A stretch of DNA of 32,692 nucleotides from Clostridiaceae bacterium (GTDB taxonomy: Bacteria; Bacillota; Clostridia; Oscillospirales; Acutalibacteraceae): positions 1 through 32,692 of the forward strand of contig JAEERC010000022.1 in NCBI GenBank assembly GCA_016285645.1. Reading direction: 5' to 3'. Positions within the stretch are counted from its first letter, which is position 1. The number at the start of each line of letters is the position of its first letter. Shown here piece by piece: positions 1 to 32,692 of this stretch. The notes beneath the pieces were generated by a model. The model was not told the origin of the DNA, searched no databases, and worked only from the letters and a program-made list of their open reading frames with translations. Both the position numbers and the translations under genes were made by a program.

Positions 1-2
1 CA

Positions 3-112
3 CCTCAAAGAGATGAAATTTGTGCATATTTGCAGGTTATGACGACGAGTAATACTTGCCGTATTCCGAGGAGGAATACCTGCATAAGATGTGCGAAGGT
101 CGCTCTTTGAGG
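3..112. repeat. ~110-bp inverted-repeat element, copy 1
   Basis: The element is bounded by CCTCAAAGAG (3-12) and its exact inverted copy CTCTTTGAGG (103-112). An inner dyad, GTATTCC (about 70-76) with GGAATAC (about 82-88), sits near the centre. A second, diverged copy lies in opposite orientation at 32565-32672, sharing the CCTCAAA ends, the central GTATTCCGAG block and overall length. There is no coding sequence. It could be a non-autonomous mobile element or a structured RNA. The inverted repeats are seen directly; the function is unknown. Confidence 0.65.
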
Positions 113-171
113 CATTACTGGCTTATGAAGGACCGCCCTTACGCGCCGGGGTTAATCTCGTTTTTTTGTCT

Positions 172-1446
172 TTATCTTATAACTATGCTGTCTCTTTCGG
201 GGCCGACGGAGACATAGCCGATGCGGCAGCCGATCTGCTTTTCAATGTAGGTTACATAGTTCCTCGCCGCCTCGGGGAGATCTTCCCACTTGCGGGCGCC
301 CGAGATGTCGCAGCCCCAGCCGTCCATATACTCGATTACGGGCTTCGCGCTGTCCAGCAGGCAGGGGAACGGGAAATCGTCGGTCTCCTCGCCGTTTACG
401 ATGTATTTCGTGCAGACGGGGATTTTATCCATATAACTGAGCACGTCCATCTTTGTAAGGGCGATGTTCGTGGCGCCCTGGCACTCAACACCGTAGCGCG
501 TGGCGACTATGTCAATGGGGCCTACTCTGCGCGGTCTGCCCGTTTTGGCACCGTATTCGCCGCCCGCCTCACGGAGCTTTTCCGCCTCCTCGCCGAACCA
601 TTCGCAGGTGAAGGGGCCCTCGCCCACGCAGGTGGAATACGCCTTTACAACGCCCACAACCTCGTCGATTTTAACCGAGGGAAGTCCCGAGCCGACGGGC
701 GCGTAAGCGGCTATCGGATTTGATGAGGTGGTGTAGGGGTGAATGCCGTAGTCGAGGTCGCGAAGGGAACCGAGCTGCGCCTCGAACAGCACGCTCTTGC
801 CCTCTTTCTGCGCATCGCGCAGGAATTTGCCTGTGTCGCAGATGAACGGCTTTATCTTTTCGCCGTAATTCTCAACCCACGCCATAAGCTCGTCAATCGT
901 AACCGCGGGAGCGCCGTAAACCTTTGTGAGGGTGAGATTTTTCCATTCGAGCAGGTCGGTCAGGTGCGCCTTTAAATGCTCGGGGTAGAGAAGTTCGCCC
1001 GCGAGCACGGTCTTTTTCTGGAATTTATCCGAATAGAACGGCGCTATGCCCTGACGGGTGGAGCCGAATTTTTTATCCTTGAGACGGGCCTCCTCAAGGC
1101 CGTCAAGGTCACGGTGCCACGGAAGGAGGAGGGACGCCCTGTCGCTTATTTTCAGGTTTTCGGGAGTGATGGAAACGCCCTGCGCGACCACGCCTTCAAT
1201 CTCCGTCCAGAGATTTTCGCAGTCAAGCGCAACGCCGTTGCCGAGAATGTTGACAACGCCCTTCGTGAAAATGCCCGAGGGGAGCAGGTGAAGAGCAAAC
1301 TTGCCGAATTCATTTATAACCGTGTGACCCGCGTTGCCGCCGCCCTGATAGCGCACGACCACGTCGAAATCCTTTGTGAGCAGGTCGACCATTCTGCCCT
1401 TGCCTTCATCGCCCCAGTTTATTCCTACAATAGCACAGTTTGACAT
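172..1446 (-). CDS. purA: Adenylosuccinate synthetase (divergent clade)
   Basis: Cytosolic enzyme of AMP synthesis: it joins IMP and aspartate using GTP to give adenylosuccinate. The 424-residue length is normal for the family. The N-terminal GTP/IMP loop reads WGDEGKGR (residues 11-18), followed by the IMP-site motif NAGHT (38-42) and the later TGRPRRVG motif. The usual GTT.RGIGP loop is GSTRQGIAP here, and the last Lys of GDEGKGK is Arg, so this belongs to a divergent branch. The ATG at 1446 follows a purine-rich site and lies downstream of a consensus promoter. It appears monocistronic: the next minus-strand gene upstream ends with its own terminator. Family assignment is very secure. Confidence 0.96.
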   Translation of the reverse strand: MSNCAIVGINWGDEGKGRMVDLLTKDFDVVVRYQGGGNAGHTVINEFGKFALHLLPSGIFTKGVVNILGNGVALDCENLWTEIEGVVAQGVSITPENLKISDRASLLLPWHRDLDGLEEARLKDKKFGSTRQGIAPFYSDKFQKKTVLAGELLYPEHLKAHLTDLLEWKNLTLTKVYGAPAVTIDELMAWVENYGEKIKPFICDTGKFLRDAQKEGKSVLFEAQLGSLRDLDYGIHPYTTSSNPIAAYAPVGSGLPSVKIDEVVGVVKAYSTCVGEGPFTCEWFGEEAEKLREAGGEYGAKTGRPRRVGPIDIVATRYGVECQGATNIALTKMDVLSYMDKIPVCTKYIVNGEETDDFPFPCLLDSAKPVIEYMDGWGCDISGARKWEDLPEAARNYVTYIEKQIGCRIGYVSVGPERDSIVIR

Positions 1447-1500
1447 TTGTTTTCCTCATTTTTCCGGGAGAGAACTCCCAAATATTTTATTAACCGATTT

Positions 1501-1529
1501 ATTATAGCATTTTATAAAATGTATTTCAA
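1501..1529 (-). promoter_or_regulatory. Sigma-A promoter for purA
   Basis: On the minus strand, TTGAAA (1524-1529) and TATAAT (1501-1506) are separated by exactly 17 bp, about 55 bp upstream of the purA ATG. The leader contains a small hairpin (GGGAG/CTCCC, about 1464-1477) too short to be called an attenuator. Confidence 0.8.
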
Positions 1530-1600
1530 GGAAAATAGATATTTTATTTGGAATTGAGAAAGAAAACCAAACGCCCTCCGCGGAGTGCCCGTTACACAGG

Positions 1601-1632
1601 AAAAACGGCGCGGAACATTCCGCGCCGTTTTT
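1601..1632 (-). terminator. Rho-independent terminator after the 1645-2913 gene
   Basis: A near-perfect GC-rich stem (1601-1614 with 1619-1632, loop 1615-1618) is flanked by A and T runs. Read on the minus strand it lies just past the stop codon at 1645 and ends in TTTTT, and it separates this gene from purA. Confidence 0.85.
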
Positions 1633-1644
1633 GATTGTATATGA

Positions 1645-2913
1645 TTACATCATATTCGCGTTGCGAAGGGTGAAGAGAATGTAGCTTACAAATTGGTTTG
1701 TTGTGTAAATCAGCGATTTGACAGTTTCCGTTATAACCTGCGTAAGGGGTTGGAACGACAGGTATTGTACAGCGTTTGACAGGGTGTATGAAACCGCCTG
1801 TGCGTAGTCAATGATATCCGCCCTGCGGTTGCAAACCGTGATTTCGGGCTCAAAGGAAGCCAGAAAACCGGTTCTGTAAGCGTGCGCTTCATACCAGTCG
1901 CCCTCCCTGAGGGTCCAGAAAACTGTGCCGTCGCTGTTGAGTTCATACTGTGCGGAAACAGTGTATTCCTCTCCTCCTACGGTTATGTGCGAGGCGAATA
2001 CATCGATATCGTCATCTTTTTCGGCTCTGACCTCGGTGCCGTCTTTTAAACGGAGAATGACATACTCCGGAGTGCCCCAGGCGAGGACATCATAGCAATA
2101 CTCGTCATAATCCACCGTCGCCGAAGGGGTGAAGTCCTCGGGCAGTTCAACGCTTTCAATCTGTTCCGAAAGCGTTTTTATTGTAATATTGAAGTCAAAG
2201 CCGCGGCCGTCGTTGATGTCGTAGTGAACTTTGTAGGTTCCGCCTTCATTTTCGGGAAGTTTGAAGCAAACGCCTTTGATTATATATTTTTTACCCGCCG
2301 AGAAAGTGATTTCAATTCCGCCGTCGGGATATATTTCCGCCCAGTGGTCGTAATTGCTGTAATACAGACTGTTATATGAAGTGTTCGCGGTGAAGCTGTC
2401 GGGTGTGACCGATGCGATTTCGCCGACATATTCAATTGTTACCGGAGAAGGCGCAAATTCCTTTTCGGCGTAATCGTCATCCGTTCCCCAGTCAAAGAAA
2501 TACATAAATGTTCTTTCGCCCTTTTTCAGATAAACGGGGAAGCCGCGGCTGCCGTCCTCGGAGGAGTAAACCGAGCCGTCGACACCGATTGTGCCGCCTT
2601 CCTGATGGAACTTCAGCACGCTGCCGCCTATGCTGATATCGGAAACACCGAAGCCCCAGAACTCACCGGAAACAATGTAGTAGCCCGTTTCGGAAGGGGT
2701 AAAGCCGTAGGTTGAGCCGTCGAATGTAACCTCGTTTTCGCCGCTTTTGAGAGCGCCCTTGTATTCGCTTTTCCAGGAGTCCGCGCGCGAGCCGACATAG
2801 CTCCAGGTGATTTCGTCATAATCCGGCTGATACGCCGAGGCGACCGATACGCAGGACAGCATAAGAGCGATGAGCAGGATTGCCGCAAGAACTGTTTTAA
2901 ATGTTTTTTTCAT
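1645..2913 (-). CDS. Secreted protein of unknown function
   Basis: A 422-residue protein with a clear Sec signal peptide: a KK-containing n-region, a hydrophobic stretch to about residue 22, and a likely cut after the ASA near residue 27. The mature part is rich in Tyr, Asp, Glu and Gly, with blocks that look like beta-sandwich domains (residues about 35-155 and 165-240). The last 50 residues are more hydrophobic and may be helical. No catalytic motif, sortase signal or cell-wall repeat was recognised. The ATG is preceded by AGGGAGG at good spacing. It has its own promoter and terminator, so it is a single-gene unit. Extracellular or surface location is inferred; substrate binding is possible but unsupported. 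Confidence 0.8.
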   Translation of the reverse strand: MKKTFKTVLAAILLIALMLSCVSVASAYQPDYDEITWSYVGSRADSWKSEYKGALKSGENEVTFDGSTYGFTPSETGYYIVSGEFWGFGVSDISIGGSVLKFHQEGGTIGVDGSVYSSEDGSRGFPVYLKKGERTFMYFFDWGTDDDYAEKEFAPSPVTIEYVGEIASVTPDSFTANTSYNSLYYSNYDHWAEIYPDGGIEITFSAGKKYIIKGVCFKLPENEGGTYKVHYDINDGRGFDFNITIKTLSEQIESVELPEDFTPSATVDYDEYCYDVLAWGTPEYVILRLKDGTEVRAEKDDDIDVFASHITVGGEEYTVSAQYELNSDGTVFWTLREGDWYEAHAYRTGFLASFEPEITVCNRRADIIDYAQAVSYTLSNAVQYLSFQPLTQVITETVKSLIYTTNQFVSYILFTLRNANMM

Positions 2914-2957
2914 TGAATTTTACCTCCCTGATTGCACGTTTCCCGTGCTTTGTCTGA

Positions 2958-2986
2958 ATTATACAGACAGGGCGATTAAGATTCAA
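2958..2986 (-). promoter_or_regulatory. Sigma-A promoter for the secreted protein gene
   Basis: TTGAAT (2981-2986 read on minus) and TATAAT (2958-2963) with 17 bp between them, about 45 bp upstream of the ATG at 2913. Confidence 0.75.
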
Positions 2987-3015
2987 TTGACCGGCTCATT
3001 AAGAAAGCATAAAGA

Positions 3016-3056
3016 TTCCCTTATGATTCTGTTATGCCCGCAAAATCATAAGGGAA
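3016..3056 (-). terminator. Terminator ending the rhamnoside operon
   Basis: A perfect 13-bp stem (3016-3028 with 3044-3056) encloses a 15-nt loop. It lies just beyond the stop codon of the alpha/beta hydrolase gene at 3072 and upstream of the next promoter. The U-tract on the minus strand is short and interrupted. Confidence 0.7.
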
Positions 3057-3071
3057 TTGTTCTTTTTATTA

Positions 3072-3902
3072 TTACCAGAGGTCTTTCTTTTCAAGCCAGT
3101 CCTTCGCGAGGGAGTAGGTCTGCCTGCCGTCGTGCGACATATATGAGGAGTGGTCGGCGCCTTTTATGACCGCCATATCGCTGCCCTTGACGCATTCGTG
3201 AATATAGACCGTGTCCGTCAGCCACATTATGTCGTGCTCGCCGCAGACAATGTAGGCGGGGCAGGTTATTGAGGAAAGATATTCCCCGTCAAACTGCGGC
3301 AGGGTGAGCATAAGGTCGTTTAACTTGTCGGGTTTAAATATGTTCGCAACCGCCACGCCGAACGGAAAATACGGCTTGAAGGTTTCGGGCCGAGAGTTCG
3401 CTCCGCAGGCGATTACCGCCCCGGGCAGATCGGGATATTTCGCCGCGAGAGTCAGGGCGTTTATCGCGCCGTCGCTGTGACCGATAACTGTCGATTTTTC
3501 AAGACCGAGCGCCTCAATGAATTCGGCAATATCCTTCGCCATAAGTTCATAGGTTATCACGCCCGGGTCGCCCGACTGACCGTGGCAGCGGCTTTCGGGC
3601 AGATAGACGGTGAACCTGCTGCCGAGATATGACGCCGCCTCCTTAAGCGAGTTTACGCTGCCGCCGTTGCCGTGAACAAGTATGAGCGGCTTTTCGCCCT
3701 CGCCGTAAACCTGATAATGTATTCTTACATCGCTCAGTTCAATGAAGGTGTCCTCCCTCATCTCAACGGGGGCGGGCAGATCCGACACGGAGGGCGTGTC
3801 AATCGCGTTGTATTTCTGCGGATTCATCACAAAATCAATCTGCGAGGCAAAGCCGCCGAAGGACGCCGCGAGGCACATAAGAATTGTTATAAATGTTTTC
3901 AT
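3072..3902 (-). CDS. Alpha/beta hydrolase, exported or membrane-tethered
   Basis: A 276-residue alpha/beta-hydrolase-fold enzyme, probably an esterase. The oxyanion HGNGG motif is at 77-81 and the nucleophile elbow GHSDG at 141-145 (Ser143). Candidate acid is Asp224 in CGEHD and candidate base His251 in GADHS, so the triad is complete. The N-terminus is a short hydrophobic stretch (residues 4-19) that looks like a signal peptide or anchor. The gene starts one base after the rhamnosidase stop and is the last gene of the 8496-3072 operon. It may remove acyl groups from the glycoside or aglycone handled by the operon; the substrate cannot be read from sequence. Confidence 0.88.
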   Translation of the reverse strand: MKTFITILMCLAASFGGFASQIDFVMNPQKYNAIDTPSVSDLPAPVEMREDTFIELSDVRIHYQVYGEGEKPLILVHGNGGSVNSLKEAASYLGSRFTVYLPESRCHGQSGDPGVITYELMAKDIAEFIEALGLEKSTVIGHSDGAINALTLAAKYPDLPGAVIACGANSRPETFKPYFPFGVAVANIFKPDKLNDLMLTLPQFDGEYLSSITCPAYIVCGEHDIMWLTDTVYIHECVKGSDMAVIKGADHSSYMSHDGRQTYSLAKDWLEKKDLW

Positions 3903-3903
3903 A

Positions 3904-6084
3904 TTATTCTCCGTGCGTGTTCACCGAAAGCTCGCCGCTGCCCGTAAACCCGGCGGTCTTTCCGCCGTAAACGATTTTCGCCTTTATCGACGGGTCCGCT
4001 CCGGCTTTTATTGTGACACTGTTTTTGTCTTTTATAATCTCAACGGATATTACGCCCCTTACGGTGGTGATGTGACCTTTAACCCTGTTTAAACCCTCAA
4101 CCGTTACGGGCGAGATTGTAACGCTCTCAAAACCCGCCGAGTTTTCATCCTGACGGATGCCTAAAAGATAAGTGAACAGGCACTTTGTAACGGCGCCGAA
4201 CATCGGGTGGTTCTTCGAGCTCTGACCGTTCCAGTTTTCCCACAGGGTGGTAGCCCCGTTGCGCGCCATAAAGTCGAAGGAGACCTCGCCCCTGCCCGCG
4301 AGCAGGTTGAAAGCCGTCTGCCCCTCGCCGTGCTCAAAAAGATACTGAGTCAGAGCGGGCGTGGCGATTATGCCTGTGTCGTACATACCGAGCGCCTTAT
4401 ATTTTCCGGCCATTTTTGCGAACACCTTTTCATCCCCGAGCCCCGCCGACAGAGCGAGGGCGGAAGCGCCCTGAATGCCGCCGATATAGGCGTGCTGCTG
4501 AGAACTGTAATACGCGGCGTCAACCGCCTGAGACGAGCGTTCTATAAGAGCGGGAAGATGAGCCGTTTCACTCTGCCTGCCGAGGATTTCGCCGATTTCA
4601 ATAACGGTTTTCATAAAGCCGATATAGAGGCAGGTGTTTACGAAGGATTCGGGTATTTTTATCTCCTCGGGCGGGAGCCAGTCGCCAAGGCACCAGCCGT
4701 CCTTTTCCTCGCGGCAAACAAGCCCGAACTGAGTGCGGGATTCGATATATTCAAAGTATTTAAGCATTTTCGGGAAGAACTCATTGAGCAGGTCGCGGTC
4801 TCCGTAGATTTTATAGAATCTGTAGGGAACCTCCACAATCGCGCCGCCCCAGCCGCAGGGTCCGCCTCCGCCGCCCATAACGGGCGCCGTGTGGGCAACG
4901 TGACCCGTTTCGGTGCACTGGCTGTCAGCGATATCATAGAGCCATTTGCGGTAGAACTCCCTGCAGCCGAGCGTGAGCATAGCCGCCTCGCAGCAGAGCT
5001 GACCGTCGCCCGTGTAGCCGAGACGCTCGCGGTGCGGGCAGTCCGACGGCACGCCCGAGTGCATATTGCAAAGCTGGGTGTGTACATAGGTGCTGTAGAG
5101 CCAGTTTAACTCCCTGCTGTCGCTCTCAAACGAGGATGTTACGGGCACATCGGAGTGAACCACATCCACTCTGACAACCTCGGCGTCGCCCTTTACCCTG
5201 AAATAGCGGAAACCGTGCCAGGTGAAAAGCGGAATATATTCGCGGTCCTCGCCGTCGGTGATGAACTCCTCGGTCTGGTAGCCCTCTTTAAAGTGGATGC
5301 CGAAACCGGGCTTGTCATATATATCCTCGGCGTAGCTCACCGTGATTTTTTCATGGGGCTTTCTGCATTTCAGAACGGCGTAACCCACCGTATTTATGCC
5401 CGCGTCGTACAGTTTTCCGTTTTCGTTGCCCTCAAGCAGAACTACGCCGGTTATACTCTCAATAACTTTATCCGCGGGAGCGGTCTGAATCATATAGTTG
5501 CTGTCGGGCGCAGGTATTTCGCGGCTCGGCGTAAAATTGCCGGAATCGGGGTTCGTCATCCAGTCGGCGGGCAGAAGATTGTAATCCTGTTTTTCGCCGT
5601 AATACAGTGACACCTGCGTAACAAAGCCGCTGTTTACGAGCGTTGACGAGTCGCTGAGCACATCGCCGCTGCCCTTTGTTATCGCGTAGCAGAGTTTCGG
5701 CTTTCCGAATGTGACATAGCCCTCCGCGTCGCGGAAGACCTGACAGTAATAGCCCGTGCCGAGCAGAACGGTCATAACATTTTCGCCGTCCTCAAGGTAA
5801 TCCGAAATGTCATATTTCATACAGTAGGTGCGGAACGAGAGTTTGTCAACCAGCGGATACTCGAAGCGCGAGAGATCCCTTTCGGAATAGTTCGAGGCGT
5901 TGGGCACAAGCAGATCGCCGCTGACCTTTCTGCCGTTTATATACAGGCGGAAAAAACCGAGGCCGCAAATCACAATGGATGCAGCCTCGCCCTTGACGGC
6001 GGTGAAGGTCTTTTTAAAAACGGGCGCTAAACTGCCGGGGCAGTCAATGAAACGCGCGCCTTTGAAAAGTTCGGTTCCCGTCAT
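3904..6084 (-). CDS. Alpha-L-rhamnosidase, GH78 family
   Basis: A 726-residue glycoside hydrolase that should release terminal L-rhamnose from plant glycosides or bacterial polysaccharides. N-terminal beta-sandwich domains (about 20-310) precede the (alpha/alpha)6 catalytic barrel. The catalytic motif DCPHRERLGYTGD spans 348-360, followed by GGGGPCGWGGAIVEVPY near 404-421 and the late GATTLWENW...NHPMFGAV signature typical of GH78. There is no signal peptide, so the enzyme is probably cytoplasmic and acts on imported oligosaccharides, which fits the neighbouring symporter. The start overlaps the isomerase gene by 4 nt (ATGA), indicating translational coupling. Confidence 0.93.
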   Translation of the reverse strand: MTGTELFKGARFIDCPGSLAPVFKKTFTAVKGEAASIVICGLGFFRLYINGRKVSGDLLVPNASNYSERDLSRFEYPLVDKLSFRTYCMKYDISDYLEDGENVMTVLLGTGYYCQVFRDAEGYVTFGKPKLCYAITKGSGDVLSDSSTLVNSGFVTQVSLYYGEKQDYNLLPADWMTNPDSGNFTPSREIPAPDSNYMIQTAPADKVIESITGVVLLEGNENGKLYDAGINTVGYAVLKCRKPHEKITVSYAEDIYDKPGFGIHFKEGYQTEEFITDGEDREYIPLFTWHGFRYFRVKGDAEVVRVDVVHSDVPVTSSFESDSRELNWLYSTYVHTQLCNMHSGVPSDCPHRERLGYTGDGQLCCEAAMLTLGCREFYRKWLYDIADSQCTETGHVAHTAPVMGGGGGPCGWGGAIVEVPYRFYKIYGDRDLLNEFFPKMLKYFEYIESRTQFGLVCREEKDGWCLGDWLPPEEIKIPESFVNTCLYIGFMKTVIEIGEILGRQSETAHLPALIERSSQAVDAAYYSSQQHAYIGGIQGASALALSAGLGDEKVFAKMAGKYKALGMYDTGIIATPALTQYLFEHGEGQTAFNLLAGRGEVSFDFMARNGATTLWENWNGQSSKNHPMFGAVTKCLFTYLLGIRQDENSAGFESVTISPVTVEGLNRVKGHITTVRGVISVEIIKDKNSVTIKAGADPSIKAKIVYGGKTAGFTGSGELSVNTHGE

Positions 6085-6974
6085 TTTATTTCCTCTTTTT
6101 CTGTTTTGTATTTTGTAAATTCGTCAATCATACACCTGCCCAGCCCGTTCAGGTATTTAAGCGCGGGGGCAATGGCGTCATTGGGCAGGGGCTTTAAGAA
6201 ATTGTCCGCCTCAAAGGTGAAATTGCCCTTGTAATCAATTTCGGCGAGTGCCTCAAGCACCTCGCTCCAGTTGATTTTGCCCTGATAGGGGGCAACATGG
6301 CGGTCGAATTTAAAATCGTTGTCGTGAATATGCAGGGCGGTCAGCCTTTTGCCGCCCACCGTGCGTATCATACGCGCGGGATTTACGCCCACAAGTCTGC
6401 AGTGCCCCACATCCACACAAGCGGAGAAATAATCGGCGTCCAGCGCGTCCACAAGGCGGCAGAGCGCCTGCGGAGTTGAGCAGACCGTGTTGCGGCACAC
6501 CCTTTTTCTCGAAAACGGGTTGTAGCCGCCGTAGAGATTCTCAAGCGCTATGTTCACGCCGTATTCCTTCGCGTAGGGCAGAAGCGAGGTGAAAAGCTCA
6601 ACATTGCGGTCAAAGCGGTTTGTGCGCGAGAGCACGTCCGGGTGCATAACGCAAACTTTTATGCCGAGTATCGCGCATATTTCGAAGCATCGTCTTACGG
6701 CGTCGGTGCAGCGGGTGTTGTATTTTGAGTCGCCGGGTCTGACCGTCGGGAACGGGGCGTGCGTCTGCTCAAAGGTCTTGCCGTAGAACGAGGCGATTTC
6801 AAGCAGTTTTTTCGCGCGCTGTTCATAGCAGGGCGCCATAAGCGTACAGTTTTCTTTTGTCAGGTGAAAAAGCGAGTAGTCGATGCCGTCAAAGCCCGCC
6901 TCGCATATCATCCTGACCGCCGTCAGATCGCCGAATCTTCCGCCGGCGTTCGCGGTCTGAGTTACGAGTTTCAT
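6081..6974 (-). CDS. Sugar phosphate isomerase/epimerase-like TIM barrel
   Basis: A 297-residue protein of the AP-endonuclease-2/xylose-isomerase-like family, most of which are metal-dependent sugar isomerases or epimerases. Expected metal-site residues are visible: His72 (THAPF), Glu145 (ALENL), Asp188 and His191 (VDVGHC), His215/His217 (LHIHDND) and Glu255 (TFEAD). Its place between the symporter and the rhamnosidase suggests it processes the released sugar or an oxidised intermediate. The sequence does not distinguish an isomerase from a 3-keto-glycoside lyase-type activity seen in relatives. Start one base after the symporter stop. Confidence 0.85.
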   Translation of the reverse strand: MKLVTQTANAGGRFGDLTAVRMICEAGFDGIDYSLFHLTKENCTLMAPCYEQRAKKLLEIASFYGKTFEQTHAPFPTVRPGDSKYNTRCTDAVRRCFEICAILGIKVCVMHPDVLSRTNRFDRNVELFTSLLPYAKEYGVNIALENLYGGYNPFSRKRVCRNTVCSTPQALCRLVDALDADYFSACVDVGHCRLVGVNPARMIRTVGGKRLTALHIHDNDFKFDRHVAPYQGKINWSEVLEALAEIDYKGNFTFEADNFLKPLPNDAIAPALKYLNGLGRCMIDEFTKYKTEKEEIK

Positions 6975-6975
6975 C

Positions 6976-8496
6976 TTATTCCTCCGGAGCGGAAAGGGTG
7001 AGTTCCTCTTTGATTTCCTCTTTCATTTTTTCCATATCCGCCTCCTGCGCCGCCTCGCTGTTCGCCTGCCTTACATAGGCGTAAACGGGTTCAAGGCGCT
7101 CCTTGGTGAGCGGATAGCCGAATTTATAGAGCAGGAAGATGAGCGTATATACAACGGCGGGAATGAGTGTGCATACCTTTAATATTCCCTCGCTGACGCC
7201 GGGCTTGTAGCCGATTTTCGCCATCTCCTCGGTGTAGCCGACCATACCGAGCAGGGTGAGTCCGCCGTAGTCCGCGGCAGTCTGACCTAACTTGCGGCAG
7301 AAGGTGTAAACCGCGTAAATCGCGCTCTCGCTCTTTTCGTGGGTCCTGTACTGCTGGTAGTCGATTACATCCGCCACAACAGCCCAGTTCGTGATTGAAA
7401 CGAAGGAGTAGCCGAAGCCGATAATGAACAAAAGAATCATAAACAGCCACGCCTGGTCTCTGCCGGGCTTGATTAAATATGTTAAAATCGCCGCCGCCGC
7501 TGAGAAGAAGGCGCCGACCTGGCAGAGCTCCTTTTTGCCGTATTTCTTGCTGAGTTTCGGCACAAGGAAAATCATAATCGCCACGGGCAGATACTGGGCG
7601 ACCGTGCCGAGAATCGAAAGGCGCGTGTCGCAGAAATAGTTTTTGTAGAGATACTGATTGAGCGATGAGAACTGAAGCTGACCGCTGATGAGAATACCCG
7701 TGAGGGCGAGCACAACAAACGGTCTGCTCTTTATCATGGAGCCGTAGGTCTTTTTCAGGTCAACGTGCGGGTTTGCCTCGGAGGGCACGCGCTCCCTAGT
7801 CGTGGTGTAGCATATAAGGTAAGCCACAGCCGAGAAAACCGCCATAATAATCGCGAATTTGAGCATACCGCTGCCGCTTGCCACATCGTATGTGCCGCCG
7901 TTGCCGTCGTCCATTTTGGTATAGACCACTATCGGCGCGAGAAGCAGGGGAGCCGCTCCGCCCACGCCGCTGCCTATGGCGCGGAAGGTTGAGAGCAGCG
8001 TTCTGCCGTCCGGGTCGTCGGTGATTACCGAGGCGAGCGAGCCGAAGGGCACATTCATACCCGTGTAGAGCATACCGAAGGCGATATAGGTGGCGTACGC
8101 TATGGCGAGGAGTATCGCCTGGCTGTTGGTGAACCTGTCAAACGCCACAAAGCACAGCACTTCGGATATCGCCAGCGGAACGGACACCGTGAGCAGATAG
8201 CGGCGGTATTTGCCGTTTTTGCCGGGCTTTCTCTTTGCGACAATCGCGCCCCAGAGAGGGTCGTTTATCGCGTCCCACAGACGGGTGAAAAGGAAAAGGT
8301 TCGCGACCGTCGGCTTCGCCCTGAGCTTGAGCACGTCGGTCAGGAAAACCTTGAGATATGAGCTGACATAGGTGAGCACGAACATGTTGCCCGCGTCGCC
8401 TATCATGTAGCTTATGCCGTCTTTCAGGCCGATTTTGTTCGGGTGAGGAGCCGCCTGCTCAACGCCCGTCTCGATTTCGGCATCTTTTTTTGCCAA
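6976..8496 (-). CDS. GPH-family sugar:cation symporter (TTG start)
   Basis: A 506-residue integral membrane transporter of the glycoside-pentoside-hexuronide family within the MFS fold, with about 12 hydrophobic segments. Diagnostic parts are the N-terminal GDAGN and FTRLWDAINDPLWG motif (near residues 35-80), which resembles MelB/XynB-type transporters. I place the start at TTG 8496, because AAAGGGG lies 8 nt upstream, while the longer in-frame ATGs lie inside or at the promoter (8531-8559). The C-terminus is charged and cytoplasmic. As first gene of the operon with GH78, isomerase and esterase, it probably imports a rhamnosylated oligosaccharide or glycoside. No ABC transporter or regulator is adjacent. 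Confidence 0.9.
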   Translation of the reverse strand: MAKKDAEIETGVEQAAPHPNKIGLKDGISYMIGDAGNMFVLTYVSSYLKVFLTDVLKLRAKPTVANLFLFTRLWDAINDPLWGAIVAKRKPGKNGKYRRYLLTVSVPLAISEVLCFVAFDRFTNSQAILLAIAYATYIAFGMLYTGMNVPFGSLASVITDDPDGRTLLSTFRAIGSGVGGAAPLLLAPIVVYTKMDDGNGGTYDVASGSGMLKFAIIMAVFSAVAYLICYTTTRERVPSEANPHVDLKKTYGSMIKSRPFVVLALTGILISGQLQFSSLNQYLYKNYFCDTRLSILGTVAQYLPVAIMIFLVPKLSKKYGKKELCQVGAFFSAAAAILTYLIKPGRDQAWLFMILLFIIGFGYSFVSITNWAVVADVIDYQQYRTHEKSESAIYAVYTFCRKLGQTAADYGGLTLLGMVGYTEEMAKIGYKPGVSEGILKVCTLIPAVVYTLIFLLYKFGYPLTKERLEPVYAYVRQANSEAAQEADMEKMKEEIKEELTLSAPEE

Positions 8497-8530
8497 ACCG
8501 GACACCCCTTTGTAATTTATTAACATTATA

Positions 8531-8559
8531 AATATATCATAGAGTCGGAATAAAATCAA
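8531..8559 (-). promoter_or_regulatory. Promoter of the rhamnoside operon
   Basis: TTGATT (8554-8559 on minus) and TATATT (8531-8536) are separated by 17 bp. This fixes transcription start near 8524 and supports the TTG start at 8496. No clear operator palindrome was seen. Confidence 0.7.
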
Positions 8560-8582
8560 ATATATTTAATCCGAAATCCGTG

Positions 8583-8633
8583 ACAAAAAATCAAAACCCG
8601 GCGGCTTCTCCTTTTACGGGAAGTCGCCGGGTT
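8583..8633 (-). terminator. Strong terminator ending the phage head operon
   Basis: A 14-bp stem (8595-8608 with 8620-8633, one G-T pair) is followed on the minus strand by TTTGATTTTTTG. It lies 17 bp past the stop of the last neck-position gene, so the head operon ends here and does not run into tail genes. Confidence 0.9.
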
Positions 8634-8649
8634 CTTTTGCGTGGTTCTG

Positions 8650-9465
8650 TTACTTCAAAGCGACATAAAAATAATCGTTTTCGGAGTCGTTGAGGCGGGT
8701 TGTGATACCGCCGGAGGTTGTGTTCGTAACCGAAAAGCCGTCATCCGTGAGCGTCACGCCCGCGGTGCCGAAGCCGTCGCAGGCAAAGCCCGAATACACA
8801 TATCCGCCGTGCACGGCGGGCATGGACTGTGTGCCCACAAAAACCGCTCTCGGCTTGAAGCCGAGGTGAAAGCTCCTGTAGGCGGCGTCCGTGCCGAAAT
8901 ACGAGCCCGTTGCGGTCGGCGCGGTGAGATAAGCCCTCTGCGCGGCGCTTAAGTGTATATCCTCATCGCGGATGTGCGAGCCGCAGAGCAGTTCCTTGTC
9001 CATAAACGAGGGGAAGGGTATGTCGCAGGTGTCGGCGGGGCAGAGGTTCGCCTTTATTTCGGCGTATGCCTTCAGCACAAACGCCTCCGTGTCGCGGTCC
9101 GCCGTGATTCCCTCACAGCCCGATGAGACAATCTCGAGGTCGGTGCCGAAACTCAGAGCGTCGATTACGAGAGTAAACGCGTCGTAACACTCCCCGCCCC
9201 CGAGGGCGAAGGGCGCGTGCACGCCGAAGCGCAATTTAACAAGGGCGTTGCGGCAGTATTCGTCGCGCTCGAGCACCCCCTCGTTGTTCGCGGTGAAGGA
9301 GTCCGATATCCGCACGCTTTCAATGCCCACGCTGACCGTTGTGCGCGAGAGCGGCACGGTTTTGGGGCAGGCGGGATATTCCGTTGTGAATTTTATGCCC
9401 TCAAGCGCCTGAATCTCCGACAGGCACTCAACCACCGCGCCCGGCAGGGCGCTTATTTCGCTCAT
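8650..9465 (-). CDS. Phage structural protein, neck-position N-terminus plus fibre-like C-terminal domain
   Basis: A 271-residue protein with no signal peptide. Residues 1-145 look like a compact alpha/beta domain, and its position third after the capsid gene is where tail-terminator or tail-completion proteins usually lie. Residues about 185-271 form a separate domain with the pattern LGFKPRAVFV ... DDGFSVTN ... DYFYVAL, which resembles beta-rich C-terminal modules of phage tail and fibre proteins that bind surfaces. Combining a neck-position domain with a fibre-like module is unusual. It starts in an ATGA-type overlap with the upstream gene behind a GGAGGATGAGCA site. Last gene of the operon. 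The role is inferred from position and motif only. Confidence 0.65.
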   Translation of the reverse strand: MSEISALPGAVVECLSEIQALEGIKFTTEYPACPKTVPLSRTTVSVGIESVRISDSFTANNEGVLERDEYCRNALVKLRFGVHAPFALGGGECYDAFTLVIDALSFGTDLEIVSSGCEGITADRDTEAFVLKAYAEIKANLCPADTCDIPFPSFMDKELLCGSHIRDEDIHLSAAQRAYLTAPTATGSYFGTDAAYRSFHLGFKPRAVFVGTQSMPAVHGGYVYSGFACDGFGTAGVTLTDDGFSVTNTTSGGITTRLNDSENDYFYVALK

Positions 9466-9803
9466 TGCTCATCCTCCTTCACTATTACGCGGATTACCGC
9501 CCAGATATAGAGCGGCTCATCCCCGAAATAAACCTTTTCGGCGCGGTCGATTCTGTAGTCCGTGCCCGAGCAACGCAGATACTCCCCGTCTCCGAGAGCG
9601 GTTAAATCGCAGGCGGGCGGGCAGATACACAGATAATGCCCCTCGCTGTTGAAGCCCACATCCGTATATACGCCGTCGAGATACATCTTGTTTTTGTAGC
9701 GCAGGGGGCTTATTACCGCACGGTGCGAGGAAACAACCTCACCCTCCGCGTCACGCAGGGTTATATCCCTGCCGACAGCCGAAAGGCTCGCTTCAATGTT
9801 CAT
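9462..9803 (-). CDS. Probable head-completion (stopper-like) protein
   Basis: A 113-residue, mostly beta-strand protein with no recognised motif beyond the late pattern YRIDRAEKVYF, which is reminiscent of small beta-barrel head-closure proteins. It lies second after the capsid gene, the usual place for a stopper that plugs the portal after DNA packaging. It overlaps both neighbours by 4 nt. The assignment rests on gene order and size; a generic phage hypothetical is the alternative. Confidence 0.55.
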   Translation of the reverse strand: MNIEASLSAVGRDITLRDAEGEVVSSHRAVISPLRYKNKMYLDGVYTDVGFNSEGHYLCICPPACDLTALGDGEYLRCSGTDYRIDRAEKVYFGDEPLYIWAVIRVIVKEDEQ

Positions 9804-10168
9804 ATTTTCACCTGCCCGAAATAAAAACTTGTGTCCTTTAAAAGCGGAAGGGCGGCAACGAGTTTAAGGCGGTGTTCCTCTTCCGCAAAGGAGAGCGCTT
9901 TCTGAAAATCGCGTTTTACGGAGACATCGCCCGCTTTGAATTCGGACAAGCCCGCCTCCCCCTGCCCCCGCCTCACGGCGAGGGCTCTTAACACACAGGC
10001 GGCGGCAAGACTTATAAGCCGCGCGTCGTCGGGGTCGGCGTTTTCTCTGACACAGGGCGATATTTCCGAGCAAACGGCTTCGCACAGCGCCGAAAAGTCC
10101 GCGCCCGTGAGCGAAGAATCGCCGTAAACGGCCGTGAAAGCGCTCTCAACCGCCGATGAATCAATCAT
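9800..10168 (-). CDS. Probable head-tail connector (adaptor-like) protein
   Basis: A 122-residue, largely helical protein with no membrane segment, directly after the major capsid gene where gp6/gp15/YqbG-type adaptor proteins occur. Such proteins form a ring beneath the portal. Alternating hydrophobic helices (about 20-80) and the short C-terminal extension fit that class, but I see no diagnostic motif. The gene begins 9 nt after the capsid stop and overlaps the next gene by 4 nt. Confidence 0.55.
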   Translation of the reverse strand: MIDSSAVESAFTAVYGDSSLTGADFSALCEAVCSEISPCVRENADPDDARLISLAAACVLRALAVRRGQGEAGLSEFKAGDVSVKRDFQKALSFAEEEHRLKLVAALPLLKDTSFYFGQVKI

Positions 10169-10177
10169 AAAACCATC

Positions 10178-11182
10178 TCACATTTCAAGAATTTTCGAGG
10201 CGGGGTCGAAGATTTTGGCAAAGCCCGCCGTGCAGGTCACCGCCGCCCTCTCAAGCTGGCGGTCAATGAGTTTGTCGTACTCCGTAACAATGCCGCCGCA
10301 GCGCACCATTTCGAGGGCGCATCCGCGATCAAGACCTATAAGCTTGCCCGAATCGAGGCAGGAGCACTTTATGAGATCCGCTCCGAGGGGAGTGATCATT
10401 TTGCCCGTGGCGTGGAAGTTGAGACCCGCCGCCGCGTCGCGCATCTCCGTCATTTCGAGGATTTTCTGCATAACATCGGGGGCGGCGAGCAGGGTGTTGA
10501 GTTCGTAGGGGTCAAAGCCCGACCAGAACTGCGTAAGATCGCCGTAAACCACGGTGCCGGGCGTCGCGGTGCTTTCGGTTTCGGCGGGGTTTCCGTTGCC
10601 GTCGCCGTTTACAAGCACATTTACCGCGTCCTTTAACTGCGAGCGGGCTATGTAAGCGCCTATCTGCTTTAAAGTGACCGTGAAAAGGTCAAGGCGCTGG
10701 CGGCGCAGCGCCTCGTAGGAGGCGACAAGCATCCTGCCCCTCTTGTGAAGGGTTACGAGATTGCTTTTGAGACTTATTCCCGTCTCGGGAATATACGCGC
10801 CCTCGGCTACATCCCTGAGTTCCTTTTCATCCTCCGAGGGCGAGGATGTGATTGTGCGGTAATCCGCCGAATCAATCACCGTGACCGCCGCCGTGATTTT
10901 CGGCAGAATATCCGCCTGCTCAAGGCCGCTTCTCACGGCTCTCGAGATGTATTCGGGGAAGAGCACGGAAGAATCGCTTGTTTTGAAGAATTTTTCAACC
11001 GTGTCGCTCGAGGGTCCGCTTACCCTGATGTCAAATCGCTTGAGCTGGCGCTCATAGGCGTCAAGTCCCTCAAGCGCCGTGCCCCTGTACTGCTCCGACG
11101 GGTCGATTTTTTCCAGTTCGCCGGTGAGGCTGCCCGTGGAATAAAGCCCTTTTTCAAGATGTATGCTGTCATAAGCCGTCAT
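10178..11182 (-). CDS. Phage major capsid protein (HK97-fold type)
   Basis: A 334-residue protein in the capsid position between the decoration-like protein and the connector. Its layout fits HK97-fold capsid proteins of Clostridia phages: an N-terminal arm (about 1-60), a segment with FPEYISRAVRSGLEQADILPKI (about 75-97) at the arm/E-loop transition, a PETGISLKS stretch typical of the E-loop/P-domain region, and an alanine-rich A-domain. No long N-terminal scaffold (delta) domain is evident, so scaffolding may come from the protease protein or be absent. Start ATG has a strong AAGGAGG site. It would form the icosahedral shell. Confidence 0.82.
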   Translation of the reverse strand: MTAYDSIHLEKGLYSTGSLTGELEKIDPSEQYRGTALEGLDAYERQLKRFDIRVSGPSSDTVEKFFKTSDSSVLFPEYISRAVRSGLEQADILPKITAAVTVIDSADYRTITSSPSEDEKELRDVAEGAYIPETGISLKSNLVTLHKRGRMLVASYEALRRQRLDLFTVTLKQIGAYIARSQLKDAVNVLVNGDGNGNPAETESTATPGTVVYGDLTQFWSGFDPYELNTLLAAPDVMQKILEMTEMRDAAAGLNFHATGKMITPLGADLIKCSCLDSGKLIGLDRGCALEMVRCGGIVTEYDKLIDRQLERAAVTCTAGFAKIFDPASKILEM

Positions 11183-11194
11183 ATTAAATCCTCC

Positions 11195-11536
11195 TTAAAT
11201 CAGAACCGTGATTTTTCCGTTTTCGCCGTCATAGGCGAGCACAAGATATTCCCTGCCGTCGGGGTCCGCGGCGATTCCGCCGTCGCCGTTGGCGAGAAAG
11301 CGGTCAAAATACGATTCGGGAGCGCTGCCCGAATAATCCGCCGTGACCGTGCCGCACACCTGAACCGCGGCAAGCCCGTTCCTGCAGCTTACTGTGAAGC
11401 CCGCCGCAAGGTCACCGCCCTCGCAGGCGGCAACCTCGCCCTGTGCAACGATTTTTACGGGTGTGCCGGGAGTAAGCTCCTCTTCCGTTGTGAAGGTCAG
11501 AACCTTCTCGTTGAATCCTTCAAATGATACAGACAT
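11195..11536 (-). CDS. Capsid decoration-like protein
   Basis: A 113-residue protein; the ATG at 11536 is chosen because AAGGAGG lies just upstream, although the frame stays open further. Its pattern GTPVKIV ... GEVAACEGGDLAAGF ... GLAAVQVCGTV is like the beta-sandwich head-decoration proteins (DUF2190-like) often encoded next to the capsid gene. Such proteins bind outside the shell and stabilise it. The position between protease and capsid fits. The family call is tentative. Confidence 0.6.
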   Translation of the reverse strand: MSVSFEGFNEKVLTFTTEEELTPGTPVKIVAQGEVAACEGGDLAAGFTVSCRNGLAAVQVCGTVTADYSGSAPESYFDRFLANGDGGIAADPDGREYLVLAYDGENGKITVLI

Positions 11537-11546
11537 TTTTTCCTCC

Positions 11547-12422
11547 TTATATCCTGAACTGATTGTTCGCGTCGCTTTGAGCGCCGCTTTTTCTCTCAAA
11601 CTGGGGGCGTGAAATTCCGCCCTCGCCTCTCGCGCGGAGCGATTTATTGAGTCGCTGTATTGCGTCCGCGTCCGCGCGGGCGAGAAGTTCCCTGAAAAAC
11701 GCGCTTTCAATATCCGGGAAAAGTTCACAGCATTTCACAACGCAATCCCTCATAAGCGAAGCGCGGTATTTCTCACCCTGCGAGGCGAGCGACAAAAGTT
11801 CACCGAAACTGCCGCCCTCCCCTTTTTCCGAAAAATCAAAGCTTTTCGTAACGCCCGATGCCTTCTGCGCGGGCACGGCAACAAAAGACCACTCGTAGGC
11901 GTCCGCGGGGGATGCCAGAACCGCGTGGCAGAGTTTTCCGTCATAGAACCTGCCTTTGATGTGGGAACAGCGCCTTATATCCTCGCCGCACACGGAGCAT
12001 ATTTTCTCGTTCACGCTGCAGCCCACGCTCGTCTCCTTGCGTATTCCGCTCTCAATCTCCTCAATGAGATTTCTGTTCTTTTCCGTTTTCGGCATATAAG
12101 CCCTCGCCTTTATGCAGGCGTAGTTTTCGCCCGCGGAGGTGCGCCTGAAAGCGTCCTCGCAGTATGAGCATTCAAATATCCTCGCGCTCTGATCCTTTGC
12201 GCTGCCCGAGTGGTCGAAAATGCCCGTTCTGCCCTCAAACATAGGGGCGAGCGCCTTGAGCGCCTCAGCCGAAAACCGCTCAAAATCGCGGTCGATTTCG
12301 TTGTCGCACAGCACAACTCCGAAGGTATAGACCTCCTCTTCGTTGAGCGGCGACAGGGCGTATCTGTTGATTTTCTCAAGTTCGCCCTCACGCGGGGCGC
12401 CCTTTGATAAGTAATCAGTCAA
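11547..12422 (-). CDS. Prohead maturation protease-like protein (TTG start)
   Basis: A 291-residue protein resembling HK97-type (U35) head maturation proteases, which cut the capsid scaffold during assembly. The likely triad is His71 (IFDHSG), Ser132 (RKETSVG) and Glu177 (YEWSFVAVPA), in the right order and motif context. Just after the Ser is a Cys/His cluster, C142-x2-C145-x6-C152-x-H154, possibly a metal knuckle inserted into the fold. A charged C-terminal region (about 195-290) could be a scaffold-like tail. It starts at TTG within the portal gene's end, behind AAGGAGGG. Confidence 0.75.
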   Translation of the reverse strand: MTDYLSKGAPREGELEKINRYALSPLNEEEVYTFGVVLCDNEIDRDFERFSAEALKALAPMFEGRTGIFDHSGSAKDQSARIFECSYCEDAFRRTSAGENYACIKARAYMPKTEKNRNLIEEIESGIRKETSVGCSVNEKICSVCGEDIRRCSHIKGRFYDGKLCHAVLASPADAYEWSFVAVPAQKASGVTKSFDFSEKGEGGSFGELLSLASQGEKYRASLMRDCVVKCCELFPDIESAFFRELLARADADAIQRLNKSLRARGEGGISRPQFERKSGAQSDANNQFRI

Positions 12423-13560
12423 TTGACATATCCCTCCTTATTTTTTCCGCCTTGGCGCGGTTCAGATCCGCCTGCGAGAGCGCGACTTCGTCCTGCATTG
12501 TTATATCGTCCCAGACGACGGTCAGCCTGTCGTCAAGCCCGCTTCTTCGCAGAAGCAGACGGCAGATTTTTTCAATAACGGGCGTGAGCACGCGGCGGTA
12601 CGCCTCAAGTTCGCTGGTCAGCACATCCGCCTGCTGCTGCGACATTCTCTCGGTTGACGACCAGCTGAGCCCCAGCATAAACGGCGGCAGCCCGGTTTTG
12701 GCCACGATCTGCTCGAGCATCTGCCTTACGGGCACGGCGCTGTCGGGTATGGCGCTGTCCGCTCCTATGACCTTCACGGTCACATCCCCCGCGCACACAA
12801 AATCGCGCACTTCGCCGGGACGCATCGCCTTGCTCCACTCTTCCGCCATCTGCTTCGCCCTCTCGGCGGCGTAGGCGCGGTCGGCGGGGTCGCTGCCGGG
12901 GTTATAGGTGACGGCGAATCTTATATTGCCCGCGCGCTCCCAGTTCATACCTATACTCTCATAGATTTTCATAAGAACCGAGCTTACAAAAGGCATTCCC
13001 TTCAGAAGCGGACTGCCGTACACCGCGCCCGGCTCCGGGTTCAGCACACAGGGCAGGCAGAGTTCGGGGTGTCTCACCTTTTCGGGCAGGGCGCCGTTCA
13101 CAGAGTAAACATCAACCGAAAAGCCGTCCCGCGCCCTTTTAAGTTCAAAACTTCCCGGCTCGGCGAGCATAAGCGCGCAGGGCACGCCGTCACCGTCCGT
13201 GAGTATTTCGCCCACAACCGTGCCGCAGGTCAGAAGCTCCTCGAAAAAGCCCGAAACGAAGGCGAAGAGCCCCGTCTGATTTCCGCCCGCCGGCACCCCG
13301 CGCGAAAAGCGGTCAACGGTTTTCTGCGATTGCGGGCTTTCGCATTCCACATGAAATCCGCCCGTAAGGCGCACAAGCTTGTAAACCGCCGCGTCAATGA
13401 GCGGCACGCTCTCACGCAGTCTGCGGTAAAGTTCGCACCGCGCCCCGCCGGGAGGGTACGCAGGGGCGCTAAATGAATAATCCGTTCCTCTTTCGGGCGA
13501 AAACTGAGCCGCGCCCCGCGGCTTTGTTTCGCTTTCACTTTTTCTTTTTCTCAATCCCAA
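12415..13560 (-). CDS. Phage portal protein (TTG start)
   Basis: A 381-residue protein, on the short side for portals, lying between large terminase and protease as expected. Features include an early helical clip/wing region (PLIDAAVYKLVRLTGG near 50-65), a central segment ILTDGDGVPCALMLAEPGSFEL, and a C-terminal stretch LPPFMLGLSWSSTERMSQQQADVLTSELEAY-type helix typical of SPP1/HK97-like portals. It would form the dodecameric DNA gate at one capsid vertex. Start TTG overlaps the terminase stop and has AAGGAGG 8 nt upstream. Frame intact. Confidence 0.85.
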   Translation of the reverse strand: MGLRKRKSESETKPRGAAQFSPERGTDYSFSAPAYPPGGARCELYRRLRESVPLIDAAVYKLVRLTGGFHVECESPQSQKTVDRFSRGVPAGGNQTGLFAFVSGFFEELLTCGTVVGEILTDGDGVPCALMLAEPGSFELKRARDGFSVDVYSVNGALPEKVRHPELCLPCVLNPEPGAVYGSPLLKGMPFVSSVLMKIYESIGMNWERAGNIRFAVTYNPGSDPADRAYAAERAKQMAEEWSKAMRPGEVRDFVCAGDVTVKVIGADSAIPDSAVPVRQMLEQIVAKTGLPPFMLGLSWSSTERMSQQQADVLTSELEAYRRVLTPVIEKICRLLLRRSGLDDRLTVVWDDITMQDEVALSQADLNRAKAEKIRRDMSID

Positions 13561-14831
13561 TTACCGGTCCTCCTTTTTTCCGCGAGGGCAAAGAATCCGC
13601 CGCCCAGCCCCTCAACGGTCATAACAAAATAGCGCATATCGTCCATGGCGTGGTCGTTCTGCTTTTTAACGGAGTCCCTCCCCGGCGAATCGTCCCAGCG
13701 GTAGAGGGAAAACTCCCTTATGATATCCTTGCAGCGGGGCGAAAAGAAGAGTTTTCCCTCCCTGAGCATATCGCCCGTCTTTCTTATGCCGTCAAGCACA
13801 TCGTTCACGGCGGGCAGAACCCTGAACCTGCCGTGCCGCCTTACGCACTCAATGAAACTCGCGGCGCTCGGGTCAACAATCACCGCCTCTGTTGTCTCGC
13901 CCGCGGCAAGCTCCTCAAGGGCGGCGTAGTGCTCCTCATCCGTGCGCTGAACACCGGTTTGCTTTGAGTCGTAATAGTATTCGCGCAGGCGGTACCATTT
14001 TCCGCCGCATTCGCCCCACAGCCCGAACGAGGAGGGATTGACCGTGCCGTAATCGCAGGAGATTATGCGCCTTGTTATTTCGCCGTCCGGCTCTTTTATA
14101 TGCTTTTCAAGGTCGAACATCGGATAGACGCAGCCGTGCGCCGCCGTCCATTTCCCCTCCACGAAACGCTCGTAAAACGCGCCGCTGTAAAGCTTTTTGT
14201 AGCGGCTGATTATCTCGGGGCTTAAGGACGGGTTGTCATCCATTGTGAAATGAAGATACAGGCAGTTTTTCTCCTTCGCCTTCTTTATCCACTCCTCGTG
14301 GAACCAGTGCCCGGGGTGGTCGGGATTGCAGGAAAACCAGAGACGGCTGCCGTCAACGGAGCACCTCGCTATCGCCTGCTCAACAAAGGAGCGCGGCATA
14401 AGAGCGACCTCGTCGAGCATAACTCCGGTCAGGGTTATGCCCTGTATGAGCGACGCCGAACTCTCGTCTCTGCCGCCGAAAAGATAAAAGGTGTTCTTAT
14501 TGCCGAAAGCGCTGATTTCAACAAGATTTCCCGACCTCTTTTCGCTCACCTTCAGACCGAGCCCGCGCAGCGCCGGAAGTATGGGTGTAACTATGTTGCG
14601 CCGCAGGGACTGAATTGTTTTGCCGCACATCGCGAAGGCGGCGCCGTTGAAATTAAGGGTAGCCCAGACGGCGAAGGATATGCTCATACAGAAGGTTTTT
14701 CCGCTTCGCACCGCGCCGTCGCAGATTATTGCGTCACAATCGCGGTAGGGGCTTTTGTCCATAAACCAGCAGAACACCGTCATCTGTTTTTTTGAAAAAG
14801 GGAGCACGCGCTTACAGGAATCCTCTTTCAT
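13551..14831 (-). CDS. Terminase large subunit, PBSX type
   Basis: A 426-residue DNA-packaging motor with ATPase and nuclease domains. Walker A-like GAVRSGKT is at 39-46, Walker B VMLDE at 137-141, and the coupling motif SCNPDHPGHW at 167-176. The nuclease acidic residues Asp260 (SCDYGT), Asp320 (VIVDPSA) and Asp397/398 (HAMDD) are all present, so both activities look functional. Length matches the family. It overlaps the small subunit by 4 nt (ATGA). The intact catalytic sites are the strongest sign that this operon still packages DNA rather than being debris. Confidence 0.95.
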   Translation of the reverse strand: MKEDSCKRVLPFSKKQMTVFCWFMDKSPYRDCDAIICDGAVRSGKTFCMSISFAVWATLNFNGAAFAMCGKTIQSLRRNIVTPILPALRGLGLKVSEKRSGNLVEISAFGNKNTFYLFGGRDESSASLIQGITLTGVMLDEVALMPRSFVEQAIARCSVDGSRLWFSCNPDHPGHWFHEEWIKKAKEKNCLYLHFTMDDNPSLSPEIISRYKKLYSGAFYERFVEGKWTAAHGCVYPMFDLEKHIKEPDGEITRRIISCDYGTVNPSSFGLWGECGGKWYRLREYYYDSKQTGVQRTDEEHYAALEELAAGETTEAVIVDPSAASFIECVRRHGRFRVLPAVNDVLDGIRKTGDMLREGKLFFSPRCKDIIREFSLYRWDDSPGRDSVKKQNDHAMDDMRYFVMTVEGLGGGFFALAEKRRTGNWD

Positions 14832-15319
14832 ATTTCCGCGCTCTCCCCGTGCGCGTACATCAGGTTTTCCGCTCCCTCGCCGAGTGCCCTGAGCAGCGCC
14901 GAACCGCAGGCGCCGCCGTTCTGAACGGAATTCTCCAGCTTTTCAAGCGCCTTCAGGCGGTCAAAAAATTTAATCTCCATCCCTCCGCTTTTCGGCAGTT
15001 TGATTTCGGAAATGTTGAAAAGGTCAAGTGCCTCAATTTCATCCGCGCCCGTCTGCTCGAACGAGCGCAGGAGTTTTACGCAGTCCGATATGCCGCCGAA
15101 GGCGAGGCGGCGGTAGCCCGCGGCAACCTCATCCGGGAGGGCGGGTCTCTGCGCCGAGCAATTCTTTATCCCCTCGCGTATGTCCTCCCTCGCGAGAAGG
15201 CGAAACCCGGTGATTCCCGGGGCGGCGTAACCCGCGGCCGCGGCGGAAAACCGCGGATCTCCCGTGCGCGCGTACTGCGCGCAGAAAAGCCGCTCTTTTT
15301 TGTTCAGTTCCTTCTTCAT
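14828..15319 (-). CDS. Terminase small subunit
   Basis: A 163-residue DNA-recognition subunit. The N-terminal block KKERLFCAQYARTGDPRFSA...AGY (about 5-32) matches the helix-turn-helix of Terminase_2 family small subunits. The rest is helical, fitting the oligomeric ring. The ATG at 15319 is preferred because AAAGGAG lies 5 nt upstream; a longer frame to 15361 would run into the palindromic promoter region. First gene of the head operon. If it has kept site-specific recognition it would package specific DNA; if relaxed, random host DNA as in gene transfer agents. Confidence 0.85.
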   Translation of the reverse strand: MKKELNKKERLFCAQYARTGDPRFSAAAAGYAAPGITGFRLLAREDIREGIKNCSAQRPALPDEVAAGYRRLAFGGISDCVKLLRSFEQTGADEIEALDLFNISEIKLPKSGGMEIKFFDRLKALEKLENSVQNGGACGSALLRALGEGAENLMYAHGESAEI

Positions 15320-15342
15320 CTTTTCTCCTTTCTTCCCGACCG

Positions 15343-15386
15343 TATGTGAAAGTACTTTCAACCATAGTCAAAACAGGGGTGTTTTG
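15343..15386 (-). promoter_or_regulatory. Control region of the head operon with two palindromes
   Basis: A perfect 14-bp palindrome TGAAAGTACTTTCA (15347-15360) lies 27 bp upstream of the small terminase ATG. A second inverted repeat CAAAACA-GGGG-TGTTTTG occupies 15369-15386. A minus-strand TTGACT (15366-15371) overlaps the second repeat, but 17 bp on there is only CACATA, a poor -10. The layout suggests operators plus a need for an activator or alternative sigma factor. This is inferred from symmetry and spacing only. Confidence 0.5.
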
Positions 15387-15438
15387 TGACGTTTTTACTT
15401 CAAATACTCCGCCGCCGCACAAAAAATTTCCCAAATGC

Positions 15439-15467
15439 TTGAAAAATATAAAAATATATAATATACT
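15439..15467 (+). promoter_or_regulatory. Promoter of the lipoprotein-pduL unit
   Basis: TTGAAA (15439-15444) and TATACT (15462-15467) with a 17-bp, AT-only spacer. It lies 85 bp upstream of the lipoprotein ATG and is divergent from the phage head operon. Confidence 0.6.
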
Positions 15468-15551
15468 TTTAAGTAATCGGGCATAAAACGGAAAATTTCA
15501 AAAAAATTTTTTCCGCTCAAAAAAAAGCCCGCAAAATCAGGAGGAAGAAAT

Positions 15552-16451
15552 ATGAAAAAGATTTTAGCGTTACTTCTTGTCGCGGGTCTGCTGTTCACAC
15601 TCTGCGCCTGCGGAAACAAAACAGAAGAGCCGACCACAACGGAAATAGTTGAACAGTCAGCAACCGAAACCGCCACAGAGGCGGCAGGAACAGACGAATC
15701 CACATCGGCCGCTCCCGCGGAATCCACCTCGGCTGCCCCCGGTGAATCCACCACAGCCGCTCCCGATGCCACAACAGAGGCGGCAAGCGAAACCACAACA
15801 GAAGCGGCGGCAAAGAAGCCCGAAACAAAAGAAGAAATTGTTGAATACTTCAACAAGGCATCAAACAATATCAAAACAAGCGCCAAGAGCGTTACCCGCA
15901 ACTATTCAAAAATCAGCCTCGCGGGCAGCACTCAGCTTCCCGGCTGGGTAAACACCGTTGCGAGAGTTGTCGGCGGCGCCGATAAATTCATCGATGACCA
16001 GCTCTCCAAGAACAGCAAGGGCTCCGAGACCTTTACCGGCTCACAGATAAAGAGCACCTACCCCGTTGAGGGCGAATCCTACGCCTCAAAACTCACTCCG
16101 GCTGACGTTCAGAGCGCCACCTGCACAGAGGAAAACGGCAAATACACAATCACAATCGTCACCGTAAGAGACGCAACATCACAGAACGCGAAGCACGGCG
16201 CAGGCCACGCTCCCAAGGCGTTCAACACTCCCCTTCCCGACGTTATCAACGAAAACGTTCCCGGCTTTGCAAAGAATATGATCGGCGGAACAGCCGCTAT
16301 GGAATATCCCTCAAGCACATTCAAGATTGTTGTTGACGCGAAGACAGGCAACGTTGAATCCGCAACTTCGGATCTCTACTGGACCATCCACTTCGGCTCC
16401 GACACCACTCTTCCCTTCCGCACCCAGGATTCCTGGACCATCAAATACTGA
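15552..16451 (+). CDS. Lipoprotein of unknown function with Thr/Glu/Ala-rich linker
   Basis: A 299-residue lipoprotein. The signal peptide ends in the lipobox LCAC with lipidated Cys near residue 20. Residues about 25-95 are a low-complexity stalk rich in Thr, Glu, Ala, Ser and Pro with repeated ESTSAAP units, which would hold the folded domain away from the membrane. Residues about 100-299 form one globular domain of unknown family. GAGGAAG precedes the ATG. PduL follows 19 nt later on the same strand, but a shared function is not evident. Cell-surface location is secure; role unknown. Confidence 0.85.
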   Translation: MKKILALLLVAGLLFTLCACGNKTEEPTTTEIVEQSATETATEAAGTDESTSAAPAESTSAAPGESTTAAPDATTEAASETTTEAAAKKPETKEEIVEYFNKASNNIKTSAKSVTRNYSKISLAGSTQLPGWVNTVARVVGGADKFIDDQLSKNSKGSETFTGSQIKSTYPVEGESYASKLTPADVQSATCTEENGKYTITIVTVRDATSQNAKHGAGHAPKAFNTPLPDVINENVPGFAKNMIGGTAAMEYPSSTFKIVVDAKTGNVESATSDLYWTIHFGSDTTLPFRTQDSWTIKY

Positions 16452-16470
16452 GTTCCGAGGTAGAATATAA

Positions 16471-17049
16471 ATGAAAAAAGAAGTACTTATTGAAACCTCG
16501 GCGCGTCATGTACATGTAACAAGAGAAGCGCTCGACACCCTCTTCGGCGAGGGCTACGAGCTTACAAAAAAGAAAGATCTCTCCCAGCCCGGCCAGTTCG
16601 CCTGCGAGGAGAGAGTCGCGGTAATCGGCCCCAAGGGTCAGTTCCCCGCCGTTTCGATTTTAGGTCCCATCCGCCCCGCCAGCCAGGTTGAACTCTCGCT
16701 CACCGACGCGCGTTCAATCGGCGTTACCGCTCCCGTTCGCGAAAGCGGCGACATCGAGGGCTCGGGCGCCTGCAAACTTGTGGGCCCCAAGGGTGAAGTC
16801 GAACTTGAATGCGGCGTTATTGCCGCGAAAAGGCACATCCACGCCACCCCCGCCGACGCGGAAAAATACGGTCTCAAGGACAAGCAGATTGTCAAGGTTA
16901 AGATTGATTCCGCAGGCGGACGCTCGCTCATATTCGACGATGTTGTTGTAAGAGTAAGCGAAAAATTCGCTCTCGCCATGCACATTGACACCGACGAATC
17001 CAACGCCGCTGTTCCCGCTCCCGGCGCGATGGGCGAAATCCTCGACTGA
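16471..17049 (+). CDS. pduL: Phosphate propanoyltransferase-type phosphotransacylase (PduL)
   Basis: A 192-residue PduL-family enzyme that interconverts acyl-CoA and acyl phosphate. Two zinc-binding HxH motifs are clear: His13/His15 (ARHVHVT) and His122/His124 (KRHIHAT), with a further likely ligand His171 (MHIDTDE). The N-terminus starts directly at the enzyme fold with no microcompartment encapsulation peptide. No shell, CoA-aldehyde dehydrogenase or acetate kinase gene is nearby, so it probably works free in the cytosol in acetate formation, in place of Pta. It is followed by a strong terminator. Confidence 0.93.
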   Translation: MKKEVLIETSARHVHVTREALDTLFGEGYELTKKKDLSQPGQFACEERVAVIGPKGQFPAVSILGPIRPASQVELSLTDARSIGVTAPVRESGDIEGSGACKLVGPKGEVELECGVIAAKRHIHATPADAEKYGLKDKQIVKVKIDSAGGRSLIFDDVVVRVSEKFALAMHIDTDESNAAVPAPGAMGEILD

Positions 17050-17061
17050 GAATAAAAACAT

Positions 17062-17093
17062 AAACCCGCAGAAGCGTTTGCTTCTGCGGGTTT
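17062..17093 (+). terminator. Rho-independent terminator after pduL
   Basis: A perfect GC-rich stem (AAACCCGCAGAAGC, 17062-17075, with its complement ending about 17093) is followed by TTTTTCT. It ends the lipoprotein-pduL transcript. Confidence 0.92.
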
Positions 17094-17157
17094 TTCTATG
17101 CGTAAGAAACATCGGGGCGTAAAACAATGATTATATATGAAAACGAATTGTCGTCGT

Positions 17158-17218
17158 AGCCTCCTCCTTTGGGGGAGGTGGCACAGAGGAACGCAGTGAC
17201 GATGTGACGGAAGGAGTC
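17158..17218. repeat. CCTCCTTT...GGAGTCTGT palindromic element, copy 1
   Basis: A ~60-bp non-coding element with ends AGCCTCCTTTGGGGGAGG and GTGACGGAAGGAGTCTGT. A relative lies inverted at 24660-24764, sharing CAGACTCCTTC at one end and AAAGGAGG at the other with a different interior. It sits in the 365-bp gene-free gap 17050-17414, which otherwise holds a terminator and two small palindromes. Confidence 0.6.
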
Positions 17219-17253
17219 TGTACAAGATTATTTCTTACGGATATTCTTGTTGC

Positions 17254-17332
17254 GGCACGGAAGAATCCGTGCCCTACATTTCGGAATGAATTTTATTATG
17301 GCTTGGCGGGCGGATGATATCCGCCCCTACGG
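17254..17332. repeat. Two small palindromes with CCCTAC tails
   Basis: GGCACGGAAGAATCCGTGCC (17254-17273) is followed by CTACA, and a second hairpin GGGCGGAT/ATCCGCCC (17308-17315 with 17319-17326) is followed by CTACGG. They have the same tail motif but unrelated stems. Similar units lie at 18571, 24592, 24800 and 30340. No gene overlaps them. Confidence 0.6.
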
Positions 17333-17414
17333 AGCAAAACTCAGTCCTGCCCGGAACGCCGGACGGTCTTCCCTGCATTTACTCAATCGGCGAATTCTTT
17401 AAACCCTCATTTCA

Positions 17415-18557
17415 TTATACCCGTTTTTTCTTTATCACCGCGAAAGCCGCGGCCGCCGCCGTAACTCCCGCCGCGCAAGCGAAAATGATTATCCCCCTGC
17501 GCGTGTCTTTCTTCGCTTCTTCGGGCTGCGCGGCTTTAGCCGTAGCTGCCTGAGTGCCTGTCACAACACCGCTCTCTTCCGTTTTTTCCTTCGCCGTCAC
17601 GCTTTCTGCCGCCGTCGCGGTCTGAGTCTGCGTCTCGGTTTCTGTCTCGGTCACCGTCTCGGTTTCGGTCGGTTTGGGCGTGCCGTTGTCGGTCATAAAA
17701 CTTATCACCTGCGGGCTGCCCACTGCCGAGGAACTGCCGTCCACGGTTTTGAGCCCCGTAAAATCGCCGAGCACCGATGAGGAAAAATCGAATTCCGCGA
17801 GCCGCCAGGTCTCGTGATTTATGAGCAATGCCGCGCGGGGAGCCGTGTTGCAGGTTGTGCAGCGCACATTGTTTTTGTTCGCCGTGTTGTCAATTACATT
17901 CTGCCAGGAGGGGTAGCCGTAGGTGAGGTAGGGTGAATACGAATCGCCGTAGCAGGCAAAAATCCACACTTTCATATTCTTTATTTTTCTCGCCTCGTAA
18001 TCGGTTAAAACCGTGCGGGGCGAAAACAGCATAAGCCCCGAGAAAAATCCGGGATGGTTCGTGCAAAGCCGCGCCGCTCCGGTCGCTCCGATGCACCAGC
18101 CGCCCACAAAGATTCTGCTTTTGTCAACATTGTGGTTCGCGGCAAAATCCTCAATCGCCGCGAACATCGGCGCGAGGGGGCAGGTGTCGAAATACACAGG
18201 CTCCGGCGCCTTGAGAATCAGAATATACATTCCGTTCGCGCCCGAAACACGCGCCTGGAACTCGTCGCTCGACCAGTTGGCGAATTTGTTCTGAGTAAGT
18301 TCCTTGCCGGATGTTGTGCCCTCGCCCGCTCCGCCGAGGAAAACGACGAGGGGGCATTTTTCCTTCGCCGCGGGCACGAAATAACTGTATTCCAGACTGA
18401 TGCCGTCCGCGACGGGACCCTCCGAGCGCGACCACTGACCGCGCAGGGCGGGAAGCCCGCTGTTAATGCTCACCGCGCAGGCGGGAAGAACCGAGCAGAC
18501 AAGCAGCAGCGCGCACAGCGGCAATATTAATGTTTTTGATTTTATAAATCTTATCAT
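17415..18557 (-). CDS. Surface-anchored alpha/beta hydrolase with Cys at the nucleophile position
   Basis: A 380-residue secreted esterase-like protein; the ATG at 18557 has GGAG 5 nt upstream. A signal peptide (about 1-28) precedes an alpha/beta hydrolase domain (about 45-265) of the PHB-depolymerase/dienelactone-hydrolase type. The nucleophile elbow reads GGWCIGA, with Cys155 where Ser is usual; candidate partners are Asp205 (YGDSYSP) and His248 (NHETW). A Thr/Glu/Gln repeat stalk (about 280-320) leads to a C-terminal membrane helix (about 355-373) ending in KKKRV, so the enzyme is displayed outside the cell. A true thiol-type hydrolase or a non-catalytic homologue are both possible. Confidence 0.82.
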   Translation of the reverse strand: MIRFIKSKTLILPLCALLLVCSVLPACAVSINSGLPALRGQWSRSEGPVADGISLEYSYFVPAAKEKCPLVVFLGGAGEGTTSGKELTQNKFANWSSDEFQARVSGANGMYILILKAPEPVYFDTCPLAPMFAAIEDFAANHNVDKSRIFVGGWCIGATGAARLCTNHPGFFSGLMLFSPRTVLTDYEARKIKNMKVWIFACYGDSYSPYLTYGYPSWQNVIDNTANKNNVRCTTCNTAPRAALLINHETWRLAEFDFSSSVLGDFTGLKTVDGSSSAVGSPQVISFMTDNGTPKPTETETVTETETETQTQTATAAESVTAKEKTEESGVVTGTQAATAKAAQPEEAKKDTRRGIIIFACAAGVTAAAAAFAVIKKKRV

Positions 18558-18570
18558 ACTGTCTCCGAAG

Positions 18571-18590
18571 GGCACGGATTATTCCGTGCC
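18571..18590. repeat. Palindrome GGCACGGATTATTCCGTGCC
   Basis: A perfect 7-bp-arm palindrome in the 41-bp gap between the phosphatase and esterase genes. It matches the 17254 and 24592 copies except in the loop. Here it lacks the CCCTACA tail. It could also act as a weak terminator or mRNA stabiliser inside the operon. Confidence 0.55.
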
Positions 18591-18598
18591 GCTTTTGT

Positions 18599-19762
18599 TT
18601 ACTGCGCGGCTATATTCGCCTTGAGTTTCGCGATTGTCTCCGCGCTCATTCCCGCGTCAAGCAGGAACCTCTCCGCGCAGGCGCTCAGGTCGGCGGTCTT
18701 TATATCAACGCCTTCGCCCGCCATACTCTCAATCATCGGCACAAGCACATTCCCGACAATCACATCATATCTTTCGTCGCCCGCTTTTATGCCGTAATAA
18801 TTGTCGTATGTGAGCATATAATCGTTCTCAATCTCCTCATAGGAAGCGCCCGTGAGCGCCTCAAGGAGCATGCACACAAAGCCCGTGCGGTCCTTGCCCT
18901 CGGTACAGTGAACAAGATAAGGTCCCTCGTGTTCCGCCATAGCGGTAAGCCCGGAAGCGATTTTCTCCTTAAACTCCTGCGAGGAATAGTTCATATTGAG
19001 GGCTATCGGCTTTACGCTGCCCGAGAGATAAAGTTCCTCAAAATACGGGCTGTCAAAATCCTCCGCCGCCATATATTTCTCAATTTTCTCCTCATTGTCG
19101 GAGAGGTTTAAGATAAATTCTGTTTCCGCCTTCATCATCAGTTTGTCCACATAGGGAGCGCGGCAGTGCTGATTGTCGCAGGGGGATGCCGAGCGGTAAA
19201 CGGCGCCCTCTTTCATTGTTGAAACGGCTATGCTCCTGAAATTCGCGAACTGCTCGTCGCTTTCATATTTTTCCCTGTCATCCTCATAGTGGATATCGCG
19301 CGCCTTCTGGATGTCCGCGAATTTTCCCGCTTCGGCGAGGGTTACTGTCGCGGTGTCGTTTTCGGTGAGACCCGCGACGGTGAAAAGGTCGTCGCCGTTG
19401 TTTATTGCCGCCTTTATATAGTCGTAGCCGGGATAGGCGATAAGCAGCGGCTCGCCGTTTTTGGTGTAATAGCCGTTGTAATAGGGTATCCCCTCAAGTT
19501 TGTATCCGTTTGAAAACTCAACATTCACGCTGTCGCCGTATTTCACGCCGAGCGAGTCGAACTCCTCAATGGTCTTTTTGATATATACACCGCCGAACTC
19601 GGGCTCGTGTATAATTCCGCAGTTTTCAATGAGAACGGCGGATTCCGTTTTTTCGTCGGGCTTCTCCTCCCCCTTCTTTTTGCAGGCGGCGAATGTGAAC
19701 ACCCCCGCGAGCAGGCAGAGAGCGAGAATTAAACTTAAAACCCGTTTCATTTTAAAATTCAT
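18599..19762 (-). CDS. Lipoprotein tyrosine/serine protein phosphatase
   Basis: A 387-residue lipoprotein with lipobox TFAAC (Cys27) and a short charged linker. Residues about 45-150 form a beta-rich domain of uncertain family. The catalytic domain (about 155-385) has the phosphatase P-loop HCTEGKDRTG at 285-294, with nucleophile Cys286 and Arg292, typical of IphP/Y_phosphatase3-type bacterial enzymes. Because it is lipid-anchored outside the membrane, its substrate may be an extracellular phosphoprotein or phosphoester rather than a cytosolic kinase target. The start is 2 nt downstream of the preceding gene's stop, indicating a shared transcript. Confidence 0.88.
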   Translation of the reverse strand: MNFKMKRVLSLILALCLLAGVFTFAACKKKGEEKPDEKTESAVLIENCGIIHEPEFGGVYIKKTIEEFDSLGVKYGDSVNVEFSNGYKLEGIPYYNGYYTKNGEPLLIAYPGYDYIKAAINNGDDLFTVAGLTENDTATVTLAEAGKFADIQKARDIHYEDDREKYESDEQFANFRSIAVSTMKEGAVYRSASPCDNQHCRAPYVDKLMMKAETEFILNLSDNEEKIEKYMAAEDFDSPYFEELYLSGSVKPIALNMNYSSQEFKEKIASGLTAMAEHEGPYLVHCTEGKDRTGFVCMLLEALTGASYEEIENDYMLTYDNYYGIKAGDERYDVIVGNVLVPMIESMAGEGVDIKTADLSACAERFLLDAGMSAETIAKLKANIAAQ

Positions 19763-19764
19763 TT

Positions 19765-21288
19765 TTATATCTCCTTTTCCTCAACGCTCAGAGCGTTGCC
19801 GTCGGGCGATATTTTCATCGTTACAGTGTTGTTTTCAAATGTCAGGCGGATTTCGCCCTTGTTGCCGAGGAAGGGGGCTATACGCTTTTTCACCCTTGCG
19901 CCCGCGATATTGTCGGTAACTATCCACACGCCCTTGCCGTCGCGGATTTCCGAGTATGAGCCCCTCGCGTTTTTAAGAATCTCCTGCGGGGCAAAGCGCT
20001 TGGGAGTAACAACCGTCAGCCCGTTCTCCCTGACAAGTTCCGCCACCGCGCCGAGCGTTTCATCGCTTATCGAAATGCCCGTAAGGAAGCAGAGTTTGAG
20101 TGATTTGAGCGTCTCCTTTTTCACTCTGTCGTCAAAAACGGCGGTGCTGTTCATAGTCATAAACGAGCGGTGCTTTCTCAGCGCGTAGGGCGAAATCTTG
20201 TTCCAGGAGTAACTGCCCTTCGAGGTCTCGCCGTGGGTTATCAGACTGAACACTTTTACATATTCCTTCGATTTCTTCGTCGGCTTTATCTTTTTGTTGC
20301 CGAAAAGCATATATCTCCAGAGCATCGGGTCGCCCTGACCCCAGTAGGTGTCATCATAGCGTATGATTCCCGTTTCGGGGCGGAAATCATGAATGTCGTA
20401 TTTCCTCCGCGCTCCCCTGAATTTGACGGAGAATTCACGGAATTTTCTGCCGTATTCGTTCGGCTCGCCGTTCTGCGTGAACACGCCCGTGCTCTCAACA
20501 TAAACATTGTTTACGCCCGCGTAATAGGCGAACATCAGATTGTTATACATCTCGTCCGCGGAGTGACCCGGATTTGTAAGGCGGTACCAGCAGTCAACGC
20601 AGTTCCAAAGCTCAATTCCGTATTCGAGCGCCGCGCCCGAGGCGATGGCGAACTGAATATCGGACACGCTCTCCTTCTGCGATTTGAAGTTGGGCGTTAT
20701 GCCGTTTCGCGCGAAGGTGTGGAAAAGAACGGGGAAAACATGCTCGCCCATAAGGCGCTTCGCCCCTCTGTTTTTCATCTCCGCGGCGTAATCCGCAAGC
20801 TGTTTTGAGAGAAGTTCGCCCTGCTCAACGGGGTCCTCGCTCTCCGAAAGCGGGAAAACCGATTTTTTGACCTTGCCCTTCGAGGCGAGGATAATCGACA
20901 GGTTCTGATTTATAATCGCGTGCTCGAACTCGTCATACATTATGCCTTCCGAGTGCTCGCCCGAGGTGAGCATTTTTATATATTCATCGGGTATGACAAG
21001 GCGGTGAAGGGTGTCCGTGTTGAGCGCCCATTCGGTGCCGTCGGGAGCGGTCACATCGTGCACGAAGTTCTGGAACTCGAAATTCGCCACATAGCCGATT
21101 CCCGCCTTTTCGAGCGTGTCAACCGCCTTGCGGGTGTTCTCAACCGCCTCGGCAAGCGATGTGCCCTGCGGGTCCGTGTGGCAGACGAGAAAATCGACAT
21201 AGTCCTTCACGCACTCATACTGCGCGTCGTCGTCCCTCACCCTGTCAAAGTGGGTGTTAACCCCGATTTTCATGGTTTTGTTTTCCAT
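19765..21288 (-). CDS. TIM-barrel glycosidase-like protein, unknown family
   Basis: A 507-residue soluble protein without signal peptide. The ATG at 21288 has GGGGTG 5 nt upstream. The first ~330 residues carry alternating strand/helix segments with acidic and aromatic residues at strand ends (GVNTHFD, GYVANFEFQ, GIMYDEFEH, ELWNCVDCW, VYVESTG), a pattern typical of a (beta/alpha)8 glycoside-hydrolase-like barrel. The remainder is an alpha/beta domain (about 385-470) followed by a small beta domain, resembling accessory domains of large sugar hydrolases. I cannot assign a GH family. It has its own promoter and is followed by the lipoprotein phosphatase. Confidence 0.72.
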   Translation of the reverse strand: MENKTMKIGVNTHFDRVRDDDAQYECVKDYVDFLVCHTDPQGTSLAEAVENTRKAVDTLEKAGIGYVANFEFQNFVHDVTAPDGTEWALNTDTLHRLVIPDEYIKMLTSGEHSEGIMYDEFEHAIINQNLSIILASKGKVKKSVFPLSESEDPVEQGELLSKQLADYAAEMKNRGAKRLMGEHVFPVLFHTFARNGITPNFKSQKESVSDIQFAIASGAALEYGIELWNCVDCWYRLTNPGHSADEMYNNLMFAYYAGVNNVYVESTGVFTQNGEPNEYGRKFREFSVKFRGARRKYDIHDFRPETGIIRYDDTYWGQGDPMLWRYMLFGNKKIKPTKKSKEYVKVFSLITHGETSKGSYSWNKISPYALRKHRSFMTMNSTAVFDDRVKKETLKSLKLCFLTGISISDETLGAVAELVRENGLTVVTPKRFAPQEILKNARGSYSEIRDGKGVWIVTDNIAGARVKKRIAPFLGNKGEIRLTFENNTVTMKISPDGNALSVEEKEI

Positions 21289-21339
21289 AATTTCACCCCG
21301 GAATTCAAAAATAATCACACGGTTCGCGATACAAGAATT

Positions 21340-21368
21340 AATATAATATATTTTCCCGGATTATTCAA
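21340..21368 (-). promoter_or_regulatory. Promoter of the TIM-barrel/phosphatase/esterase group
   Basis: TTGAAT (21363-21368 on minus) and TATATT (21340-21345) with 17 bp spacing, about 50 bp upstream of the ATG. It is divergent from the regulator-lysis promoter at 21447. Confidence 0.65.
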
Positions 21369-21446
21369 GTCAAACGCCGCTTTTTAATTATTTTTATTAA
21401 TAATACCATATCTCAAAACCCTTGCAAATAAAAGCTTTTCCGCCTC

Positions 21447-21475
21447 TTGACAAACATTTGTTCGAGTGATAAGAT
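21447..21475 (+). promoter_or_regulatory. Sigma-A promoter with LexA-like box for the regulator-lysis operon
   Basis: TTGACA (21447-21452) and TAAGAT (21470-21475) are exactly 17 bp apart. CAAACATTTGTTCG (21451-21464) overlaps the -35 and spacer. The Gram-positive SOS box consensus is CGAAC-RNRY-GTTYG; the site matches 12 of 14 positions. A repressor bound here would block polymerase, so the operon is probably DNA-damage-inducible. The promoter is seen directly; LexA binding is inferred. Confidence 0.68.
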
Positions 21476-21527
21476 TAATAGTGTAACTATGATTTGCGTC
21501 TGCCTTGAAAGGCGGAAAGGAGGAAGT

Positions 21528-22163
21528 ATGAACGCGGTTTTCGGCTATCCCGCGAGGGAGGAAATCGAGGCGGCTGTAAAGGCGTGCTGCGGAAGGTGCT
21601 GCCGCGCCTGTGAAACGCCCGTTGAATACGCGTGGAGGGCCCGCGATGTGGAACTCGCCCGCCTTCTGCGTATGGCTGTTGAGAACGATTTGAGCGATCT
21701 CGAGCGCGCGGTTGTGACCATGCGCTGGTTTGCGGATATGGGCACCACCGAAATTGCAAAGCGGCTCGGAGTTACGCCCTCGGCTGTCTCGCACACGCTG
21801 TCGAGAGGTGAAAAGCGGCTTTATGAACTGCTTCGCTACGCGGTTTTCTACCGCTGCGACACATTGGATGAAAGAACCGTACCCGCGATGCTTATGAGGG
21901 CGCGCGCCGTGCTGGCGGCGGGACTCACACAAGCGGAGGACTTTGCCTCCGCGGTAAAAAAAGAACGACTGGCTCAGGGGCTTTCGGAGGAGAAGACCGA
22001 GGAATACGCGGGGCTTGAACCCGGGCGGCTCAGACTAATTGAAAACGGGGAAGAGCCGCTCGACATAGAAAAGGCGAAACTCGGCGCCTTCTTCGCCATA
22101 ACGCCCCGCCTTTTTGACGAAACGGGGGATAAAAACAATGGACAGGACAAAATCGCTGTATGA
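21528..22163 (+). CDS. Sigma-70 region 4-like regulator with a second C-terminal HTH
   Basis: A 211-residue DNA-binding protein with a strong AAAGGAGGAAG site before the ATG. Residues 20-28 form a Cys cluster (C20, C21, C24, C25, C28) that may bind a metal. Residues about 55-103 (DLSDLERAVVTMRWFADM...TEIAKRLGVTPSAVSHTLSRGEKRL) match sigma-70 region 4 or phage late-activator HTHs. Residues about 138-197 look like a second, XRE-type helical unit (LAQGLSEEKTEEYAGLEPGRLRLIENGEEPLD). There is no region 2, so it is not a full sigma factor. It probably activates late genes, possibly the head operon with its weak -10. Confidence 0.75.
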   Translation: MNAVFGYPAREEIEAAVKACCGRCCRACETPVEYAWRARDVELARLLRMAVENDLSDLERAVVTMRWFADMGTTEIAKRLGVTPSAVSHTLSRGEKRLYELLRYAVFYRCDTLDERTVPAMLMRARAVLAAGLTQAEDFASAVKKERLAQGLSEEKTEEYAGLEPGRLRLIENGEEPLDIEKAKLGAFFAITPRLFDETGDKNNGQDKIAV

Positions 22164-22371
22164 GCTCGGCGAGGAATATCTCGCCCAGGCGCAGGTGCTC
22201 AAAAATCAGATTGACCGCACCCGCGAAAAGCTCAGAACGAAAAAACTTACAAGAAAACAGCGGCTTGCCGTCGAGAGCAATCTCGCGACGCTCTACACCC
22301 AGCGCAGGGATGTGCTCGAAACGGGCAACCGGCTTATGACTTACTACGACAAAGGGGGAAAAGCGGCTTGA
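22138..22371 (+). CDS. Small coiled-coil protein of the lysis operon
   Basis: A 77-residue, highly charged helical protein with heptad-like spacing over residues about 8-65 and no membrane segment. The ATG at 22138 lies inside the end of the regulator gene, behind GGGGG. It ends in a 4-nt overlap with the amidase TTG start. Function not recognised; it could partner the regulator next to it. Confidence 0.72.
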   Translation: MDRTKSLYELGEEYLAQAQVLKNQIDRTREKLRTKKLTRKQRLAVESNLATLYTQRRDVLETGNRLMTYYDKGGKAA

Positions 22372-23129
22372 AAAGAATATGCATCGCCGTCGGTCACGGC
22401 AAATCCGCGAAGGGCGGCTACGACCCGGGCGCCTGCTCGGGCGGTTACCGGGAGTTTGAAATAGCGAAGGAAATAGCGAAATATACGGCGCAGTATTTAA
22501 AAAGCGCGGGCTTCGAAACACAGCTTATAAACTATAAGGGCGACCTTTACCTCACCGACAGAATCAAAAAAATAAACGCGGGCAATTACGATTTTGCCGC
22601 CGAAATTCATCTCAACGCCGGCGGGGGCACGGGCAGCGAGGTCTATTTTCCGCGCGGGAGCGAGGCAGGCAGAACAGCCGCCGCTCTGATTTCGGGAAGC
22701 ATAGCGAACACCCTCGGCATACGCGACAGAGGGGCGAAAATAAAACTCAATTCGGCGAGGAGCGACTATTTCGGAATAATCCGTCAGACTTATCCCCTCA
22801 CCGTGCTTGTCGAAACACTGTTTATCGACACGGACGACATAAAAAAGGTGTGCACCGCCTCGGGCAGGGATCTCTGCGCCCGCGCAATCGCGAAGGGAAT
22901 AGAAAAATATTTCTGCTCGGGCACTCCCGCTGAAATGCGCGTAAAAGTACTGTGCGATTCGCTCAATGTGCGCAGCGGGCCGTCAACCCTGCACAAAATA
23001 AACACCGTCATCCCGAAGGGCGGCGTTTACACCGTCACCGAGGTCTCGGACGGCTGGGGTCGCCTGAGGAGCGGAGCGGGCTGGATAAATTTAAGCCCTT
23101 CCCTCGTCGAAACGGAGAAGGCGGCATGA
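22368..23129 (+). CDS. N-acetylmuramoyl-L-alanine amidase with SH3 domain (endolysin-like, TTG start)
   Basis: A 253-residue peptidoglycan hydrolase. The Amidase_3 domain (about 1-183) has the zinc-site motifs VGHGKSAKGGYDPGA (His9 region), Glu near REFE (residue 27-29), EIHLNAG and the catalytic Glu in VETLFID. The C-terminal SH3_3 domain (about 192-247, VLCDSLNVRSGPS...GWGRL...GWINL) binds cell wall. There is no signal peptide, so release needs a holin, which is encoded two genes downstream. The TTG start overlaps the previous stop. Together these point to a phage-type endolysin rather than a housekeeping amidase. Confidence 0.92.
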   Translation: MKRICIAVGHGKSAKGGYDPGACSGGYREFEIAKEIAKYTAQYLKSAGFETQLINYKGDLYLTDRIKKINAGNYDFAAEIHLNAGGGTGSEVYFPRGSEAGRTAAALISGSIANTLGIRDRGAKIKLNSARSDYFGIIRQTYPLTVLVETLFIDTDDIKKVCTASGRDLCARAIAKGIEKYFCSGTPAEMRVKVLCDSLNVRSGPSTLHKINTVIPKGGVYTVTEVSDGWGRLRSGAGWINLSPSLVETEKAA

Positions 23130-23329
23130 ACTACGAACTGCTTTTTTCGTTTCTCGGCTCAGCTGCGGGCTGCGTTGCGGGCATTGTCGCCTCTCAGCGG
23201 CTTACGGCATACCGCCTGCAGGAACTCGAGAAAAAAGTGGACCGCCACAACTGCCTTGTTGAAAGGATGGCTGCGGCGGAACAGGATATTAAATCGGCGC
23301 ACAGAAGAATAGACGCGCTTGTAAAATGA
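23126..23329 (+). CDS. Small membrane/coiled-coil protein (holin accessory-like)
   Basis: A 67-residue protein with one hydrophobic helix (about 5-22) followed by a charged coiled coil (about 28-66). ATG overlaps the amidase stop (ATGA) and has GGAG upstream. Size and place, between endolysin and holin, fit an accessory lysis protein, although XhlA-type proteins carry the coiled coil before the membrane helix, the reverse of this order. Confidence 0.7.
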   Translation: MNYELLFSFLGSAAGCVAGIVASQRLTAYRLQELEKKVDRHNCLVERMAAAEQDIKSAHRRIDALVK

Positions 23330-23339
23330 AAGGGGAAAA

Positions 23340-23621
23340 ATGTACAAATATAAAATAAGCAAAATAAAGGATATCGTTTCAAATATAAGCAGAGTGGAGC
23401 CCGGCACCTGGGTACGCCTTGTGTGCCTTGTGATAAGCATTGTAAACCTCGCGCTCAGGTGCCTCGGAGTCAGCACCCTGCGCTTTTCGGACGAGCAGGT
23501 AAGCGACACCGTGAGCATCGTTTTCGCGGCGGTGAGCGCCCTCGCCGCTTACTGGAAAAACAACTCCTTCACCTCCGCCGCCCTCGAAGCGGACAAAATC
23601 CTCCGCGGCGATTATAAATAA
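23340..23621 (+). CDS. Phage holin, phi-LC3/SPP1 type
   Basis: A 93-residue membrane protein with two hydrophobic segments (about 25-43 and 58-74). The tail WKNNSFTSAALEADKIL is the hallmark of this holin family, which makes pores that let the endolysin reach the wall. AAGGGG precedes the ATG by a few bases. It is last in the lysis operon, and only 3 nt separate its stop from the convergent transporter gene, leaving no room for a terminator between them. Confidence 0.88.
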   Translation: MYKYKISKIKDIVSNISRVEPGTWVRLVCLVISIVNLALRCLGVSTLRFSDEQVSDTVSIVFAAVSALAAYWKNNSFTSAALEADKILRGDYK

Positions 23622-23624
23622 CAT

Positions 23625-24518
23625 TCAGCGCCGTTCGCGAGGTCGGCTTTTCGGATTTTCCGCGAAATGATTTGTATAGATGAACAGCGCGAGGGCTGCC
23701 GAGATGATGAGGAAATAGCCGGCGAAACTTAAAATGTCGGGCATATCGCCGAAGATGAAAAAGCCGAAAACGGCGGCGAAAATCACCTGCGAGTAATCAT
23801 AGACCGACACCTCTCTGCCGGGCGCGTTCGAATAGGCGGCGGTAATGGCGAACTGAGCCACCGCCGCGCACACTCCCGCGAGAACGAGGAGCAGAACCTG
23901 CTTCGCCGCCATCGGTTCGCCTTTCAAAATCACGAACGGCAGTACGGCTACGCACGAAAACGCCGAAAAGAACAGCACAATCACGCTGCCCCGCTCTCCC
24001 CTTGTGCCGAGGATGCGCACCATTGTATAGGCAAGGCCGGCCGACAGCCCGCCGAAAAGCCCGATAAGCGACGGGAAAAGCGCGGCGTTCGCGAAGGTCG
24101 GTTTTACAACGAGCATACTGCCCGCGAAAGCGACGGCAACAGCGATTATCTGTACGGGTCTGAGTTTTTCTTTGAGAATGAAAAACGAAAAAATCAGCAC
24201 AAAAAACGGCGACATCTTGTTGAGCATTGTCGCGTTTGGCAAAAGCAGGTTGTCAACCGCGTAAAAATTGCAGAGAATGCCCGCCGTGCCGAAGGCGGAG
24301 CGCAGGAGGAAAACGGGAATGTTCTTTTTGTCGATATGAATATTTTTTCTGTCTTTGATAACAACGGCGAGGGCGACGAGAGCGGCGACAAGGTTGCGGA
24401 AAAGACTTTTCTGCACGCTCGGCAGATCGCCCGACAGCCGCACGAATATATTCATAAGCGTAAAGAAAAAGGCGGAGCAGATTATCAGCAGCACCGCTTT
24501 TGTTTTGTTTTTGTTCAT
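23625..24518 (-). CDS. DMT-superfamily (EamA) transporter
   Basis: A 297-residue inner-membrane protein with about ten hydrophobic helices in two EamA repeats (about 1-135 and 150-285). The motif FNAV-like DNLLLPNATMLNKMSPFFV and late SQVIFAAVFGFFIFGDMPD are typical of RhaT/EamA permeases, which export or import small metabolites. The ATG at 24518 is preferred over a longer frame because AGGAG lies 7 nt upstream. Substrate unknown. It runs tail to tail into the phage lysis operon. Confidence 0.88.
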   Translation of the reverse strand: MNKNKTKAVLLIICSAFFFTLMNIFVRLSGDLPSVQKSLFRNLVAALVALAVVIKDRKNIHIDKKNIPVFLLRSAFGTAGILCNFYAVDNLLLPNATMLNKMSPFFVLIFSFFILKEKLRPVQIIAVAVAFAGSMLVVKPTFANAALFPSLIGLFGGLSAGLAYTMVRILGTRGERGSVIVLFFSAFSCVAVLPFVILKGEPMAAKQVLLLVLAGVCAAVAQFAITAAYSNAPGREVSVYDYSQVIFAAVFGFFIFGDMPDILSFAGYFLIISAALALFIYTNHFAENPKSRPRERR

Positions 24519-24591
24519 CCGCTCACTCCTTTGTCCTGATTTTTGCGCTGTGCTCGTTTGGCTGCCTCGTCCTTTGGGCGAGTTTTTGTAG

Positions 24592-24611
24592 GGCACGGAT
24601 TCTTCCGTGCC
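24592..24611. repeat. Palindrome GGCACGGATTCTTCCGTGCC with TGTAGG lead
   Basis: This is the reverse complement of the 17254 copy, including the TGTAGGG flank. It sits just upstream of the DMT transporter gene. Confidence 0.6.
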
Positions 24612-24659
24612 GTTTATACTTTGTTATAAACGAGGATTGGTTTTATATTAAACTTTGCG

Positions 24660-24764
24660 CAGACTCCTTCAGTCGCCTTCGGCGCCAGCTTTTTCTCCGA
24701 AAACGGGAACCCTTTTGTCGCTTACGCGACATTTCCCCTGACAGGGGAACAACCCAAAGGAGGA
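24660..24764. repeat. CCTCCTTT...GGAGTCTG element, copy 2 (inverted)
   Basis: It begins CAGACTCCTTCAGTCGCC and ends AAAGGAGGAG, the complement of the ends of the 17158 copy, with a longer interior containing extra hairpins (GTCGC/GCGAC, CCCCTG/CAGGGG). Confidence 0.55.
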
Positions 24765-24799
24765 GCCCACGACGGACGGGAATTTTGAGGTAAACGTAG

Positions 24800-24821
24800 G
24801 GCGGGATTCCCCAATCCCGCC
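24800..24821. repeat. CGTAGGG-tailed palindrome (GGCGGGATT/AATCCCGCC)
   Basis: A perfect 9-bp stem with a CCCC loop, preceded by CGTA. It has the same tail logic as the other small palindromes but a different stem. Confidence 0.6.
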
Positions 24822-24854
24822 GCTGTTTTAACGCAAAATCCTGTTTACGCCGTA

Positions 24855-24922
24855 GGGGTGCGGGTGTCCGGTGGACACCTCTGCCGCAGGCAGAAGCACC
24901 GACCGAGCCGGGAGGCGAGACC
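24855..24922. repeat. Structured repeat with two hairpins, copy 1
   Basis: It contains hairpin 1 (GGTGTCC-GGT-GGACACC), hairpin 2 (CTGCC-GCA-GGCAG) and the conserved tail CACCGACCGAGCCGG. The copy at 30231-30297 keeps the tail and framework but has changed both stems in a base-pairing-preserving way. Confidence 0.65.
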
Positions 24923-25064
24923 GAATATCATTCGCCCGCCACAAGGATGTCCGCGAGGACATATAATCCGGCGAAACTCCTTAACCGGTAATTCGGAATT
25001 GGGAATTCGGCATTCGGAATTAATACAGGTGAGGGCGGAGCCCTCCCTTAACTCCTCACTTAAA

Positions 25065-25086
25065 ACAGCCGCCCTCGGGCGGCTGT
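25065..25086 (-). terminator. Terminator after the ceramidase-like gene
   Basis: A perfect 10-bp stem (25065-25074 with 25077-25086) just past the stop at 25092. The minus-strand U-tract is only TTTT, so strength is moderate. Confidence 0.65.
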
Positions 25087-25091
25087 CTGTC

Positions 25092-26867
25092 TTATGCGTA
25101 TTCCTCTGCTATTTCCTGAACAACTTCCATAATCGCGCCGGCAGATTTCTCGCCCATCGAGATAAGCTCGTGGTAGTGGCCCCACGCTATGGACATAACA
25201 TAGTCGTTGCCGGGAATAACATAGCCGATGGCGTCGTTGCAGAGGCCGAAGCAGATTATCTGATCATCGCCGAACATTTCCGCAACGCAAGGGTATTCGA
25301 ACGCCTTGCCGGAGTAGGAATCCTCGGCTGTAAGTGAAGTGCCGCCGACTATGAGATCCTGGCAGACTTCGCCGGGAAGCATAACCGCCTTGAGATCCTT
25401 TCCTATTTCAACATAGCCGACCTCAACGCAGACCTCATATTTTTTGAAGCCCGTGGTGAGCACTTTGTAATTAGCGAGGTTCAGTTTGCCGCAGAGGATG
25501 ATGAGCGGATTTGTTACGGGCACATACGCCTCTTTGATTACGAGGTTGAATATCGGGTCAACATCAACCGCCTCAACGGGCTCCCAGTTTTCGCACCAGA
25601 GCGTGTATCCGCCGCCGTGCTCCTCGGCGTATGCCATTTCCGCTTCAAGTTCCTCTTCGTTGTAGAGGATATCTTTAAGCTCGCCTGTTTTGATTTCGCC
25701 GAGCGTCATATTCATAGCGAGAGCGATTTTGCCCATCTCCCTGCCGTAACGGGCGGACTGCTCCGCTCTCCAGTAGGTGGGCTGATTGTCGCCGGTAAGA
25801 CCGCGCGCCATATAGATTCCGGCTATGGCGCCCTGCAGGAACATGCAGTTGTAGCCCGCTTCGGCGAGTGTTTCACCCATATAGTATATGTATTCGCCGC
25901 TGAGCTGTCTGCCGGTGTTCACCGCGTCATCCTGTAAAACAAAATCCGTGGCGAGTCCCGCAACATCCGGGTGCGCGGCAATGTTGAGAATCAAAGTCGG
26001 GTCCTGAGTTTCGTCATCGGGTGTGAACTCGAGTTTTACCATATCCGTCATAAGCGCCGAGGCGGAGGGACGGTTTTTGTTGTTGAAATAGCCGTCGCCT
26101 ATATCCTTGCGCGAATAGGTCATAGTGCCCGTCACCATGGAATCGCACGCCGCGAGCATCGCGTCCGAAACGCGGTCATAGAGGAACTCCATATAAGCGG
26201 CGTCCGTGCCCTGCTCGGGTGTGCCGAGGTGCGTCACGGCGAGGGGAAGGTTCTTCATAATCTTGCCCATGAGGTTCGTCCACAGACCTTCGGTGTCAAC
26301 GCAGGAGTGGGCGTGGGTCGATTCGACATTTATCGCGGCGAACTCGTATTTGCCGCCCGCCTTTTCCACAAGCGCCTTGCGGATTTCCTTTATGTCGCCG
26401 TTCGCCATACCGATACAGTCGATTGTGGCAAAGAGCGAAATGCCTCTGCCGCTGCCGTCCTCAATGGCGATGACTCTCGCCTTCATATCGTCGAGAACAT
26501 CCTCAATATTGTTGGTGAAAAGGTTTTCAATAACAATATAGCCGCCGAGATAGTAGGTATGCTCCTGCCAGTCGAGGGGCACAAGACTTGTGTTGGCGTA
26601 GCCGAGTTTCCACTGAGCGCCTTCCGCGGGCTCGTCGAGGAACTCGCCCGTGCCCGGGTAGAAATCCTCATTCACAAATTCATCCTTGGGCGTGAAGTCC
26701 CTGCCGTCGGGAACAAGGGCGTTTATGCCGCCGATAAGTCCCTTGACTATGCCGCCGAGGAGCCCCGAGCCGATTCTCTGACCCGTTGACTGAGTCGCCT
26801 GCACGCCTCCGAAGGCAAGCCCGAAAACCATAGTGAAAACAAGTAAAACCGAAACAGCTTTTTTCAT
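25092..26867 (-). CDS. Secreted neutral/alkaline ceramidase-like hydrolase
   Basis: A 591-residue protein with a signal peptide (about 1-24). The catalytic region resembles the zinc-dependent neutral/alkaline ceramidase family, which splits ceramide into sphingosine and fatty acid: a THAHS motif at 184-188 corresponds to the family's THTHSGPG zinc/active-site segment, and a second likely ligand is the His of LNIAAHPDV near 297. The motif FLQGAIAG (about 343-350) fits the conserved region of the family. The canonical SGPG after THAH is replaced by SCVD, so specificity may differ (other amides or lactones). It has its own promoter and terminator. Extracellular action is inferred. Confidence 0.78.
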   Translation of the reverse strand: MKKAVSVLLVFTMVFGLAFGGVQATQSTGQRIGSGLLGGIVKGLIGGINALVPDGRDFTPKDEFVNEDFYPGTGEFLDEPAEGAQWKLGYANTSLVPLDWQEHTYYLGGYIVIENLFTNNIEDVLDDMKARVIAIEDGSGRGISLFATIDCIGMANGDIKEIRKALVEKAGGKYEFAAINVESTHAHSCVDTEGLWTNLMGKIMKNLPLAVTHLGTPEQGTDAAYMEFLYDRVSDAMLAACDSMVTGTMTYSRKDIGDGYFNNKNRPSASALMTDMVKLEFTPDDETQDPTLILNIAAHPDVAGLATDFVLQDDAVNTGRQLSGEYIYYMGETLAEAGYNCMFLQGAIAGIYMARGLTGDNQPTYWRAEQSARYGREMGKIALAMNMTLGEIKTGELKDILYNEEELEAEMAYAEEHGGGYTLWCENWEPVEAVDVDPIFNLVIKEAYVPVTNPLIILCGKLNLANYKVLTTGFKKYEVCVEVGYVEIGKDLKAVMLPGEVCQDLIVGGTSLTAEDSYSGKAFEYPCVAEMFGDDQIICFGLCNDAIGYVIPGNDYVMSIAWGHYHELISMGEKSAGAIMEVVQEIAEEYA

Positions 26868-26908
26868 TTGAGTTACATCCTTTCGGAAAAGTATGTTTAC
26901 AACTGTTA

Positions 26909-26937
26909 ATAATAACAGATAAATTCTTTCTTGTAAA
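26909..26937 (-). promoter_or_regulatory. Promoter of the ceramidase-like gene
   Basis: TTTACA (26932-26937 on minus) and TATTAT (26909-26914) with 17 bp spacing, about 40 bp upstream of the ATG at 26867. Confidence 0.65.
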
Positions 26938-26966
26938 TAATCAAAAAGCGGGGCGGGTGTATGTGT

Positions 26967-27821
26967 TTACTCATAATCCCTTACGAACGCCGCTATCACA
27001 TCGCTGTCCGCTCCGTAGCTCTGCAGTGCGACAACCCTGTTCTGTTCGGGGGCGACAATCACCTTCTGCCCGCACATTCCGCCCTTGAAATAAACCCTGT
27101 GAGTCGGGTCGAAATCGATTGAGTAGTCCTTTTCAATCGCCCTGTTCACCCACTTCTCCGACAGAATCCTTTCGCCGCGGTAAAGTCCGCCGTCGCGGTA
27201 GAGCATGCCGAGTTTCACAATGTCCTCGCTGCCGATGTACAGCCCCGTGGCGCCTATGGGGTAGCCCTCGGGGCAGTGCGCCCAGGCCGCCTGCGCGAAG
27301 CCCGCCTTGAAAAAGAACTCCTCCCAGAGGAAGTCGTCAAGGCGCGTTCCCGTTTTTTCGGAGACAATGCGCGAGAGCACATAGTAAGCGCCGTCGGTGT
27401 AGATGCTGCCCTCGCCCGGCGCGTATTCAAGTTTCGCCGAAAGGGCGTAGGAGAGAAAATCCTTGCCGAACTCACTCGCGTGGGTTACATCTATGTCGAG
27501 AAACTGCGGCGGAAAGCCGAGGCGGTGCGTCAGCGCCATTTCAACGGTTGCCCCTTTGAGCCGTTCATCGGCGTTTTCGGGGAATCTGCCCTCAAAAATA
27601 TCGCCGAGGGTCTCGTCAAGGCGCAGAAGCCCTCTGTCCCAAAGTATTCCGATTGCCGTGACCGTGAAGAGTTTTGAAATCGAGTAGCAGTTCTGGCAGG
27701 GGTTCGCGGGCGTGAATTCCGCCGTTTCAATCTCCCCGTCGCCCTGCACCTCGGATATTCTTATAACATTGAAGGGCTGCTTTTTTACAAATTCGGTTAT
27801 ATCCTCAAGAAATCTGCTCAT
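26967..27821 (-). CDS. Serine hydrolase, beta-lactamase/class C PBP-like
   Basis: A 284-residue member of the serine beta-lactamase-like superfamily, mostly esterases and D-amino-acid peptidases. The SxxK motif is S47-I-S-K50. The second motif is YTD (in SIYTDGAYYVLSR) where YxN/YxS is usual. A KGG in YFKGGMCGQ probably replaces KTG. No signal peptide is seen, so it is likely cytoplasmic, unusual for a wall enzyme and pointing to an esterase. ATG overlaps the cdd stop by 4 nt with GGAGGGG upstream, so it is co-translated with nucleoside-salvage genes. Confidence 0.82.
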   Translation of the reverse strand: MSRFLEDITEFVKKQPFNVIRISEVQGDGEIETAEFTPANPCQNCYSISKLFTVTAIGILWDRGLLRLDETLGDIFEGRFPENADERLKGATVEMALTHRLGFPPQFLDIDVTHASEFGKDFLSYALSAKLEYAPGEGSIYTDGAYYVLSRIVSEKTGTRLDDFLWEEFFFKAGFAQAAWAHCPEGYPIGATGLYIGSEDIVKLGMLYRDGGLYRGERILSEKWVNRAIEKDYSIDFDPTHRVYFKGGMCGQKVIVAPEQNRVVALQSYGADSDVIAAFVRDYE

Positions 27822-28243
27822 TTTTCTTCCCCTCCGCCGTCAAGATTCGCCGCTCCGAACGAGTGCGGCAGAAGTTCGGACAGTGCGTATACAACATAAT
27901 CGTCCTCGCTTTTCGCCGTGATTATCTCAAAATCCGGCGCGCAGAATTCAGCCATTACCTGCCTGCACACGCCGCACGGGAAGGAGTAGTTTTCGACTTT
28001 TCCGTCCTTTCCGCCGACAACCGCGATTTTAACAAAATCGCGGCGCCCCTCACTGACCGCCTTGAATATTGCCGTTCTCTCGGCGCAGACCGTAGGCCCG
28101 TACGCGGCGTTTTCTATGTTGCAGCCCGTAACAACCTCGCCGTTTCCGAGCAGCAGCGCCGCGCCGACCTTGTGGCGCGAATACGGAGCGTACGCCCTTT
28201 GCATCGCCTCAAAAGCCGCTTTTATAAGAGCTCTGTCATCCAT
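27818..28243 (-). CDS. cdd: Cytidine deaminase
   Basis: A 141-residue cytosolic enzyme converting cytidine and deoxycytidine to uridine and deoxyuridine. The zinc site is complete: C53-A-E55 (catalytic Glu) and P-C90-x2-C93. The substrate-binding motif GCNIENAAYG at 40-49 is textbook. It is a short tetrameric-type Cdd. AAAGGGTG precedes the ATG. It lies between deoB and the serine hydrolase in one operon. Confidence 0.96.
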   Translation of the reverse strand: MDDRALIKAAFEAMQRAYAPYSRHKVGAALLLGNGEVVTGCNIENAAYGPTVCAERTAIFKAVSEGRRDFVKIAVVGGKDGKVENYSFPCGVCRQVMAEFCAPDFEIITAKSEDDYVVYALSELLPHSFGAANLDGGGEEK

Positions 28244-28247
28244 TTTA

Positions 28248-29381
28248 TCACCCTTTTATTCCGAGTTCTTCAAGAATTATGTCGTTTATATGGTTGAAGC
28301 CGTCCAGCGTGCCGAGATTGCGGGGCTTTATCCCCTTCGAGTACATAAGCATACTCACATACTCCCTCGTGTGGTCGGTGGAGGCGGTGAATCCCGGGTC
28401 GCAGCCGTGATCCGCCGTGATTATCAGCAGGTCGTCCTCGCTGATAAGTGGCAGGATTCTGCCGAGAGTTATGTCAAAACGAGTGAGCGCGGCGGCATAG
28501 CCGTCAACGTCGTTTCTGTGGCCGTAAAGCATATCGAAATCCACAAGATTTACAAAGCACAGCCCGTGAAAATCCTTCTCAATATATTCGAGAACTCGGT
28601 TTTCGCCGTCCGCGTTTCCCGTGGTCGGAACACTTTCGGTAAAGCCCCTGCCCGCGAAAATGTCATATATTTTGCCGACCGATATACTGTCCATACCCGC
28701 GGCTTTAACTTTGTCGGGCAGAGTGCCCTCGGGCGGCTCGAGCGAAAAATCGTGGCGTCGCGGCGTGCGCGTAAAGCCGTTTTCCGCGTCGCCTTCAAAG
28801 GGTCTCGCTATAACCCTGCCCACGGCATTGTCACCCGTGAGTATCTTTCTCGCCGTTTTGCAGTATTCATAGAGTTCTTCGGGCGGCACAATACTCTCGT
28901 GCGCGGCAATCTGAAAAACGCTGTCCGCGGAGGTATATACAATCAGTTTGCCCGTTTCAAGGTGCTCTTTTCCGTAGTCGGCTATAACCTGTGTGCCCGA
29001 ATACGGCTTGTTGCACAGCACGCCTCTGCCCGTCCGCTTCGAAAACTCCTCAATTACATCTTCGGGGAAGCCGCCGGGATATGTCGGGAACTTCCTTTCG
29101 GAGATTTTGCCCGCTATCTCCCAGTGGCCGACGGTTGTATCCTTGCCCGCGGAGAGTTCGCGCAATCTCGCGTAAACGCCAATCGGCTCCTTTTCGCCCT
29201 CAAGGCAGGTCACGCCGTCCACATTGAAAAGCCCGAGTTTTTTAAGGTTCGGGCAGTTGAATTTATCGTTTGCCGCCACGGAAGCGAGAGTATTTGCCCC
29301 CTCATCGCCGAAAGCGGCGGCATCGGGTGCCTCGCCCACTCCGAAACTGTCAAGCACAATAAGAAACACTCGTTTTTTCAT
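28248..29381 (-). CDS. deoB: Phosphopentomutase
   Basis: A 377-residue enzyme of the alkaline-phosphatase superfamily that moves phosphate between C1 and C5 of ribose or deoxyribose. It starts with the metal motif FLIVLDSFGVGEAPDA (Asp11), has DTTVGHWE around 91-98 with the phospho-accepting Thr, and ends with the metal ligands ADHGCDP and TDHTREY. Length is slightly below the usual ~390. ATG overlaps the upstream gene by 4 nt (ATGA). With cdd it feeds nucleoside sugars to central metabolism. Confidence 0.96.
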   Translation of the reverse strand: MKKRVFLIVLDSFGVGEAPDAAAFGDEGANTLASVAANDKFNCPNLKKLGLFNVDGVTCLEGEKEPIGVYARLRELSAGKDTTVGHWEIAGKISERKFPTYPGGFPEDVIEEFSKRTGRGVLCNKPYSGTQVIADYGKEHLETGKLIVYTSADSVFQIAAHESIVPPEELYEYCKTARKILTGDNAVGRVIARPFEGDAENGFTRTPRRHDFSLEPPEGTLPDKVKAAGMDSISVGKIYDIFAGRGFTESVPTTGNADGENRVLEYIEKDFHGLCFVNLVDFDMLYGHRNDVDGYAAALTRFDITLGRILPLISEDDLLIITADHGCDPGFTASTDHTREYVSMLMYSKGIKPRNLGTLDGFNHINDIILEELGIKG

Positions 29382-30175
29382 ATCTTCACCTTATAGACCT
29401 TGCGGCTCTCCGTCTCTGTTCTCTCGTCCGCTTTAACCTCTTTGAAACTCCAGGTTGACCAGTCGCCCCACCTGCGGAAATCGTAGGTTTTGCTCGCCAC
29501 CTGAAAATAATAGACTGTGTAGGGCGACTCCACCTGAGTTACCGTCTCGTTCTCGGTTATTTCGCCCTCCTTGTTGACCCCCGCCTTGAACCAGATTACC
29601 CCGTCCTCGTCAACGCGGGTGCGGCGGTCGTCAATCATTTTGCCCTGCGGCAGTTCATAGGAGAGCACAAGGTATTCCCATTCCCCGCCGCCGTGCGCCT
29701 CCGTATATGTGTAAACCTTTTCCGAGTTTTCGTTATAGTAGCGGTAATGCTTGTAATTGTACTGAACCTTGTCGATTATCTCGGTTTTGGTCACCTCGCG
29801 GTATCTGATCATTTCCGGGTCGGATTCCTTTATAAAGGAGTCGGAGGTCGTCTCTATTTCCTCGCTCCAGACGGTGTTTGTGTTGTAAAGTTCCCAGCCG
29901 TTGAGTTCGGGCGAGGAAAGCCCCGTCGCGTATTCATATCTCCTGAAGCGGTACTGACTTGCGGTTTCAAGCACCTCGGCGCCGTCGGGAAGATTCTCCC
30001 GCGTGAACCACTTGTAATTTTCACTCTGCGCGGACGCCTCCGCTTCCCTCTGCTGCCTCTGCTCCTTCTCCCCGAGAAGCACAAAGCCCGCAATAACAAA
30101 CACGGTGATTATCACCATGACGAAAACCGCGCAAACAGCCGCGGCAAAGCGCATACGCTCCCGCGATTCCTCCAT
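29378..30175 (-). CDS. Membrane-anchored protein of unknown function
   Basis: A 265-residue protein; the ATG at 30175 is chosen because GGAGG lies 8 nt upstream. The N-terminus is a short charged cytoplasmic tail then one strong membrane helix (about 11-34). The outside part is Tyr-, Glu-, Trp- and Arg-rich with many strand-like blocks, and no recognised domain. It is first gene of the deoB-cdd operon but nothing links it to nucleoside metabolism. Upstream lies a 420-bp repeat-rich gap. Confidence 0.75.
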   Translation of the reverse strand: MEESRERMRFAAAVCAVFVMVIITVFVIAGFVLLGEKEQRQQREAEASAQSENYKWFTRENLPDGAEVLETASQYRFRRYEYATGLSSPELNGWELYNTNTVWSEEIETTSDSFIKESDPEMIRYREVTKTEIIDKVQYNYKHYRYYNENSEKVYTYTEAHGGGEWEYLVLSYELPQGKMIDDRRTRVDEDGVIWFKAGVNKEGEITENETVTQVESPYTVYYFQVASKTYDFRRWGDWSTWSFKEVKADERTETESRKVYKVKI

Positions 30176-30230
30176 GGCAACAACCTCCTTTTGTTTAATG
30201 AGTAATGAGTGATGAGTAATGAGCAATTAA

Positions 30231-30297
30231 GGGGTGCGGGTCTCCGGTGGAGACCTTCGGCGAAGCCGAAAGCACCGACCGAGCCGGCAGGCGAGAC
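30231..30297. repeat. Structured repeat with two hairpins, copy 2
   Basis: It has hairpin 1 (GGTCTCC-GGT-GGAGACC), hairpin 2 (TTCGG-CGAAG-CCGAA) and the same CACCGACCGAGCCGG tail as the 24855 copy, in the same orientation. Confidence 0.65.
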
Positions 30298-30339
30298 AAC
30301 AAAGCGCCGATTGTATGTCCTCACGGACGTCCTTGTTTC

Positions 30340-30366
30340 GGCGGCGTTGGGGAACACCGCCCTACG
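30340..30366. repeat. CCCTACG-tailed palindrome
   Basis: GGCGGCGTT pairs with AACACCGCC across a GGGG loop (one mismatch), followed by CTACG. It belongs to the same small-palindrome family as the copies at 17254, 17308, 24592 and 24800. Confidence 0.55.
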
Positions 30367-30536
30367 CTTACATCAAATATTCCGTCCGTAACAGCCCTCT
30401 CCGAGAACGGGGGCGAAGCGCCGAAGCGCGTCCTTAACTTCTCATTTCTCACTTCTCACTCCTCATTCTATTCTATACTCCTTTCCCCTTTATATCAACC
30501 TTTTTACCCCGATTTTTCCTCCCGCGCGAAATATTG

Positions 30537-30565
30537 TTGATAATCTCGCGCCCGCGGTGTATAAT
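30537..30565 (+). promoter_or_regulatory. Promoter of the SGNH hydrolase gene
   Basis: TTGATA (30537-30542) and TATAAT (30560-30565) with 17 bp spacing, 30 bp upstream of the ATG. Confidence 0.8.
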
Positions 30566-30595
30566 ATAAGCGAAAAATGAAAAGGAGGTAACATT

Positions 30596-31360
30596 ATGAA
30601 AACAATGCGTAAACTGCTCTGCGTTTTCCTTGCCGCTGTTCTGCTCTCCGGCTCCTTCGCCCTGTGCGCGGCGGCCGCGAAAAGACCCACCTATCTCCTG
30701 CTCGGCGACTCCATCGCCTACGGCGCGGGGCTTACGAATCCCAGGCAGGCGTGTTACGGCAGAATCGTCGCGAACACCAACAATTACAACTACATAAACG
30801 ATGCCGTCAGCGGCACAACGAGCGCCCTGCTCCTCTCCTCGCTCAAGGACGACCTCATCATCAAGGATGTAAAAAGCGCCGACATAATCACGATTTCCAC
30901 GGGCGGCAACGACTTCCTCACCAAAAACTGGGTCGCGATGGGGCTCAGGGGTATGGCTACGGGCAACTGGAAATCCCTTGACCCGATAGCGAAGACCTAC
31001 AAAAGCAACCTCACCTCAATAATCAAAACAATCAAAAAATACAATTCAAAGGCGACGGTCATAGTCCAGACCGTCTATAACCCGCATACCGACAAATTTG
31101 AAGAGGCGTTCCAGCAGGGTGTTGACCGCATAAACAGTGCGATCAAGGCGGTTAAAAAATCCACGGGCGGGTTCGTCATCGCCGATGTGGGCAAGGTCAT
31201 CTCAGGCCACTCCGAGTATATAGCCATTGACACCATTCACCCCAACGCCGACGGCAATACAGCGATCGCCAAATATATGCTCAAATTCCTCAAAGACCTT
31301 GGCCTTGGCACAAAAACCACCCCGGTAATCACCGTAAAACCCAAAAGCATATTAAAATAA
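30596..31360 (+). CDS. Secreted SGNH/GDSL-family hydrolase
   Basis: A 254-residue enzyme with a signal peptide (about 1-27). Block I is GDSIAYG at 37-43 (nucleophile Ser39), the oxyanion Gly and Asn lie in VSGTT (about 71-75) and GGND (103-106), and the acid/base pair is Asp212 and His215 in DTIHPN. All SGNH residues are present, so it is probably an active extracellular lipase, esterase or carbohydrate deacetylase. AAGGAGG precedes the ATG. It stands alone between a promoter and a bidirectional terminator. Confidence 0.9.
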   Translation: MKTMRKLLCVFLAAVLLSGSFALCAAAAKRPTYLLLGDSIAYGAGLTNPRQACYGRIVANTNNYNYINDAVSGTTSALLLSSLKDDLIIKDVKSADIITISTGGNDFLTKNWVAMGLRGMATGNWKSLDPIAKTYKSNLTSIIKTIKKYNSKATVIVQTVYNPHTDKFEEAFQQGVDRINSAIKAVKKSTGGFVIADVGKVISGHSEYIAIDTIHPNADGNTAIAKYMLKFLKDLGLGTKTTPVITVKPKSILK

Positions 31361-31373
31361 TTCTGTAACAAAA

Positions 31374-31398
31374 ACTCCGCGGGACTTCCCCGCGGAGT
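31374..31398. terminator. Bidirectional terminator
   Basis: A perfect 10-bp stem (ACTCCGCGGG, 31374-31383, with 31389-31398). T-rich tracts occur in both directions: CTTTCTT on plus and TTTTTGTT on minus. It serves the convergent SGNH and GDPD genes. Confidence 0.9.
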
Positions 31399-31403
31399 CT
31401 TTC

Positions 31404-32414
31404 TTATTTATAAAGCATGTCGTACATTTTATCCGGCACGTTTGTTATTATGCAGTCCGCGCCGATGTCGTTTAGCCGCCTTATTTCGGCGGGGTCGTCT
31501 ATGGTCCAGTACTGCACGGCTATTCCGTTTTTGTGGCAGTATCTTATGAACCTCTCTGTGCCCGGTCTTATAACCTTATACTGGTTTGACGGAATCTGCA
31601 CCGCCTTAAACCCGATTTCGCCCGGCTCCAGTTTGAAATTGAAGGCATAGCAGAAATAGAACAGCAGCCCTTCCATAACACCGCAGGAGCGCTGAATGCC
31701 CGGGTGCTTTTTCGTGAGGAATTTCGTGATATCGTTGTTGAATGTTGCGATTATCACTCTGTCCGCTATGCCCTTTTCGTTTATCAGTCTTATCAGGGCG
31801 TTCGCCGCGCGGCGTCCTCTTTCGCCGCTGTCCTTAATGTCGATGCTGTAAAGATATTCGTTTGAGTGCGCCTCAATCATATCGATTATGTCCTCAAGCA
31901 GAGGGATGCGCAGACTGTCGGGAATATCCTTTCCGCGCAGACCCTTGAACGGCGTTTTTCCGCTGTCGTCGGTAAAATTCTCGCCGGGATTGAGTTGCCT
32001 GATTTCCTCATAAGTCAGTTCGCCGGGCAGAATTTTGCTCCTGCCGTATTTTTCGCAGGCGTCCGTTGTGCGGTCGAGCGTGTCGTCGTGCAGAAGAATC
32101 AGCTTTCCGTCCTTCGTCAGATGCAGGTCGAATTCCAGCTCGCCCACCTCAAAATCCTTTGAGTTCAGGCAGATGTCAAACGCCATCGGCGTATTTTCGG
32201 GCGCTATGCCCGCTCCCGCCCTGTGCGCTCCGATTATCGCCCTGCCCTTCGCGAAAAGCGGCGGATCGTTTTCGTAATCATTTTTTAAACTCTTCGGCAC
32301 GAAGAGCCCCGCGATTATCGGCCATAAAACGAAAACCAGCAGGCAGATAACAATGAACACCAGCAGTGTCAGCAGTATCATCAGCGGTATTCCCGCAGCG
32401 GCGTGTGTGTGCAT
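31404..32414 (-). CDS. Membrane-anchored glycerophosphodiester phosphodiesterase
   Basis: A 336-residue enzyme that hydrolyses glycerophosphodiesters to glycerol-3-phosphate and an alcohol. One strong N-terminal membrane helix (about 9-38) is followed by the TIM-barrel GDPD domain. Catalytic/metal residues are visible: HRAG (His64, Arg65), APENT (Glu73), ELEFDLHLTKDGKLILLHD with Glu94, Asp96 and His109, and the late Trp motif VQYWTIDD. The catalytic domain is predicted to face outside the membrane, where it could act on teichoic-acid or lipid-derived diesters. It has its own promoter and shares the terminator with the SGNH gene. Confidence 0.93.
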   Translation of the reverse strand: MHTHAAAGIPLMILLTLLVFIVICLLVFVLWPIIAGLFVPKSLKNDYENDPPLFAKGRAIIGAHRAGAGIAPENTPMAFDICLNSKDFEVGELEFDLHLTKDGKLILLHDDTLDRTTDACEKYGRSKILPGELTYEEIRQLNPGENFTDDSGKTPFKGLRGKDIPDSLRIPLLEDIIDMIEAHSNEYLYSIDIKDSGERGRRAANALIRLINEKGIADRVIIATFNNDITKFLTKKHPGIQRSCGVMEGLLFYFCYAFNFKLEPGEIGFKAVQIPSNQYKVIRPGTERFIRYCHKNGIAVQYWTIDDPAEIRRLNDIGADCIITNVPDKMYDMLYK

Positions 32415-32460
32415 TCAATCACATCCCCAATCATTTTTTCGCGCGGTATATTACTTAATG

Positions 32461-32489
32461 ATTATATCAAACCCGCGCGAATAAAGCAA
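32461..32489 (-). promoter_or_regulatory. Promoter of the GDPD gene
   Basis: TTGCTT (32484-32489 on minus) and TATAAT (32461-32466) with 17 bp spacing, about 47 bp upstream of the ATG. Confidence 0.65.
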
Positions 32490-32564
32490 CCTGCTTTTGC
32501 TCAATTGTTTTGCGCCAAACAAAAAACAGCACGATTTAGGGCGCGCAACTCAGGGATTTAACAG

Positions 32565-32672
32565 CCTCAAAAAACATCCTTCGGCGTAAAACTGCGTTAA
32601 AAATGCTCGGAATACACAAAGTATTCCTGCGCTTTTTGCCTTGTTTTAACACCGAAATCTGAATTTTTGAGG
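32565..32672. repeat. ~108-bp inverted-repeat element, copy 2
   Basis: Ends are CCTCAAAAA (from 32565) and TTTTTGAGG (to 32672), with a central dyad GGAATAC-ACAAA-GTATTCC. In reverse complement it aligns with the element at 3-112: same ends, central block and length, diverged elsewhere. It lies in the gene-free sequence upstream of the GDPD promoter. Confidence 0.65.
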
Positions 32673-32692
32673 TGCGAAGCAATTTTGAAACA

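Follow-up and report, generated by a model that had tools for sequence, protein, structure and literature searches.

A 32,692-nucleotide stretch of DNA from a Clostridiaceae bacterium, referred to here as the window, probably carries a domesticated, vertically inherited particle locus resembling a gene transfer agent (GTA), in which a lost tail has been replaced by one fusion protein. Related loci indicate that many rumen and gut Clostridia pass on a virus-like gene set that could build a tailless, DNA-filled shell.

A nine-gene head operon among host genes

Between positions 8650 and 15319, on the minus strand, lie nine open genes for the terminases, portal, a protease-like protein, a decoration-like protein, the capsid and three neck proteins. 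The initial annotation was right that all nine are intact; its description of them as overlapping applies to five of the eight junctions (4–10 bases), the other three being spaced by 9–12 bases. The small terminase subunit, TerS (163 amino acids; 14828..15319), matched PF03592 (E = 2.4e-9), and its start is most likely the ATG at 15319, behind AGGAGA, although the longest open reading frame extends to 15361. It is followed by the large terminase, TerL (426 amino acids; 13551..14831; PF03237, and TIGR01547 with E = 5e-55), the portal (381 amino acids; 12415..13560; phrog_30703, E = 4e-116) and P4 (291 amino acids; 11547..12422). P4 matched phrog_16951 (E = 2e-89), which PHROGs lists as conserved and of unknown function, and which we label prohead-protease-like from its motif. 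P5 (113 amino acids; 11195..11536) is a likely capsid decoration protein that matched phrog_4588, 'virion structural protein' (E = 5.5e-21); its start at 11536 was taken from its translation, the longest open reading frame starting elsewhere. The major capsid protein (334 amino acids; 10178..11182) matched phrog_3922 (E = 2.6e-92). The neck proteins n1 (122 amino acids; 9800..10168) and n2 (113 amino acids; 9462..9803) occupy the positions of an adaptor and a stopper, roles that we presume from position, and tblastn recovered relatives of n1 in 65 and of n2 in 75 of 81 loci, the window counted. The operon closes with n3 (271 amino acids; 8650..9465), and none of n1, n2 and n3 had a Pfam or PHROGs match or a meaningful NCBIfam match.

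The catalytic residues that the initial annotation had reported as kept are conserved well beyond the window. The Walker A lysine of TerL was present in 128 of 129 loci (the remaining one has a gap), and the Walker B Asp/Glu and nuclease aspartates 260, 320 and 397 were each present in 129 of 129. In P4, which also keeps a CxxC motif, His71, Ser132 and Glu177 were each found in all 87 sequences that passed the coverage filter, from 129 loci in all. The retention of the ATPase and nuclease residues of TerL suggests that DNA packaging is under selection.

Downstream, an intrinsic terminator (8595..8633, minus strand) with a 16-pair stem and a T run is followed by an MFS sugar transporter gene (6976..8559, minus strand), as expected from the earlier description of a strong terminator and then host genes. 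Upstream lie x299, which had no Pfam match, and a phosphate propanoyltransferase gene (15552..17049, plus strand); the same pair adjoins the operon in L032, L033 and L136. In searches that reached to position 30226, all Pfam-matched flanking genes belong to host metabolism or transport, and several flanking open reading frames were unmatched. Pfam searches of 20 flanking proteins returned host genes or nothing, and no integrase; we also found no tRNA gene in the window and no lysis or regulatory gene next to the operon.

A terminator–fibre fusion at the end of the operon

Tail terminators are usually hexamers. In n3, such a neck protein appears to have been joined to a tip from a tail fibre that is otherwise lost, as judged by profile comparisons, an AF2 model and Foldseek. 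Residues 1–142 (9040..9465, minus strand) have a tail-terminator fold: hhalign aligned them with stand-alone terminators at 99.9%, and Foldseek matched them to the phiTE connector and the pyocin R2 collar (E < 0.001) and to lambda gpU (2e-3). Residues 160–271 (8653..8988, minus strand) comprise a fibre shoulder motif and a beta-rich tip, and matched the separate fibre of tailed relatives (hhalign 99.9%, E = 2.6e-32). The tip resembles viral tail fibres by fold and weakly matched Gp15 in PDB 6r5w, and no PDB entry matched its model at E ≤ 0.001. It is also the fastest-evolving section of n3: its dN/dS is 0.27, with many of the tip dS values near saturation, and that of the neck part is 0.07. 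Searches of 37 genomes of the genus found n3 at full length in 29 of the 29 that bear the capsid. The earlier view that the operon stops at the neck with three neck proteins has to be amended for the ninth gene, which ends in a fused fibre tip.

To place this fusion among its relatives, we used a tree of TerL, portal and capsid from 129 distinct loci carrying all three genes (151 before duplicates were removed), with the root placed by choice on L194/L270. By form, 50 of these loci were fused, 37 were tailed and 14 had a terminator only; 4 had part of a tail, another 3 were probably tailed, neither element was recognised in 2, and 19 were untyped because the contig ends early. The named loci, 80 in all, are the best of 171 found with the window capsid, so that the counts of forms are not frequencies. 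As rooted, the tree placed tailed forms at the base. One clade (support 0.93) contained 48 fused loci and 5 cut at contig ends, with the fused loci L074 and L087 falling outside it, so either the fusion arose twice or the tree is imperfect. In basal loci, the terminator gene is followed by tube-like, hub, spike-like, wedge, baseplate-J and fibre genes, where the tube and spike labels are assumed from position and the hub label comes from weak profile matches. In the clade of the window, the block from tube-like to fibre gene is absent and the last gene is the n3 fusion. By this comparison of gene orders, the window operon is a shortened version of a longer operon, which is widespread and keeps baseplate and fibre genes. 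The head and packaging genes of the window operon are intact, chromosomal and phage-derived, and no integrase or replication genes were found in the locus, with 20 flanking proteins searched in Pfam.

Inheritance and selection

Most of the loci come from metagenome-assembled genomes. The capsid gene was found in 35 of 45 genomes of the window's genus and in 71 of 394 drawn from the order, and it gave a single match per genome in the 48 genomes bearing one among 99 searched (the match in G088 is weak and partial). At least 4 of the 10 genus genomes without a capsid retain scars of the operon, indicating that the locus is dispensable; in some of the 10, its absence may reflect incomplete assembly. 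Capsid and rpoB trees agreed closely (Mantel r = 0.93 across 24 genomes, a value that none of 9,999 permutations reached; 30 genomes were chosen, 25 had rpoB and one with a split rpoB was left out), and within the genus r reached 0.96 for 20 genomes. Median dN/dS ranged from 0.054 for the capsid to 0.224 for P5, using 33–45 close pairs per gene (the closest 45 of 69 pairs, dS 0.05–2; the pairs are non-independent). These values lie far below 1, which bears out the proposal of selection for a capsid without a local tail. Judged from these trees and rates, the locus is inherited vertically, is held by purifying selection and does not look like a remnant.

Window-form homologues with read flanks did not lie inside complete prophages, their annotated flanks being host genes. 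The idea that the operon keeps the same chromosomal place was borne out within clades and failed across all relatives. Where the upstream sequence was long enough, MgtE adjoined 20 of 45 fused and 2 of 29 tailed loci, and it was therefore rejected as a universal neighbour; the tailed loci L137 and L151, of the same family, adjoin the same MgtE gene as the 20 fused loci. At a conserved place, L203–L206 are decayed copies of which only the operon ends are left.

Capsid genes of the operon type also occur alone. Nine viral or phage-like contigs, five of them near-identical, carry a lone copy, and each of these capsids is without 9–24 residues, all at one same place. At least two independent captures, and probably three, would account for their positions in the tree, where L116 is firmly separate (support 0.96) and the placement of L255 is weak (0.38). 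These trimmed capsids may be anti-GTA decoys. Short capsid pieces in G453, considered as peptides, were rejected because their placement at contig ends marks them as assembly breaks. In viral sequence collections, many fragments of such operons are filed as viruses.

Candidate functions and known systems

In the reading that we favour, the cell would make a head that is small and icosahedral, which terminase and portal would load with host DNA and the neck proteins would seal once filled. At the portal vertex, a ring of n3 would present its adhesin tips, about six in number and fast-evolving, by which the particle would adhere to related cells. The competence machinery of the recipient would import the particle DNA, so that no tail would be needed; uptake of RcGTA DNA depends on competence, according to PMC7296036 and PMC10883770. 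The window genome (G000) encodes ComEC, as do all 20 genomes searched, G000 included, and ComEC is only permissive, since tailed-form genomes have it too, as do 10 of 14 controls. The joint account, of a working GTA without any tail, a fusion that made the neck ring an adhesin, competence-based uptake, stepwise reduction readable in living relatives (from a full baseplate to a hub alone, a terminator alone and the terminator–fibre fusion) and decoy capsids, all without the same loop, with which phages of these bacteria would fight the GTA, is tentative, and we rate it somewhat short of even.

Few lineages are known to have GTAs, and in RcGTA, the model, a tail serves to deliver the DNA. CcGTA, like RcGTA from Alphaproteobacteria, has long-inherited head genes and a small particle. 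PBSX of Bacillus subtilis is a domesticated phage-like particle of a Gram-positive bacterium, with killing activity and a complete contractile tail; the window TerL matches the NCBIfam 'PBSX family' model, whereas the window locus is without a tail. RcGTA shares long-inherited head genes and a small particle with the window locus but possesses a tail that includes a tape measure and a baseplate (PMC7296036, PMC10883770), and no such genes were found for the window locus. The initial annotation had concluded that the locus fits neither GTAs nor capsid-forming satellites. That no longer stands, because the operon is, on our comparison, a reduced form of a longer one and, by description, closely resembles FpGTA of Faecalibacterium prausnitzii, a GTA-like element without a visible tail (PMC12946183). 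Both belong to gut Clostridia of the same broad group; in both, genes for TerS, TerL, portal and capsid make up a head operon on the chromosome, and neither has replication genes. FpGTA forms particles of ~40 nm with no identifiable tails and ~9 kb of DNA. Five of 12 strains have a second FpGTA operon, which encodes baseplate, fibre, receptor-binding protein, holin and endolysin; searches of G000 for Baseplate_J, tape measure, hub and the PF05105 holin found no such locus, so we do not file the window locus as FpGTA itself. The terminator–fibre fusion is a feature of the window that the available part of PMC12946183 does not describe for FpGTA. Among the open-licence PMC titles listed, that article was the only one to describe GTAs in these families, which does not prove absence from print.

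The shell might instead do another job and transfer no genes, for example by killing neighbours, disposing of or storing DNA, or acting in defence or as a decoy. Apart from the presumed adhesin the locus has no delivery device, and the FpGTA authors leave a PBSX-like, non-transferring role open (PMC12946183). We nevertheless consider this unlikely, given the retained ATPase and nuclease residues of TerL and a tip that evolves like a surface-recognition domain.

A further alternative is that the head uses a tail from a second, highly diverged operon elsewhere in the genome, as FpGTA II serves FpGTA I; the two lie ~125 kb apart in one strain (PMC12946183). Our genome-wide searches covered three tail families or profiles, and G000 is 97.9% complete in 73 contigs. 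The search for tail genes elsewhere that the initial annotation had proposed found none in G000 (hub, Baseplate_J and tape measure), nor was the PF05105 holin found. None of the 32 genomes in the tail-less set had the hub (G364, G382, G388, G412, G441 and G041 were placed in this set by genus, and G048 and G057 have incomplete loci), whereas 4 of 4 tailed controls were positive. Of 42 genus genomes examined for Baseplate_J, G029 alone had it (E = 8e-8) and is itself without a capsid. The Baseplate_J of the fused-type genome G047 was rejected as the operon's tail, because its contig also carries a tape-measure gene ~4 kb away and it is probably part of a prophage. Six of the 32 tail-less-set genomes (G019, G041, G047, G364, G388 and G412) have tape-measure genes, which presumably sit in prophages. 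FpGTA locus II was undetected in 7 of 12 strains (PMC12946183). With a fibre tip already on the neck, where a tail would dock, we regard a second-operon tail as quite improbable.

Satellites of the cf-PICI type are mobile elements with an integrase, regulators and their own head and packaging genes; having no tail genes, they borrow their tails. The window locus shares the head and packaging genes without a tail, and capsid relatives occur on viral contigs, but it is vertically inherited and single-copy with no integrase among its 20 flanking proteins, and the PF10145 tape measure was absent from 18 of 20 own-genus genomes tested; a capsid-forming satellite using helper-phage tails is therefore very improbable. 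A decaying prophage remnant, intact by chance, would account for the missing tail genes and for the scars in four genus genomes and is barely credible, as the genes are open across many genera at median dN/dS of 0.05–0.22, with catalytic residues kept, n3 full length in every capsid-bearing genome among the 37 of the genus searched and frequent frameshifts not seen.

If the favoured reading of a vertically inherited, tail-free, GTA-like particle in gut and rumen Clostridia is true, adhesion and competence can replace injection. Such a particle would be an unusually stripped-down route of sharing DNA and could help to explain DNA exchange among these bacteria. Its relatives offer a natural series of intermediates for the taming of a virus, and the lone trimmed capsids, if they are decoys, would be to our knowledge the first sign of an arms race between phages and GTAs.

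An inherited and selected head operon

The GTA-like head operon consists of nine open genes on the minus strand, running from TerS (15319) through TerL, portal, P4, P5, capsid and the neck-position genes n1 and n2 to n3 (8650), with a 16-pair terminator stem downstream of n3 (8595-8633). Operon neighbours with a Pfam match are host genes. The motor and nuclease residues of TerL are kept in 128-129 of 129 loci; a further position, 398, is Asp in 126 and Glu in 3. The protease residues picked out in the initial annotation (His71, Ser132 and Glu177) held in every P4 sequence left after coverage filtering (87 of 87); P4 is labelled protease-like by motif, and PHROGs gives it no function.

We found a single capsid match per genome in 48 of 99 genomes searched, including G088, where the match is weak, partial and without an operon. 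Capsid is present in 35/45 genomes of the window's own genus and in 71/394 genomes drawn from the order: 35 of the 43 from its own family, the others from families f14 (20) and f26 (12) and elsewhere (4). Two of these 71 have two matches; in G370 the second is a lone capsid within a phage-like stretch (L255), and in G453 both are contig-end pieces. We compared the capsid tree with that of rpoB (requested for 30 genomes, present in 25, used for 24), which gave a Mantel r of 0.93, a value not reached in any of 9,999 permutations, and 0.96 for 20 genomes within the genus. Median dN/dS among close pairs was low throughout: TerS 0.13, TerL 0.07, portal 0.09, P4 0.12, P5 0.22, capsid 0.05, n1 0.13, n2 0.12 and n3 0.16. 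Among 37 genus genomes searched for n3, 29 have it at full length, and these are the ones carrying capsid; four have a tip piece alone and four nothing. We see none of the outcomes that would count against the initially suggested selection for capsid formation, namely complete prophages, frameshifts or dN/dS near 1. Sequence comparison argues that the operon is inherited and selected.

The four capsid-less genomes with a tip piece (G007, G027, G034 and G009) carry deletion scars. The TerS start is fused in frame to the n3 tip in G009 (L206) and, by eye, likewise in G007 (L203), the two pieces overlap in G027 (L204), and in G034 (L205) a contig end truncates the scar. Downstream lie gene families c41 and c48, plus c39 in three of four, as in the intact fused loci L100, L102 and L110. 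L203 and L206 have different break points, so repeated deletion of the operon from this place is probable.

Tailed relatives and the missing tail block

The head operon had been described as lacking a local tail, and tail genes sought elsewhere in the same genome (97.9% complete) were likewise not found, whether hub, Baseplate_J or tape measure (PF10145). The hub profile matched none of the 32 genomes of the tail-less set, this one included, and one copy in each of 4/4 tailed controls. Baseplate_J occurs in 1/42 genus genomes (G029; E 8e-8, over the cut-off), which has no capsid. PF10145 is absent from 18 of 20 own-genus genomes and present in 6/32 of the whole tail-less set, where it presumably belongs to prophages. 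A tail of a kind outside these three profiles is possible.

Per-gene profiles run on 182 stretches, the window included, revealed several operon forms. In the tailed form, the terminator gene is followed by tube-like, LysM, hub-like, small spike-like, gp25-like, Baseplate_J (PF04865, E 7e-51), Mu gp48-like and fibre genes; in the tailed examples L111, L118, L124, L137 and L151, neither a sheath gene nor one of tape-measure size was seen. In a second form the terminator gene stands alone, and in a third (L268, L194 and L270) a hub-like gene ends the tail. In the window form, terminator and fibre tip share a single reading frame. In a phylogeny built on TerL, portal and capsid (129 distinct loci, rooted by choice on L194/L270), tailed loci are basal and one clade (support 0.93) holds 48 fused loci and five cut by contig ends; fused loci L074 and L087 sit outside it. 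By this topology the tail block was probably lost, once in the main fused clade. A divergent MgtE gene adjoins 20 fused loci and the tailed L137 (G046) and L151 (G053), which come from other genera of the family; this common neighbour fits loss in place.

The third-form loci, all from family f26 (L268 in G431, L194 in G090, L270 in G318), have head, neck and hub-like gene followed by unrelated genes, and their genomes have no Baseplate_J; this could be the layout of FpGTA I. By eye, TerS of tailed L124 (3726-4199) has a Cys-rich stretch in place of the N-terminal stretch conserved in the window TerS, possibly reflecting loss of site-specific packaging.

The n3 fusion

Residues 1-142 of n3 align with terminators that exist as separate proteins (hhalign 99.9%, E 1.3e-33) and were modelled as a phage terminator/collar fold (mean pLDDT 80, pTM 0.47) resembling the phiTE connector (E 5e-5) and pyocin R2 collar (2e-4) and, more weakly, lambda gpU (2e-3) and the SaPI1 neck (3e-3). 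The remainder, residues 160-271, corresponds to the fibre that tailed relatives encode as a gene of its own (99.9%, E 2.6e-32). This region starts with an H-x-x-D-x-x-x-H shoulder motif, and the shoulder weakly matches Gp15 (PDB 6r5w, E 0.014), with which Listeria phage PSA binds its receptor. The tip modelled alone (pLDDT 91) had no match at E <= 0.001 among PDB solved structures; among predicted viral proteins its best match was unnamed (E 4.8e-4), followed by named tail fibres (2.6e-3 and 2.9e-3). Between close pairs, identity and dN/dS were 88% and 0.07 for the neck part (53 pairs), 69% and 0.17 for the linker (35 pairs) and 54% and 0.27 for the tip (52 pairs). Tip divergence has the pattern of a surface-recognition domain, with net purifying selection persisting. 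A second short tip match lies away from the operon in G013 (C8:40599-40718, within L298; E 3.4e-4).

Proposed working and lone phage capsids

PMC12946183 reports that Faecalibacterium strain ATCC 27766 makes FpGTA particles of 40 nm that contain ~9 kb of DNA and in which no tail could be identified. It also describes a second operon, found in five strains and undetected in seven, that encodes baseplate, fibre, receptor-binding protein, holin and endolysin. By that description our locus looks like a GTA-like element of this kind, but has no such second operon as far as tested. PF05105 holin was not found in the window's genome.

The sequences show which genes are present, that selection acts on them and that n3 is a fusion. 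In the mechanism we propose, the operon proteins would assemble a head, TerL would package host DNA into it, n1, n2 and an n3 ring would close it, n3 tips would give adhesion, and competence proteins would take up the released DNA. For RcGTA, PMC7296036 and PMC10883770 report import of delivered DNA by competence proteins. ComEC is present in 20/20 genomes tested, the window's included, and in 10/14 controls. T2SSF, the ComGB family, is present in 15/20, among them all 11 of the window's genus, and in 13/14 controls. As both are frequent in controls too, their presence only permits the uptake model.

The operon also lies on many viral-collection contigs (IMG/VR and GenBank 'Bacteriophage sp.'; L112-L115, L117-L126, L128, L307-L379 and L180-L182). 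L180 and the chromosomal locus L081 have flanking gene families in common, and records of this kind may therefore have been wrongly labelled as viruses.

A lone capsid gene of the operon family lies on nine viral or phage-like contigs, the longest 104 kb: L116 (10001-10981), L255 (9871-10800) and L300-L306, of which L300-L304 are 98-100% alike and L300 is the contig of L127. In the stretches analysed no other operon gene was recognised, except a P4 relative in L116's own head cluster. The three annotated contexts (L116, L255 and L127) include genes for phage-type helicase, methyltransferase, RNA ligase and the like. In the capsid tree, L116 falls with an operon capsid (support 0.96), L300-L306 make up a single clade (1.0) and the placement of L255 is weak (0.38), which argues for at least two, and probably three, independent captures. 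Within capsid positions 113-140, probably the E-loop of the HK97 fold, each of the nine is missing 9, 10 or 24 residues; the 129 operon capsids are missing at most 4 in this stretch. That one region has been trimmed repeatedly suggests the hypothesis that these capsids are decoys spoiling GTA assembly. If true, this would mean that the GTA is expressed and of consequence to phages.
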